A DNA stretch of 64,000 nucleotides. It comes from Thermomonas haemolytica. GTDB lineage: Bacteria; Pseudomonadota; Gammaproteobacteria; Xanthomonadales; Xanthomonadaceae. How positions within the stretch are numbered: position 1 is the first letter of the stretch; every line of letters starts with the position of its first letter. The notes beneath the pieces are model-generated. The model saw only the letters and a program-made list of their open reading frames with translations. It did not search any database and was not told where the DNA came from. Positions 1 to 64,000 of the stretch are shown here, piece after piece. The stretch spans positions 596,110-660,109 of the forward strand of contig NZ_SMAP01000001.1 in NCBI RefSeq assembly GCF_004346265.1. Direction: 5' to 3'. Position numbers and translations under genes: made by a program.

Positions 1-52
1 CAGTCCGCAGGACTGCACGCCTGCGCGCGCCCGATGCGTATTCGCATCGGGC
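1..52 (-). terminator. Paired hairpins downstream of the nlpD operon
   Basis: Two inverted repeats lie just past the stop of the minus-strand nlpD-like gene. Positions 29-38 and 43-52 form a perfect 10-bp stem with a TATT loop, and positions 1-6 and 10-15 form a 6-bp stem with a 3-nt loop. No clear U tract follows, so this may be a Rho-independent terminator of weak type or an RNA 3'-end stabiliser for the long minus-strand operon. The function is inferred from position and symmetry only. Confidence 0.45.
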
Positions 53-86
53 CGGGGATCCGCCGCCGCAGCAGCGCATGGAGCCC

Positions 87-890
87 TCAGCGCCTGGGTA
101 GGTACTGGAGCGGATCGACCGGCTTGCCGTTATAGCGGATCTCGAAGTGCAGCATGTCGCGGGTAGCGCCGCTGCGGCCCATTTCCGCGATCTGCTGGCC
201 GGCCTTGACCAGCGCGCCCTCGTTGACCAGGCGCGCGCGGTTGTGGCCGTAGGCCGACAGCCACTGGTCGTTGTGCTTGACGATGATCAGCTCGCCGTAG
301 CCCACCAGCCCGGAGCCGGAGTACACCACCACGCCGTCGGCGGCGGCGCGCACCGGCTGGCCGGCATTGCCGGCGATATCCACGCCCTGGCGGGTGGGAT
401 CGCCCGCGGCATAGGTGCCGACCACGCTGCCCTGCGCCGGCCACTGCCAGGCCAGGCTGCTGGCGACCGGCGCGGGTGCAGGAGAGGGCGCGGGCGCGGG
501 AGCGGGCACGGATGCAGGCGGCGGACGCGTGCCGGTGGATGGCGCGGGCGCCGGGCCGGAGGCCACGCTTCCATCGCGCGGATACAGGCGCAGGCGCTGC
601 CCGGGATAGATCGTGTAGGGCGGCACAATGTCGTTCCACAGCGCCAGGTCCAGCGGGGTGATGCCGTTCTCGGTGGCGATCCGGTACACCGTCTGCCCGC
701 GCTGCACCACCACGGTCGCGCCGTACTTGGGCTGCGAGGCCTGCACCGCCGGCGCGGGCGCGCCGACCGTCCTGCCGGGGGCGGCATCGCGTGGCGGCTT
801 CACCACCCGGGTATGGCTGCAACCGGTGCCGGCGAGCGCGGCCACCAGCAGCAGCGCGGGGATTCGCAGCGGGATCATGCCCGCCATCAT
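87..890 (-). CDS. nlpD: NlpD-like LysM / degenerate M23 (LytM) lipoprotein, amidase activator
   Basis: The 267-aa product has a hydrophobic N-terminal signal ending in a lipobox-like GTGC (Cys24), a LysM domain at about residues 60-110, a Pro/Ala-rich linker, and a C-terminal M23/LytM domain ending in VDPLQYLP. Two of the four usual zinc ligands are missing: the first motif reads RQGVDI (His replaced by Arg) and the last reads MLHFEI (first His replaced by Met). This matches NlpD, which activates periplasmic cell-separation amidases instead of cutting peptidoglycan itself. The start at 890 forms an ATGA overlap with the stop of the upstream yqaA gene; ATGs at 887 and 878 are alternatives. Linkage to pcm and surE is the classical surE-pcm-nlpD order. 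Confidence 0.9.
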   Translation of the reverse strand: MMAGMIPLRIPALLLVAALAGTGCSHTRVVKPPRDAAPGRTVGAPAPAVQASQPKYGATVVVQRGQTVYRIATENGITPLDLALWNDIVPPYTIYPGQRLRLYPRDGSVASGPAPAPSTGTRPPPASVPAPAPAPSPAPAPVASSLAWQWPAQGSVVGTYAAGDPTRQGVDIAGNAGQPVRAAADGVVVYSGSGLVGYGELIIVKHNDQWLSAYGHNRARLVNEGALVKAGQQIAEMGRSGATRDMLHFEIRYNGKPVDPLQYLPRR

Positions 891-1501
891 GCCGCATGCC
901 CGCGCAGGAGCAACCACCCGGCCAGCGCCGCCAGCAGCATCAGCGCCGCCCAGCCGATGTGTTCGATCCAACGGTGCAGCGCGCGCTCGGCGCGCTCGCC
1001 GCCGAGCCGGATCACCAGCGCCAGCAGGTACACGCGCTTGCCGCGCCCGACCAGCATCGCGGCCAGGAACGGCAGCAGCGGCACGCCGACCACGCCGCTG
1101 GCCCAAGTGAAGATCTTCAGCGGGATCGGGGTGAACCCGGCCAGCACCAGCAGCCAGAACGCCTGCCACGGCGAATGCGCGACGATCGCGCGCAGGTCCT
1201 CGACCTGGGCATCGATCCGCTCCAGCCAGCCCAGGGCAGCCAGCGCCGGCTTCACCAGTTCGTAGGCGTAATGGCCCAGCAGGTAGCCGACCACCGCGCC
1301 CAGCAGCGAGCCCAGCAGGCTGATCCCGGCGAAGCGGAACGCACGCCGCGGCTGCGCCAGGCACATCGGCGCCAGCATCACTTCGGGCATCACCGGGAAC
1401 ACGATGGCTTCGACGAAGCTGAGCCCGCCCAGCAGCGCGGGCGCCTTCGGATGCCGGGACCAGGCCAGCGCGCGCTGGTACAACGGACCGAACAGGCGCA
1501 T
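887..1501 (-). CDS. YqaA/DedA-family inner membrane protein
   Basis: A 204-aa polytopic membrane protein of the SNARE-associated (DedA/YqaA) family. The N-terminal half has FVEAIVFPVMPEV, typical of YqaA. Hydrophobic segments follow around residues 55-75, 110-130 and 140-160, with a final one near residues 180-198, and the central GFTPIPLKIFTWASG is the conserved DedA-like proline motif. DedA proteins are linked to lipid-carrier flipping and membrane potential homeostasis; the role of YqaA is less clear. Its ATG overlaps the pcm stop (ATGA) and its stop overlaps the nlpD start, so it is translationally coupled inside the surE-pcm-yqaA-nlpD unit. Confidence 0.85.
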   Translation of the reverse strand: MRLFGPLYQRALAWSRHPKAPALLGGLSFVEAIVFPVMPEVMLAPMCLAQPRRAFRFAGISLLGSLLGAVVGYLLGHYAYELVKPALAALGWLERIDAQVEDLRAIVAHSPWQAFWLLVLAGFTPIPLKIFTWASGVVGVPLLPFLAAMLVGRGKRVYLLALVIRLGGERAERALHRWIEHIGWAALMLLAALAGWLLLRGHAA

Positions 1502-2181
1502 CAGTCGATCATCCCCGACAGCAGCGGAACGAATACCACCGCGCCCAGTTCCTCGCGCGTGATGCCACCATCGGCCTCCTTGCGCAGGCGCAGCAGGGTC
1601 TGCGCGCCGGTCGCGCCGACCGGGGCCACCAGCACGCCGCCGGGGGCGAGCTGCTCCAGCAGCGCGTCCACCAGCGCGGGGGCGGCGGCGGTGACGATGA
1701 TGGCATCGAACGGGGCCTGCTCCGGCCAGCCGATGCGACCGTCGTCGTGCTTGCTGCGCACGTGCAGGCCAAGCGCGCGGAACCGCTTGCGCGCGGTGCG
1801 CAGCAGGTCGCCGATGCGCTCCACCGTGAACACGTCCAGCCCCAGCGCGGCCAGCACCGCGGCCTGGTAACCGGAGCCGGTGCCGACTTCCAGCACCCGC
1901 TGCGGGCTGCCATCGCGCAGCAGGGCCTCGGTCATCTTCGCCACCACGTACGGCTGCGAGATGGTCTGCCCATGCCCGATCGGCAGCGCGTTGTTCTCGT
2001 AGGCACGGCTGGCCAGCGCCTCGTCCACGAACTGGTGGCGCGGCACGGTGCGGATGGCGTTCAGCACGCGCTCGTCGGCGATCCCGCCGGCGCGCAGGTC
2101 CTCGATCAGGCGGTCGCGCACGCGCTGCCCGGTCAGGCCCATGCCGACGTCGGCCGGCTGCAGGCGCAGGCGCGCGATCAC
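1501..2181 (-). CDS. pcm: Protein-L-isoaspartate O-methyltransferase
   Basis: A 226-aa cytosolic repair enzyme that methylates isoaspartyl residues in aged proteins using S-adenosylmethionine. The SAM-binding motif I reads [16 protein letters not shown], preceded by the [15 protein letters not shown] segment characteristic of PCMT. The start is taken as a GTG at 2181 that forms a GTGA overlap with the surE stop. The resulting N-terminus ([14 protein letters not shown]...) fits the family, whereas the longer open frame upstream is only a shadow of surE. The surE-pcm pairing is the standard stationary-phase repair operon. Confidence 0.95.
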
Positions 2182-2966
2182 GGGCGCGCCTCCAGCGCCG
2201 CAGCCAATCCGCCCACCCAGCCGGCCACCTGCTCCAGCGCCTGGTAGCGGGTGAGGTCCACGTGGATCGGGGTGATCGCGATATGGCCGCTGCGCACCGC
2301 GTGGAAGTCGGTGCCCGGGCCGGCGTCCTGCTCGTCGCCGGCGGCGCCGATCCACCACCACTGGCGGCCGCGCGGGTCCTGCTGCGGCGTGCACGGCTCG
2401 GCGCGGTGGCGATGGCCCAGGCGGCTGGTCTCGAAGCCGCGGATCTCGTTCCAGGGCAGATCCGGCACGTTGACGTTGAGGATGGTGCTGGCCGGCAGCG
2501 GATCGCGGCGCAGGCGCTCGACGATCTCCACCGCGGCGCGCGCGGCGCTGGCGTAATGGCGGCCGCGATGGTCCTCGGTCACTAGCGACACCGCCACCGA
2601 CGGCAGGCCGAGGAAGCGCCCTTCCATCGCCGCTGCCACCGTGCCCGAGTAGATCACGTCGTCGCCCAGGTTGGCGGTGTTGTTGATGCCGGACACCACG
2701 ATGTCAGGCTCCAGCCCGAGCGCCTCCAGCATCCCGGTGACCGCCACGTGCACGCAGTCGGTGGGCGTGCCGTACACCTTCCAGGTGCGGTCGTCCATGC
2801 GCAGCACCCGGATCGGCGCGTCCAGCGTCAGCGAATTGCTGGCGCCGCTGCGGTCGCGGTCGGGCGCCACCACCACCACGTCGTGGCCGGCATCGCGCAG
2901 GCCCTGGGCCAGGGCGTGGATGCCGGGGGCATCGACGCCATCGTCGTTGCTGACCAGGACCCGCAT
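2178..2966 (-). CDS. surE: 5'/3'-nucleotidase SurE
   Basis: A 262-aa stationary-phase survival nucleotidase. It starts with [15 protein letters not shown], which contains the metal-binding Asp pair of SurE, followed by [13 protein letters not shown] and [19 protein letters not shown], the other active-site loops. It dephosphorylates nucleoside monophosphates in a divalent-metal-dependent manner. It is the first gene of the surE-pcm-yqaA-nlpD unit on the minus strand and is divergent from the Smr gene, with only about 70 bp between them. The C-terminus, a Trp-rich stretch near residue 200 followed by [12 protein letters not shown], is normal for the family. Confidence 0.97.
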
Positions 2967-3038
2967 CACGGCATTGGAACGATGTGCATGCGGGCATGAT
3001 ACCGGATGCCCGGCGCGCTTCGCGGTACCCTGTGGCGC

Positions 3039-3602
3039 ATGCGCAAGGCCCCGCCCGCCGACGATCCGGCTGCCGCCGAGGACGACGCCAGCCTGTTCCG
3101 CGCCGCGATCGGCGCCGATGCCGGCCGGGTGCGTCCGCTGCCGCCCGCACCGCCGCCACCCGCGCCGCCGAGGCCGAAGCCCGCGGCCCGGATGGCCCGC
3201 CGCGACGAGGATGCCGCGCGGCAGGAGTTCCGCCAGCTGCTGGTGTCGGCGCTGGAAGCCGGCGACGTGCTGGCCTACCGGCGCGAGGACGTGCCGCCGC
3301 GGGTGCTGAAGACGCTGGCGCGCGGCGGCTATGCGGCGCAGGAGGAACTGGACCTGCACGGCCTGCCCGCGCGCACTGCGGAGGCCCTGCTGCGCGCCTT
3401 CCTGCGCGACTGCCGCATGCACGGCGTGGCCTGCGTGCGGATCGTGCACGGCAAGGGCCGTAATTCGGAGGAACGCCTGCCGGTGCTGAAGAACCTGGTG
3501 GACCGCCTGTTGCGCCAGCGCGGCGACGTGCTCGCCTTCCATTCCCCGCCGGCCGCACAGGGCGGCACCGGCGCGGTGCTGGTGCTGCTGGAGAAGCGCT
3601 GA
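3039..3602 (+). CDS. Smr-domain protein (putative DNA/RNA nuclease)
   Basis: A 187-aa protein with a Pro/Ala-rich disordered N-terminal third and a C-terminal Smr domain: LDLHG near residue 105, then VRIVHGKG and a [11 protein letters not shown] tail. The LDLHG and HGKG motifs mark the Smr fold found in MutS2 and in stand-alone YdaL/SmrA proteins, where it acts as a nicking endonuclease or RNA-cleaving domain. The start at 3039 (MRKAPP) is preferred over an in-frame ATG at 3006 because homologues start with a short basic segment. It is divergent from surE and convergent with truD. Confidence 0.85.
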
Positions 3603-3666
3603 AGGCCCACGGTCTGCTCGATGCGCGGCGCCCCGCTTCGGCGCAATGAGGATGACGACGCGCCCG

Positions 3667-4755
3667 CTAGACCGATGCCTCGGTCGATGCCGATGGCGCG
3701 GCCGCGTCCACGACTTCGCCCAGCTCGCGCAGCACGGTCGTCGCATAGCCGCCGGGCGGCAGCGCGAAGCGCAATTCCAGGACATCCTCCGCCGGCCAGT
3801 CCCAGGCCAGGTCTTGCGGGCGCAGGCGCAGAGCGCGGCGTTCCTGGGTGAGGCCCGCCTGTTCCAACCCGCGCCGCAGGCGGGCGGCGGTCTCGCCCTC
3901 CAGCGCGGCCAGCTCCAGGGTGCGCGCCGCATCGGTGCTGCGCAGTTCGCCCGCGCCCCACAGCGGGCCGCTGGGATGGATGTCGAACGCCTCCAGCCGC
4001 GCCTGCAACTCCGGCGTGAACGGTTCCGGCCCGAACACGCTGCGGCGGCCATCCAGCAGCCACACCTCGCCTTCCAGCGGGCGGTCCCAGCAGTCCTGCG
4101 CGACCCGCGCCGCCAGCACCCGGTTGAACAGTTCCGAGCGCGCCGCCGACAGCAGCAGCGCGCGCTCCTCGCGCTTGACCCGGCGCCCGGCGAACATCGC
4201 CACCGCCTGCTGCACGTTGCCGCCGCCGCGCCCGAAGCGCTGCTCTCCGACGTAGTTGGGCAACCCACGCGCGGCCAGCGCCTGCAGCCGCGCCTCGATC
4301 GCCGCGCGCGCGCCCGCGACCTGCCGCAGCACCAGCACGAAGCGGTTGCCGGCCAGCGCGCCGCGCGGCAGCTTGCGCGCATGCCAGACATGCGCCAGCA
4401 CGCGCAGATCATCGCTCTCGAGCGCGGCCAGGTCGGGCGCCTGCTTCTTCGGCAGCCACACGCTGAAGCGCTGGCGGGTGACGGCGTGGCGGTCCTTCAT
4501 CCCGGCATAGCCCACCGCAGACTCCGCCACACCCGCCCACTGCGCGATCCGGCGCGCGGCGAACGCGGTGTTCATGCCGCGTTTCTCGACCGTCAGCAGC
4601 AGGTGCTCGCCGGCCCCGCTGGGCGCGAACCCGGGCAGCTCCTCCACGAAGAAGTCCGCGGGCGTGCTGCGCATGCGCGCAGCGAGCACCGGCGCGCCGT
4701 GCGCGCGCGGCAACGGGTCGCGCGCGGCCTCCGCCGGCTGTCCGGCACCGCTCAC
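3667..4755 (-). CDS. truD: tRNA pseudouridine(13) synthase TruD
   Basis: A 362-aa enzyme that isomerises U13 of tRNA-Glu to pseudouridine. The catalytic Asp lies in [14 protein letters not shown] (Asp88), and the family motif [13 protein letters not shown] lies further on. The start is a GTG at 4755 in a GTGA overlap with the ispF stop, giving a short N-terminal tail before [22 protein letters not shown]. An internal ATG (Met28) is a less likely start because the conserved HGAP region would be lost. It sits in the ispD-ispF-truD order usual in gammaproteobacteria. Confidence 0.93.
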
Positions 4756-5234
4756 GCGCGCACCAGCAGGCACACCGCCTGCGCGGCGATGCCCTCGCCG
4801 CGGCCGGTGAAGCCAAGCCGCTCGCTGGTCGTGGCCTTGACGCTGACCGCATCGGTATCGATGCCGAGGTCGGCGGCGATCGCCTCGCGCATCGCCTGCG
4901 CATGCGGGCCGACCTTGGGCGCCTCGCAGACCACGGTGATGTCGCAATTGCCCACCCGCCAGCCGCGCGCGCGCAGCAGCGCATCGCAGTGGCGGACGAA
5001 GGCGCGGCTGTCGGCGTCCTTCCAGCGCGCGTCCGACGGCGGGAAATGGCGGCCGATGTCGCCCAACGCCAGCGCGCCGAGCATGGCATCGCACAGCGCA
5101 TGCAGCGCGACATCGCCATCGGAATGCGCCAGCACGCCGCGATCGTGCGGGATGCGCACGCCGCCCAGCATCACGTGGTCGCCCGCGCCGAAGGCATGCA
5201 CGTCGAAGCCCTGGCCGATGCGGATGTCGGTCAT
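4752..5234 (-). CDS. ispF: 2-C-methyl-D-erythritol 2,4-cyclodiphosphate synthase
   Basis: A 160-aa enzyme of the MEP isoprenoid pathway that makes the cyclic diphosphate from CDP-ME phosphate with release of CMP. The N-terminus [11 protein letters not shown] carries the zinc ligands Asp and His. [25 protein letters not shown] and the C-terminal [19 protein letters not shown] are standard IspF motifs. It overlaps ispD upstream (ATGA) and truD downstream (GTGA), so the three are translated as a coupled set. Confidence 0.97.
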
Positions 5235-5917
5235 TCGCGGTTCTCCAGCAGGAAGGCCGCCAGCGCGAGATCCGCCGGAGTGGTCACTTTCAGGTTGTCC
5301 TCGCGACCTTCCACCAGCCGCGGGCGCAGGCCCAGGCGTTCGACCGCCATCGCCTCGTCGGTGGCCACCACGCCGTCCGCGCGCGCCGCCAGCAGCGCAC
5401 GCCGGAGCAGGTCGCGGCGGAACGCCTGCGGGGTCAGCGCGCGCCACAAGCGCTCGCGCGGCTCGGTGGCCGCGATCCGGCCATCGCCGTCCGCGCGCTT
5501 GAGGGTGTCGCGCACCGGCGCGGCGAGGATGGCACCCTCCGCGCAGGCCTCGGCGGCCGCGATCAGCCTGCCGATGTCATCCGCGTGCAGGTTGGGACGC
5601 GCGGCATCGTGCACCAGCAGCAGCGCATCGTCGGCGACGCTCGCAGGCAGTGCCTCAAGCGCGGCCAGCACCGAATCGGCGCGCTCGCCGCCGCCGGTGC
5701 AGGTGATCACCGGCTTGCCCTGGCGCGTGGTCCAGCCAGGCCAGTAGGGATCATCCGCCGCCAGCGCGATCACCGCACCCTCCACCTGCGGATGCGCCAG
5801 TAGCGCATCCATTGCGTGCGCGAGCAGCGGCTTGCCGGCGACCTCGAGGTACTGCTTGGGACGCGCACCACCGAAGCGCAGGCCGCGTCCGGCGGCCGGG
5901 ATCAGCGCCCAGCTCAT
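5231..5917 (-). CDS. ispD: 2-C-methyl-D-erythritol 4-phosphate cytidylyltransferase
   Basis: A 228-aa MEP-pathway enzyme that transfers CMP to MEP. The N-terminal nucleotide-binding loop is [19 protein letters not shown], with the catalytic Arg and Lys. VHDAARPNL and PQAFRRDLL follow in the expected order, and [12 protein letters not shown] is close to the C-terminus. The upstream gene ftsB overlaps it by ATGA, and its own stop overlaps ispF. Confidence 0.97.
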
Positions 5918-6240
5918 TGCGAAGGCTCCTCTTCATGCGCAGGCGGCTGCGCCGGCGCGGCCGACGCCGGGCGGTCGATCACCCGGTAGAACGTCTCGCC
6001 GGGCTTGACCATGCCCAGCTCGACGCGCGCGCGCTCCTCCACCGCCTCGCCGCCGCCCTTGAGGTCGGCCACCTCCGCCGCCAGCGCATCGTTGCGCGCC
6101 TGCAGGCGCGCATTCTCGGCCGCCTGCGCGGCGACCTGCGCCTTGAGCGCGGCTACGTCGCGCTGGCCACCACTGCCATACCACAGCTTGTACTGCAGCG
6201 CCGCCAGCAACAGCAGCAGACCCAACAGCAGCCAGCGCAT
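5914..6240 (-). CDS. ftsB: Cell division protein FtsB (DivIC family)
   Basis: A 108-aa bitopic protein: a short cytoplasmic N-terminus, one transmembrane helix (residues 3-16, [13 protein letters not shown]), then a periplasmic coiled coil rich in Ala, Glu and Leu (about residues 28-65), and the conserved [19 protein letters not shown] segment. FtsB joins FtsQ and FtsL in the divisome. The Pro/Ala-rich acidic tail is poorly conserved. The ATG at 6240 is chosen; a GTG at 6249 would add three residues. It lies between eno and ispD, as in other gammaproteobacteria. Confidence 0.93.
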
Positions 6241-6266
6241 GGGTTTCACCGCCGCCCCGGCCGCCT

Positions 6267-10122
<3,856 letters not shown>

Positions 10123-10242
10123 CTAGCGGCAAGCCCCGGGCGCGTGCACGGCGCCCGCCACGCTGCGCAGGCTTAAGCCATTGATCCGGATACACAAAGC
10201 GGGCTGCCAGCGGCTCCGCCGACGGGGCAGACGCCGCCCGCC

Positions 10243-11274
10243 TCAGGCGCGCGGCTGCGCCGCGAGCCAGGCTGCGGCCCCGACCAGGCCGAGGTCGCCG
10301 TGCTCCAACGCGTGCACCGGGACCTGGCGCAGGGTGTCGGACAGCACGCCCTTGTCGAGGAAACGCCGCATGAACGCGCCATCGCGCAGGTGTTGCAGCA
10401 AATGCCCGGTGAGGCCGCCCGCCAAGCACACCGAGCGCGCGCGGAAGACCAGCGCCAGGTCGCCGGCGAAGCTGCCCAGCCAGCCGCACAGCAGGCTCAA
10501 TGCCTCGGCGGCGAGCGGGTCCTGTCCGCCGTCCGCTGCCGCCACCACCTCGGCCGGCGCCTGCCAGCGCGTCGGCACACCGCGCAGCGTGCCCAGCGCC
10601 TGGTATAGCGTCACCAGCCCGGGCCCGGAGAACACCCGCTCGCTGGCCACATGGCCCAAACGCGCCTGCAACAAGCCTACGACCTCCAGCTCGAGCGGCG
10701 TGCCCGCCGCCAGCGCGGCCTGCCCCGCCTCGCTGGGCTGCACGATCAGCCGCCCCGCGTGCTCCACCAGCAGCGCGGCGCCCAGCCCGGTGCCCGGACC
10801 CAGCAGCAGGACCGGCAGCGGCAGGCCGCGCGCATCTCCCAGCGGCTGGAACTGCGCCCGCGGAATGCGCGGCAGCGCCCACGCCAGCGCCTCGAAATCG
10901 TTGACCAGATGCAGTTGCGCGATGCCGGCATCGCGCCGGGTCGCCGCCAGCGATACCGGCCAGGCCAGATTGCCGTTGAGCAGGGCATCGCCCTGCAATA
11001 CGCCGGCAATGGCCACCACGCAGACCTTCGGGATGTCACGCTCGCCCGCCGCCTCGGCCTCGTGGCGAAACTGGCGCAGCACCGCCGCCAGGCTGGCGAA
11101 GGCCGCGCATGCGTAGCGGCGGTGGAAGCCGACGCGGAACCCATCGTCCGCAAGATCCACCAGGCCCAGCCGCGCATAGGTGCCGCCGACGTCGGCCGCG
11201 AGCACGCGCAGGGCGTGCGGCGCTGCGGCTCCGCCTGCGCCCCGTGCCAACGTCTCGCCCGTGCCTGCCGCCAT
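10243..11274 (-). CDS. glk: Glucokinase
   Basis: A 343-aa ATP-dependent glucose kinase of the bacterial Glk family (not the ROK family). Motifs are the phosphate-1 loop LAADVGGTYARLGL, the sugar-binding GNLAWPVS and LVNDFEALAWALP, LGPGTGLGAALL, and the C-terminal VCLAGGLTGHLL. The N-terminus carries about 20 extra Gly/Ala-rich residues before the first beta strand, so translation may begin slightly downstream. It stands alone between pyrG and the globin gene; the 150 bp separating it from pyrG hold no gene I can see. Confidence 0.92.
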   Translation of the reverse strand: MAAGTGETLARGAGGAAAPHALRVLAADVGGTYARLGLVDLADDGFRVGFHRRYACAAFASLAAVLRQFRHEAEAAGERDIPKVCVVAIAGVLQGDALLNGNLAWPVSLAATRRDAGIAQLHLVNDFEALAWALPRIPRAQFQPLGDARGLPLPVLLLGPGTGLGAALLVEHAGRLIVQPSEAGQAALAAGTPLELEVVGLLQARLGHVASERVFSGPGLVTLYQALGTLRGVPTRWQAPAEVVAAADGGQDPLAAEALSLLCGWLGSFAGDLALVFRARSVCLAGGLTGHLLQHLRDGAFMRRFLDKGVLSDTLRQVPVHALEHGDLGLVGAAAWLAAQPRA

Positions 11275-11346
11275 CCCTTGCTCCGAAGAACCGCGCCGAA
11301 CGGCGATTCGGCCGGATTGTAGGCGATCGCCCCGGGCGGACCGGCC

Positions 11347-11760
11347 TCAGTGGCCGGGGTAACGTTCGGTGAAGGTGGCGCAGACCACGCCCATCGCCGT
11401 GCGCCAACGCGCCAGCAGGGCCGGCGTGGCCTCCGGGTCGGTCTCCGCGATGACCGCAAGCAGGCTGTCGATCCAGTACGGGTACAGCGCCGGATCAACC
11501 GGCGCGCGGCCGTGGCGGGCGTGCACGTCGGCCATCTGCTCGGTGGTCCGCCGCGACAGCCCGCTGCCGGCCGCGTGCAGGATCGCCACGCTGATACCGC
11601 GCCGCAGCGCCACGCGCTGGGCGCCGAAGTCGGTCCTGGCGAACATCGGCGGGATCGCCGGATGGCTGGCCATGAACACCTCGTAGAAACGTTCGATGAA
11701 GCGCTTGTCGCGCAGGCAGCGGCCGTAGCTCTGCTGCAGGTCTTCGTACTGGTCGGCCAT
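11347..11760 (-). CDS. Single-domain globin
   Basis: A 137-aa globin-like protein. The N-terminus [20 protein letters not shown] leads into [20 protein letters not shown]. The latter resembles the helix B to CD region of single-domain bacterial globins, with Phe and Pro at the expected places. The candidate proximal His is in DVHARHG (about residue 80). Such globins bind oxygen or nitric oxide. The start at 11760 is chosen because the longer upstream frame is Arg-rich and runs into the parE promoter region. It is divergent from parE across about 170 bp. Confidence 0.82.
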
Positions 11761-11929
11761 CGCCGGCCTCCGTGGTGGGGAACGCGCGGCATGGTCGCGT
11801 CCACCGGCCATGCAGGCGTTGATCTGGCGCAAATCCGGCGCCTTGCGTGCCACGGTTCGCGGCCGCCGTCCACCTTGACCACGCCGGGCGGCCCGCCCAT
11901 CCTGCACCGTCCCCACGCAGTCAGCACGC

Positions 11930-13819
11930 ATGAACACCCGCTACAACGCCGCCGACATCGAAGTCCTCTCCGGCCTGGACCCGGTCAAGCGCCGGCCCGG
12001 CATGTACACCGACACCAGCCGCCCCAACCACCTGGCGCAGGAAGTGATCGACAACGCAGTGGACGAGGCGCTGGCCGGGCACGCGAAGGGCATCGAGGTG
12101 ACCCTGCATGCCGACGGCAGCTGCGAGGTGGCCGACGATGGCCGCGGAATGCCGGTGGACATCCACCCGGAGGAGAAGATCCCCGGGGTCGAGCTGATCC
12201 TCACCCGCCTGCACGCGGGCGGCAAGTTCAGCAACAAGAACTACACCTTCAGCGGCGGCCTGCACGGCGTGGGCGTGAGCGTGGTCAACGCGCTGTCATC
12301 GAGGGTCGATGTCTTCATCAAACGCGACGGCAACGAATACCACATGGCGTTCGCCAACGGCGAGCGCGCATCGGAGCTGGAGATCGTCGGCAGCGTTGGC
12401 AAGAAAAACACCGGCACCCGCCTGCGCTTCTGGCCGGACCCGAAGTACTTCGACACCCCGAAGTTCAACCTGCGCGCGCTCAAGCACCTGCTTCGCGCCA
12501 AGGCCGTGCTGTGCCCGGGGCTGACCGTCTCCCTGTTCGACGAGGCCAGCGGCGAGCGCGTGCAGTGGCATTACGAGGACGGCCTGCGCGACTACCTCAA
12601 AGGCGAGCTCGAAGGCCGCGAGCTGCTGCCGCCGGAGCTGTTCGTCGGCTCGCTGAAGAAGGACACCGAAATCGTGGACTGGGCGGTGGCCTGGGTGCCA
12701 GAGGGCGAGCTGGTGCAAGAGAGCTACGTCAACCTGATCCCCACCGCCCAGCACGGCACCCACGTCAACGGGCTGCGCACCGGCTTCACCGAGGCGCTGC
12801 GCGAGTTCTGCGACTTCCGCAACCTGCTGCCGCGCGGCGTCAAGCTGGCGCCCGAGGACGTGTGGGATCGCGTCAGCTTCGTGCTGTCGCTGAAGATGAC
12901 CGACCCGCAGTTCTCCGGCCAGACCAAGGAGCGCCTGTCCTCGCGCCAGGCCGCTGGGTTCGTGGAAGGCGCCGCACACGACGCGTTCTCGCTGTGGCTG
13001 AACCAGCATGTCGAGCTCGGCGAGAAGATCGCGCAGCTGGCCATCGAGCGCGCCGCGGCACGCCTGAAAACGGAAAAGCAGATCGTCCGCAAGAAGGTGA
13101 CCCAGGGCCCGGCCCTGCCCGGCAAGCTGGCCGACTGCATCAGCCAGGATCTCTCACGCACCGAGCTGTTCCTGGTCGAGGGCGATTCCGCCGGCGGCAG
13201 CGCCAAGCAGGCGCGCGACAAGGAGTTCCAGGCCATCCTGCCGCTGCGCGGCAAGATCCTCAATACCTGGGAAGTCGCCTCCGGCCAGGTGCTGGCCTCG
13301 CAGGAAGTGCATGACCTGGCAGTGGCGATCGGCTGCGACCCCGGCAAGGACGATATCTCCGGCCTGCGCTACGGCAAGATCATCATCCTGGCCGACGCCG
13401 ATTCCGACGGGTTGCACATCGCCACCCTGCTCAGCGCGCTGTTCCTCAAACACTTCCCCGCGCTGGTGCGCGCCGGCCACGTGTTCGTGGCGATGCCGCC
13501 GCTGTTCCGGGTGGACGTGGGCAAGCAGGTGTTCTACGCGCTGGACGAGGAGGAAAAGCGTCTGCTGCTGGAGAAGATCCAGCGCGAGAAGCTCAAGGGC
13601 CCGGTCAACGTCACCCGCTTCAAGGGCCTGGGCGAGATGAACCCGCAGCAGCTGCGCGAATCCACCATGCACGTGGACACCCGCCGCCTGGTGCAGCTGA
13701 CCGTGGACGACGATGCCGCCACGCACGGGCTGATGGACATGCTGCTGGCCAAGAAACGCGCTGCCGATCGCAAAGCCTGGCTGGAGCAGAAGGGCGATCT
13801 GGCGACCCTCGAAGTCTGA
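11930..13819 (+). CDS. parE: DNA topoisomerase IV subunit B
   Basis: A 629-aa GHKL ATPase subunit of topoisomerase IV, which decatenates sister chromosomes together with ParC. Motifs are [33 protein letters not shown] (catalytic Glu), [31 protein letters not shown], the TOPRIM residues [13 protein letters not shown] and [11 protein letters not shown], and the C-terminal [15 protein letters not shown]. The length matches ParE rather than the longer GyrB. The last 12 codons ([12 protein letters not shown]) are duplicated several times downstream in the tandem array starting at 13781. Confidence 0.97.
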
Positions 13820-14272
13820 GCCCGGCGAGCCATTGCCCTCGGCCGTCGCGACGGCGCCACCGTCATTGCCGCGGATGATCCCCCGCGGCGCGGCTGGAGC
13901 AGAAGGGCGACCTGGCGACGCTCGAGGTCTGAGCCCGGCGAGCCACTGCCCTCGGCCGTCGCGACAGCGCCACCGTCATTGCCGCGGATGATCCCCCGCG
14001 GCGCGGCTGGAGCAGAAGGGCGACCTGGCGACGCTCGAGGTCTGAGCCCGGCGAGTCACTGCCCTCGGCCGTCGCGACGGCGCCACCGTCATTGCGGCGG
14101 GTGATCCCCCGCGGCGCGGCTGGAGCAGAAGGGCGACCTGGCGACCCTCGAAGTCTGAGCCCGGCGAGCCATTGCCCTCGGCCGTCGCGACAGCGCCACC
14201 GTCATTGCGGCGGATGATCCCCCGCGGCGCGGCTGGATCAGAAGAGCGACCTGGCGATGCTTGAGGTGTGAG
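13781..14272 (+). repeat. 113-bp tandem array made from the parE 3' end
   Basis: Starting inside parE, a 113-bp unit repeats with exact spacing: the CTGGAGCAG/CTGGATCAG anchor recurs at 13781, 13894, 14007, 14120 and 14233, giving four full periods and a diverged fifth copy. Each unit holds about 40 bp coding for the ParE C-terminus and its stop, then about 73 bp of trailer. The trailer contains a palindrome GCCGTCGCGACGGC (perfect in units 1 and 3, changed to ...GACAGC in units 2 and 4) and a CCGCGG/CCGCGG inverted repeat around GATGATCC. Units 2 and 3 share CTCGAGGTC, while parE and unit 4 share CTCGAAGTC, hinting at exchange between copies. The array fills the 450 bp after parE; no gene is seen in it. 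Confidence 0.95.
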
Positions 14273-14411
14273 CTGGAAGACGCCTCTTTTGCTCGTTATC
14301 GCGACGATGACCTCCGCCCCTCCTTCAGGCCGAGGAATTCAAGTCCTAGCTGCAGCCTGGGGTCTGCGGTTATCCTCGCAAGCAGGGATTGTTTTAACTC
14401 GGGGAAAGTTC

Positions 14412-16367
14412 ATGCGTCGTTTTATGTTCACGATCTTGGCTGCGATGACCATTCTTGCACCCGCAGCGCAGGCACAATCGATACCGGCCGAAGAATTCAC
14501 CAAGCGCCCAGAAGCATGGGAAGTGGAGCTATCGCCTTCCGGCGAATACATTGCCTTTGCCGTGCCTTCGGCCGATGGAATGGAAACGACCCTGGAAGTG
14601 ACGCGGCTGTCCACCGGAAAATCACAGATCATGCGGTTCGGCCGGCAGCAGCACGTCTCGGACATTTATTGGACGGCGGATGACCAGCTGGTGGTGTCAC
14701 GCGCCGCAATGGAACCCCTGAAGGCGCGACCGGTCTCGCAGGGCGAGCTATACACCACCGACATCCACGCCAAGAACCAGGACGTCCTGTTCGGCTTCGT
14801 TCCCGACAACCAGACCAAGCGCGGCAAGCGCAAGGATCGCGGTTGGTCGGTCATCGCCAAAGTGCTGCACGATGAACCCGGCATGGCGCTGGTGGATTTC
14901 ACTTGCTGGGACTGTGGCGAGGAGCCAGGCACCACGATATTCAGGGTGAACACCCTCACTGGCGAGCGCAAGGAGATCGAACGCAGCAGCGGGCTTGCGT
15001 CCTACCAGTTCGACAATAGCGGCGAACCACGCTTCAGGACCACCTGGGACGAAAATGACGAGCCAGTGCTGGCTTATCGCAAGAACAAAGGCGGCGCTTG
15101 GGAGCCCTTACCGAAGTCGATCGCAGGGCGGATGCTTTACTCGGCCAGGTTCGCGCCCGACGGCAACACTGTCTATGCGCTGGTGACCGATGCGCTGGAG
15201 CCGGCACAAGCGTACAAGATCGACCTCCAAGCGGGAACGCGCACCAAGCTCGCCGGCGATCCCGATGTCGCCGTCAGCGGATTCCTCTATTCCGGCCTTG
15301 ATGGAATTCCGTTCGCGGTGACCTACGATGCCGCGAAACCGGCACTCCAATACATCGACCCGAATTCGGAGTGGGCCAAGCTGCATGCGGGACTTATGGC
15401 CGCTTTTCCGGGCTACATGGTGTCTTTCACTGGCTTCAGCCGCGACGGCAACAAGGTGCTGTTCTCCACCTGGTCGGACCGCGACCTGGGCAGCTACTAC
15501 ATCTATGACCGCACGACCAGGCAAGTGCAGAAGATCATCGATTACAAGCCGTGGTTGAAGCCCGAGTCGATGGCGCAGACCCGCCCCATTGAGTTCACCA
15601 ACCGCGGCGGCCAGAAGATATTCGGCTTTTATACTGCCAAGGGCGATGGACCGAAGCCCATGGTCGTGATGGCGCACGGTGGGCCTTTTGGCATCTATGA
15701 CAGATGGGGCTTCGACGAATACGTGCAGTTCCTCGCCAGCCGTGGTTATGCCGTGCTCCAAGTCAACTACCGGGGCTCCGGCGGGCGCGGCGAAGAGTTC
15801 CAGCGCAGCGGCTGGCAGGGCTGGGGCACCAAGATCCAGGATGACATCACCGACGGGGTGCGCTGGGCCATTGCCAACAAGCTAGCCGATCCTGCCCGCA
15901 TCTGTACTTTCGGCGGCAGCTTCGGCGGATACACCGCGCTGATCCAGCCAATCCTCAACCCTGGCATGTACAAGTGTGGGATCGGCTACGTAGGCGTTTA
16001 CGATCTTCCTCTGATGCGCAAGACGGACAAGAACCAGGGCATTTCCAAGCGGTCCCTCCGCTTCCTCGATCGGACTCTCGGCACCGACATGGACGCGCTA
16101 GCCAAAGTATCTCCGGTACAACGCGCCAGCGAGATACAGGTACCCGTGTTGCTGGCCCATGGCCGCAACGACAAGACCGCTGACTTCAATCAGTTCAAGG
16201 TCATGGAAGCAGCCCTGAAGGCGCAAGGAAAATCCGTCGAATCGTTCGTCGTGGACGGCGAAGGCCATGGCTTCGTCGACCCCAAGAACCGCGCTGAATT
16301 CTATCGCCGCATAGAAGCTTTCCTGGGCAAATACATCGGCCAGGGCGCAGCGCCTGCAGGCAATTGA
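14412..16367 (+). CDS. Secreted S9-family prolyl oligopeptidase-like peptidase
   Basis: A 651-aa protein with a signal peptide (MRRFMFTILAAMTILAPAAQAQ), a beta-propeller-like region (about residues 40-370), and a C-terminal alpha/beta-hydrolase peptidase domain. The catalytic triad is visible as Ser503 in GGSFGG, Asp587 in HGRNDK and His619 in GEGHGF. GGPFGIYD and NYRGSGGRGEEF are typical of the S9C (acylaminoacyl peptidase/DPP) branch. It probably cleaves short peptides in the periplasm. The start at 14412 follows a GGGGAAAG ribosome binding site, and the signal peptide supports it. The 140 bp before it, after the tandem array, hold no gene I can see. Confidence 0.92.
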   Translation: MRRFMFTILAAMTILAPAAQAQSIPAEEFTKRPEAWEVELSPSGEYIAFAVPSADGMETTLEVTRLSTGKSQIMRFGRQQHVSDIYWTADDQLVVSRAAMEPLKARPVSQGELYTTDIHAKNQDVLFGFVPDNQTKRGKRKDRGWSVIAKVLHDEPGMALVDFTCWDCGEEPGTTIFRVNTLTGERKEIERSSGLASYQFDNSGEPRFRTTWDENDEPVLAYRKNKGGAWEPLPKSIAGRMLYSARFAPDGNTVYALVTDALEPAQAYKIDLQAGTRTKLAGDPDVAVSGFLYSGLDGIPFAVTYDAAKPALQYIDPNSEWAKLHAGLMAAFPGYMVSFTGFSRDGNKVLFSTWSDRDLGSYYIYDRTTRQVQKIIDYKPWLKPESMAQTRPIEFTNRGGQKIFGFYTAKGDGPKPMVVMAHGGPFGIYDRWGFDEYVQFLASRGYAVLQVNYRGSGGRGEEFQRSGWQGWGTKIQDDITDGVRWAIANKLADPARICTFGGSFGGYTALIQPILNPGMYKCGIGYVGVYDLPLMRKTDKNQGISKRSLRFLDRTLGTDMDALAKVSPVQRASEIQVPVLLAHGRNDKTADFNQFKVMEAALKAQGKSVESFVVDGEGHGFVDPKNRAEFYRRIEAFLGKYIGQGAAPAGN

Positions 16368-16399
16368 GCGCGGGGCTGGAACCACCGCGCATATCGGAG

Positions 16400-16425
16400 G
16401 GGGCGGCGCGAGCCGCCCCTTCTTG
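16400..16425. terminator. Intrinsic terminator between convergent S9 peptidase and MAPEG genes
   Basis: A perfect 8-bp GC-rich stem (GGGGCGGC at 16400-16407 and GCCGCCCC at 16412-16419) with a 4-nt GCGA loop is followed by TTCTT on the plus strand. It lies 33 bp after the S9 peptidase stop and before the convergent MAPEG gene, the expected place for its terminator. Confidence 0.75.
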
Positions 16426-16458
16426 CATCTGTAGTCCTGCAGCCAGGGCGGCTCAGCT

Positions 16459-16851
16459 TCACCCCTGGCGCAGCGCCAGCCACACCCCGGCAAGAGCCAT
16501 GACCAGCAGCACCAGCCAGGTCAGGGCGGTGCCCCAGAAGCGGCCGAAGGAGTGGCCGCTGCGGCGCGAGAGGCCCTGCGCGTGCAGCACGCGGCCCAGC
16601 AGCAGGGCGGCGCCGAAGCCCCAGACCCAGCCCGAGGGCAGGCCGCAAAGCTCCAGCAGGGCGAGCAGCAGCAGGGCGATCGGCGCGTGCTCGACGAAAT
16701 TGCCGTGCACGCGGATGCGCCGCACCAGGTCCGGATCGCCGCCGTCGCCGAGGCCGATGCCGCGCGCGTGCCGCACCTGCGAGATGCGCGCCAGCAGCAC
16801 CAGCATCAGCAGCACGTGCAGGCCGGTGATGAGCAGGGTGATCCGGGGCAT
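16459..16851 (-). CDS. MAPEG-family membrane protein
   Basis: A 130-aa protein with about four hydrophobic helices. The signature segment RIRVHGNFVEHAPIALLLLA (about residues 45-64) is the conserved Arg-x-x-x-N-x-x-E core of MAPEG proteins, which include glutathione transferases and eicosanoid enzymes. Bacterial members are membrane proteins of mostly unknown substrate, some with glutathione transferase or peroxidase activity. It lies just downstream of the MBL-fold gene (9-nt gap) and is probably cotranscribed with it. Confidence 0.88.
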   Translation of the reverse strand: MPRITLLITGLHVLLMLVLLARISQVRHARGIGLGDGGDPDLVRRIRVHGNFVEHAPIALLLLALLELCGLPSGWVWGFGAALLLGRVLHAQGLSRRSGHSFGRFWGTALTWLVLLVMALAGVWLALRQG

Positions 16852-16860
16852 CGCGATTCC

Positions 16861-17751
<891 letters not shown>

Positions 17752-17794
17752 GGGGATGCCTCCTGCGCGGTGGCGCGGGGATGGCGCGCGCCGG

Positions 17795-19516
17795 TCAGGG
17801 CTGCGCCAGTACCGCGGCCTTGCCTTCCGGATTGCGCGGGTCGCTGCCGCCGCGCATGACGTTGGCGCGGCGATCCCACTCCACCGTCTGCAGATTGCCC
17901 CAGACATGGCTGGAGCCGCGTCCGCCCTCGGCGCGATCCGGCGGCAGCTCGATGGTATGCCCCATCGCCTGCAATGCCTGCGCGGCCTCGGCGGAGATCG
18001 CCTTGGGCTCGGCGTCGATCACATCCGGCAGCCACTGGTGGTGGTAGCGCGGCAGCGCGGCGACCTGCGGCGCTTCCAACCCGGCGTCATAGCCAAGGAT
18101 GCCCAGCAGCACCATCGTGATGATGCGGCTGCCACCCGGCGTCCCCAGCACCACCACCTTGTCGCGGGACTCCATGAAAGTGGGCGTCATCGAGCTGAGC
18201 ATACGCTTGCCCGGCTTGGGCGCGTTGGCCTCGTAGCCCATCACCCCGAACGCATTGGGCGTGCCGGGCTTGAGCGCGAAGTCGTCCATCTCGTCGTTCA
18301 GCAGCACCCCGGTGCCGGGCGGCACCAGGCCGGAGCCGAACAGCAGGTTCACGGTCTGGGTGGCGGCCACCCGGTTGCCGTCGGCGTCGATGATCGAGAA
18401 GTGGGTGGTCTCCTCGTCTTCCAGCGGGGTCGGCTGGCCCGACAGCAGGTTGCTGGGGGTGGCCTTGTCGGGGTCGATGCCCGCGCGCAGGCCGGCGGCG
18501 TAGTCGGGCGACAGCAGCAGCCGCTGCGGGATCTTCACGAAATCCGGATCGCCCAGGTAGAAGGTGCGGTCGCGGAACGCGCGCCGCATCGACTCCACCA
18601 CCATGTGCACGCGCTCGGCCTCGGGCATGGCCTTGAGGTCGTAGGGCGCGAGGATCTGCAGCATCTGCGCCAGCGCGATCCCGCCCGAGGACGGCGGCGG
18701 CGCGGTGGTGATGTTCCAGTCGTGGTAGCGGAAGTGGATCGGCTCGCGCTCCTTGATCCGATAGGCGGCCAGCTCCTCCAGCGTCCATTGCCCGCCCGCG
18801 GCGTTCACGCCCGCGACCAGGCGCTTGGCGGTGGTGCCGCGGTAGAAGCCGTCGAAGCCCTGCGCGGCGAGGCGCTCGAGTGTGGCGGCCAGGTCCGGCT
18901 GGCGGAAGACATCGCCCTCGCGGATCGGCTTGCCGCCCGGCGAGAACACCGCGCGGGTGCCGGGATAGCGGTCCATCACCTGGCGCTTGACCGCGTAGCC
19001 GTTGGCCATCCGCGCATACACCGGGAACCCCTCGCGGGCGATCCGGATGGCCGGGGCCAGGCTCTGCTTCAGCGGCAGGCGGCCGTATTTCTCGGCCACG
19101 TGCACCAGCATCGCCGGCAGGCCGGGGATGCCGGCCGACCACGGGCCGTTTTGCGACCGCTGCGGGTCGAGGTTGCCCTTGGCATCGAGGAATTTGTCCG
19201 GGGTGGCCGCGGCCGGGGCGGTCTCGCGCCCGTCCACGAACACGTCGCGCCCGCTCTTGGCATCGTGCAGCAGCCACATGCCGCCGCCGCCCAGGCCGGA
19301 GCTGATCGGTTCCACCACCGACAGCACGCCGGACACCGCCACCGCGGCGTCGAACGCATTGCCGCCCTGGCGCAGGATTTCGATCCCGGCCTCGGTGGCC
19401 AGATGGTGCGCGGAGGCCACCGCGGCGCCGGGCGGATGCGCGGCGGGCGCGGCCGGGCCGGCGGCAGCCGCCAGCGGAAGCAGGAAGGCCAAGAGCAGCC
19501 AGGCGATGCGGTTCAT
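17795..19516 (-). CDS. ggt: Gamma-glutamyltransferase (glutathione hydrolase precursor)
   Basis: A 573-aa periplasmic N-terminal nucleophile hydrolase that cleaves gamma-glutamyl bonds such as that of glutathione. It has an N-terminal signal peptide (residues 1-19). The large-subunit motif [13 protein letters not shown] comes first, and the autoprocessing site is in EETTHFS, where the second Thr (about residue 371) becomes the small-subunit nucleophile. The small subunit has [12 protein letters not shown] and a [12 protein letters not shown] lid-loop segment, then [12 protein letters not shown]. Length and order are normal. It may act with the nearby MAPEG and MBL-fold genes in thiol metabolism, but that is only a guess from position. 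Confidence 0.95.
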
Positions 19517-19658
19517 GCGTTCACTCCTTGCGGTACCACGGGCAAGACGGCGGCCGCCGGGGCGGCGCGCCGGAGTGGCGATGGACGGCGCGCACCGGCG
19601 TCGGCCCTGCGCCTGCGTCCGTCGCGGGGCGGGCCCGCGGCGGACGGTTGCTGCCGGC

Positions 19659-20147
19659 TTACTTGGCTTCTTCGAAGATGTAGCTGACGCCGGCCGGCTC
19701 GACCGCGGCCTTCACCCGCTCGCCCAGGATCGGGGTGCCGATGAAGACCACCTTGACGCCCTTCATGCTGCCCTGGGGCACGTCCTTGAAGGCGGCCTCG
19801 ATCATCTCGACTTCCTTCTCCGGCGCCGGCGAGGCGAACACCAGCATCACGCCCTCGGTCATGCCGCGGCCGAGGTCGGTCTGCAGCTTCTCCAGCTGGC
19901 GCTGGTACTTGCCGTCGAAATCTTCGGTATCGGCCTTCGGCAGGAAATACACGTAGGGGCTGCTGGTGATGCCGCCCATGTGCGGGGTGAGCTTGTATTC
20001 CAGGTAGGGCTTCCAGTCCTTCTGTTCGCTGCTGGTGGGCAGCGGCGGCGCGACCTGCGCCTGCGCCTGCGGGGCTTCTTCCTTCTTGCAGGCGGTGAAC
20101 GGCAGCACCAGGCAGGCGACGACGAGCAAACGGGACAACAGGTTCAT
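19659..20147 (-). CDS. Putative lipoprotein of unknown function
   Basis: A 162-aa protein starting MNLLSRLLVVACLVLPFTAC with a lipoprotein-type signal and Cys20, so probably an inner- or outer-membrane lipoprotein. After a short Gln/Ala/Pro linker comes a domain with YLEYKLTPHMGGITSSPYVY, ending VSYIFEEAK. I do not recognise the family. The longer in-frame start at 20207 overlaps the coaD stop, but it would bury the signal peptide, so 20147 is preferred. It lies downstream of coaD on the same strand. The 142 bp between its stop and ggt hold nothing I can identify. Confidence 0.75.
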   Translation of the reverse strand: MNLLSRLLVVACLVLPFTACKKEEAPQAQAQVAPPLPTSSEQKDWKPYLEYKLTPHMGGITSSPYVYFLPKADTEDFDGKYQRQLEKLQTDLGRGMTEGVMLVFASPAPEKEVEMIEAAFKDVPQGSMKGVKVVFIGTPILGERVKAAVEPAGVSYIFEEAK

Positions 20148-20203
20148 GGGCTTTCCCCCGGGCGTGGCAGTGGATGTGGATGCAGCGGTGGCGGCGGCCT
20201 GGC

Positions 20204-21323
<1,120 letters not shown>

Positions 21324-21383
21324 CGGGAAGGGGCAAGGGCGGGTGCTACCATGCGCGCCATTCTCCGCTATTCCCCCGGCCTC

Positions 21384-22448
21384 ATGGTCAGCTGGTTCCG
21401 CCGCAAGCAACCCGACCCGCAAACGCCTCCGCCGGAGACGCCCGCGCCGCCCGCCGTCCCGGCCGCGGCCGATGTTCCCGCCCCCGCCGCGCCCGCTGCC
21501 GAGGCCGAGCTGCCCGCCCCTGCCGCCGCCGGCAAATCCGGCTGGCGGCAGCGCCTGCGCGGCAGCGCCTTCGCCCGCACCTTCAGCGGCCTGTTCTCGC
21601 GCAACCCGCGCCTGGACGACGACCTGCTGGACGAGATCGAGACCGCCCTGCTCACCGCCGATGTCGGCGTGACCGCCAGCAGCGCGCTGGTGGAAGGCCT
21701 GCGCAAGCGCATGCAGGCGCGCGAGTTCGCCGACGCCAATGCCCTGCTGTCCGCGCTGCGCGCCGAACTGGTGGCGCTGCTGCGGCCGGTGGCGCGCCCG
21801 CTGCGCATCGATCCGGCGAAGAAGCCCTTCGTGCTGCTCACGGTCGGCGTCAACGGCGCCGGCAAGACCACCACCATCGGCAAGCTCGCGCGCCGCTACA
21901 AGGACGAAGGCCGCAGCCTGATGCTGGCCGCCGGCGACACCTTCCGCGCCGCCGCGGTCGCGCAGCTGCAGGCCTGGGGCGAGCGCAACGGGGTCGCGGT
22001 GGTGGCGCAGGGCCAGAACGCGGATGCCGCCTCGGTCGCGTTCGATGCCCTGCAGGCGGCGCGCGCGCGCGGCATCGACGTGCTGATCGCCGACACCGCC
22101 GGCCGCCTGCACACCCAGGGCGGGCTGATGGACGAGCTGGCGAAGGTCGCGCGCGTCCTGCGCAAGCTCGACCCGGAAGCGCCGCACGAGGTGCTGATGG
22201 TGATCGATGGCACCACCGGCCAGAACGCGATCAACCAGGTGCGCAAGTTCAGCGAGAAGCTGCCGGTCACCGGCCTGGTGGTGACCAAGCTGGATGGCAC
22301 CGCCAAGGGCGGCGTGGTGTTCGCACTGGCGCGCGAGTTCGGCATCCCGATCCGCTACGCCGGCATCGGCGAACGCCCGGAGGACCTGCGCGAATTCGAC
22401 GCCGAGGCGTTCGTGGACGCGCTGCTGCCGGAGTCGCTGGGCGGGTGA
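21384..22448 (+). CDS. ftsY: Signal recognition particle receptor FtsY
   Basis: A 354-aa SRP GTPase that docks ribosome-nascent chain complexes at the inner membrane. An acidic, Pro/Ala-rich A domain (about residues 1-55) precedes the N domain and the G domain, with G1 VGVNGAGKTTTIGKLA, DTFRAAA, DTAGRLHTQ and VTKLDGTAKGG. The start at 21384 (MVSWFRRKQ) is typical: an amphipathic, basic membrane-targeting N-terminus. It is followed directly by an AsmA-like gene through a GTGA overlap. Confidence 0.97.
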   Translation: MVSWFRRKQPDPQTPPPETPAPPAVPAAADVPAPAAPAAEAELPAPAAAGKSGWRQRLRGSAFARTFSGLFSRNPRLDDDLLDEIETALLTADVGVTASSALVEGLRKRMQAREFADANALLSALRAELVALLRPVARPLRIDPAKKPFVLLTVGVNGAGKTTTIGKLARRYKDEGRSLMLAAGDTFRAAAVAQLQAWGERNGVAVVAQGQNADAASVAFDALQAARARGIDVLIADTAGRLHTQGGLMDELAKVARVLRKLDPEAPHEVLMVIDGTTGQNAINQVRKFSEKLPVTGLVVTKLDGTAKGGVVFALAREFGIPIRYAGIGERPEDLREFDAEAFVDALLPESLGG

Positions 22449-23716
22449 GCGCGGCGCTGCCCGCCGGCCCGCGCCCGCGCCGGTGGCTGCGGCTGGCGGC
22501 ACTGGCCATCGTGCTGGCGCTGGCCCTGCTGCTACTGCTCATGGCCTGGCTGGCCCCGGCCCCGCGCGCCGGACGCGCCCTGCTGGCGCTGGCCGGCGAT
22601 GCGCTGGCGCTGGATCTTGAGGCCGACGGCTTCGACTACCGCCTGCGCGGCACCCCGCAGCTGGAACTGCGCGGGCTGGTCGCGCGCGAACCTGGCGCCG
22701 CCCGTGCCCTGCTGCGCGCGCGCCGCGTGTTCGTCGCGCTGCCGTGGCGCACCCTGCGCACCCGCGGCACCGACCTCACCGTGCAACGGATCGAGCTGGA
22801 CGCCCCGGTGCTGGACCTGCCGGCGCTGCAGCATTGGCTGGCCGGGCGGCCACCCGGCGAGACCCGGCTGCCCACCCTCGTCGCTGGCCTGCGCGTGCGC
22901 GACGGGCGGATCGACAACGACGACTGGCGGATCGAGGCGCTGGCCATCGACCTGCCCGCGCTGCATCCGCGCCAGGTGCTGCACCTTAACGTGCGCGGCC
23001 GCTACGCCGCAGGCACGTTCACCCTGCCGGCCGCGCTCGCGCTTTCGCTGGATACCCCGCAGCGGCTGCTGGAGCGGCAGCCGGCGCAGCTCTCCGCGCG
23101 CGGCCGCCTGGAGTTTTCGGGCGAGGGCTGGCGGATGCCGGCGCAGGTGTTCCTGGCCGGGCCGCTGCGGATCGGGCGCGATTCGGCGCTGATGCAGCCG
23201 GTGCGGCTGGGGCTGGATGCGCGCTACCAGTCGGCCGGCGGCAGCACCGCGTTCCGGCTCGGGCTAGCCGCGCCGATGGCCTTCAACGATGCCCGCTGGC
23301 GCTTCGTACCGGCCAGCGTGGTGCTGGAAGGCGATCCTCAGGTGCCACGGGCCAGCGCGCGCGGCAGCCTCCGCCTGGGCGCGCGCCTGCGCCTGCAGCT
23401 GACCGGTGAGATCGCCGCCTGGCCGCCGGGCTGGCCGCCACTGCCGGCACCGCTGCACGCGTCCTCCACGCCGCTAAGCTTCACCCTCGCCTACGACGGC
23501 GCGCCGGATGCCTCCGGCCCGGCCCGCCTCACCCTGCGCCGCGACGCCACCGCGCTGGAGGCGGGCTTCCGCCTCCCCGAGATGCTGGCGTGGCTGGACG
23601 CTGGCGGTAGCGGCTCGCCGTTGCCGCCACTGGCCGGCACCCTGACCACCCCGCATCTGGTGCTGGACGGGGTGACGCTGGACGGGGTGCAAGTGCAAAT
23701 CGACGACGCGCCATGA
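22445..23716 (+). CDS. AsmA-like membrane-anchored protein
   Basis: A 423-aa protein with one N-terminal transmembrane helix (about residues 14-37, LAALAIVLALALLLLLMAWL) and a long beta-rich periplasmic region of alternating hydrophobic strands. The region starts with ADGFDYRLRGTPQLELRGL, like AsmA/AsmA-like proteins of the lipid-transport superfamily. It lacks any enzyme motif. A GTG start at 22445 overlaps the ftsY stop, and its own stop overlaps mutY, so it is coupled to both. I would call it AsmA-like with moderate confidence; the function is unknown. Confidence 0.75.
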   Translation: MSAALPAGPRPRRWLRLAALAIVLALALLLLLMAWLAPAPRAGRALLALAGDALALDLEADGFDYRLRGTPQLELRGLVAREPGAARALLRARRVFVALPWRTLRTRGTDLTVQRIELDAPVLDLPALQHWLAGRPPGETRLPTLVAGLRVRDGRIDNDDWRIEALAIDLPALHPRQVLHLNVRGRYAAGTFTLPAALALSLDTPQRLLERQPAQLSARGRLEFSGEGWRMPAQVFLAGPLRIGRDSALMQPVRLGLDARYQSAGGSTAFRLGLAAPMAFNDARWRFVPASVVLEGDPQVPRASARGSLRLGARLRLQLTGEIAAWPPGWPPLPAPLHASSTPLSFTLAYDGAPDASGPARLTLRRDATALEAGFRLPEMLAWLDAGGSGSPLPPLAGTLTTPHLVLDGVTLDGVQVQIDDAP

Positions 23717-24765
23717 GCGCCGCACCCGACATCACCGCGCACCTGCTGGCGTGGTTCGATCGCCACGGCCGCCACGACCTGCCCTGGCAGCACCCGCGCA
23801 CGCCGTACCGGGTGTGGCTGAGCGAGATCATGCTGCAGCAGACGCAGGTATCGGTGGTGGCGGGCTATTTCGAGCGCTTCGTCGCCGCCCTGCCCGACCT
23901 GCCGGCACTGGCGCGCGCGCCGCAGGACGAGGTCCTCGCGCTATGGTCGGGCCTGGGCTACTACGCCCGCGCCCGCCACCTGCATACCGCCGCAAAGCTG
24001 TGCCTGGAGCGCCACGGCGGCGAGCTGCCGCACGACCTCGATGCACTCATCGCGCTGCCCGGCATCGGCCGCAGCACGGCCGGAGCGATCCTCGCCCAGG
24101 CCTGGGGCGATCCCGCACCGATCCTCGACGGCAACGTCAAGCGCGTGCTGTGCCGGGTGTTCGGCATCGAAGGCTGGCCGGGCCAGCCGGTGGTGGAGAA
24201 GCGCCTGTGGGCGATCGCCGAATCCCTGCTGCCGCCCACGCGGCTGGCCGACTGGACCCAGGCGCAGATGGATTTCGGCGCCACGTTGTGCACCCGCGCC
24301 AATCCCGCCTGCGCGCTGTGCCCGCTGCAGGACGTTTGCGTTGCGCGGCGCGACGGTCGCATCGCCGACCTGCCTGCGCCCAAGCCGGGCAAGCCGTTGC
24401 CGCAGCGCGAAGCGCACCTGCTGCTGGCCGAGGATGGCGAGGGCCGCGTGCTGCTGCAGCGGCGCCCGCCCACCGGGGTCTGGGCCGGGCTGTGGTCGCT
24501 GCCGCAGCTGGACGATGCGGCGCAGGCACGCGCCTGGTTCTGCGACCACCTGCGCGGCGATGCCAGCGCAACGCAGGCGCTGCTCCCGATCGAACATGCC
24601 TTCAGCCACTACCGCCTACGCCTGCACCCGCTGCGCGCGCGCGTCGAGGGCCTCAAGCCGCGCATCGCTGATAATGACGGCCTGCGCTGGGCTCGCCGCG
24701 CGGAGCTTTCCGCGATCGGCCTGCCCGCCCCCATTCGCAAACTTCTGCAGGAGCAAACCGCATGA
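23713..24765 (+). CDS. mutY: A/G-specific adenine glycosylase
   Basis: A 350-aa base-excision repair enzyme that removes adenine mispaired with 8-oxoguanine. The helix-hairpin-helix is [12 protein letters not shown], and the catalytic Glu lies in [10 protein letters not shown]. The [4Fe-4S] cluster ligands are Cys193, Cys200, Cys203 and Cys209 (spacing 6, 2, 5). A C-terminal MutT-like domain (about residues 230-345) reads 8-oxoG. It is coupled to the upstream AsmA-like gene and the downstream yggX by ATGA overlaps; mutY-yggX is a conserved pair. Confidence 0.97.
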
Positions 24766-25031
24766 CCCGCCAAGTGCATTGCGTGGTGGACGGGATCGAC
24801 ACCGACGGCCTGGACTTCCCGCCGTGGCCCGGCGAGCTCGGCCGGCGCGTGTTCGAGACCGTCGGCAAGCCGGCCTGGCAGCGCTGGCTGGCACACCAGA
24901 CCATGCTGATCAACGAAAACCGGCTGTCGCCGCTGAACCCGCAGCACCGCGCCTTCCTCGAAGGCGAGATGGCCAAGTTCCTGTTCGGCGGCGGCGCCGA
25001 CAAGCCCGCCGGCTACGTGCCGGAGGCCTGA
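24762..25031 (+). CDS. yggX: Probable Fe(2+)-trafficking protein (YggX)
   Basis: An 89-aa protein of the YggX family, linked to iron trafficking and protection of Fe-S clusters, in keeping with its coupling to the Fe-S enzyme MutY. The N-terminus [11 protein letters not shown] keeps the single conserved Cys7. [33 protein letters not shown] and the Asn-Pro-x-x-Arg-x-Phe-Leu segment are family hallmarks. Its last 19 bp overlap the convergent gene on the other strand. Confidence 0.93.
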
Positions 25032-25456
25032 GCCTTCGCCTGCGCGCGCTGCGCGTTCTCCGCGGCGCGCACCGCCTTGGCATCGAGCGGGCGGATCTCG
25101 CGGATCTGGCAGCTCATCGGACCGCCCGGCACCTGCACCCGATCGAACGTGGACAGGGTCATGCCGTCGCTGGACACCACCTTCAGGAACGGCGACCCGC
25201 CGGCCCAATCCAGGCACGGCCCCGACAGCGTCAGCAGCCAGGTCTCGTTCGGCCGCATTTGCAGCGCGACGTGCTGGCCATCCACGCGCTCCCAGCCGAT
25301 CGGGTCGTAGTAGCGCACCTGCGACACCGGCGCGCCGGCATGCGCCTGGTACAGCGCCAGGCGCTGGCCATCGTCGATCCGCGCAGTGGCGCAACCGGAC
25401 AAGACCAGCGCGGCGATCATGGCAACGGGCAGGGACTTGGCAGTGATGGCGTTCAT
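25013..25456 (-). CDS. DUF6491-like secreted lipoprotein
   Basis: A 147-aa protein with a lipoprotein signal ([22 protein letters not shown], Cys22). The mature part has [27 protein letters not shown] and [11 protein letters not shown]. It resembles the DUF6491 family of small xanthomonad lipoproteins, which carry two cysteines that may pair. The C-terminus is Ala/Gln-rich. It is convergent with and overlaps yggX by 19 bp. The function is unknown. Confidence 0.78.
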
Positions 25457-25557
25457 CGCACGACTCCGTGGTGGCCTGCAGGCATCATCCGCGCGCCTGC
25501 CGCAACCCAAGCTTAGCCAGTCGCGCGCGCCCTGCCCATGTTCACCCCGCAGACGGC

Positions 25558-25586
25558 TTGCCGCGGACGCGATCACCCCGTATCAT
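25558..25586 (+). promoter_or_regulatory. Sigma-70 promoter of tRNA-Phe
   Basis: TTGCCG at 25558-25563 and TATCAT at 25581-25586 are separated by exactly 17 bp. They end 19 bp before the mature tRNA start at 25606, fitting a short 5' leader. This is the clearest promoter I can see in the window. Confidence 0.75.
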
Positions 25587-25605
25587 GCGCGGCTCGCACG
25601 CCCAT

Positions 25606-25681
25606 GGCCGGGTAGCTCAGTTGGTAGAGCAGGGGATTGAAAATCCCCGTGTCGGGGGTTCGATTCCCTCCCCGGCCACCA
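25606..25681 (+). tRNA. tRNA-Phe (anticodon GAA)
   Basis: A 76-nt cloverleaf including an encoded CCA. The acceptor stem pairs GGCCGGG with CCCGGCC. The D-arm contains GCTCAGTTGGTAGAGC, the anticodon stem pairs GGGGA with TCCCC around loop TTGAAAA with GAA at 25639-25641, and the T-arm is GGGGGTTCGATTCCCTC. Its own promoter lies upstream. The lower-GC defence island begins immediately downstream, so the tRNA 3' end is a plausible integration site. Confidence 0.98.
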
Positions 25682-25710
25682 TGTTCAAACGCAATCCCTG
25701 CAACGGTTCC

Positions 25711-25729
25711 AGCCGATGTGGGGCTTTTT
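25711..25729 (+). terminator. Weak terminator-like hairpin after tRNA-Phe
   Basis: AGCC at 25711-25714 can pair with GGCT at 25722-25725, followed by a run of five T that ends at 25729. The stem is only 4 bp, so this is a weak call. The rest of 25682-25876, between the tRNA and the island's last gene, contains no gene or repeat that I can identify and is lower in GC than the tRNA side. Confidence 0.35.
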
Positions 25730-25876
25730 GTTTAGTAATTCCTAGCCAAACCGGACCAGATCAACGAGCGTAAGCTCCGCCGTCAAGCGGACATTTCAAA
25801 AGTAGAACATCTGGCGGGTTGGTTGCTCGCCGTGAAGCAGAAGCGCGAATTCTGTCGGCCTGAATCCCCCCAGGGT

Positions 25877-26659
25877 TTAGGCCCAGACTTCATCCAGATT
25901 CTTGGCCGCCAACAACTTTTCCCGCAGCGCGTAGCGGGACGACTGCATATTGATCTCGCTGTTCTCCGGGCGCGGGATCGGGACAATCGCAGTCGCAGGC
26001 CCTTTGAACTTGATCAAGTACTTCCCTGTGTCATTGTAAGGCAGGATGGCCTCGACCTCGGCAATGTGGGTGATCGCTGCGACGGGGGCGACCTGATAGG
26101 CAGCGATGAACTTCAGCTTCGGGATGTGCTTCGCATTGATCCGAACGGCAAACCAGCAGTGCTCGTTCAGGAAGCGCTGCTTGAATCCTTCCTCGCGTGC
26201 GGGAACAACGATGGTGTCGAACTTGTCGTTCTCCGAACCAACTGGCTGCACCTGATCGCTCGGGTCTTCCTGTTTCGGCGGGGTGAAAGCGTTGATGCCC
26301 AGCATCGGCAGGATCAGCAACATGTCGGCCAGGAAGGCCTGCGCCGTGGCCTTGGCTGCCGGGGCCATCGTCGGAGCAGTCGGGTTGTTCTTGTTCAGCA
26401 AAATGGCCCGGTCATGCTTCTTGGCCAGCGCCACCAGTGCCGACTCCAGGTATTGGACTTCGGTCTTGCCGATCTTGTGGTTGCGGTCGAAGAAGTAGAC
26501 GCCCAACACCCAACCTTCCTTGTTCGAGACGTGGTTCTTCAGCCGGTCACCGACCGGGTCGGCCTCGCCGATGTAGATCGTTTCTTCGGCGGCATTCCCG
26601 ACGAGGATGTAGATGCCAGCCTGCGAGAAGCCCGGCTCCTGCTTCAGCTGATGGAACAA
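25877..26659 (-). CDS. GIY-YIG nuclease-family protein, N-terminus without canonical start
   Basis: The GIY-YIG domain is seen as AGIYILVG followed by TIYIGEADPVGDRLKNH, with a C-terminal extension (FLADMLLILPMLGINAF, then FDTIVVPAREEGFKQRF). The first canonical start is a TTG at 26659, giving 260 aa. In the same frame, coding-like sequence (IPIQPFSITLFATSGDPEGI, then RHVDKSNWSG) continues upstream to 26779, just after the res stop at 26780-26782. It resembles the usual N-terminus of this family (PFSLRIFVADGDPDGLR-like). That stretch contains no ATG, GTG or TTG; an ATA at 26773 lies 4 nt after a GAGG. So the gene may use a rare start, have lost its start, or begin at the TTG in shortened form. 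It is last in the defence operon, where it may add a nuclease. Confidence 0.75.
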   Translation of the reverse strand: MFHQLKQEPGFSQAGIYILVGNAAEETIYIGEADPVGDRLKNHVSNKEGWVLGVYFFDRNHKIGKTEVQYLESALVALAKKHDRAILLNKNNPTAPTMAPAAKATAQAFLADMLLILPMLGINAFTPPKQEDPSDQVQPVGSENDKFDTIVVPAREEGFKQRFLNEHCWFAVRINAKHIPKLKFIAAYQVAPVAAITHIAEVEAILPYNDTGKYLIKFKGPATAIVPIPRPENSEINMQSSRYALREKLLAAKNLDEVWA

Positions 26660-26779
26660 CTCCTTGGTGAAGACGACGCCGTAGCCCGACCAGTTCGACT
26701 TGTCGACGTGACGAATCCCTTCGGGGTCACCGGAGGTTGCGAAAAGCGTGATGGAGAACGGTTGTATGGGTATCCCGCC

Positions 26780-29530
26780 TCAACTCTTCTCTTCGAAGCG
26801 CAGGAAGTCGGCCAGCCGCTCCGATTCCATGATTTCATCGTGCGGCACCAGGATGTACTTCCACGGCTTGCTGCCGACGCTCTTGGCGTACTCGGTCGCG
26901 TGCTGGCACCAGCGCACCGCCGCAGCGGCCTTGGCCTTCACTTCATCGGTGCCCAGGTCGTCCCGCTTCTTGGTCTCGGCCATCAGGATGCATGCATCCA
27001 TCTCCACCACGAAGTCAGGAACGTACTCCGGCTGCTCGGTGCCGAGCTTGTAGTAGATCTGGAATTGCCCCTTTGCCGGCTTAAACCACTTGCTGGCGTC
27101 GCGCTCCAGAATGACGGCGAAGCGACGTTCGCTGTCCGAGTCGAACTTCTGCAGCGGGTACAGGCATTTCGTGAACCCGCCGAACAGCATTTGGCGGATC
27201 GCGCTCACGTCCTCCACCGTCTCGCGGAAATGGCGCGGGTCCTGTCCTGCCGTGGCGGTGTAGGTGCAGGGTTTGAGCGCCGTGAAGCCGCGACTGACCT
27301 GCACCTCGAACTCGGTCGCCTCCTCATAGAAGTGCGCCATCATTTGCGCGTGGATTTCCCGCGCGATGAGTCGCCTATCCCGATCCAGTACGCGGATCAC
27401 GTCGTCCGGTGACAAATAGCCCTGTAGGTGCTGCACCATCTGCCCTGCCAGGTCGTAGAGCAGATCGGCCTGGGTGAAGTAATCGATGTCGTCGAAATCC
27501 ACCAGCGCGTGGACGATGTAGTCCTCAGGGCGTTGTTCTTTGAGGCCAATTTCAGCGGCCAGCGTGTCCTGCTCGTTGGTGTGCAGGTTGTGGATCACGA
27601 TTTCACGTTCACCGGGTTGGAGGTGAAGCTGGCTCACATCGAGCCGGAAAGGACGAAAGCCGGTCGTGACCTCACCCTTGGGCACCACGGTGATGCGCGG
27701 GATGTCGATGGTCTGCTGAACGACGATCTCCGCCGTTTTGGCCACCACGGCCGAGAGGTCCAGCACAGCAACAGCCTCATCCACGCCCGCCAGCAGCTCG
27801 CCCTGCATCGGCTTCAGCCGCTCCGCCACTTCCGCGAGGATGGCGGCTTGCACCTCGGGGTTGAGCAGCGCACGGCTGGTTGGCACCTGGTCGCGCCTGA
27901 CCTCGTAAGTGCCGATGACGTCCATGACAACGCGCGCAGCCTGCTTCTCCGCTTCGCTGGTGAACACCGGCGTCGGTGCGGGTGTGGCCCGGCCGCCCTC
28001 CGATCCGCCGTGGGTCGCCGCCGAAGCGTGGTCGACGGCGGGAGCGGCATCCGTGAGGCCCAGCCGCACCGCAGCACCGGAGCTGACCTGCACGCTGACC
28101 TTCTTATCGTCCGCGCTCGGCGCGTCGAGAATGACCTGCTTGAGGCGAATCGGCGAGTCGCCCCGGTTGGCTTCGTCGATGATCTCCTGGAATTTGTCGT
28201 GCGCGACGATATTGAGCCGATCCACCGCCGCCACGCCGGTGCGTTTGCCATAAGGCAAGCGCAGGCCGCGCCCGATGCTCTGCTCGATCAGCGTGCGCGC
28301 GTTGGCGGCGCGCAGCGGCACGATGGTGTAGAGGTTGGTCACGTCCCAACCTTCTTTGAGCATGTTGACGTGAATCACGATCTCGGTCGGCTCACTCACG
28401 CTCTCCACGGCCAAGAGGCGCGTGATCATTTCCTCCTCTTCCGCCCCGGTGCGGCTGGAATCGACCTGGATCACCTTGCCTGCGTAGCGCCCGTCATAGA
28501 ACGCCTCCGACTCGATCAGCGCCTTGAGCTGCGCCGCGTGCGTGGTGTCGCGCGCAATCACCAGCATGAAAGGCTTGACGGGCTTGACGCCGTTTTCGCG
28601 GGCGTAGGTGGTGAGTTCCACCTTGGTCGTCTCGTGCAGGCGCACGCCGTCTTCCAGTTTGATCTTTTCGACTTCCTCCGGCGTGTGGTCGCTGGCCTTG
28701 AAGTTGCGCTGGGTAACGACTGCCGGCTCCTTGACGAAGCCGTCTTCCAGCGCCCGCGCCAGCGGGTAGTCCATCACCACGTTCTTGAACGGCACTGGCC
28801 CGCGGCTCGATTCCACGAAGGGCGTGGCCGTCACCTCCAAGCCGAACAGCGGCTTCAATTCGTTGATCGCTCGCATGCCCGCCTGCGCCCGGTAGCGGTG
28901 CGACTCGTCCATGAGCAGCACCAGGTCAGGCAGGTTCGCCAGATGGTTGAAGTAGCTGTCGCCCAGCACCTCGCGCATCCGCTTGATGCGCGGCTCCTTG
29001 CCGCCGCGCACCTCGGAATTGATCTTCGAGATGTTGAAGATATTGATGCGCACGTCGAAGCCCAGCCCCAGCGCGGTCTCATCCACCACCGCGCCGGTCT
29101 GGTCATAGTTGTCGCCGGTGATGATGAGTGGCGGGCGTTGTGCGAACTCGGCAATGCCCTTGAACACGTACTTGGGCGTATTGGGCGTGAAATCCGTGAT
29201 CAGCTTGTCGTAGATGGTGAGATTGGGCGCGAGCACGAAGAAGTTGTGGATGCCATGCGCCAGGTGCAGATAGGCGATGAATGCCCCCATCAGCCGCGTC
29301 TTGCCCACGCCCGTGGCCAGCGAAAAGCACAGCGAAGGAAACTCGCGCTCGAAGTCCTCCAGGGTGGGGAACTCGGCTTTGAGCGTGGACAGGATGACCG
29401 CAATATCCCGTTCGTGGCCCAGCATCTGCGGCGCGGCCTCGATCGCGCGAGCCAGCTTCGAGAGTGATTCCGCCTGCGGCGGGCGCAGAGAAAGACGGCC
29501 GGTGACGGCATGCAGGACGCGGCTGTTCAT
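26780..29530 (-). CDS. Type III restriction endonuclease subunit R (Res): SF2 helicase plus nuclease
   Basis: A 916-aa protein. The superfamily 2 helicase core has Walker A ATGVGKT (residues 72-78), motif II DESH (about residue 209), motif III VTATPF and motif VI QSIGRGLRLP (about residue 410). Close to the C-terminus, YVPDFVV followed by LMAETKKRDD (about residues 833-855) gives a PD-ExK nuclease site. In type III systems Res works with Mod to move along DNA and cut. An Ala/Pro/Ser-rich linker near residues 490-520 separates helicase from the rest. Its ATG overlaps the mod stop (ATGA), as for a standard Mod-Res pair. Confidence 0.93.
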   Translation of the reverse strand: MNSRVLHAVTGRLSLRPPQAESLSKLARAIEAAPQMLGHERDIAVILSTLKAEFPTLEDFEREFPSLCFSLATGVGKTRLMGAFIAYLHLAHGIHNFFVLAPNLTIYDKLITDFTPNTPKYVFKGIAEFAQRPPLIITGDNYDQTGAVVDETALGLGFDVRINIFNISKINSEVRGGKEPRIKRMREVLGDSYFNHLANLPDLVLLMDESHRYRAQAGMRAINELKPLFGLEVTATPFVESSRGPVPFKNVVMDYPLARALEDGFVKEPAVVTQRNFKASDHTPEEVEKIKLEDGVRLHETTKVELTTYARENGVKPVKPFMLVIARDTTHAAQLKALIESEAFYDGRYAGKVIQVDSSRTGAEEEEMITRLLAVESVSEPTEIVIHVNMLKEGWDVTNLYTIVPLRAANARTLIEQSIGRGLRLPYGKRTGVAAVDRLNIVAHDKFQEIIDEANRGDSPIRLKQVILDAPSADDKKVSVQVSSGAAVRLGLTDAAPAVDHASAATHGGSEGGRATPAPTPVFTSEAEKQAARVVMDVIGTYEVRRDQVPTSRALLNPEVQAAILAEVAERLKPMQGELLAGVDEAVAVLDLSAVVAKTAEIVVQQTIDIPRITVVPKGEVTTGFRPFRLDVSQLHLQPGEREIVIHNLHTNEQDTLAAEIGLKEQRPEDYIVHALVDFDDIDYFTQADLLYDLAGQMVQHLQGYLSPDDVIRVLDRDRRLIAREIHAQMMAHFYEEATEFEVQVSRGFTALKPCTYTATAGQDPRHFRETVEDVSAIRQMLFGGFTKCLYPLQKFDSDSERRFAVILERDASKWFKPAKGQFQIYYKLGTEQPEYVPDFVVEMDACILMAETKKRDDLGTDEVKAKAAAAVRWCQHATEYAKSVGSKPWKYILVPHDEIMESERLADFLRFEEKS

Positions 29531-31230
29531 TGTTTGTCCTCCCCGCCGTTCCGCTCGAAAAGGCTGCCCTGATCCGCGCTCGCAGCGGATCCTTTTCTGC
29601 TCCGGGTTTTCCTGCTCGCCTCGGCTGCTGCGGAAGATTCAACCGGGTCGGGCTTGGCCATCGGCAGGTTCGCCACGTTCAGGCTGTAGTCGTCATGCCC
29701 CCATTCGCAACGCGCCAGCACCGCCTTGGGGATTTTCTTGAGCGTCAGATTCGGCCAGCGCAGGGCCGCCTCACCTGCCGTCACGCCGCGAAACGCGCTG
29801 CACACCACGAGTAGGCTGCGTTCGCTGCCCACCTCATCGGAAAGCGCCTGCAAGCGCTCGGCAGAGAGGTTTTGCGTGGTCACGTAGATGAAATCCCGCT
29901 CGCTGGAGTGCCCGTGCTGCCACCAGAACACCTCCGAAGGCGCGTAGGTAAAGCCCTCCAGCTTGCACAAGGCTTCCGCCAGCATCGCCGCGTTGTATTC
30001 GGGGTTGATGATGGGGTTGCCCCAGCGGTCGTTGACGATGAGCGTGGGCGCGAGCTTGAAGTAGCGAAAGCCGCCACCGCCCTGCCAGCCCACGGCCTTC
30101 GTGATGCCGCCCGGGTCTTCGCCGTCGATGACCTTTTTCAGGCGCGGAATGATGTGCGTGTGGCAGTGCTCACCCAGCTCCACCATGATCCAGCGCCGGC
30201 CCATTTTGTGGGCGACGGCACCGGTGGTGCCGGAACCGGCGAAAGAGTCGAGGACGAGGTCGCCGGGGTTGGTGGCAAGTTCGATCACGCGTTTTATCAG
30301 CCTTTCAGGCTTGGGAGTGTCGAAAAAATCGCCTTCGACAAATGCTCGAACCTCGGCGCTTGCCTCTCTGGTTGTGCCGACATCTTTTGCAAACCAGATG
30401 GTCTCCGGGACGCGTCCTTCCTGATCAGCCAAGTAAATTTTCCGTATGATGCGCGTCTCATCATCGGAGAACTTAATCTTCCCCTCTGCAAGTTCCTTTT
30501 CAAACGTTTCTCTACTAAACCTCCATCCCTTTGGCGGGTGACGAATCAGCTTTCCGCTTGGCGTCACAATGTCATACATGAGATTTGGCCGCACAAGCGA
30601 ATTTCGCACGTCTCCTGCGCGCCATGGGCCGCGAGGGTCGTTGTCTGGATTGGAGTAATTGACATTGTGCTCCTCCTGTCTTGGCAGGTCTTTCAGCACA
30701 AACTCAGATGACTTCTGGTAAACAAGAATGTAGTTGTGATGGACAGAGAATTTACCTCTATAACCCTTAGACTGAACGCTGTGATTCCATACCGAACATG
30801 ACAAAAAATTTCTCCGCCCAAAAATCTCATCGCACAATACCTTGAGGTAATGGCATTCGTTGTCGTCGATGGTGATCCACAGCGAGCCATCCTCCGACAA
30901 GAGCCGCCGGATGATCTCCAGCCGGTCGCGCATGAGCGACAGCCAGATCGAATGCTCCAGCCCGTCGTCGTAATGCGTGAACGCGCTGCCGGTGTTGTAC
31001 GGCGGGTCGATGAACACGCATTTCACCTTGCCGGTGAACTCCGCCTCCAGCGCCTTCAAGGCCAAGAGGTTGTCGCCAAAGATCAGCCGGTTATCGAAAA
31101 GATCGTTTTTCGTCACGCGCTGCTTGGCGTGGTAGGACTTTTCCAGGTCTTCCAGCAGGATGCGCGGCTCCAGCTTGGGGCGCTTGTCCTTGCCGATCCA
31201 GGTGAGTTCCAGTTTTTGTTTATTGTTCAT
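29527..31230 (-). CDS. Type III site-specific DNA methyltransferase (Mod)
   Basis: A 567-aa beta-class amino-methyltransferase. The catalytic motif IV DPPYN is at residues 75-79 and the SAM motif I FAGSGTT at 330-336, so the target-recognition domain lies between them. The segment PDNDPRGPWRAGD is typical of type III-like enzymes. Codons 127-313 (bases 30290-30850) are AT-rich: I counted 38-55% GC in 60-120 base windows, against about 65% on both sides. That fits exchange of the recognition domain. The C-terminal region (WGNPIINPEYNAAMLAEALCK) is also typical. The likely product is N6-methyladenine; the target sequence cannot be read from sequence. It is preceded by the Rad50-like gene (7-nt gap). 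Confidence 0.93.
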   Translation of the reverse strand: MNNKQKLELTWIGKDKRPKLEPRILLEDLEKSYHAKQRVTKNDLFDNRLIFGDNLLALKALEAEFTGKVKCVFIDPPYNTGSAFTHYDDGLEHSIWLSLMRDRLEIIRRLLSEDGSLWITIDDNECHYLKVLCDEIFGRRNFLSCSVWNHSVQSKGYRGKFSVHHNYILVYQKSSEFVLKDLPRQEEHNVNYSNPDNDPRGPWRAGDVRNSLVRPNLMYDIVTPSGKLIRHPPKGWRFSRETFEKELAEGKIKFSDDETRIIRKIYLADQEGRVPETIWFAKDVGTTREASAEVRAFVEGDFFDTPKPERLIKRVIELATNPGDLVLDSFAGSGTTGAVAHKMGRRWIMVELGEHCHTHIIPRLKKVIDGEDPGGITKAVGWQGGGGFRYFKLAPTLIVNDRWGNPIINPEYNAAMLAEALCKLEGFTYAPSEVFWWQHGHSSERDFIYVTTQNLSAERLQALSDEVGSERSLLVVCSAFRGVTAGEAALRWPNLTLKKIPKAVLARCEWGHDDYSLNVANLPMAKPDPVESSAAAEASRKTRSRKGSAASADQGSLFERNGGEDKQ

Positions 31231-31237
31231 CGCTCTT

Positions 31238-33556
31238 TCAGCCAGGTTTCTTTAGCGGGTGCAATCGACGGGTATCGCCGCCATTGCGCCAGTAGCTGCC
31301 CGTGTCCTTCATAGGTCGCCCATGATCGGGGCAGACAAGGGCATCAGACAGTTGCTCAACTAACTTGGCAAAGCGGATGCCATCTTCAGGGTAAAGATCG
31401 AAGCCGGTTTGGTTGAAGTGCGCACCCAACACATTCCTGGTTTGGGCCACCTGCATGATCTCATCCAGGATGGGTTTCAGTGCAACGGTGGTGACGACAT
31501 TGCCGGCAGTAGTCTGGTCCAGGACTTCAACCTTTAGTGCCGCAAGCAGCTTGCCATTTACTGCGCCCAGTAAATCACCCAGCACATAGGTGTTGCCGTG
31601 CTTTCGAGGCACGGCGCAGGCATATTGCAGCGTGAGGAAGTCGAGCAACGCCTCCAAGATAACGCCCGCCTTGCCCGTGACGGCCTGAACATCAGGGTTC
31701 GGGTCAGCCAAGAGCATCTTTAACCGAGTGATCTCTGGGATTATGGCGCCACTCAAGCTGATGCCTTTGTCAAGGCCCCACTTGCCGAGTTCGACGAAGT
31801 GACAGGTCTGATCGGGCTTCAACATGCCCCAGCGAAACTTCTCGCGCCAAGGCCGGTAGTGCGTAGTGACTACAGCGTGCCGGAACTTCTGAAGCACGTC
31901 GTAGATCATTCCAATAATGCGTTCGACGTGCGGCTCGTCAACGCTGCCCAGTACATCGTCGAGTACTAGCAGCTTTTCTTCCGGAGCGTCGCGCTCAGCC
32001 AAGGCCAGAAAGATGCACAGTCCCAAGGTATCCAAGTGCGAGTCGCTGAAATACGCCTGTGGCGGCGCATCCTTCTTACCGCAGAACTCCGTGGCTATTT
32101 CCAAGGAAGCCCGTTTGGCGGCATCCAGCGCCAAGACGATCTTGTCGAGCCCTTCATTCGGGTGGATGGCGTCGTAGAGTTCTCCGACTCTGCTGGAAAT
32201 CGCGCTCAAGATGTCGTCGGTGAACTTCTTCCGCTGCTCTGCAACTAGTTCGGCCACTTCCTTGATGCGCGGGACAAGGGCTTCTAGCTCCTTTGCGATC
32301 CTTTTGTTGGCCGCCAGCGTATCAAGGGAGGTGCGCAAGGTGTTGATGAACTTTTTGTCGGCTACACAGTCGTTCGAGGCTTTTTCCCAGGCAGTTCGTT
32401 TGTTCTGATTAGCCTTTATCCACTGCACCAAATTTGTGAGATCGTCGGGCACCGGAAGCGTTGGGATAACCAAGTCCAGCGACAATTCGCCGCTGCCGCA
32501 GAGCGTTACAAATGCTGCCGCATCCTCGCGGATCTTCTTCTCTGCGTCGGCCAATCGCTGATTTGCAGCATCAAGCGCCTTTTCCTTGGATACAACATTC
32601 TGCTTCGCGGCTTCGAGCTTCCTGTGGGCATCTTGAGATCGAATGCGGTGATTGACTTTCTCTACTAGCCCAGCGACCTTTTCGCTGCTTTCGCACAAAG
32701 GGCAAACGGTCGGGTTCGGATGTGATTTAAAGTGTGCTTGTGCAGCCTTCAACAGATCGAGCACTGCCAAGTAGTCGTTTGCCACCGTTCCTGTGATGTC
32801 CGCGAGTTCCTTTTTAGCTTGCTGGTGAGCAGATTCAGCGACCTTCGCCTGATTGGCAAGCGCGGCTAATTTGTCCGGGTGCGCTGCCAAAGCATCCCAA
32901 GCAGCGATGAGTCGATCGATCATGGCCTTTCGGGTGTCGAGATAGCTCTGATCTTTCTGCACTTCCTGCGTAGCCCAATCTAGCGCATTGGCGCCTGGGC
33001 TTCCTGCCTGCCGCCAGAACCGTTCGATTTCACCCAGATTTTCCGAAACGCGCGTGGTCGCGGTTTCGTACTCCTTGCCCTTATCTATTGCCAACTTTCG
33101 GAGTGTGCCCTCAGCGGACTCGACACCTGTGACATCCACGAACCGTCTGATCTGCTCATAGCGATCAGCCGGCTTGGCTTCAATCAGACCCAAGATTTCA
33201 CTTCGCCGCAGAACGGCTACCTTTGGGCGAAGGTTATCGTTCGAAACCACGATACCCTTCTTATCGAGGGCAACGCTGCATGCCCCGGCTTGCGTTTCCA
33301 ACGTTACTTTAACCTCGGTCGCAGTCTTGCCAATGGAGGGCCAGAACTTCTGCGTCGGGCCGAGCCCTCTGCGATCCAGCGAGCCGACGTTGCCGTTTCC
33401 GAGGAAGTCGAATGCATCCGCCACAGTGGACTTGCCCGTGCCGTTCTCGCCATAAATTATGGTGAGCTTCTTGTTCTTCTCGAAGGTCAGCTTGAAGGGC
33501 GTGACAGACCCGCGCAGGTTTTCGATCTGGATGCTGATCAAGGGGTTAGTGTTCAT
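31238..33556 (-). CDS. Rad50/RecF-like AAA ATPase with zinc hook
   Basis: A 772-aa protein. Walker A is GENGTGKST near residue 35. Long heptad-like coiled-coil stretches flank a zinc-hook-like CPLC near residue 288, then an ABC-type SDSHLDTLGLCIFLALAE segment and Walker B LLVLDDVLGSVD. This is the plan of SMC/Rad50-like DNA-end or DNA-loop sensors often found in phage-defence loci. The C-terminal 150 residues carry HFNQTGFDLYPEDG and a Cys-Pro-x-His segment (CPDHGRPM), possibly another metal site. GC is about 50-57% in the stretches I counted, lower than the housekeeping genes. It overlaps the small upstream gene by 11 bp. Confidence 0.88.
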   Translation of the reverse strand: MNTNPLISIQIENLRGSVTPFKLTFEKNKKLTIIYGENGTGKSTVADAFDFLGNGNVGSLDRRGLGPTQKFWPSIGKTATEVKVTLETQAGACSVALDKKGIVVSNDNLRPKVAVLRRSEILGLIEAKPADRYEQIRRFVDVTGVESAEGTLRKLAIDKGKEYETATTRVSENLGEIERFWRQAGSPGANALDWATQEVQKDQSYLDTRKAMIDRLIAAWDALAAHPDKLAALANQAKVAESAHQQAKKELADITGTVANDYLAVLDLLKAAQAHFKSHPNPTVCPLCESSEKVAGLVEKVNHRIRSQDAHRKLEAAKQNVVSKEKALDAANQRLADAEKKIREDAAAFVTLCGSGELSLDLVIPTLPVPDDLTNLVQWIKANQNKRTAWEKASNDCVADKKFINTLRTSLDTLAANKRIAKELEALVPRIKEVAELVAEQRKKFTDDILSAISSRVGELYDAIHPNEGLDKIVLALDAAKRASLEIATEFCGKKDAPPQAYFSDSHLDTLGLCIFLALAERDAPEEKLLVLDDVLGSVDEPHVERIIGMIYDVLQKFRHAVVTTHYRPWREKFRWGMLKPDQTCHFVELGKWGLDKGISLSGAIIPEITRLKMLLADPNPDVQAVTGKAGVILEALLDFLTLQYACAVPRKHGNTYVLGDLLGAVNGKLLAALKVEVLDQTTAGNVVTTVALKPILDEIMQVAQTRNVLGAHFNQTGFDLYPEDGIRFAKLVEQLSDALVCPDHGRPMKDTGSYWRNGGDTRRLHPLKKPG

Positions 33557-33728
33557 GAGTCGCCCCCTTTTGCAGCGCCTTCTCGATGGCGAGCAGCCAG
33601 TCTTCCGGCTTCATCGTTCCAGTCGCGATCTTGTCTCTGTACTTCTGCGCGTCTTCTTGTAGAAAGAGCTTGGTTTCGACCAAGTGCAATACAATACGAT
33701 CTGTCAGTGCTTCTGATGGCGTCGTCAT
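33546..33728 (-). CDS. Small protein of the defence operon, unknown function
   Basis: A 60-aa protein starting MTTPSEALTDRIVLHLVETK and containing EDWLLAIEKALQKG. It has no membrane segment or known motif. The start at 33728 forms an ATGA overlap with the SNF2 helicase stop, and its 3' end overlaps the Rad50-like gene by 11 bp, so it is clearly translated as part of the operon. The size and overlaps suggest a partner of the ATPase or helicase. The family is unknown to me. Confidence 0.8.
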   Translation of the reverse strand: MTTPSEALTDRIVLHLVETKLFLQEDAQKYRDKIATGTMKPEDWLLAIEKALQKGATHEH

Positions 33729-36619
33729 GCCAACTCCCATTCGATGGTAAATAGCGGGCGCTCTTCGACCTGCTGGTGGAGCTGCGCCTCCAGCTGGCTG
33801 ATGAGGTCGTTGCGTTTTGCTTCGACTTCATCTTGCCGGATGAACAACTCGCGCCGCAGCTTGCTGCGCCTGGCCTCCAGTTCGCGCTGCTTTTTTTGCC
33901 ACGAGAGCTTTTCTTCCAGTGTGGGCGAGGTCGCTGCCGTGCGGCGCACTTCCTTGATCTCGCGATCGATTTCCTTGATTTCCTGCTCCAGCCCCAGCTT
34001 GAGGTCGTCCGCCCAGGCGTCCAGCTTCTGCACTTCCTGCTCGAAGTAGCCGAGGTTGCGCTGGTTGATCTCCCGCAGCATTGCGGTCTTTCGACCTTCC
34101 ACGTCGGCGTCCAAGGTGGCGTTGCCCGCGTTGTGGAACAGGCCCACCGGACGTAGGGTGGCAGGCAGGCGCAGCAGCTTCTCTGGGTCTTCCTCGGCCA
34201 AGGCGACGCCATCGGTGGTGACGGCTGCGACCAGTAGGTGCTGTTCCTGACGACCCAGCGCTTCGACCGTCAGCAGCTTGCAGGTGAGCCATCCGGCTTT
34301 ACCGCGATACGGCTCCAGGGTGCTGATTCGGGTGCCGTGGGCGCCATAGTCGAACACCAGTTTGGCTTCCCCCAGCTCGCGGCATTTGGCGCGATGGATC
34401 ACCCATTGCGCCAGCGGGTGATGGATGCGGTAGAGGTGCGCTTCGCCAGAACGACGCGGCAGTTCGTAGCGGCCAAGATCGATGCCCTCGATGCCACTGG
34501 CCGCGATGCCATCTGGTGCGCGTCGCAGCGTGAAGCCCTCATCGTCGAAGTCGGCGCAACCGTCCAACTCCGTCCGGGTTAGATCCATCAATATGCGCTC
34601 GAAGCGATTACGCGCACTGCGGCTGTCCTCCGCGCGGACGCGGAGCTTGTCCTGCACCTCCTCGTCGAAGTTCTCCAGCAAAATCTGCCGCGCTTTGACC
34701 ATGGCCTCGTTGATCTCGCTGGAAAGCTCGAGTTGGAGCTGCTCGAAGCTGGCCTTGATCTCATGGGGTTCACGGCAGTTTTGATAGATCTCCGCGATTC
34801 GCCGCTCGAAGTCCACGCCCGATCCGATCGCGCCCAGCACTTCGTCGCTGGCCCCGAACACGCCTTCGAAGAGTTGGAACTTTTGTGACAGCAATTCATA
34901 GACGCGTCTGTCCGCCTCGTTGGTCAAGTCGACGAAATTGACCACGACCACGTCGTGCTTCTGCCCGTAGCGGTGGCAGCGCCCGATGCGCTGTTCGATG
35001 CGCTGCGGATTCCACGGCAGGTCGTAGTTGATGACGAGTGAGCAGAATTGCAGGTTGATGCCTTCCGCGCCCGCTTCGGTGGCGATCATCACCGTGCCAC
35101 GTTCTTTGAAGTGCTCAACCAGTGCAGCGCGGGTGTCGGCGGTCTTGGAGCCGGTGATGCGGTCCGTGCCCTCGTGGCGTTTGAGCCAATCCTTGTAAAT
35201 GGCTTGCGCGCGGGCATCGCTGTTGGTGCCATTGAAGAGGACGATGCCGTCTCCGTAGGGCGTGTCAGCCAACAGGCTCAAGAGGTAATCCTGCGTGCGT
35301 CGGGACTCGGTGAAGATGATGGCCTTTTTGGCCGCACCCAGCCGTTCCAGTTCAGCGAAGGCCTTGTCCAAGGCCGTGAGCAGTGCGCGGCCCTTGGCGT
35401 TTTCTCGAATACGAGTGGCCAGGTTCCTGAAATGGCGCAGCTCGTCAATTTCGGTCGAGATGGCGGCGCGTTCTTCCTGGCTGAGCGCTGCAGTATCTGG
35501 TTCTGGAGCTTCCACGCTCTCGACAAATTCCTCGGCGGTCTCGTCCAGCGACTCGTAGTCTTCGTCCAGTTCGTCCGTCAGGTCGACGACGGGCGATGCG
35601 TCGAGCACGCCTTGCAGGCGCTTGGCCATCGTTTCCAGCGCGCCCGCAATGGCGTGCGTGCTGGACGCCAAGAGCTTCCACAGCACAAGCGTGATCAGCT
35701 GGCGCTGGCTCTGTGGCAGCGCCTTGAGGTTGGGGCGACGCAGGTATTCGGCGACGAGACGGGAGAGCTCTTGTTCCTCGCTCGATGGGGTGAACTCCTG
35801 CACGATGGCGCGCCGCGCCGTGTAGGAAACATAGGGCTGCACCTGGCGGCGCAAAGTACGTTTGCAGACGGCGGCCAGCCGTTCGCGTAAAGCGCCGAAG
35901 GCTTGATCCCGGCCATTGGCGGCGAACTGCGTGCGGAAGCTGTCCAGATCACCGAAGACACGATCGTCGATGAGGCTGACAAGGCCATAGAGTTCCAGCA
36001 ACGAGTTCTGCAAGGGTGTGGCCGTGAGCAGCACCTTGGAATGGACGTGGGCCAAAGCCTCCTTGAGCGTTCTAGCGATGACGTTGCTGGTCTTGTAAAC
36101 GTTGCGCAGGCGATGGGCTTCGTCAAGGACGACCAGGTCCCACTCGATCTCTTTGATGTCTTTGGCCTTTGCCTTGGCGAACTGGTAGGAGCAGATCACG
36201 GGGCCGGAGGGCATCAGAAACGGGTTTTGCCGCTCCTGCTTGGCGATGCGGTTGTAGCTCTTGGCTTCGAGGATCAACCCCTGCAGGCTGAACTTGTCTT
36301 GCAATTCCTGATGCCACTGCTTGCGCAGGTTGGCCGGGACGATGATGAGAATCCTGCGCCGCCGCTCCGCCCAGCGCTGGGAAATCACCAGGCCCGCTTC
36401 AATGGTCTTGCCGAGGCCGACTTCGTCGGCAAGGATGACTCCGCGCGAGAGCGGGTTGCGGCAAGCGAAGAGGGCCGCATCGACCTGATGCGGGTTGAGA
36501 TCGACCTGCGAATCGACCAACGTCGAGGCCAACGACTCCACGGTGTCGCCCGCCGCGCGGCGCGTGAGCAGCCACGCGATGTACTGGCTTTGATGCGGCG
36601 TCAGTAGCGGTTGCGTCAT
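33725..36619 (-). CDS. SNF2-family helicase (DrmD/RapA-like)
   Basis: A 964-aa SNF2 ATPase: motif I DEVGLGKTIEAGLV, motif II DEAHRLRN, motif III LTATPLQNS, and C-terminal lobe motifs IATEAGAEGINLQF and QRIGRCHRYGQ. An acidic insert (about residues 380-420) lies between the two lobes, and a long charged coiled coil (about residues 830-960) follows. SNF2 helicases of this size occur as DrmD in DISARM and in other anti-phage loci, and as RapA in transcription. Here no DISARM partner (DrmA, DrmB, DrmC) is present. The start at 36619 overlaps the HTH gene stop by ATGA. Confidence 0.92.
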   Translation of the reverse strand: MTQPLLTPHQSQYIAWLLTRRAAGDTVESLASTLVDSQVDLNPHQVDAALFACRNPLSRGVILADEVGLGKTIEAGLVISQRWAERRRRILIIVPANLRKQWHQELQDKFSLQGLILEAKSYNRIAKQERQNPFLMPSGPVICSYQFAKAKAKDIKEIEWDLVVLDEAHRLRNVYKTSNVIARTLKEALAHVHSKVLLTATPLQNSLLELYGLVSLIDDRVFGDLDSFRTQFAANGRDQAFGALRERLAAVCKRTLRRQVQPYVSYTARRAIVQEFTPSSEEQELSRLVAEYLRRPNLKALPQSQRQLITLVLWKLLASSTHAIAGALETMAKRLQGVLDASPVVDLTDELDEDYESLDETAEEFVESVEAPEPDTAALSQEERAAISTEIDELRHFRNLATRIRENAKGRALLTALDKAFAELERLGAAKKAIIFTESRRTQDYLLSLLADTPYGDGIVLFNGTNSDARAQAIYKDWLKRHEGTDRITGSKTADTRAALVEHFKERGTVMIATEAGAEGINLQFCSLVINYDLPWNPQRIEQRIGRCHRYGQKHDVVVVNFVDLTNEADRRVYELLSQKFQLFEGVFGASDEVLGAIGSGVDFERRIAEIYQNCREPHEIKASFEQLQLELSSEINEAMVKARQILLENFDEEVQDKLRVRAEDSRSARNRFERILMDLTRTELDGCADFDDEGFTLRRAPDGIAASGIEGIDLGRYELPRRSGEAHLYRIHHPLAQWVIHRAKCRELGEAKLVFDYGAHGTRISTLEPYRGKAGWLTCKLLTVEALGRQEQHLLVAAVTTDGVALAEEDPEKLLRLPATLRPVGLFHNAGNATLDADVEGRKTAMLREINQRNLGYFEQEVQKLDAWADDLKLGLEQEIKEIDREIKEVRRTAATSPTLEEKLSWQKKQRELEARRSKLRRELFIRQDEVEAKRNDLISQLEAQLHQQVEERPLFTIEWELA

Positions 36620-36819
36620 TTCCGTCCCTTGGGCTTTACCTCGTTGATGCTTGCGGCGATCCAGCGATCCAGCTCGGAACGCCGGAAACGCCACGTCCCG
36701 CCGAGCTTGAACGCAGGAATCTCCCCGCTTGCTGCGAGCCGATAGATCGTGCGCTTGCCCGCCTTCAGGTAGGCCGCGACCTCGTCCAAGGTCAGGATGT
36801 CGCCATCAGGCTCTGCCAT
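36616..36819 (-). CDS. Excisionase-type HTH DNA-binding protein
   Basis: A 67-aa protein of the HTH_17/excisionase (MerR-like) family. LTLDEVAAYLKAGKRTIYRLAASGEI is the winged-helix core, followed by PAFKLGGTWRFRRSELDRWI. It is first in the defence operon and overlaps the helicase by ATGA. Such small proteins either act as excisionases or regulate the promoter of their own operon. Since no integrase gene is visible in the island, a transcriptional role is more likely. An inverted repeat lies just upstream (36832-36863). Confidence 0.88.
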   Translation of the reverse strand: MAEPDGDILTLDEVAAYLKAGKRTIYRLAASGEIPAFKLGGTWRFRRSELDRWIAASINEVKPKGRK

Positions 36820-36831
36820 TGCCGTTTCTGC

Positions 36832-36863
36832 GCAAACGTTGAAGTTTTACTGCCAAAGTTTGC
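36832..36863 (-). promoter_or_regulatory. Candidate operator upstream of the defence operon
   Basis: GCAAAC at 36832-36837 and GTTTGC at 36858-36863 form a 6-bp inverted repeat with a 20-bp spacer, 13 bp upstream of the HTH gene start. The second arm lies next to a palindromic TTTGCAAA-like stretch. The location fits autoregulation by the HTH protein. I see no convincing -35/-10 pair, so this is a weak inference. Confidence 0.3.
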
Positions 36864-37370
36864 AAATTCTCCCACATAGGGGCGACGCTGAACAGTTTGA
36901 CGCGCCACCCGATCACAAAACGGTTATCGGTCGCGAACTGCAGCAGAAGGCCCACGCGCTGGTAGGCGCTCTGAGTATCGAAACGGCCAAATTCTCTAAT
37001 CCTTGTCCGCAAGGATGCGCGCGTTAGCATTTGCGTCGGGAATGGGGCGCGGGTTTGGTTCCGGGTTCCGCCACCACGTTTCCACGCCCACCCTTCTCGG
37101 TTGGGCGTTTTGCTTTGGGCCTTGCGCGACACCACGCGGGCTGCGGTGTCGATCTGCGTGTGCCACGCTAGGTGGTGCCGCGCCTGAAGTCACCAGGTTG
37201 GACTCTCTATTTGCTCTTAAGTTCTCTCGAAACCTGCGCTAGCTTCTTCGCGCCAGCACACACGACGCCCCCTCTTTCGAACAGCACCGCGATCTGGAGT
37301 CCAATCCCCGACGATAAGGAGATTGGACGTGAAGAAGCGTTGTACCGAAGCATGCGGGCAGCCGCGCCGG
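36864..37370. other. Gene-poor right flank of the island
   Basis: About 500 bp with no convincing gene; short open frames here have unusual composition and no recognisable domain. The left part (to about 37000) is AT-richer like the island. From about 37020 the sequence becomes GC-rich and contains GCCACCA (37070-37076) just before a terminator-like hairpin at 37085. This may mark the right boundary of the insertion. Confidence 0.5.
37085..37111 (+). terminator. Orphan plus-strand terminator at the island's right edge
   Basis: CGCCCA at 37085-37090 pairs with TGGGCG at 37102-37107, with two more G-C pairs inside after a mismatch, and TTTT follows at 37108-37111. No plus-strand gene precedes it inside the island. 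It could be the original terminator of tRNA-Phe, displaced by the insertion. Confidence 0.5.
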
Positions 37371-38297
37371 TCAGCCGAGTAGCGCTTCCAGCACTGCCAT
37401 GCGCACGGCGACGCCGTTAGCGACTTGGGCGAGGACGCGCGATTGCGGGCCGTCGGCGACGGCATCGGTGATTTCCACGCCGCGGTTCATCGGGCCGGGG
37501 TGCATGACGATGGCGTCCGGGGCGGCGCGGCGCAGGCGGGCCTCGGTGAGGCCGTAAGCGCGGTGGTAGTCGTCGAGCGACGCGACCAGGCCCTCGGCCA
37601 TGCGCTCGCGCTGCAGGCGCAGCATCATCACCGCGTCCACGCCGTCCAGCGCGGCGTCGAGGTCGTGGCTGACCGCGCAGCCGGCCAGGGTGTCGTCGTC
37701 CGGCAGCAGGGCCGTCGGACCGCACACACGGATCTCACCGCAGCCCAGCGCGCGCAGGGCATGCAGGTCGCTGCGCGCGACCCGGGAGTGCTTCACGTCG
37801 CCGACGATCACCACTTTGAGCTTCGAGAAATCCTCGCCCTTGGCCTGGCGCAGGGTGAGCATGTCCAGCAGGCCCTGGGTGGGATGGTGGCTGCGGCCAT
37901 CGCCGGCGTTGAGCACCGCCACGCCGGGGTTCGCCGCCTCGGCCAGCGCCGCCACCGCGCCATCACCCTTATGCCGGATGATGAACCCGCGCACGCCCAT
38001 CGCCTGGATGGTGCGGAAGGTATCGAGGTCGGTCTCGCCCTTGGTGGTGGAGGCGGTGGAGGCATCGAAATTGAGCACCTGCGCGCCCAGTCGCTGCGCG
38101 GCGAGCTGGAAGCTGAGGCGGGTGCGGGTGGAGGGCTCGAAGAACAGCGTGCACACCGCCACCCCGGCCAGCGCGGCGGGCGCCTGCGCGCCCTCGGCGA
38201 ACATCTGCGCGCGGCGCAGCAGGGTGTCGAGGCGTGCGGCCGGCAGGCGGACGAGATCAAGCAGGTGATGGGCGTGGTCGGTGCTGGAAGGGATCAT
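37371..38297 (-). CDS. pyrB: Aspartate carbamoyltransferase catalytic chain
   Basis: A 308-aa enzyme of pyrimidine biosynthesis that makes N-carbamoyl-aspartate. Motifs are FFEPSTRTRLSFQ (carbamoyl-phosphate loop), the STTKGETDLDT loop, HPTQGLLDML, VGDVKHSRVARS, MMLRLQRERM and MHPGPMNRGVEI. The length is normal for a catalytic subunit, and no pyrI regulatory gene is visible. It is followed upstream by ruvX (minus strand) and lies right at the border of the island. Confidence 0.96.
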   Translation of the reverse strand: MIPSSTDHAHHLLDLVRLPAARLDTLLRRAQMFAEGAQAPAALAGVAVCTLFFEPSTRTRLSFQLAAQRLGAQVLNFDASTASTTKGETDLDTFRTIQAMGVRGFIIRHKGDGAVAALAEAANPGVAVLNAGDGRSHHPTQGLLDMLTLRQAKGEDFSKLKVVIVGDVKHSRVARSDLHALRALGCGEIRVCGPTALLPDDDTLAGCAVSHDLDAALDGVDAVMMLRLQRERMAEGLVASLDDYHRAYGLTEARLRRAAPDAIVMHPGPMNRGVEITDAVADGPQSRVLAQVANGVAVRMAVLEALLG

Positions 38298-38333
38298 GTG
38301 GGCGGGTGGCGGGGATGCGGGAAAGCGGAAGGA

Positions 38334-38813
38334 TCAGGGCAACGGATGGGCATCGCGCGGCGCGGCCAGCCAGCGCTCGACGATCACCGCCGCGGCCACC
38401 GCGTCCAGCACCTCGGCATCGCGCCGCTTGCGGCGGCCATCGGCGCGGGCGGCGGCGAACCGGCGCGCGGCCTCCTGCGAGCTGTTGCGTTCATCGACCA
38501 TCACCACCGGCAGCCCGCTGCGGCGCTGCAGCTCCAGCGCGAACGCGCGCGCGGCCTTGCGGATCGGCTGGTCGCCGCCGTCCAGGGTCATGGGATCGCC
38601 GACCACCAGGCCGTCCGGGCGCCACTGCCGCAGCAGGCGCTCGGCCTGCGCCCAGTCCGGGCCGGCGGCATGCACGTCGATCACCGCGACCGCGCTGGCG
38701 TTGCCAGTGAGCGCGTTGCCCACCGCCACGCCGATCCGGCGCAGGCCGACGTCGAACCCCAGCACGGTGCCGTCGGCGCGGATGGCGGGCGCGGCGGCGG
38801 GCGGCGTGCTCAT
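38334..38813 (-). CDS. ruvX: Putative pre-16S rRNA nuclease / Holliday junction resolvase-like (YqgF)
   Basis: A 159-aa RNase H-fold nuclease. GTVLGFDVGLRRIGVAVGN carries the first catalytic Asp, VVGDPMTLDG the middle motif, and VMVDERNSSQEAARRF with AEVLDAVAAAVI the final acidic residues. YqgF/RuvX trims the 16S rRNA 5' end. The start at 38813 overlaps the yqgE stop (ATGA); yqgE-ruvX-pyrB is a conserved order in gammaproteobacteria. Confidence 0.94.
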   Translation of the reverse strand: MSTPPAAAPAIRADGTVLGFDVGLRRIGVAVGNALTGNASAVAVIDVHAAGPDWAQAERLLRQWRPDGLVVGDPMTLDGGDQPIRKAARAFALELQRRSGLPVVMVDERNSSQEAARRFAAARADGRRKRRDAEVLDAVAAAVIVERWLAAPRDAHPLP

Positions 38814-39376
38814 GCGTGCCCGCTGTGGCTGGCGTGGTTCAGCAGGTCGATGCCGATGCTGCCGGCCGCGGCCTGCCAGCGTTGCGCCAGCGGCAGATGG
38901 AACAGCACGTCGGCGCGGTTGGGGGCCAGCAGCCAGCTGTCGTCCAGCAGCTCCTGCTCCAGCTGGCCGGCGCCCCAGCCGGCGCAACCCAGGGCCACCA
39001 GCGCCTGCGGCGGGCCCTCGCCGCGCGCCATCGCCTCCAGCACGTCGCGCGAGGTGGTCAGGTAGAGGCCATCGCCCACCGCCAGGCTGGAATCGTAGGG
39101 CTGCCCGCCGTCGTGCAGGACGAAGCCGCGCTCCGGGTGCACCGGGCCACCGGCCAGCACCGCCTGCGCCTGCAGCGCGGGATCCTCGCTGGCGATGCCC
39201 ATCTGCCGCAGCACCTCGCCCACGGTGTACTCGGAGGCGCGGTTGACGACGATGCCCATCGCGCCATCGGCATCGTGCTGGCAGATCAGGGTGACGCTGC
39301 GTTCGAAATAACGGTCGCGCAGCGAAGGCAGCGCGATCAGCAGGTGGTTGCCGAAGTTCTGGCGGGGCGGTTCCAT
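38810..39376 (-). CDS. YqgE/AlgH family protein
   Basis: A 188-aa DUF179 protein: NHLLIALPSLRDRYFERSVTLICQHD at the N-terminus, then GIVVNRASEYTVGEVL, LAGGPVHPERGFVLHD and LGCAGWGAGQLEQEL. The family (AlgH in Pseudomonas) is linked to regulation but has no proven reaction. It overlaps ruvX by ATGA. The length is normal. Confidence 0.95.
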   Translation of the reverse strand: MEPPRQNFGNHLLIALPSLRDRYFERSVTLICQHDADGAMGIVVNRASEYTVGEVLRQMGIASEDPALQAQAVLAGGPVHPERGFVLHDGGQPYDSSLAVGDGLYLTTSRDVLEAMARGEGPPQALVALGCAGWGAGQLEQELLDDSWLLAPNRADVLFHLPLAQRWQAAAGSIGIDLLNHASHSGHA

Positions 39377-39428
39377 GCGCGCATTCTAGCGCGCGGCCGG
39401 CGCCCGCCAGCGCCCCCGTGGGCCGCCG

Positions 39429-40562
39429 TCAGCGCCCGACTTCGGCCACTTCCACCCCGTCCAGGCCCTGCGCCAGGGTGCGCACGTCGCCGCCCTGCGC
39501 CAGCTTGATGCGCAGCCGCACCTCGTTGGCGGAGTCGGCGTAGCGCAGCGCGTCCTCGTAGCTGATCTCGCCGGCCTGGTACAGCTCGAACAGGCTCTGG
39601 TCGAAGGTCTTCATGCCGAGCTGCACGGATTCCTTCATCACTTCCTTCAGCTTGTGCACCTCGCCGTCGCGGATGTAGTCCTGCACCAGCGGGGTGCCCA
39701 GCAGGATCTCCATCGCCACCCGCCGCGCCTTGCCGTCGGGGGTGGGGATCAGCTGCTGCGCCACCACGCCCTTGAGGTTGAGCGAGAGGTCCATCAGCAG
39801 CTGGTTGCGACGGTCCTCGGGGAAGAAGTTGATGATGCGGTCCATTGCCTGGTTGGCGTTGTTGGCATGCAGGGTCGCCAGCACCAGGTGGCCGGTCTCG
39901 GCGAACGCGATCGCGTGGTCCATGCCCTCGCGGGTGCGGATCTCGCCGATCATGATCACGTCGGGGGCCTGGCGCAGGGTGTTCTTCAGCGCGTTCTCCC
40001 AGCTGTCGGTGTCGATCCCGACCTCGCGCTGGGTGATGATGCAGCCGTCGTGCTTGTGCACGAACTCGATCGGGTCCTCGATGGTGATGATGTGGCCGGT
40101 CGAGTTCTGGTTGCGGTAGCCGATCATCGCCGCCAGCGAGGTGGACTTGCCGGTGCCGGTGGCGCCCACGAACAGGATGATCCCGCGCTTGGTCATCGCC
40201 AGGGTCTTGATGATCGGCGGCAGGTTGAGCTCCTCGACCGTGGGGATCCGGGTCTCGATCCGGCGCAGCACCATGCCCACCTGGTTGCGCTGGTAGAAGC
40301 AGCTCACGCGGAAGCGGCCGACCCCGGCCACGCCGATCGCGAAATTGCACTCGTGGGTCTTCTCGAACTCCTCTCGCTGCTGCGGCGTCATCACGTTGAG
40401 CACGAGGTCGCGGCTCTGCTGCGAGGTCAGCGGGTTCTGGGTGATCGGGCTGATCTTGCCGTTCACCTTCATCGACGGCGGCATGCCGGCGGTGATGAAC
40501 AGGTCCGACGCTTTCTGGTGCGCCATCAGCTTGAGGAACGAGGTGAAGTCGATGCTGCTCAT
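39429..40562 (-). CDS. pilU: Type IV pilus retraction ATPase PilU
   Basis: A 377-aa hexameric secretion-type ATPase that works with PilT in pilus retraction. Walker A VGATGTGKSTSLAAMI, the Asp box and Walker B region RQAPDVIMIGEIRTREGMDHA, and the His box ATLHANNANQAMDRI. The N-terminus MSSIDFTSFLKLMAHQKASD and the long C-terminus after EVRLRIKLAQGGD mark it as PilU rather than PilT. It follows pilT by 24 bp. Confidence 0.95.
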   Translation of the reverse strand: MSSIDFTSFLKLMAHQKASDLFITAGMPPSMKVNGKISPITQNPLTSQQSRDLVLNVMTPQQREEFEKTHECNFAIGVAGVGRFRVSCFYQRNQVGMVLRRIETRIPTVEELNLPPIIKTLAMTKRGIILFVGATGTGKSTSLAAMIGYRNQNSTGHIITIEDPIEFVHKHDGCIITQREVGIDTDSWENALKNTLRQAPDVIMIGEIRTREGMDHAIAFAETGHLVLATLHANNANQAMDRIINFFPEDRRNQLLMDLSLNLKGVVAQQLIPTPDGKARRVAMEILLGTPLVQDYIRDGEVHKLKEVMKESVQLGMKTFDQSLFELYQAGEISYEDALRYADSANEVRLRIKLAQGGDVRTLAQGLDGVEVAEVGR

Positions 40563-40586
40563 CGGAATGCTCCTGCGCGGGGGCGC

Positions 40587-41624
40587 TTATTCGAACAACC
40601 GCTTGTCCTTGGCGTATTCGCGGGCCTGCTGGCGGCTGACCATGCTGCGCTTCACCAGCTCCTGCAGGTGCTGGTCCAGGGTCTGCATGCCCTGGCCCTG
40701 GCCGGTCTGGATGGCCGAGTACATCTGCGCCACCTTGTCCTCGCGGATCAGGTTGCGGATGGCCGGGGTGCCGACCATGATCTCCCACGCCGCGGTGCGG
40801 CCGCCGCCGATCTTCTTCAGCAGCGCCTGGCTGATGACCGCGCGCAGGGACTCCGACAGCATCGAGCGCACCATCGGCTTCTCGCCGGCCGGGAACACGT
40901 CGATGATGCGGTCGATGGTCTTGGCCGCCGAGCTGGTGTGCAGGGTCGCGAACACCAGGTGGCCGGTCTCGGCCGCGGTCAGCGCCAGGCGGATGGTCTC
41001 GAGGTCGCGCAGCTCGCCGACCAGGATGTAGTCCGGGTCCTCGCGCAGCGCCGAGCGCAGGGCCTCGTTGAAGCCGTGGGTGTCGCGGTGGACCTCGCGC
41101 TGGTTGATCAGGCACTTCTGCGAGGTGTGCACGAACTCGATCGGATCCTCGACCGAGAGGATGTGCGCGTATTCGTTCTTGTTGATGTGGTCGATCATCG
41201 CCGCCAGGGTGGTCGACTTGCCCGAGCCGGTCGGACCGGTCACCAGGATCAGGCCCTGCGGCTGCTCGATCAGCTCCTTGAACACGCGCGGGCAGCCGAG
41301 ATCCTCCAGGGTCAGTACCTCAGAGGGAATGGTGCGGAACACCGCGCCGGCGCCGCGGTTCTGGTTGAACGCGTTGACGCGGAAGCGGGCCAGCGAGGGG
41401 ATCTCGAACGAGAAGTCCACCTCGAGGAATTCCTCGTAGTCGCGGCGCTGCTTGTCCGACATGATGTCGTAGATCAGCGCGTGCACCTGCTTGTGGTCCA
41501 GCGCGGGGATGTTGATCCGGCGCACGTCGCCGTCCACGCGGATCATCGGCGGCAGCCCTGCGGAAAGATGCAGGTCCGAGGCCTTGTTCTTGACCGAAAA
41601 TGCCAGAAGTTCGGCGATATCCAT
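40587..41624 (-). CDS. pilT: Type IV pilus twitching motility protein PilT
   Basis: A 345-aa pilus retraction ATPase. The N-terminus MDIAELLAFSVKNKASDLHL, Walker A VTGPTGSGKSTTLAAMI, IEFVHTSQKCLINQRE, the Walker B region REDPDYILVGELRD, HLVFATLHTSSAAKTIDR, and AIRNLIREDK (the AIRNLIRE motif needed for retraction) identify it. It is transcribed with pilU and is divergent from yggS, the common gammaproteobacterial arrangement. Confidence 0.97.
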   Translation of the reverse strand: MDIAELLAFSVKNKASDLHLSAGLPPMIRVDGDVRRINIPALDHKQVHALIYDIMSDKQRRDYEEFLEVDFSFEIPSLARFRVNAFNQNRGAGAVFRTIPSEVLTLEDLGCPRVFKELIEQPQGLILVTGPTGSGKSTTLAAMIDHINKNEYAHILSVEDPIEFVHTSQKCLINQREVHRDTHGFNEALRSALREDPDYILVGELRDLETIRLALTAAETGHLVFATLHTSSAAKTIDRIIDVFPAGEKPMVRSMLSESLRAVISQALLKKIGGGRTAAWEIMVGTPAIRNLIREDKVAQMYSAIQTGQGQGMQTLDQHLQELVKRSMVSRQQAREYAKDKRLFE

Positions 41625-41740
41625 GCGTAGCTCCCCAACGCGTCCTGATCGGTAGTCGCCGCCGTGCGGCCCAGCGCACGGTAGCATCGGTGGCACCCCG
41701 CAGGCAGTATGAGCACCATCCGCGCCCGCATTCAACCTCC

Positions 41741-42448
41741 GTGAGCACTTCCGCCGCCGCCCCGCCACCCCTGCAGGCGATCCTGTCTGCGATCGCCAAC
41801 GCAAAACCCCGCCCCGGCAGGCCAGCCGCCCGCCTGCTGGCGGTGTCCAAGACCCGCGGCGCCGAGGCGGTGGCGGCGCTGGCGGTGCAGGGCCAGCGCG
41901 CGTTCGGCGAGAACTACGTGCAGGAGGCCCTGCCCAAGATCGCCGCCCTGCGTGCGCTCGGGCTGGAATGGCACCTGATCGGCCACCTGCAGTCGAACAA
42001 GGCGCGCGAGGCCGCGCAGGCCTTCGACTGGGTGCAGAGCGTGGACCGCCCCAAGCTGGTCGAGGCGCTGGCCCGCCACCGCCCGCCCGAGGCCGGCCCG
42101 CTGAACGTGCTGGTGCAGGTGAACATCGACGACGAGGCCAGCAAATCCGGCTGCCGGCCGCAGGACGTGCCCGCGCTCGCGCAGGCGATCGCCGCCCAGC
42201 CCGCGCTGCGCCTGCGCGGGCTGATGGCGATCCCCGCCCCGGACCCGGACATGGCGCGCCGGCGCGCCGCGTTCCGCGCGATGTCCGCCCTGTTCGACAC
42301 CCTTGCCGCGCGCCACCCCGGGGTGGATACCCTGTCGATGGGGATGAGCGAGGACTACCTGGACGCGATCGCGGAAGGTGCGACCATGGTGCGCATCGGC
42401 AGCGCCCTGTTCGGGCCACGCCCGCCCAAGCAGGAGAAACCCGCATGA
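41741..42448 (+). CDS. yggS: YggS-family pyridoxal phosphate homeostasis protein
   Basis: A 235-aa PLP-binding TIM-barrel protein. LLAVSKTRGAEAV carries the Schiff-base Lys, followed by FGENYVQEALPKI, EWHLIGHLQSNK, VLVQVNIDDEASKSGC, GLMAIPAPDPD and the phosphate-binding LSMGMSEDYLDAIAEGATMVRIG. The start is a GTG at 41741; the frame upstream does not look coding. It overlaps proC by ATGA; yggS-proC is conserved. Confidence 0.94.
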   Translation: MSTSAAAPPPLQAILSAIANAKPRPGRPAARLLAVSKTRGAEAVAALAVQGQRAFGENYVQEALPKIAALRALGLEWHLIGHLQSNKAREAAQAFDWVQSVDRPKLVEALARHRPPEAGPLNVLVQVNIDDEASKSGCRPQDVPALAQAIAAQPALRLRGLMAIPAPDPDMARRRAAFRAMSALFDTLAARHPGVDTLSMGMSEDYLDAIAEGATMVRIGSALFGPRPPKQEKPA

Positions 42449-43263
42449 ACCACGACATCGCCTTCATCGGCGGCGGCAACATGGCACGCAGCCTCATCGG
42501 CGGACTGGTCGCGCGCGGGCACGCCCCGGCCGCGATCCGCGTGGCCGAACCAGTGGCGGCGCTGCGCGCGGCGCTGCAGGCGGATTTCGGCGTGACGGCT
42601 TGCGAACACGGCGCGCAGGCGGTGGCCGGCGCCGGCACCTGGGTGCTGGCGGTCAAGCCGCAGGTGATGCGTGCGGTCTGCGAAGAACTGGCGCCGCTGG
42701 CGCAGGCACAGCGCACGCTGGTGGTGTCGATCGCCGCCGGCATCACCACCGCCCAGATCGACCGCTGGCTGGGGTGTGGCCTGCCGGTGGTGCGTGCGAT
42801 GCCGAACACCCCCGCCCTGCTCGGCGCCGGGGTCACCGGGCTGTATGCCGGCCCTGCGGTGGATGCCGCCGGACGCGACTTCGCGCAGGCCCTGCTGTCC
42901 GCGGCCGGCACCACGGTGTGGATCGACAGCGAGGCGCAGATGGACGCGGTCACCGCCGTCTCCGGCAGTGGTCCGGCCTATGTCTTCCTGCTGGCCGAGG
43001 CGATGGTCGACGCCGCCCAGCGCGAAGGCCTGCCGCCCGAGGCCGCACGCGCCCTGGTCCTGCAGACCGTGCTGGGCGCGGCGCGCATGCTCACCGAATC
43101 CGATGCCGATGCCAGCGAACTGCGCCGCCGCGTCACCTCGCCCGGCGGCACCACCCAGGCCGCGATCGAGACCTTCGAAGCCGGCGGCCTGCGCGCGCTG
43201 GTCGCCGCCGCCATCCATGCCGCGCGCGTGCGCGGCGCCGAACTGTCCGCCGCCAACGACTGA
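42445..43263 (+). CDS. proC: Pyrroline-5-carboxylate reductase
   Basis: A 272-aa enzyme for the last step of proline synthesis, NAD(P)H-dependent. The Rossmann motif is IAFIGGGNMARSLIGGL, followed by VLAVKPQVM, VVRAMPNTPALLGAGVT, VTAVSGSGPAYVFLLAEAM and the C-terminal RRRVTSPGGTTQAAI. The length and all motifs are normal. It is followed 24 bp later by a small lipoprotein gene. Confidence 0.97.
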   Translation: MNHDIAFIGGGNMARSLIGGLVARGHAPAAIRVAEPVAALRAALQADFGVTACEHGAQAVAGAGTWVLAVKPQVMRAVCEELAPLAQAQRTLVVSIAAGITTAQIDRWLGCGLPVVRAMPNTPALLGAGVTGLYAGPAVDAAGRDFAQALLSAAGTTVWIDSEAQMDAVTAVSGSGPAYVFLLAEAMVDAAQREGLPPEAARALVLQTVLGAARMLTESDADASELRRRVTSPGGTTQAAIETFEAGGLRALVAAAIHAARVRGAELSAAND

Positions 43264-43287
43264 ACACCGCCCACCGGGAGCGCCATC

Positions 43288-43818
43288 ATGCCCCTGCCGC
43301 CTCGCCCGCTCTTCCCTGCATCTTCAGCGCTGGCCAGCGTGCCGGCCGGCGCGCTGCCGCTGCTGGCCGCCCTGCTGCTGGCCGGCTGCGGCGGAACCTC
43401 GGTGCCGCAACCGGCCGGCGCACAGCTCGCCGCCAGCGCCAGCCATGCCACCACCACGGCCACCGCGGGCGACGCGGTGCTGCAGGCCACCGCGCTCGAC
43501 ATCGCCCAGCTCGATCCCGCCATGGCCGCGCGCTACGGGCTGGATGCGCGCCAGCAAGGGGCGCTGCTGCTGGTGACCCTGCGCGACGCCAACGGCGATG
43601 CACTGGCGCCCGACGACCTGGTCCTGACCGCCACCGCCAGCGTGCTGCCGGATCCGCCGCGGGGGCTGGCGCTGCAGCCGATCCGGGTGGACGGGCTGAC
43701 CGACTACATCGGCGTGTTCGCCGCGCGCCCACCGGCCAACGTGCGCTTCCACCTCACCGCCACCCGCCACGGCGCCCGCGCCGAATTCGACGCCAGCGCC
43801 GACCTATATCCGCGCTAG
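43288..43818 (+). CDS. DUF4426-type lipoprotein
   Basis: A 176-aa protein with a long N-terminal hydrophobic stretch and a lipobox (ALLLAGC, Cys34). The mature domain starts after an Ala/Thr linker: QATALDIAQLDPAMAARYGL then GALLLVTLRDANG and YIGVFAARPPANVRFHLTA, an arrangement like DUF4426 domains of Pseudomonas and xanthomonads found after proC. The function is unknown; the fold is predicted beta-sandwich. Confidence 0.75.
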   Translation: MPLPPRPLFPASSALASVPAGALPLLAALLLAGCGGTSVPQPAGAQLAASASHATTTATAGDAVLQATALDIAQLDPAMAARYGLDARQQGALLLVTLRDANGDALAPDDLVLTATASVLPDPPRGLALQPIRVDGLTDYIGVFAARPPANVRFHLTATRHGARAEFDASADLYPR

Positions 43819-43938
43819 CGCCTGCCTGCGCGTACTGTCGTCCCCTGCCCCCATCAGCCACTCCTGCGACGGCCGGGCGTCTGGATCGGATGGCTGGCCC
43901 CGGACAGAATTGGACGGCGCATGGGAGGGGATTTCCAG

Positions 43939-44538
43939 ATGGAGCAAGACACAACGACTTGCGCACTACAACCACCTCATGACCGCCACCTTCTGGAGCG
44001 CACGGCAGCTGGCGACCAGGATGCGCTGCGGCAGATACTCGACCTGCATGGGCAGGCGGTGTTCGCCTTTGCCCTACGCCGGCTTGGCTCACCCGAAGAT
44101 GCCCGCGACGTCCTCAATGACACCCTGCTGGCGCTGTGGCAGCAGGCGCATCGCTCGCTGGCAAAGACATCCTCGCTGCGCGCCTGGTTGCTTGGCATCG
44201 CCCGCCACAAGATCGCAGACATCCTGCGGGCACGTGGGCAGGCATGGCGGGAGATTGCAGACGAGGACGGAACCCTGCTCGCCACCGCCACCGATCCGGA
44301 CCCCTCACCGCTGGAACGACTGTGTCAGGCATGCGATGCCTTCCGCCTGGAGGAGGCCTTGCAGACCCTGCCGGAAGTCCAGCGCGAGGCCCTGTATCTG
44401 TTCACCTACGAAGGCTTGTCCTTGGCCGACATCGCCGCCATCCAGCAGGTGCCGCAGGCAACCGTCGGCACCCGGCTGCATCTGGCGCGCCAGCGTTTGC
44501 GGCAGCGCCTGGCGGACGGCGCCAAGAATCCGCGTTGA
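43939..44538 (+). CDS. ECF-type RNA polymerase sigma factor
   Basis: A 199-aa sigma-70 family protein. Region 2 runs LDLHGQAVFAFALRRLGSPE to DARDVLNDTLLALWQQA, and region 4 is LPEVQREALYLFTYEGLSLADIA followed by [21 protein letters not shown]. There is no N-terminal region 1, as for ECF factors. The start at 43939 is preferred since GGAGGGG lies 8 nt upstream; an ATG at 43921 would add six residues. A membrane protein and a secreted subtilase follow, so it probably controls, and is controlled by, this cluster. Confidence 0.92.
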   Translation: MEQDTTTCALQPPHDRHLLERTAAGDQDALRQILDLHGQAVFAFALRRLGSPEDARDVLNDTLLALWQQAHRSLAKTSSLRAWLLGIARHKIADILRARGQAWREIADEDGTLLATATDPDPSPLERLCQACDAFRLEEALQTLPEVQREALYLFTYEGLSLADIAAIQQVPQATVGTRLHLARQRLRQRLADGAKNPR

Positions 44539-44570
44539 AAAAAACCATCCTCCCCAGCGACTCTGATGAC

Positions 44571-45116
44571 ATGGACGAACACGACGCCCGCCTGCCACGC
44601 GACGATGCGCTCGCCCATCGCCTGCGCCAACACTGGGATGCCGCCACCCCGCGCGTGGACCAGCGCGAAGCCTGGCGGCGGTTGCAGGCCCAGCTCCCCC
44701 CCGCTCCGGCGGCCCGGAAGCGGCCGCGCCTGGCCGAGCGCCTGGCCGAATGGCGGTCCTGGTGGCTGCCGACGCTGAGCTTCGCCAGTGGCGCCGCCTG
44801 CGCGGCGCTGGCGTTGGCTCTGCTGGCACCGATGACGCTCTCGCCTGCCCGCGCGCCAGCGGCGTTCGAGCCGCTGGCGGGCCCGGCCGCAACGACGCCC
44901 GCGGCGGGTACGCGCCTTGCGGTGGCCTTTGCCGCGGATGCACGCCTGGCCGACATCAACACCCTGCTGCTGCAACTGCAGGCCAGCGTGGTGCAGGGGC
45001 CGAGCGCGCTCGGGCTGTACACCCTGGAAGTGGCGCCGGACATGGCCGAGCAGGCACTGCAACGCCTGCAAAGCAGCCCGCTGGTGGACAGTGCGACCCT
45101 GGCCCCGGCGTCGTGA
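44571..45116 (+). CDS. Putative membrane anti-sigma factor with protease-pro-region-like domain
   Basis: A 181-aa protein: a charged cytoplasmic N-terminus (residues 1-63), one transmembrane helix (about 65-90), an Ala/Pro linker, and a periplasmic domain (114-181). The topology, size and position after an ECF sigma gene fit an anti-sigma factor, although no ZAS motif is seen. The C-terminal domain (TRLAVAFAADARLADINTLL ... GLYTLEV ... ALQRLQSSP) resembles residues 88-157 of the downstream protease. An in-frame TTG at 44535, overlapping the sigma stop, is an alternative start; the ATG is chosen as standard. Confidence 0.75.
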   Translation: MDEHDARLPRDDALAHRLRQHWDAATPRVDQREAWRRLQAQLPPAPAARKRPRLAERLAEWRSWWLPTLSFASGAACAALALALLAPMTLSPARAPAAFEPLAGPAATTPAAGTRLAVAFAADARLADINTLLLQLQASVVQGPSALGLYTLEVAPDMAEQALQRLQSSPLVDSATLAPAS

Positions 45117-45123
45117 GCGCGCC

Positions 45124-46470
45124 ATGATGCCTCGCCAGCGGCCTGCCATTGCGCGGTTTTCAGCATGGCTGCTGGCGCTGGCCAGTCTGCCGGCACTGGC
45201 GCAGACCACCCCCGGCACGCCGCCCAAGCCCCCTGCGCCGCCTCCCGTCCAGCAGCCCACGGACGCAGGCCGCAGCCACAGCAGCGCCGTCGGCGTTGGC
45301 GTGGGCATGCAGATCGATCTGAATCAGGTGCTCCGGCTCGGTCGCCGCCTGTTCGATGCGCCATCACCGCCACCCGCCTACGCTCCGGGGCGGGCGCTGC
45401 TGGCGTTCGCGGCTGACGGCGGGCTGGACCCGGCCCAACTGGCAGCAGAGGCAGGGTTGCAACTGGTGGAAAGCACCTCCCTGGAAGCGCTGGGCCTGGT
45501 GGTGGCCGAACTGCAGGGCGCGCCCGACACCCTGCCCGAGGCACTGCAGCGGCTGCGTGCAGCGCATCCTGACGTCACCGTGGATCTGGCCCCGCTGTGG
45601 CGCCCGCAAACGGTGGCCGCCCCGGCTGCGAATCCGGCGCCGCTGCCGGGCCAACATCCCGGCCGGCTGTATGCCGCCGCGCTGCTGGGAGTCCAGGCAG
45701 CGCAGCCGCTCGCCCGCCCGGTGCGGGTAGCCCTCATCGATGGCGCGGTGGATCCGGCCATCGGCCTGGAACTGGCCGGCTTCAGCCAGGCCCGCTTCGG
45801 CAACGGCGGCGATCCCGGCCAGCATGGCACCAGCGTGGCCTGCCTGCTGGCCTGCCAGAGACGCGGCACGTCGCAACCGGGCTTCTTCGGCCTCAGCCCC
45901 GGGGTGATGCTGCTGAACGCCGCCGTGCTCGGCACGGATGCGCGCGGCCAGGCGCAGGCGCGCGCACTGGATGTCCTGCGCGGCCTGGATTGGGCCTTGC
46001 GGCAGAACGCCGAGGTGATCAATGTCAGCCTGGGCGCCGCCCCGGATGCCGTGACGGCCCGCGCTTTCACGCTGGCACAGGCGAAAGTGGCGGCACTCAT
46101 CGCGGCGGCCGGCAACGGCGGCCCGCAGGGCGGGCTGACATATCCTGCCGCTTTGCCGGGCGTGATCGCGGTCGCCGCCGTGGATGCCCAACGCCGCCCC
46201 TACCGCGACGGCACCCGCGGCAGCTGGATCAGCATCGCCGCGCCCGGCGTCGAGGTCTGGGTGCCTGCACTCGATGTCTCGGGCGGCCGCTATCTGACCG
46301 GCACCTCGTTCGCCGCCCCGTTCGTCACCGCCTGGGCCGCGCAACGGCTGGCGCGCGGCCTGCCGGCAACGGCGGCCGTGCTGTGCGCGCAGGCCATCGA
46401 CCTGCCACCGGCCGGACGCGACCCGCAGACGGGCTGCGGCCTGTTGCGCTGGCAACCAGACGCGCCCTGA
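45124..46470 (+). CDS. Secreted S8 (subtilisin-like) serine peptidase
   Basis: A 448-aa protein with a signal peptide (residues 1-27), a Pro-rich linker, an N-terminal pro-region-like domain (88-157) and a subtilase domain. The triad is Asp206 (ALIDGAVD), His234 (GQHGTSVA) and Ser395 (GTSFAAPFV), with the oxyanion Asn331 in AAGNGG, so it looks active. The catalytic core is compact and Cys pairs occur near residues 240-245. It lies 7 bp after the putative anti-sigma gene. Role: probably cleaves a protein in the periplasm or outside, possibly the anti-sigma factor itself. Confidence 0.9.
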   Translation: MMPRQRPAIARFSAWLLALASLPALAQTTPGTPPKPPAPPPVQQPTDAGRSHSSAVGVGVGMQIDLNQVLRLGRRLFDAPSPPPAYAPGRALLAFAADGGLDPAQLAAEAGLQLVESTSLEALGLVVAELQGAPDTLPEALQRLRAAHPDVTVDLAPLWRPQTVAAPAANPAPLPGQHPGRLYAAALLGVQAAQPLARPVRVALIDGAVDPAIGLELAGFSQARFGNGGDPGQHGTSVACLLACQRRGTSQPGFFGLSPGVMLLNAAVLGTDARGQAQARALDVLRGLDWALRQNAEVINVSLGAAPDAVTARAFTLAQAKVAALIAAAGNGGPQGGLTYPAALPGVIAVAAVDAQRRPYRDGTRGSWISIAAPGVEVWVPALDVSGGRYLTGTSFAAPFVTAWAAQRLARGLPATAAVLCAQAIDLPPAGRDPQTGCGLLRWQPDAP

Positions 46471-46896
46471 CCTCCTCACGCATAGCGAGCCGCGCCGGTC
46501 CGGCGCAGAAGGCAAGCTGCGGCATCCCTCATGCAAGCCGCCCGCGCCCGCAATCCGGGACGGCGCAAGACGCAGCGCATCCACGCACCTGCGCAGCGGC
46601 GCTGCACGGATCTACCCAAGAAACCGAAGAAGCCTCGGATCACAACTCAAAAGGGCTCCCTAAGGCCATGGTTGGCCGGTCGCGCATCGATCATGCAGGC
46701 GATCGATGCGCGTGCGTCGAATCCGCACCCGTGCCGGATCTGGCGTTGGCCAGACTTTCCTGAACGCTTCCCACAAGACGGATCCGTTCTGTCTGGCCTT
46801 CAAAAAAAACGTTGCGCTTCCTCCGATTTCTCGCACGTGTGCCACCTGCACCTACCGCGGTTTCCATCGCCCCGCATAGTTTCAAGGAGCTTCGTC
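46471..46896 (+). other. Structured 426-bp leader upstream of the secreted-protein genes
   Basis: No gene is supported here. It holds a perfect 12-bp inverted repeat (46681-46692 with 46701-46712, 8-nt loop) and an 8-bp inverted repeat GGCCAGAC/GTCTGGCC at 46748-46755 and 46791-46798, followed by an A tract (46802-46809). An AAGGAG ribosome binding site lies at about 46884-46889. It may be a long regulated 5' leader or the promoter controlled by the ECF sigma factor; I see no certain -35/-10 pair. Confidence 0.5.
46681..46712. repeat. Perfect 12-bp inverted repeat
   Basis: CGCGCATCGATC at 46681-46692 is the exact reverse complement of GATCGATGCGCG at 46701-46712, with an 8-nt loop. There is no T tract after it, so it is more likely an operator or RNA hairpin than a terminator. 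It lies 211 bp past the subtilase stop and 185 bp before the next gene. Confidence 0.85.
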
Positions 46897-47535
46897 ATGG
46901 ATCTGCTTGCCCGCCGCCACTACCTGCCGTTCTCCGTTCTGCTGGGTCTTGCGTCCCTCGCCCCGGCCCAGGCGCACCCGTCTTCCGTCGGGCAGGAGCA
47001 GGCCGCGCAAGCCACGCCTGCATCGCCAATCTCCGCGCGCCATCAAAAACAATGGCTGCCTTCGAATTTCAGACTGCAGCAGTCCACACCAGGCGCCTCC
47101 GGCAACGCGGCCGGCACCATGGGGCCGGCCAGCCGGCAACCCGCGCCGGTGGATGCCATCGCCGCCGGCGCCAAGCTCACCAAGGCCGACGCGGCGCGGA
47201 GGAAAAATTCAGCCAGCGTAGGTCTTGGAGATCATCGCGATGCAGACAGCCAGGCGACGCGGATGCAAACGCCAGCGCCGGCGCCGGCCGATGCAGCGCA
47301 GCTGCGCGGGATCGAGAAAAAGGACATCCGCCGCGGCATGGTCATCGCAAAACCCGGCTCGATCACGCCGCACACCCGCGAAGCTGATGCAAACCGCCCC
47401 TGCCCGCCGCTGTGTGGGGAGCAGATCGCGCCCGGGATGGCCACCGACCCCCTCACGGGCAAGCAGACGGCACCTGCCCAGCCGCTCAAAACCAAGCATG
47501 ACACCGTCAAGAACTCGATCAGCAACATCCGCTGA
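46897..47535 (+). CDS. Secreted protein of the ECF/subtilase cluster, unknown function
   Basis: A 212-aa protein with a signal peptide (residues 1-25, FSVLLGLASLAPAQAH). The mature part is hydrophilic, rich in Ala, Pro, Lys and Thr, and looks mostly disordered. Near the C-terminus, ANRPCPPLCGEQIAPGM carries a Cys-Pro-Pro-x-Cys unit similar to ICPPYCGSNG in the next gene. An AAGGAG site precedes the ATG at 46897. I do not recognise the family. It is probably a target or co-product of the sigma/subtilase system. Confidence 0.75.
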   Translation: MDLLARRHYLPFSVLLGLASLAPAQAHPSSVGQEQAAQATPASPISARHQKQWLPSNFRLQQSTPGASGNAAGTMGPASRQPAPVDAIAAGAKLTKADAARRKNSASVGLGDHRDADSQATRMQTPAPAPADAAQLRGIEKKDIRRGMVIAKPGSITPHTREADANRPCPPLCGEQIAPGMATDPLTGKQTAPAQPLKTKHDTVKNSISNIR

Positions 47536-47537
47536 TC

Positions 47538-47605
47538 GCAGGCATCACATGCCTGCTGCGCTGTGACTGACCCTACCCCCACGGTGGGGATACACAGCCC
47601 CACCG
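47538..47605 (+). promoter_or_regulatory. Two hairpins between the secreted-protein genes
   Basis: GCAGGCAT at 47538-47545 pairs with ATGCCTGC at 47549-47556 around a 3-nt loop, right after the stop codon. CGGTGGGG at 47582-47589 pairs with CCCCACCG at 47598-47605 around an 8-nt loop, 41 bp before the next start. No U tract follows either, so they may control mRNA processing or translation rather than end transcription. Confidence 0.55.
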
Positions 47606-47646
47606 CGCCTTTCCACGTTCTTCAATCGACTGACAAGGAACTTGCC

Positions 47647-48597
47647 ATGTCCAGAACATTCCATCTTCCGCTGCTGCTCGTCCTGGGCTCGCTCAGCCTG
47701 GGTCTGGCCCACGCGCAAAGCACTGACAATGGGCAATCCAGCGCACAGCGCATCACCATCAAGCAGCCCAGCAGCAATGAGAAATGGTGCAAGCCGTGGC
47801 CGGATTGCAGGTATAACCCCGATAATCGCCGCACGCTGCCGCCGCAGGCGCCGGGAAATGCCGCGCCCGGCCTCCCGCGCCAGCCGGGCATGCAGGACGA
47901 TCCGCCCCCGCCGCCGCACCCGGTCGACCCCCTGCCGCCCAAGCCGCGCAGCGTCGGTGGCGCGGTCGAACTGCCCACCGCACCGCATCTGCCGCGTGAT
48001 CCCGGCATGGGCAATGGCCAGATGCCGCGTGATCCCGGCATGGGCAATGGCCAGATGCCGCGCGACCCGGGCATGGGCAATGGCCAGATGCCGCCGGCAC
48101 CGCGGCCGCTGCCCAAGCCCGGCGTCGGCAATGGCGGCATCATCCCGAACCCGGGCGGCAACCCGGTGGAACCGGCCCTGCCTTGTCCTCCCGGCTACGT
48201 GGTCGTCCACCTGAAGAACGGCCAGACCAGTTGCGCGAAGCCCACGCCGACCAATCCAACGCCGCCCGCCGCGACGGCCAAGCAGGCCGCCTCCGGGCAG
48301 GATCACGTGCAGATCTGCCCGCCCTACTGTGGCAGCAACGGCCCGCAGGCGACGGACAAGCAAGACAAGCCCGGACGGCCGGTACTGATCAACCGTCCTG
48401 AAGCGCCCAAGCCGATCGAGGATCGCCTGGCGCGTCCGAATGGCCCTGGCAGTGAACAGGTTGCGATTCCGGTCAAGTCGGCCGATGGCAGCACGGCCAA
48501 GCGCAGCGCCGGCCCGACGATCAGCAAATGCCCGGCGGGCTGGCACTGGGTGTCATTCAAGGGTCACTGCGAGCGCGACGGCACCCAGACGCAGTGA
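47647..48597 (+). CDS. Secreted proline-rich protein with 11-aa repeats
   Basis: A 316-aa protein with a signal peptide (residues 1-24, PLLLVLGSLSLGLAHAQ). The middle is Pro/Gly-rich and has three tandem RDPGMGNGQMP units (47992-48090). Cysteine motifs WCKPWPDC, CPPGYVVVHLKNGQTSC, ICPPYC and KCPAGWHWVSFKGHC are spread along it, the first and last looking like small disulfide modules. The Cys-Pro-Pro-x-Cys unit is shared with the preceding gene. The family is unknown to me; it could be a surface or matrix protein processed by the subtilase. The start at 47647 follows AAGGAACTTGCC. Confidence 0.78.
   Translation: MSRTFHLPLLLVLGSLSLGLAHAQSTDNGQSSAQRITIKQPSSNEKWCKPWPDCRYNPDNRRTLPPQAPGNAAPGLPRQPGMQDDPPPPPHPVDPLPPKPRSVGGAVELPTAPHLPRDPGMGNGQMPRDPGMGNGQMPRDPGMGNGQMPPAPRPLPKPGVGNGGIIPNPGGNPVEPALPCPPGYVVVHLKNGQTSCAKPTPTNPTPPAATAKQAASGQDHVQICPPYCGSNGPQATDKQDKPGRPVLINRPEAPKPIEDRLARPNGPGSEQVAIPVKSADGSTAKRSAGPTISKCPAGWHWVSFKGHCERDGTQTQ
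47992..48090 (+). repeat. Three tandem 33-bp coding repeats
   Basis: Units at 47992-48024, 48025-48057 and 48058-48090 each encode an 11-aa Pro-Arg-Asp-Pro-Gly-Met-Gly-Asn-Gly-Gln-Met segment. Units 1 and 2 are identical in DNA, and unit 3 differs by silent changes. The repeat number may vary between strains. Confidence 0.95.
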
Positions 48598-48794
48598 GAC
48601 CGCAGCCGCATGATTGATCCGGGAAGGGGTGTGATGGGCCGGTGATCGCCGCCATCGCATCACCACGGCGGCGCCGGGTTCGCGCCGCCGGGGGCAGGGA
48701 CGCCCCACCCTCTCCGGATCGCCCCGCTGCTTCATCGCAAGCCGGGCAAGGCGGTGCGTGTAAGGCGTCTCGCGCCTCTTTCTCCGTTCCGGGA
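48598..48794. other. Intergenic space between convergent genes
   Basis: About 200 bp between the secreted proline-rich gene and the convergent substrate-binding protein gene. I see no gene, no convincing terminator stem with a T tract, and no repeat. Confidence 0.5.
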
Positions 48795-49619
48795 TCAGTC
48801 GCCGCCGGCCGCTCCCCCAGCCGATGCCTGCCGCGCCGCCCAGGCGCGCACGATGCGGGCGATCTCTGCCACCCCATCGGTCAACGCCGCCGGCCCCGGC
48901 TGCAGGATGATGGGCGATTTGATCTCGAACAGCTGCCCGTCCCGCACGGCAGGGATCGCCGACCAGCCGGGACGGGCAGCCACCTTTTCCGGGCGGAACT
49001 TCTTGCCGCACCAGCTGCCGAGGATGATGTCCGGCGCGCGGCGGATCACTTCATCGGCGTCCTCGAGGATGCGCGCCTTCGCCAGCGGCTCGCGCGCGCG
49101 TTCGGGGAAGAGGTCGTCGCCGCCGGCGATCCGCACCAGCTCGGCCACCCACTGGATGCCGGTGATCGGCGGCTCGTCCCACTCTTCGAAATAGACCTTC
49201 GGCCGCCGCGGCAGCATTGCCGCTTCGCGCTCGATGGCTTCCAACCCGCGGCGCAGGCCATCGACATACGCATTCGCCTTGTCGCCGGCACCGACCAGCG
49301 CGCCGAGCCGGCGCACGTAGTCGAAGATGCCCGCCACGCTGCGATGGTTGCTGATCCACACCTCCACGCCCCGGCGAACCAGTTCAGCGGCGATGTCGGC
49401 CTGGATGTCGGAAAAGCCGACCACGAAGTCCGGCGCAAGCTTCAGGATCTCGTCGATCCTGGCCGAGGTGAACGCGCTGACCTTGGGCTTCTCGCGCCGC
49501 GCCTGCGGCGGGCGCACGGTGAAGCCGCTGATGCCGACGATACGGTCCTGCTCGCCCAGCGCGTAGAGCACCTCGGTGGGCTCTTCGGTCAGGCAGACGA
49601 TGCGGCGCGGCCCGCTCAT
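48795..49619 (-). CDS. BtuF/FepB-like periplasmic-binding-fold protein (cobalamin or iron-type)
   Basis: A 274-aa class III substrate-binding fold protein: RIVCLTEEPTEVLYALGEQDRIVG at the N-terminus, then PDFVVGFSDIQADIAAEL and a C-terminal lobe with AIPAVRDGQLFEI. It is like vitamin B12 binding protein BtuF, but there is no signal peptide, and no ABC permease or ATPase gene is nearby. So it may be a cytosolic relative or depend on another transport locus. It overlaps the NIF3-like gene upstream (ATGA) in a small operon with pdxH. Confidence 0.82.
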   Translation of the reverse strand: MSGPRRIVCLTEEPTEVLYALGEQDRIVGISGFTVRPPQARREKPKVSAFTSARIDEILKLAPDFVVGFSDIQADIAAELVRRGVEVWISNHRSVAGIFDYVRRLGALVGAGDKANAYVDGLRRGLEAIEREAAMLPRRPKVYFEEWDEPPITGIQWVAELVRIAGGDDLFPERAREPLAKARILEDADEVIRRAPDIILGSWCGKKFRPEKVAARPGWSAIPAVRDGQLFEIKSPIILQPGPAALTDGVAEIARIVRAWAARQASAGGAAGGD

Positions 49620-49966
49620 GACGGCGGCGCCCAGATCCAGCACTCATCCACGAAGATCGCCGGCACTTCCCAGGGATGGTGCGGGCGGATGCCGGCCTCG
49701 ATCACCCGCGCCAGGCGCTCGGGATCGCGCGGCAGGACGAACACCAGGCGCACGCTGGGCACCTTCGCCAGCTCACCGATGCGGCCATAGCCGGGATGCG
49801 CACCCGGCAACGGACGGAACTGCTCCTCGCCGACCGCGTCGATCCACATCACGCGGTCGTAGTGGCCACCCCGCAGGGGTTCCACTGCACAGATTCCCTC
49901 CTGCACCGCCTGCAGATGTTCGGGTGGCACCTGCACGCTGACGCGGTAAGCCGGCTGCAAGGTCAT
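49616..49966 (-). CDS. NIF3/YqfO-insert-domain protein
   Basis: A 116-aa protein equal to the stand-alone central (CutA-like) domain of NIF3/YqfO proteins: [43 protein letters not shown] and a C-terminal [10 protein letters not shown]. Homologues are small proteins of unknown role. It overlaps pdxH upstream and the binding-protein gene downstream by ATGA, so the three form an operon. Confidence 0.82.
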
Positions 49967-50559
49967 GGATACAGCATCCGCTCGGTCCAGCGGCCGTCCG
50001 CATCGCGCGTGTGCAGATGCCGCTCGTGCAGGCGGTATTGCGCGCCGTACCAGAACTCCACCGCATGCGGTACCACCCGGAACCCGGTCCAGCGCGGTGG
50101 GCGCGGCACCTCGCGCCCGGCGAACTGGCGCTCGAATTCGGCCAGACGCGCCTCGAACACCGCGCGCGACTCCAGCGTCTCGGACTGCCGCGAGGCCCAG
50201 GCACCGAGCTGACTGCCGCGCGGACGGGTCGCGAAATAGGCATCGGCCTCGGCATCGGAGACCAGCTCCACCGCACCCTCGATCCGCACCTGCACCCCCT
50301 CGCGCACGCGCGGCCAGTGGAACAGCAGCGCCGCGCGCGGATTGGCCTGCAGCTCGCGCCCCTTGCGCCCATCGAGGTGGCTGTAGAACACGAAGCCGCG
50401 GGCATCGTGCGCCTTCAGCAGCACGGTGCGCGCCGAAGGCACGCCGTCGCGCGTGGCGGTGGCCAGGGTCATCGCGGTGGGGTCGGGCTCACCTGCCGCC
50501 GCGGCCTCGGCGAACAGGGCATCGAAGGTGTGCAGGATGACATCGGGCAGTGTGCTCAT
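49963..50559 (-). CDS. pdxH: Pyridoxine/pyridoxamine 5'-phosphate oxidase
   Basis: A 198-aa FMN enzyme that makes pyridoxal 5'-phosphate. Motifs are [64 protein letters not shown] and the C-terminal [14 protein letters not shown]. The start at 50559 (MSTLPDVIL) is preferred over one at 50586. It is divergent from aroK across 76 bp and heads the minus-strand operon. Confidence 0.96.
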
Positions 50560-50635
50560 GCCCCCATTGTCGCGCGCGCCTGGCATCCCTGCACCTTGGC
50601 AGTGATCGCCGGACCAGCGCTGCTAGCATGTGCAC

Positions 50636-51181
50636 ATGCCTGCGCCCGCCCTTGCATCCGCCCCCATCGTCCTGATCGGCCCCATGGGCGCGGGCAAGAC
50701 CACCCTCGGCCAGGCGCTGGCGGCGCGGCTGGGGCGTAGCTTCGTGGACCTGGATGCGCGCATCGAAGCCGAGGCCGGGCAGACGGTGGCGGCGATCTTC
50801 GCGCAGGAGGGCGAGGCGGGCTTCCGCCGGCGCGAGGCGCAGGCGCTGGCCGCCGCGCTGGAGACGGCGGAGGCGGTGATCGCCACCGGCGGCGGCGCGG
50901 TGCTGGATGCCGGCAACCGTGCGGCGATGCGCGCCAAGGCCACGGTGGTGTATCTGACCGTCGCGCCGGCGCTGCAGCTGGAGCGTCTGCGCGACGACCG
51001 CAGTCGCCCGCTGCTGGAAGGCGCCGACCCGGCGGCGCGGCTGGCGCAGCTGCAGGCGCAGCGCGAACCGCTATACCGCGAGGCCGCGCACCTGCTGTTC
51101 GACGCCGGCACGCTCGCCCCGGACGCCGCCGCCGCCGCGCTCGCCGCACGCCTGGCCGAGCGCGAGGCAGTGCCGGCATGA
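50636..51181 (+). CDS. aroK: Shikimate kinase
   Basis: A 181-aa kinase that phosphorylates shikimate. The P-loop is [18 protein letters not shown], followed by [20 protein letters not shown], the shikimate-binding ATGGGAVL and DDRSRPLL (lid Arg), and [10 protein letters not shown]. The ATG at 50636 is chosen; a GTG at 50630 would add two residues. A -10-like TAGCAT ends 6 bp before the ATG, so the mRNA might be nearly leaderless, though no good -35 is present. It overlaps aroB by ATGA. Confidence 0.95.
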
Positions 51182-52278
51182 GCGCGCCGATGCGCACGGT
51201 CGAAGTCGGCGGGGTGGCCCCCTACCGCATCCACATCGGCGCGGGCCTGCTCGCTGATGGCACGCTGCTGGCGCAAACCCTGCGCGGCCGCCATGTGCTC
51301 GTCGTCAGCGACAGCCACGTGGCGCCGCTGTATGCGCAGGCGGTGGAGGACGCGCTGCACGCGGCGCATCCGGAGCTGCGCATCGGCCGCCACGTGCTGC
51401 GCGCCGGCGAGGCGGAGAAGACGCTGGCCAACTTCGGCGCGGTGATCGACGCCCTGGCCGCGCTCGGCGCCACCCGCGACGCCTGCGTGTTCGCGCTCGG
51501 CGGCGGGGTGGTCGGGGATCTCGCCGGCTTCGCCGCCGCGTGCTGGATGCGCGGCATCGACTGCGTGCAGTTGCCCACCACCTTGCTGGCGATGGTGGAC
51601 TCCTCGGTGGGCGGCAAGACCGCGGTGGACATCCCGCAGGGCAAGAACCTGGTCGGCGCCTTCCATCCGCCGCGCGCGGTGGTGGCCGATACCGCCACCC
51701 TGCGCACGCTGCCGCCGCGCGAACTGCGCGCCGGGCTGGCGGAGGTCATCAAGTACGGCGCGATCGTGGATGCGCCCTTCCTCGCCTGGCTCGAGGCACA
51801 TGCCGAGGCGCTGCTGGAAGGCGATACCGCCGCGCTGGCCGAGGCCATCGCCCGCAGCTGCCTGCACAAGGCCGCGATCACCGAACGCGATCCGCACGAG
51901 CACGGCGAACGCGCGCTGCTCAACTTCGGCCACACCTTCGCCCACGCCATCGAGGCCGAGCAGGGCTACGGCCGCGGCCTCAACCACGGCGAGGCGGTGG
52001 CGGTGGGCATGCTGCTGGCCGCGCGCCTGTCGGCGACGCTGGGGCTGGCCTCATGGGCCGACGCGGAGGCGCTGCGCACGCTGCTGCTGCGCTTCGGCCT
52101 GCCGGTGGCGCTGCCCGCCGGGCTGGCGCCGGAGGCACTGCTGGCCCGCATGCATCTGGACAAGAAGGCACAGGCCGGCGGGCTGCGCTTCATCCTCTGG
52201 AATGGCCCCGGGCTGGCGCACGTGGTGTCCGGGGTGGACGAAGCCGCGGTGCGGTCGGTGCTGGGTGAGGCCAGCTGA
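51178..52278 (+). CDS. aroB: 3-dehydroquinate synthase
   Basis: A 366-aa NAD- and metal-dependent enzyme of the shikimate pathway. [11 protein letters not shown] is at the N-terminus, followed by [67 protein letters not shown], and the metal-binding [10 protein letters not shown] and [12 protein letters not shown]. The length is normal. It pairs with aroK, the standard gammaproteobacterial arrangement. Confidence 0.97.
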
Positions 52279-52293
52279 CCATCCGCGCGGGAC

Positions 52294-52674
52294 TCATTGC
52301 CCCGGCGGCGGCTCCCACAGCTCGACCTTGTTGCCGTCCGGGTCCATCACCCAGCCGAACTTGCCGAATTCCGAGTCCTCGCGCTTGTCGAGCACCTCGC
52401 AGCCCTCCGCCCGCAGCGCGGCCAGCAGGGCGTCGAGGTCGGCGACCCGGAAATTCACCATGAACGGCGCGGCGCTGGGAGCCATGACGTCCGTGTCCGC
52501 GGCGAACGGCGTCCACAGGGTCATGCCGGGCGCGCCATCGGGCCCGCCCCACGTGAACACCGCGCCACCCCAGTCGGCGACATCCACGCCCAGATGCGTC
52601 CGGTACCAGGCGCCGAGACGCTTGGGATCCGGGGATTTGAAGAAAATGCCGCCGATGCCGGTCACGCGCTGCAT
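52294..52674 (-). CDS. VOC-family (glyoxalase-like) protein
   Basis: A 126-aa protein with two beta-alpha-beta-beta-beta modules of the vicinal oxygen chelate fold: GIGGIFFKSPDPKRLGAWYR at the N-terminus and the C-terminal FGWVMDPDGNKVELWEP with the conserved metal-type Glu. Such proteins include glyoxalase/bleomycin-resistance and dioxygenase relatives; the substrate cannot be told. It is convergent with aroB and divergent from the WGR gene. Confidence 0.86.
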   Translation of the reverse strand: MQRVTGIGGIFFKSPDPKRLGAWYRTHLGVDVADWGGAVFTWGGPDGAPGMTLWTPFAADTDVMAPSAAPFMVNFRVADLDALLAALRAEGCEVLDKREDSEFGKFGWVMDPDGNKVELWEPPPGQ

Positions 52675-52770
52675 GTCGCTCTCCAGAAGTGATTCCCGTC
52701 CAGCGCGTCCGGCCGGCGCAAGAGCGCCGGAGCGTACGGGCGCCGGTCCTGCACCTTACAATGCCGCCCC

Positions 52771-53025
52771 ATGCGCCTGCTGCTGCAACAACGCCCCGAT
52801 GGCCGCGAAGCCCCGCGCTTCGTCCAGCTCCAGCTCCAGCCCGACCTGCTGGGCGGCTGGGAACTGCTGCGCGAGAGCGGCCAGACCGGCGGCCGCAGCA
52901 CCCTGCGGCGCACGCTCTACCCCGACCAGGCCAGCGCACTGGCGGCGCTGGAGAAGGAGCGCGACGCCCAGCTGCGCAAGGGCTTCCAGCTGATGTTCGC
53001 GCAGGGCGCCGATGCGCCGAAATAA
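52771..53025 (+). CDS. WGR-domain protein
   Basis: An 84-aa protein with a WGR-like beta-rich fold: MRLLLQQRPDGREAPRFVQL, PDLLGGWELLRESGQTGGRSTLRRT and ALAALEKERDAQLRKGFQLMF. WGR domains occur with PARP and DNA-binding proteins; this one stands alone. A -10-like TACAAT at 52757-52762 lies only 9 bp before the start, so the transcript may be nearly leaderless. It is followed 84 bp later by hemE. Confidence 0.78.
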   Translation: MRLLLQQRPDGREAPRFVQLQLQPDLLGGWELLRESGQTGGRSTLRRTLYPDQASALAALEKERDAQLRKGFQLMFAQGADAPK

Positions 53026-53109
53026 CCGCTGCGCGGCGGCTGCCGCCCGCCGCCCGGCCCACCACCGGCCCGCGCCTGCGGGCCGGCCGTCTTACCCGGA
53101 GAGTCCCAC

Positions 53110-54171
53110 GTGTCCACGCCCCTGAAGAACGACCGCTTCCTGCGCGCGCTGCGCCGCGAGCCGGTGGACTGCACGCCCGTCTGGCTGATGCGCCAGGCCG
53201 GCCGCTACCTGCCGGAATACCGCGCCACCCGCAAGGCCGCCGGCAGCTTCCTGGCGATGGCCAAGACCCCGGAACTGGCCTGCGAGGTGACCCTGCAGCC
53301 GCTGCGCCGGTTCCCGCTGGACGCGGCGATCCTGTTCTCCGACATCCTTACCGTGCCCGATGCGATGGGGCTGGGGCTGCACTTCGTCGAGGGCGAAGGC
53401 CCGAAGTTCGAGCGCCCGCTGCGCAGCGTCGCCGACATCGACGCGCTCGCGGTGCCGGACATGGAGACCGAGCTGCGCTACGTGATGGACGCGGTGCGCC
53501 TGATCCGCCGCGAGCTGGACGGGGCCGTGCCGCTGATCGGTTTTTCCGGCAGCCCGTGGACGCTGGCCTGCTACATGGTGGAAGGCGGCGGCAGCAAGGA
53601 GTGGGGCAAGGTCAAGGCGCTGGCGCTGAACGAACCGGCCGCGATGCACCGCCTGCTGGGCACCGTCACCGACGCGGTGATCGCGTATCTGGCCGCGCAG
53701 CGTGCGGCCGGCGCGCAGGCGCTGCAGGTGTTCGACACCTGGGGCGGGGTGCTGTCGCCGGCGATGTACCGCGAATTCTCGCTGCCCTATCTCACCCGCA
53801 TCGCGCGCGAGCTGAAGTCCGATGACGTGCCGGTGATCCTGTTCGGCAAGGGCAACGCCCCGCACCTCGACGCGCTGTTCGGCAGCGGCGCGGACGCCAT
53901 CGGCGTGGACTGGACGGTGACCCTGGAGGATGCCGCGCGCCGCGCCGGTGGCCGCGTCGCGCTGCAGGGCAACCTGGACCCGGCGATGCTGTACGGCAAT
54001 CCCGAGGCGGTGCGCGCGCAGGCGCGGGCGGTGCTGGACAGCTACCGCGACGGCAACGGTGGCAGCCGCGAAGGCCACGTCTTCAACCTCGGCCACGGCA
54101 TGTCGCCGGACATGAACCCCGACCACGTGGCCGCGCTGGTGGACGAAGTGCACGCCTACAGCGCGCGCTGA
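53110..54171 (+). CDS. hemE: Uroporphyrinogen decarboxylase
   Basis: A 353-aa heme-pathway enzyme that decarboxylates uroporphyrinogen III to coproporphyrinogen III. Motifs are [16 protein letters not shown] (substrate Arg residues), [59 protein letters not shown] and [25 protein letters not shown] start at 53110 follows a GGAGAG-type site and gives the normal N-terminus. Confidence 0.97.
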
Positions 54172-54178
54172 GCGCCGA

Positions 54179-54202
54179 CCGGGCACGCATGCCCCTGCCC
54201 GG
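54179..54202. terminator. Hairpin between convergent hemE and hybrid kinase genes
   Basis: CCGGGCA at 54179-54185 pairs with TGCCCGG at 54196-54202 around a 10-nt loop. It sits in the 37 bp between the two convergent stop codons, so it may serve both strands. No T tract follows, so the strength is uncertain. Confidence 0.5.
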
Positions 54203-54208
54203 CCATGC

Positions 54209-57200
54209 TCAGGCCGGCGGCGTGCGCCCGGCCAGTACCGACCCCAGCGCCCGCGCCAGCATCGCGCCGGTCACCGGCTTGCGCAGGAAGGCATCGAACC
54301 CGGCGGCGCGCGCCTGCGCCTCGGCCTGCGCATCGGAGCGCGCGGTGACCGCCAGCAGCGGCGCGGTGAAGCCCTGGGTGCGCAGCATCCGCGCCAGCGC
54401 CAGGCCGTCCATCCCCGGCAGGTCGAGATCCAGCAGCGCGGCATCGAAGCGGCAGGCCGCCGCCTCCGCCAGCGCGCCCAGCCCGTGCCCGACATGCGCG
54501 ACCGCATGCCCCTGCGCCTGCAGCAGGCCGGCGATCGCCTGCGCCACGATCGGGTCGTCCTCCACCAGCAGCAGCTGCAGGTCGCGCACCGGCTCCACGG
54601 GCTCCACCGGCGCCTCCTCCTCCGGTGCGGCGGCCGGTGCCAGCGGCAGTTCCACTACGAACCGCGTGCCCTGCCCGGGCGTACTGTCCACGGTGATGCG
54701 GCCGCCCATCGCCGCCGCCAGCTCCTGCGAGATCGCCAGTCCCAGCCCGCTGCCGCCGTAGCGCGCCGCGGTGCGCGCGCCCTCGGCCTGCTCGAAGCGG
54801 CGGAACAGGCGCTCGCGCTGCTCCGGGTTCAATCCCGGCCCGGTGTCCGCCACCACGCAGCGGATGCCCTGCGGCTGCAGTGCCTCCACCTCCAGCGTCA
54901 CCTGCCCGATCTCGGTGAACTTCACCGCATTGCCGAGCAGGTTGAGCAGGATCTGCTGCACGCGGGTGCGGTCGCCATGCACGGCGACCGGAACGTCATC
55001 AGCGATGTGCTCGAAGAAGGCCAGCCCCTTGCGCGCGGCCAGCGGTGCCATCAGCGCGCCGATTTCCTCCAGCAGCGGCCGCAGGGCGAAATCGGCGGGC
55101 ACCAGCTCCAGCTTGCCGGCCTCGATCCGGGCCAGGTCCAGGGCATCGTTGACCAGCCGCAGCAGGTGCTCGCCGGCGCGCCGGATGGCCTGCACGTAGC
55201 CGCGCTGCAGTTCGTCCAGCGGCCCTTCCTGCAGCAGCTCGGCCATGCCCAGCACGCCGGTCATCGGAGTGCGCACCTCGTGGCCGAGGGTGGCCAGGAA
55301 GCGCGACTTCGCCTGCGAGGCCTGCTCGGCCAGCAGGCGCTTTTCCTCAGCCAGCTGCCAAGCGTGGCGACGGTGCAGGCGGGCGCGGTAATTCCACGCC
55401 AGCAGGCCCAGCAGCAGCAGGCCGGCGAGCACATAGGCCACCAGCGCCCAGGGGCTGCGCCACCACGGTGGCGGGATCTCGAACACCAGCACCTGCTCCG
55501 CCGACGGATTGCCGGCCGCGTCCTGCGCGCGCATGCGCAGCACGTAGCGGCCCGGCCCCAGGCCGGTGAACACCCGCTCACCGCTGCTTCCCAGCGCCAC
55601 CCAGCCGCGGTCGAACCCGTCCAGGCGCGCCCAGTAGCGGTTCGCGGCGGGATCGTCGAAGTCCAGCAGGCGCGCGCGGATGCGCAATTCGCGGTCCTGC
55701 TGCGCCAGCTGCACGCCGGCGCGCGCCGGCAGTTCCTGCCAGCGCCCGTGCCGGCGCACCGCGATGCCGTCGAAATGCAGCCGCGGCCGCCGCGGCGGGG
55801 GATCGGCCAGCGCGGTGTCCACCATCCGCAATCCGCCGTCGGCGGTGCCGGCCACCAGCAGGCCGTCGTCGCGCAGCAGGGCCGCGCGGTCGAGGTATTC
55901 CTCGCCGCCGGCCTCGTCGCGCACGCCGACGTGGGCCAGCCGCTGCTGCCGCGGATCCCAGCGGTACAGCCCGCGGCTGGTGGTGATCCAGACCCGGTGG
56001 CGCGCGTCCACCAGCAGCGCCGACGCCGCCACCGCGGGCATGCCGTGGCGGGTATCGATGCGCGCGACCCGGCGCCAGCCGTCGCCCTGTTGCCGGTATT
56101 CCTCCAGCCCGGACAGTCGCTGCAGCCACAGGCGGTCGGGGCCATCGAAGGCAAGCGCATACACCCGGCCTGCGCCCATCGCCGCCACCGGCACGAAGCG
56201 GCTGGTCGCTGGCGCGAAGCGCAGCACACCGGTGCTGGTGGCCAGCCATGGGGCACCATCCGCCGCCAGCACCATGTCCTCGATATCGGCCTCGCCCAGC
56301 CCGCTGTCACCCTCGGCACGCAGGTCGCGCAGGACCGCGCCGCTGGCCGGATCGCGCTGCTGCACGCCGCCGCCGATCGCCGCCAGCCACAGGCGGCCGT
56401 CGCGCGCGGGCAGCACGAACCCGACCTGCCCGGGCGGCACCGGGGCCTTGGCGTCCTCGGCCGTCCATTCGTCCACCGCGCCATTGGCGATGCGCAGCAA
56501 GCCGCCGCGGTGGGCGATCCACAGGCGGCCCGCGGCATCCTCGGCGATCGCGGCCGGCTTCACGTTGCGCAGGCGCTCCAGGAGGTCGTCGGTCAGCGGC
56601 GCGATGCTGCCGTCCGTGCCGAGGTGCTCGACCACGCCGCCCAGCCCGCCGAGCCACACGCCGCCGTCGCCCGCGCGCCCGAGCGCGCGGTACATGGCCC
56701 CGTGCAGGCCGTCCTCCGGGCCCTGGAACAGCGCCATCTGGCGCCAGTCCGAACGCAGGTAGCCGAGGCCACGGCCGAGCACCGGCACCCACAGCGCGTC
56801 GCCCTTTTCCCCGAGCAGGGCGCTGATCGCGCGTGGGATCGCCGGCCCGCCCAGCGGCACCGGGGCCGGCGCCTGGCCGCCCTGCTGGTACCACAGGCCG
56901 CGCTGGCTGCCGATCCAGTGGTCGCCCTGGGCATCGGTGACGATCGCCAGCAGCGCGTTCGGGCGCTGGAACATCGGCGCCCACGCCGGCTGCGTCCAGT
57001 TCCCATCGGCATGCCGCCATACCCCGAGCGCACTACCGACCCACAGCCCGTCCGGCTGCGCGGACAGGGCGTACACCATGCCCGGGCCTTCCGCGCCGGG
57101 CAGCGGCACCGCCTCGAACCCCGCCCCGCGCTGGCGCGCCAGGCCCTTGGTGGTGCCCACCCACAGCACGCCCGCGGCATCCACCGCCAGCGCCAGCACG

Positions 57201-57718
57201 GTCGGCGAAGGCAGGCCGTCCTCCACGCCGTAGTGGCGCATGCCGCCATCGGATGCAACCCGGGTCAGGCCGCCGTCGTAGGTGCCCAGCCACACCGCAT
57301 CGCCCTGGCGGGCCATCGCCCACACGTCGTCGCTGCCGAGCTGCGGATGGGTGGCCTTGCGCAGCGCGCGGAAGTGCTGGCGCGCGGCATCGAGCACGCT
57401 GACGCCCTCGCCTTCGACCGCCACCCACACCCGGTCCTGCGCATCCACAAGCAGCGCCTGGACATTGTTTCCGGGCAGGCCGCCGGCGATATCCGGCGCG
57501 TGCCGCCACACGCGCATGCCGATGCCGTCGTGGCGGGCCAGGCCGTCGGCGGTGCCGATCCACAGGTAGCCCTCGGCATCGCGTACCAGCGCCTTGATCT
57601 CGGTCGAGGGCAGGCCCTGCGCCGGGCCCACGATGCGGAAGCGCGGGCGCTCCGGCGCCGCTGCCCAGCTGCAGGCGCAGGCCACCCACAGCAGCAGCAA
57701 TGCGATGCGTCGAAGCAT
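54209..57718 (-). CDS. Two-component propeller hybrid sensor histidine kinase/response regulator
   Basis: A 1169-aa protein. Signal peptide (1-20), then a long propeller sensor (about 25-690) with repeated DAxGxLWxGT-like units, a Y_Y_Y domain (to about 745), a transmembrane helix (754-777), HisKA with the phospho-His in TLGHEVRTPMTG (about 811), HATPase with DTGPGLNPEQ and YGGSGLGLAI, and a C-terminal receiver with LLVEDD and phospho-Asp in LLDLDLPGMDG (about 1096). No DNA-binding output domain is present. The ligand is unknown; propeller sensors often bind carbohydrates. The start at 57718 has GGGGAGGGG just upstream. Confidence 0.93.
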   Translation of the reverse strand: MLRRIALLLLWVACACSWAAAPERPRFRIVGPAQGLPSTEIKALVRDAEGYLWIGTADGLARHDGIGMRVWRHAPDIAGGLPGNNVQALLVDAQDRVWVAVEGEGVSVLDAARQHFRALRKATHPQLGSDDVWAMARQGDAVWLGTYDGGLTRVASDGGMRHYGVEDGLPSPTVLALAVDAAGVLWVGTTKGLARQRGAGFEAVPLPGAEGPGMVYALSAQPDGLWVGSALGVWRHADGNWTQPAWAPMFQRPNALLAIVTDAQGDHWIGSQRGLWYQQGGQAPAPVPLGGPAIPRAISALLGEKGDALWVPVLGRGLGYLRSDWRQMALFQGPEDGLHGAMYRALGRAGDGGVWLGGLGGVVEHLGTDGSIAPLTDDLLERLRNVKPAAIAEDAAGRLWIAHRGGLLRIANGAVDEWTAEDAKAPVPPGQVGFVLPARDGRLWLAAIGGGVQQRDPASGAVLRDLRAEGDSGLGEADIEDMVLAADGAPWLATSTGVLRFAPATSRFVPVAAMGAGRVYALAFDGPDRLWLQRLSGLEEYRQQGDGWRRVARIDTRHGMPAVAASALLVDARHRVWITTSRGLYRWDPRQQRLAHVGVRDEAGGEEYLDRAALLRDDGLLVAGTADGGLRMVDTALADPPPRRPRLHFDGIAVRRHGRWQELPARAGVQLAQQDRELRIRARLLDFDDPAANRYWARLDGFDRGWVALGSSGERVFTGLGPGRYVLRMRAQDAAGNPSAEQVLVFEIPPPWWRSPWALVAYVLAGLLLLGLLAWNYRARLHRRHAWQLAEEKRLLAEQASQAKSRFLATLGHEVRTPMTGVLGMAELLQEGPLDELQRGYVQAIRRAGEHLLRLVNDALDLARIEAGKLELVPADFALRPLLEEIGALMAPLAARKGLAFFEHIADDVPVAVHGDRTRVQQILLNLLGNAVKFTEIGQVTLEVEALQPQGIRCVVADTGPGLNPEQRERLFRRFEQAEGARTAARYGGSGLGLAISQELAAAMGGRITVDSTPGQGTRFVVELPLAPAAAPEEEAPVEPVEPVRDLQLLLVEDDPIVAQAIAGLLQAQGHAVAHVGHGLGALAEAAACRFDAALLDLDLPGMDGLALARMLRTQGFTAPLLAVTARSDAQAEAQARAAGFDAFLRKPVTGAMLARALGSVLAGRTPPA

Positions 57719-57791
57719 GGTCCCCTCCCCGGATGCGGCGATGCTGGCAACCCCGGGCCGCGTATGCAAGCGCAGCCGCCCCCGGCGCGCG

Positions 57792-58019
57792 CTATCCCGC
57801 AAGCCAGCGCCGCACCGCGGCGGCATCGAATGGCCAGTCCAGCTCGCGCGCATCGGCGTCCGCGCGCAGCACCGGCACCCGCTGCCCGTAGCGCGCCTCG
57901 AGCTCCGGGTCGCCGTCGATGAACACGCTGGCAAACGCCGGCGCGCGCGCCGCCGCCAGCGCAGCCAGGGCCTGGTCGCACAGATGGCAGTCGTCGCGCT
58001 GGTAGAGGGTCAGGCCCAT
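57792..58019 (-). CDS. Glutaredoxin-like protein (DUF836 family)
   Basis: A 75-aa thioredoxin-fold protein with the active-site motif CHLC in LYQRDDCHLCDQAL (Cys11 and Cys14) and the cis-Pro segment QRVPVLRA. The small size and lack of glutathione-binding detail fit the DUF836/glutaredoxin-like group. It lies upstream of the hybrid kinase on the same strand (73 bp) and is divergent from sdaA. Confidence 0.86.
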   Translation of the reverse strand: MGLTLYQRDDCHLCDQALAALAAARAPAFASVFIDGDPELEARYGQRVPVLRADADARELDWPFDAAAVRRWLAG

Positions 58020-58085
58020 ACGCCCGCGTCCTGTCTCGCCTCGCCGGGCGCCTAGAATACGCAACCCCCCAGCCCGGCAGCGCGC

Positions 58086-59468
58086 ATGGCCGTCTCCACC
58101 TTCGACCTCTACAAGATCGGCATCGGCCCGAGCTCCTCGCACACGGTGGGGCCGATGCGCGCCGCGGCGCGCTTCGTGAGCCACTGGCTGGAGGAAAACG
58201 GCGCGCTGGAGCGCACCGCGCGGGTGCGCGCCGAGGTGTTCGGCTCGCTGGCAATGACCGGCCGCGGCCACGGCACCGACAAGGCGATCCTGATGGGGCT
58301 GGAAGGCCACTGGCCGAACGCGATCGACCCCGACCTGATCCCGCCCGCGCTGGAACGCATCCGCGGCGAGAAGCGCCTGTCCCTGCTCGGCCGCCACCCG
58401 ATCGCGTTCGACGAGAAGCACGACCTGGTGATGAACAAGCGCCAGAAACTGCCGTTCCACACCAACGGCATGCGCTTCACCGCGTTCGACGCCGACGGCG
58501 GCGTGATCGCCACCCGCGACTACTACTCGGTCGGCGGCGGCTTCGTGGTCAACCAGGACGAGGCCGCGGAGGACCGCATCGTGGCCGACACCACCGAACT
58601 GCCGCACCCCTTCCACAGCGGCGCGGAGCTGCTGGCGCAGTGCCAGCGCAGCGGGCTCGGCATCGCCGCTTTGATGTTCGAGAACGAACAGGCCTGGCGC
58701 AGCGCAGAGGAGATCCGCGCCGGCCTGCGCGAGATCTGGCAGGCGATGCAGGACTGCGTGGCGCGCGGCATCCGCCAGCCGGGCGAGCTGCCGGGCGGGC
58801 TGCACGTGGCGCGCCGCGCCCCGGCCCTGCACGCGGAGCTGGCGGCGCGCCCGGAAGCGGCGATGCGCGACCCGCTGACCGTGCTCGACTGGGTCAACCT
58901 GTACGCGCTGGCGGTGAACGAGGAAAACGCCGCCGGCGGCCGCGTGGTCACCGCGCCCACCAACGGGGCGGCCGGGATCCTGCCGGCGGTACTGCACTAC
59001 TACGACCGCTTCTGCCCCGGCGCCAGCGAGCAGGGCGTGTTCGATTTCCTGCTGACCGCCGCCGCGGTGGGCATCCTGTACAAGGAGAACGCCTCGATCA
59101 GCGGCGCCGAGGTCGGCTGCCAGGGCGAGGTCGGGGTGGCCTGCTCGATGGCCGCGGCCGGGCTCACCGCCGCGCTCGGCGGCAGCCCGGCGCAGGTGGA
59201 GAACGCCGCCGAGATCGGGATGGAACACAACCTCGGCCTGACCTGCGACCCGATCGGCGGGCTGGTGCAGATCCCGTGCATCGAGCGCAACGCGATGGGC
59301 GCGGTGAAGGCGATCAACGCCAGCCGTATGGCCCTGCGCGGCGACGGCAGCCACAAGGTGTCGCTGGACAAGGTCATCCGCACCATGCGTGACACCGGCC
59401 GCGACATGCAGGACAAGTACAAGGAAACCAGCCGCGGCGGGCTGGCGGTGAACGTCATCGAGTGCTGA
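58086..59468 (+). CDS. sdaA: L-serine dehydratase (L-serine ammonia-lyase)
   Basis: A 460-aa single-chain iron-sulfur serine dehydratase converting serine to pyruvate and ammonia. The N-terminal beta domain starts [19 protein letters not shown], and the alpha domain has [56 protein letters not shown] (Fe-S cysteines). A TAGAAT -10-like element at 58053-58058 lies 28 bp before the ATG. The length is normal. Confidence 0.96.
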
Positions 59469-59602
59469 AGGCCACCGCGGCGAGCGCCGGCCCGCGGCCC
59501 CCGCCCGGGGTCAAGTCCCGCGCGCACGGGCCGCTATCGCTTTCAGGGTAATCTGGAATCCCGGGACTTTCGGGGGACGGTCCGATCATTCGCGCATCCG
59601 CC

Positions 59603-62600
59603 ATGCGTCACGCACGGGCGACGCGACCGCCACGCGGGTGGTGGCCGTGGCGGGCGCTGCCGCGCCTGCTGCTGGCCGCGCTGCTGCTGGTGCTGGCGGC
59701 CGGCGCGTGGGCACTGGACCCGGGCAAGCCCTACCGCGACTACGTGGTGGAGACCTGGGGGGTCGAGAAGGGCCTGCCGCAGATCACGGTGATGGCGATC
59801 GCCCAGGACGCCGACGGCTACCTGTGGCTGGGCACCCAGGCCGGGCTGGCGCGCTTCGACGGGGCGCAGTTCCGCCGCTTCGAGCGCGAGGACGTGCTGA
59901 ACATGGACAGCATGATCCAGGCGCTGCTGGCCGACCCGCAGGGACGGCTGTGGATCGGCAGCGCCAAGGGCCTGCTGGTGCTGGAACACGGCCGCATCCG
60001 CCCGCTGCCCGCGCCCGCCGGCATCGCACGCTTCCCGGTGGGCGCGCTGGCATTGTCCGAGGGGCGGCTGGTGGTCGGCGGCCCGGACGGGCTTTACGTA
60101 GCCGATGGGCAACGCCTGCGCCGGCTACGCGCGCTGCCGGGGCCGGTCACCAGCCTGCTGGCGGAGGGCGCCGTGCTGTGGGCCGGCGGGCCGGGGCAGG
60201 TACTGCGGATCGAAGGTGACCATGTGCAGTCCTTCCCGCTGCCGGCCAGCCTGCCCGGGGCCAGCGCCAACCACTTGGTGCGCTTCGACGGCAACCTCTG
60301 GGCCGGCACCCGCAGCGGCCTGCTGCGCCTGCACGCTGGCCATTGGGAAGTCGTGCCCGGGCGCGATGGCGGACAGGTGCGCGCGATCGAGGCGCTGGCG
60401 GCCGACCGCGACGGCAACCTGTGGCTGGCCACCCCGCAATACCTCGAACGCCTGCGCCCGGGGCAGGCGCCGGAACGGATCGAGAACGCACCCGGCAGCA
60501 TCGCCATCCGCACGCTCTTCGAAGACCAGGACGGCAACCTCTGGCTGGGCAGCCAGACCGAGGGCCTGGCACGGGCCTGGAGCGGCCGTACCCGCCGCCT
60601 GTCCCGCGCCGAAGGCTTGGCCACGCCGCTGCTGTGGTCGCTCTCGGCCGCGCCCGATGGCGGCGTGGTGGTAGGCACCGGCAATGGCGTCGAGGAATGG
60701 CGGCAGGGCCGTTTCCAGCGCCTGGTGGCCGGGTCCGGCCTGCCGCACCCGGAGGCCTACAGCGTGCTGGCCGAGGCCGGCCAGGTCTGGATCGGCACCC
60801 GCGCCGGCGCCGCCGTGCTGCGCGCAGGCCAGGCGCGCGCGGAGATCCCGCCGGCACTGGCCCCGTTGCGCGGGGTGCAGGTGCCTGCGCTCCTGCGCGA
60901 CCATGCGGGAAACCTGTGGTTCGGCACCCTGGACGGCGCATTCCGGCTCGCCCCCGACGGCCGCCTCACCCGCTATGCGGAGGCCGAGGGGCTGGTCGAT
61001 CCGCGCGTGCGGATTGTGCACGAGACGCGCAACGGCCGGCTGCTGCTGGGCACCGCGCAGGGCCTGTACGAATGGCGTGGCGGGCGGCTGCGGGCGCTGA
61101 CCGGTCCGAACGGGGACGGCACCGACATCGGCGTCACCGCGATCACCGAGCTTGGTGACGGGCGCTGGGTGGTGGGCAGCGGCAACGGCGACCAACTGCG
61201 TATTTTCGATGGCCGCCGCTGGCAATCGCTGGGTACCGCGAATGGATTGCCGGAAAACATTCCGTTCCACATCGCCCAGGTCGGCAACGACCTCTGGGTG
61301 GCCGGCATGCAGGGCGTGTACCGGCTGGGGCTGGCGGAACTCGACCAGGCCCTGGCCAACCCCAAGGCGCGGGTACAGGCACGGATCATCATCAACTCCG
61401 GCTTCAACCTCCCCGGCGGCCAGCAGGACAAATGCTGCAACGGCATGGGCAGCGGCCGCGGCCTGCTGCGCGACGGCCAGCTGTGGCTGCCCACCCGCGA
61501 TGGCGCGCTGGTGGTCAGCACCGCGCGCCTGCCCCCGGGCCCGCAGTGGCCGCCTCGGATCGAAGACGTGCTGGTGGACGGCAAGCCGCTGCTGGCCGAG
61601 GCTGGCCGGCTGCGCCTGCCGCTGGGTGCGCGTAGTCTGAAGATCGAATTCAGCGTGCCGGCCCTGGACCCCGACCGCCTGCCGCAACTGCGCTACCGGC
61701 TGGTCGGCTACGACGCCGATTGGGTGGAGACGGAAACCCCGGCGCAGCGGCAGGCCAGCTATGCCAACCTGCCGCCCGGCGACTACCGCTTCGAACTGGC
61801 CGACTTCTCCCGCGACGATCCACTGGATGCGCAGGCCACGCTGGTGCTGCAGCTGCCGCCGCGCCTGTACGAGACCTTGGCCTTCCGGATCCTGCTGGGG
61901 CTGGCGCTCGTGGTGCTGGTGTGGCTGGGCTACCTCGCCCTGCGCCTGCGCTACGGGCGTCGCCAGGCCGAGCTGGAGCGGCTGGTGCGGGAACGCACGC
62001 ATGACCTGCAGATCGCCAACGCGCGCCTGAAGGAGCTCAGCTTCACCGACCCGCTGACCGGCCTGCACAACCGCCGCTACCTGTCGCAGCAGGTGCCCAT
62101 CGACCTGTCCTTCTACGACCGCGACCCGGCCTTCCGCAGCGGCGAGGAGGCGGTGGTGCTGGCACTGCTGGACATCGACCACTTCAAGCACATCAACGAC
62201 ACCTGGGGCCATGCCGCCGGCGACCTCGTGCTGGAACAGCTGGGCCGGGTGCTGGAAGGGCTCAAGCGCAGCGGGGACTACGCCGCGCGCTGGGGCGGCG
62301 AGGAGTTCCTGCTGGTGCTGCGGCCGCAGCCGCGCGGCGGCCTGGCCGAGATCGGCCGGCGCGTGTGCCAGCAGATCGGCAGCCACGTCTTCGACCTCGG
62401 CAACGGCCAGCAGCACCGGTTGACGGTGTCGGTCGGACTGGTGGAATGCCCGCTGTTCCCGCAGCACCCGCGCCTGCTCGGCTGGGACCAGCTGGTGACG
62501 CTGGCCGACCGCGCCCTGTACGCCGCCAAGGACGCCGGACGCAACGGCTGGATGGCCTACCGTCCGGCGCCTGGAACCCGCCTGCCCGCCGACCTCTCCA

Positions 62601-62752
62601 GCGCCAGCGGCGACCCCGGCTGGCTGGTGGAGAACGGCTTGCTGGAACGCTTCGGCGAAAGCTGCACGATTTCTGGCGGGAATAGCCACCGCAACGGACA
62701 GGAACCAGCACCAGATTCCAGCCCGCCACCGTCGCTGCCAGAAGCGACCTGA
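59603..62752 (+). CDS. Two-component propeller diguanylate cyclase
   Basis: A 1049-aa protein. A basic N-terminus and signal anchor (about 18-38) lead into a propeller sensor (about 40-660) with many DxxGNLWLGT-like repeats, a Y_Y_Y domain (about 670-755), a transmembrane helix (762-783), a short coiled coil and a GGDEF domain. The active site reads RWGGEEF (GGEEF at about 897-901), competent for c-di-GMP synthesis. It lacks an obvious RxxD inhibitory site just before it. It shares its sensor plan with the hybrid kinase at 54209. Confidence 0.93.
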   Translation: MRHARATRPPRGWWPWRALPRLLLAALLLVLAAGAWALDPGKPYRDYVVETWGVEKGLPQITVMAIAQDADGYLWLGTQAGLARFDGAQFRRFEREDVLNMDSMIQALLADPQGRLWIGSAKGLLVLEHGRIRPLPAPAGIARFPVGALALSEGRLVVGGPDGLYVADGQRLRRLRALPGPVTSLLAEGAVLWAGGPGQVLRIEGDHVQSFPLPASLPGASANHLVRFDGNLWAGTRSGLLRLHAGHWEVVPGRDGGQVRAIEALAADRDGNLWLATPQYLERLRPGQAPERIENAPGSIAIRTLFEDQDGNLWLGSQTEGLARAWSGRTRRLSRAEGLATPLLWSLSAAPDGGVVVGTGNGVEEWRQGRFQRLVAGSGLPHPEAYSVLAEAGQVWIGTRAGAAVLRAGQARAEIPPALAPLRGVQVPALLRDHAGNLWFGTLDGAFRLAPDGRLTRYAEAEGLVDPRVRIVHETRNGRLLLGTAQGLYEWRGGRLRALTGPNGDGTDIGVTAITELGDGRWVVGSGNGDQLRIFDGRRWQSLGTANGLPENIPFHIAQVGNDLWVAGMQGVYRLGLAELDQALANPKARVQARIIINSGFNLPGGQQDKCCNGMGSGRGLLRDGQLWLPTRDGALVVSTARLPPGPQWPPRIEDVLVDGKPLLAEAGRLRLPLGARSLKIEFSVPALDPDRLPQLRYRLVGYDADWVETETPAQRQASYANLPPGDYRFELADFSRDDPLDAQATLVLQLPPRLYETLAFRILLGLALVVLVWLGYLALRLRYGRRQAELERLVRERTHDLQIANARLKELSFTDPLTGLHNRRYLSQQVPIDLSFYDRDPAFRSGEEAVVLALLDIDHFKHINDTWGHAAGDLVLEQLGRVLEGLKRSGDYAARWGGEEFLLVLRPQPRGGLAEIGRRVCQQIGSHVFDLGNGQQHRLTVSVGLVECPLFPQHPRLLGWDQLVTLADRALYAAKDAGRNGWMAYRPAPGTRLPADLSSASGDPGWLVENGLLERFGESCTISGGNSHRNGQEPAPDSSPPPSLPEAT

Positions 62753-62764
62753 AGGAGCGAGCCC

Positions 62765-64000
62765 ATGCGCGACATTCCGGCGATGGTATCCAGGGGCGCG
62801 CTGCTTGCCGCCCTGTACTTCGCCGGGGCCGGGATGACCGTGCTCTACCTGCAGACCCCGGCCGACGTGGCGCTGTTCTGGCCGGCCGCCGGCATCGGCT
62901 ACGCGATGGTGCTGCGCTTCGGCAAGCCCTACGTGCTGGCCATCGCCGCCGGGCAGGCGCTGCTGCACCTGCTGCTGGTGCCGGCGCCGCCGCTGTTCCT
63001 GCCGTTTTCGATCGGCAGCAATGCGCTGGCGACCTGGCTGGCGGCGGCGTACGTCAGCGCCCATGCACGCCAGCTGCGGCTGCGTACCAGCGACGGCTTC
63101 CTGCTGATGCGCGGCGCCGGGGTGCTGTGCCTTGCAAGCGCCGGGATCGGCAGCCTCGGGATGCTCGTCGCCGGCATGATCGCGGCCGCGGACTGGCCGC
63201 GCGCCTTCCTGCAGTGGGCGCTGGGCGACTTGCTCGGCGCCACCGCCACCACCTCCAGCATGCTGTTGCTGTTCGGGGTGCCGCGCCAGGAGCAGACCCG
63301 TCTGGCCCCCGCCCTGGGCAGCCTACGCGAACGCCTGCTGTGGTCGCTGCTGATGGCGCTGCTGCTGGCCGGCGGGATCGCGATCGCGCATCGCGGCAGC
63401 ATGTATCCGCTGGCGATCGCCACCCTGCCGCTGGCCCTGCTGCTGTGGTCGGCGGCGCGCTTCCCGCCCACCTTCACCTCGGTCGCTACCACGGTGGTGA
63501 CCATCACCCTGGCGCTGATCCTCGGGCTGGGCATTGGCCTGGACGGCGTCCAGCGCCCGGATTCACTGCAGGACACCGCGCTGCTGGTGAGCTCGCTGGT
63601 GGTGGTCTCCACCATCCCGATCCTGCTCGCGGCGTCCTACCACGAGCGCTTCGTGGCGATGGCCGCGCTGCACCAGCGCGCCACCCGCGACCCGCTGACC
63701 GACCTGCTCAACCGCGATGCCTTCGAGGAGCACGCGCGCCTGCGCCTGGCCGCCAATGCCGGCCCGCTCAGCCTGCTCTACATCGACCTGGACAATTTCA
63801 AGCTTGTCAACGACTCCGCCAGCCATGCCGCCGGCGACGAGATGCTGCGGCATGCCGCGCGCCTGGTGCAGGCGGAATTCGCAGCCGGTGATGCCTTGAT
63901 CGCACACAGCGGCGGCGACGAATTCACCGTGCTGGCCGCGCTGCCCGACGAACAGGCCGTGGCCGCGGCGCGCCGCCTGTTGGGTGCGATCGAGGCGATG
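62765..64000 (+). CDS. MASE1-type diguanylate cyclase (3' end cut by window)
   Basis: At least 412 aa, running off the window. The N-terminus is a MASE1-like membrane sensor with about eight helices (LLAALYFAGAGMTVLYLQ, ALFWPAAGIGYAMVL, through IPILLAASYHERF), followed by a GGDEF domain: TRDPLTDLLNRDAFEE, LYIDLDNFKLVNDSASHAAG and the active site SGGDEF at about residues 382-387. It begins 12 bp after the propeller cyclase stop with a GAAGGAGCGAGCCC ribosome-binding region, so the two are probably cotranscribed. Confidence 0.92.
   Translation, partial: MRDIPAMVSRGALLAALYFAGAGMTVLYLQTPADVALFWPAAGIGYAMVLRFGKPYVLAIAAGQALLHLLLVPAPPLFLPFSIGSNALATWLAAAYVSAHARQLRLRTSDGFLLMRGAGVLCLASAGIGSLGMLVAGMIAAADWPRAFLQWALGDLLGATATTSSMLLLFGVPRQEQTRLAPALGSLRERLLWSLLMALLLAGGIAIAHRGSMYPLAIATLPLALLLWSAARFPPTFTSVATTVVTITLALILGLGIGLDGVQRPDSLQDTALLVSSLVVVSTIPILLAASYHERFVAMAALHQRATRDPLTDLLNRDAFEEHARLRLAANAGPLSLLYIDLDNFKLVNDSASHAAGDEMLRHAARLVQAEFAAGDALIAHSGGDEFTVLAALPDEQAVAAARRLLGAIEAM

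Follow-up and report, generated by a model that had tools for sequence, protein, structure and literature searches.

We know of no activating signal for most pairs of ECF sigma and anti-sigma factors. Among the exceptions, RsiV of the Bacillus subtilis sigma-V system binds the active-site pocket of lysozyme, inhibits the enzyme, and thereby becomes cleavable (PMC5014341). The locus described here resembles RsiV in that its anti-sigma ectodomain may serve as a receptor and appears to be of an enzyme-inhibitor type. It differs in that RsiV recognizes a foreign ligand, lysozyme, through another kind of ectodomain, whereas here the ligand is presumed to be the protease of the neighboring gene, and the ectodomain is a version of the prodomain found in that protease family itself. 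The RseA/DegS/RseP system (PMC8103513) likewise combines an ECF sigma factor with a one-pass anti-sigma factor bearing a periplasmic domain; site 1 is cut there by a PDZ-containing serine protease of the HtrA family, whereas the candidate at our locus is the operon's S8 subtilase. In ECF54 (PMC8999054), subtilase genes also lie near the ECF sigma gene, as do genes for carboxypeptidase or CHAT neighbors, but proteolytic control of the sigma factor is proposed to proceed without an anti-sigma factor, and the passages on this group mention no shared prodomain. Sinorhizobium ECF26/EcfR6, next to which a serine protease gene is found, was considered as a known relative, and we claim no kinship with it.

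Prodomain-like domains encoded apart from a protease have a precedent in yeast PBI2 and Pleurotus POIA1, subtilisin inhibitors of family I9 that resemble propeptides but stand alone. The likeness lies in this separate encoding, as judged by description; the I9 inhibitors are soluble, whereas the anti-sigma domain is anchored in the membrane as part of a sigma regulator. Pfam family PF22148, the Fervidolysin N-terminal prodomain-like family, a subtilase prodomain type, normally resides within the S8 proenzyme. Here the same domain, by Pfam score, is found in anti-sigma factors, fused behind a transmembrane helix, as well as in one partner subtilase. We found no description of this shared domain in the open papers searched; the gene linkage itself may have been noted in print.

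Organization of the locus

The window, a 64,000-nucleotide stretch of Thermomonas haemolytica DNA, carries three genes in succession on one strand: the first encodes an ECF sigma factor, the second a one-pass anti-sigma factor, and the third an S8 subtilase that is intact (Table 1). The sigma and anti-sigma genes are separated by 32 bases, and the stop codon of the latter lies 7 bases ahead of the subtilase start. Of the named relatives found, Thermomonas sp. S9 is the nearest. The gene coordinates, residue ranges, and short strings listed in the preliminary description of this DNA were all correct.

The sigma factor contains only regions 2 and 4 by Pfam and TIGR02937, which identifies it as an ECF sigma-70 factor. 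No clear common promoter motif was found upstream of the sigma gene when four Thermomonas loci were compared. The protein encoded by the second gene shares 29% identity with anti-sigma homologues from operons of the same order. A zf-HC2 zinc finger, the mark of zinc-binding class I anti-sigma domains (ASDI), is recognizable in some homologues, and Pfam returned no such match in the window protein. ASDI devoid of the zinc motif do exist (PMC7406223), so that the window protein is assigned its anti-sigma role from synteny and homology. The predicted topology fits that of a substrate of regulated intramembrane proteolysis. Close to the predicted helix lies the motif FEPLA, which most homologues keep as [YF]xx[LA][SGTA] and which is a candidate recognition or site-1 region.

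The third gene encodes a member of peptidase family S8, with a match to PF00082, the complete triad D206, H234, and S395, and the oxyanion residue N331. It also scores 100 bits against the T7SS mycosin model, below the cut-off of that model. Of the 72 distinct partner subtilase frames, at least 51 have the catalytic residues, and most of the others appear to run off the end of the fetched stretch. In four partner subtilases (L019, L021, L031, and L035), an extra N-terminal stretch that looks IPT/TIG-like by eye precedes the prodomain.

Further genes for secreted-looking proteins lie 3' of the trio. An N-terminal string, SAQRITIKQ[PK]SSN, is common to such proteins in both Thermomonas genomes (47647-48597 in the window; L013 5387-5968), and the window protein additionally has three tandem PRDPGMGNGQM repeats. 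Proteins with this string may be outputs or substrates of the system. Another downstream secreted-looking protein, of 212 residues (46897-47535), matches elongation factor Tu over the 27 residues 135-161 (47299-47379), with E = 4.5e-7 to TIGR00485, far under the model cut-off; the other parts of EF-Tu are absent.

Table 1. Positions in the window of the three genes and of the features assigned to their products
Feature	Coordinates	Strand	Basis
ECF sigma-70 factor, 199 aa	43939..44538	+	Pfam Sigma70_r2 1.1e-12, Sigma70_r4_2 1.3e-14; TIGR02937 5.2e-25
Anti-sigma factor, 181 aa: residues ~1-67 cytoplasmic, then one TM helix and a C-terminal domain in the periplasm	44571..45116	+	position; homology; hydropathy
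Predicted TM helix, residues 68-86	44772..44828	+	maximum 19-residue hydropathy 1.89
Juxtamembrane motif FEPLA, residues 99-103	44865..44879	+	ectodomain alignment
Subtilase-prodomain-like ectodomain, residues 114-181	44910..45113	+	PF22148; profile-profile match to partner subtilase prodomains
GPSALGLY motif	44997..45020	+	ectodomain alignments
Last strand and C-terminal tail, residues 172-181	45084..45113	+	ectodomain alignment
S8 subtilase, 448 aa, signal-peptide-like N-terminus	45124..46470	+	Peptidase_S8 1.9e-20
Subtilase N-terminal prodomain, residues 88-157	45385..45594	+	profile match to anti-sigma ectodomains; partner homologue above PF22148 cut-off
Catalytic Asp206 (IDGAVD)	45739..45741	+	
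Catalytic His234 (QHGTSV)	45823..45825	+	
Oxyanion Asn331 (AAGNGG)	46114..46116	+	
Catalytic Ser395 (TGTSFAA)	46306..46308	+	

Similarity of the ectodomain to subtilase prodomains

The preliminary description had reported an ordered similarity between residues 114-181 of the anti-sigma factor and residues 88-157 of the subtilase. Our local alignment reproduced this order with 24 identities in 59 positions (41%; E = 6e-5 for a single comparison). The score of the anti-sigma domain against the whole subtilase was reached by none of 2000 shuffles, and the score of the two full-length proteins was equaled or exceeded in 4 of 1000. The window pair is an outlier: it scores 77, compared with 40 and 29 for the orthologous Thermomonas pairs and a shuffled mean of 28, which places the orthologues near background. 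The string FAAD, part of the original match, varies on the subtilase side, where the orthologues read FETG, FPVE, and IEAD. The FAAD part of the letter identity was thus local luck, whereas the domain relation behind it is real at the profile level; the earlier reader followed letters that matched in part by accident and so arrived at a relation that holds on other grounds. A recent duplication was considered unlikely, given that the FAAD codons differ between the two genes (TTTGCCGCGGAT versus TTCGCGGCTGAC) and that FAAD is not conserved.

The outlying score of the window pair and the 4 full-length shuffles that equaled or exceeded the full-length score would fit a chance resemblance between two Ala/Leu-rich stretches. 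We regard such a coincidence as very improbable, as PF22148 is found on both sides and a comparison of profiles refutes it. A profile of ectodomains, aligned with a profile of partner subtilase N-terminal regions as the preliminary description had proposed, gave a match in the register it had indicated (P = 5e-5), with 66 aligned columns running from the first strand to the fourth. It scored 29.6, whereas the best of 200 column shuffles reached 13.1, and with all Thermomonas sequences, including those of the window, removed, the match persisted (P = 6.7e-5). No signal came from smaller profiles restricted to the Thermomonas-like group (P = 0.25), nor from the subtilase catalytic domain, used as a control in the profile comparison.

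Pfam searches indicated the family of the domain. Within the window anti-sigma factor, PF22148 covers the ectodomain alone; the match has E = 8.6e-4 and 20.1 bits for the whole protein, 21.5 bits for the trimmed domain, and 21.3 bits in the genome frame, against a gathering cut-off of 21. Thirteen of the 27 ectodomains of the anti-sigma family match it at E ≤ 0.1, the best at 6.6e-6. On the protease side, Pfam gave no PF22148 match in the N-terminal region of the window subtilase, and weak matches were obtained in 4 of 20 partner N-terminal regions; the partner subtilase of L111, from another class-level group, scores 21.8 bits, above the same cut-off. The ectodomain profile alone, moreover, retrieved a true S8 prodomain, belonging to a large protease (L036), with E = 1.6e-4 in its genome. 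A PDB profile search with the ectodomain returned only a chance match, and one with the subtilase N-terminal regions returned chiefly the edge of the catalytic domain. Single-sequence AlphaFold2 models of the two proteins were set aside (mean pLDDT 41.6 and 36.1).

Together, the Pfam and profile comparisons confirm, at the level of sequence, a kinship between the C-terminal ~65 residues of the anti-sigma factor and the N-terminal prodomain of the subtilase. The shared domain that the preliminary description had placed at the pro-region of the subtilase is thereby identified as a subtilase prodomain, probably of the PF22148 type.

Features of the ectodomain

In most aligned copies, the sequence pattern of the ectodomain fits the order strand-helix-strand-strand-helix-strand, followed by a short tail. 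Three residues, G143, P144, and G148 (GPxxxG), are near-invariant among the anti-sigma ectodomains, and the partner subtilase prodomains do not have this motif. From the strand-4 column to the C terminus there are 10 residues in the window protein, with a median of 11 in the set and 13 in the cleaved prosegment of subtilisin BPN' (PDB 1SPB). The end-point is thus close to that of a propeptide after cleavage, and the ectodomain has the look of a completed, already cut propeptide that is tethered to the membrane.

This end-point also agrees with control in the reverse direction, in which the tethered prodomain would inhibit or fold the subtilase at the membrane, so that the anti-sigma factor controls the protease; diversion of the protease to another substrate or inhibitor would then abolish binding and destabilize the anti-sigma factor. 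Subtilase prodomains are established inhibitors and foldases, and RsiV is receptor and inhibitor at once (PMC5014341). The partner subtilases that we examined, however, retain a prodomain-like region of their own at the N terminus, and a second chaperone is not obviously needed. We consider reverse control distinctly unlikely.

Distribution and gene linkage

Among sampled genomes, the ectodomain profile matched 48 of the 295 other species that represent the family (E ≤ 0.01). At the class level it matched 29 of 368 others at the same threshold, the weakest of these being chance matches or other proteins, and at the phylum level 37 of 397 others (E ≤ 0.001) with a search profile that included the transmembrane helix. 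We then counted linkage at loci located by the ectodomain or anti-sigma factor alone, taking as assessable those with a convincing ectodomain and sufficient flanking sequence. An S8 gene adjoins the ectodomain gene in about 68 of 74 such loci (14 of 17 in the class, 29 of 29 in the family, and 25 of 28 in the phylum), and nearly all of the loci also have an ECF sigma gene. Within Thermomonas, the anti-sigma and subtilase genes both occur in the same 4 of 25 species. The trio of sigma factor, anti-sigma factor, and S8 protease spans Alpha- and Gammaproteobacteria; plasmid pR1a of the alphaproteobacterium Sphingomonas sp. R1, for example, is annotated with a sigma-70 factor, a zf-HC2 protein, and an S8 peptidase in that order. 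Since this linkage is conserved across families and classes, the ectodomain and the protease are likely to be functionally linked.

One Thermomonas draft genome (G007; L010 880-1240) has a subtilase gene that stops just past the prodomain, beside a transposase-like sequence at the contig end. The catalytic remainder was not found in this draft, and the sigma and anti-sigma genes are intact.

Several loci depart from the pattern. In G188 and G410, near-complete genomes from a single family, the ectodomain gene lies next to a sigma gene, and the genome has no S8 protease gene anywhere. In three other loci, a caspase-type gene takes the place of the subtilase gene beside the ectodomain (L078 4461-6478, L079 4320-6592, and L104 665-2700), the neighbor being Pfam C14 in the first two and caspase-like by eye in the third. 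Caspase-type proteins are not known to have a prodomain of the PF22148 kind. These genomes and loci, together with the truncated gene of G007, count against a strict version of the protease-docking reading. In the two genomes lacking S8 proteases, the genes for the sigma factor and the prodomain-like anti-sigma factor (L075 in G410, L076 in G188) lie near what appear by eye to be carAB genes.

Such departures would be accommodated if the ectodomain were a generic small alpha/beta sensor, derived from a subtilase prodomain, that had lost subtilase binding, with the protease as a mere sigma target or accessory gene. The restriction of GPxxxG to the anti-sigma side agrees with this, as does the comparison of pairs: similarity within own pairs is only marginally above that to other pairs (250 of 5000 permutations). 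Pair-specific matching is thus not clearly indicated, which also weighs against a strict docking reading. A generic sensor leaves poorly explained, however, why the adjacency is so strong and widespread between just the S8 family and just the PF22148-like ectodomain, and we rate it as rather unlikely.

Proposed mechanism

Of the mechanisms considered for this system, docking of the tethered propeptide-like domain on the protease has the best support. Starting from the identity of the domain, the gene linkage, the preserved catalytic residues, and the point at which the ectodomain ends, we propose that the periplasmic sensor of the anti-sigma factor may be a membrane-tethered copy of a PF22148-type subtilase prodomain. 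The exported subtilase of the next gene, once rid of its own prodomain, would dock on the tethered copy, and docking would tie the state of the protease, its maturation or occupancy, to the anti-sigma factor, with control presumably running in this direction. The docked or recruited protease could then cut the juxtamembrane linker, or bare it to another site-1 protease; intramembrane proteolysis would free the sigma factor, which in turn may raise expression of the operon through autoregulation. To this sequence of docking, anti-sigma cleavage, regulated intramembrane proteolysis, and sigma release we assign about even chances of being correct.

The preliminary description had already suggested that the anti-sigma factor mimics the pro-region and docks in the protease, so that the state of the protease controls sigma release. 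The shared prodomain and the conserved linkage to an adjacent S8 gene lend that suggestion partial support, but the S8-less genomes and the caspase-type neighbors speak against a strict version of it.

The system probably belongs with the receptor-type anti-sigma switches, in a new form. After RsiV, its anti-sigma factor would be the second one apparently built from an enzyme-inhibitor domain, and the adjacency to the subtilase gene points to the protease itself as the likely trigger of the sigma switch. More tentatively, and with somewhat less than even confidence, we suggest that this may be a widespread proteobacterial module, in which a tethered replica of the protease family's prodomain lets the anti-sigma factor monitor a periplasmic subtilase that is self-encoded and dedicated to this role, with sigma release being triggered by maturation or occupancy of that protease. 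A prodomain-like ectodomain beside its protease offers a concrete, testable ligand hypothesis in about one-tenth of the sampled proteobacterial species.
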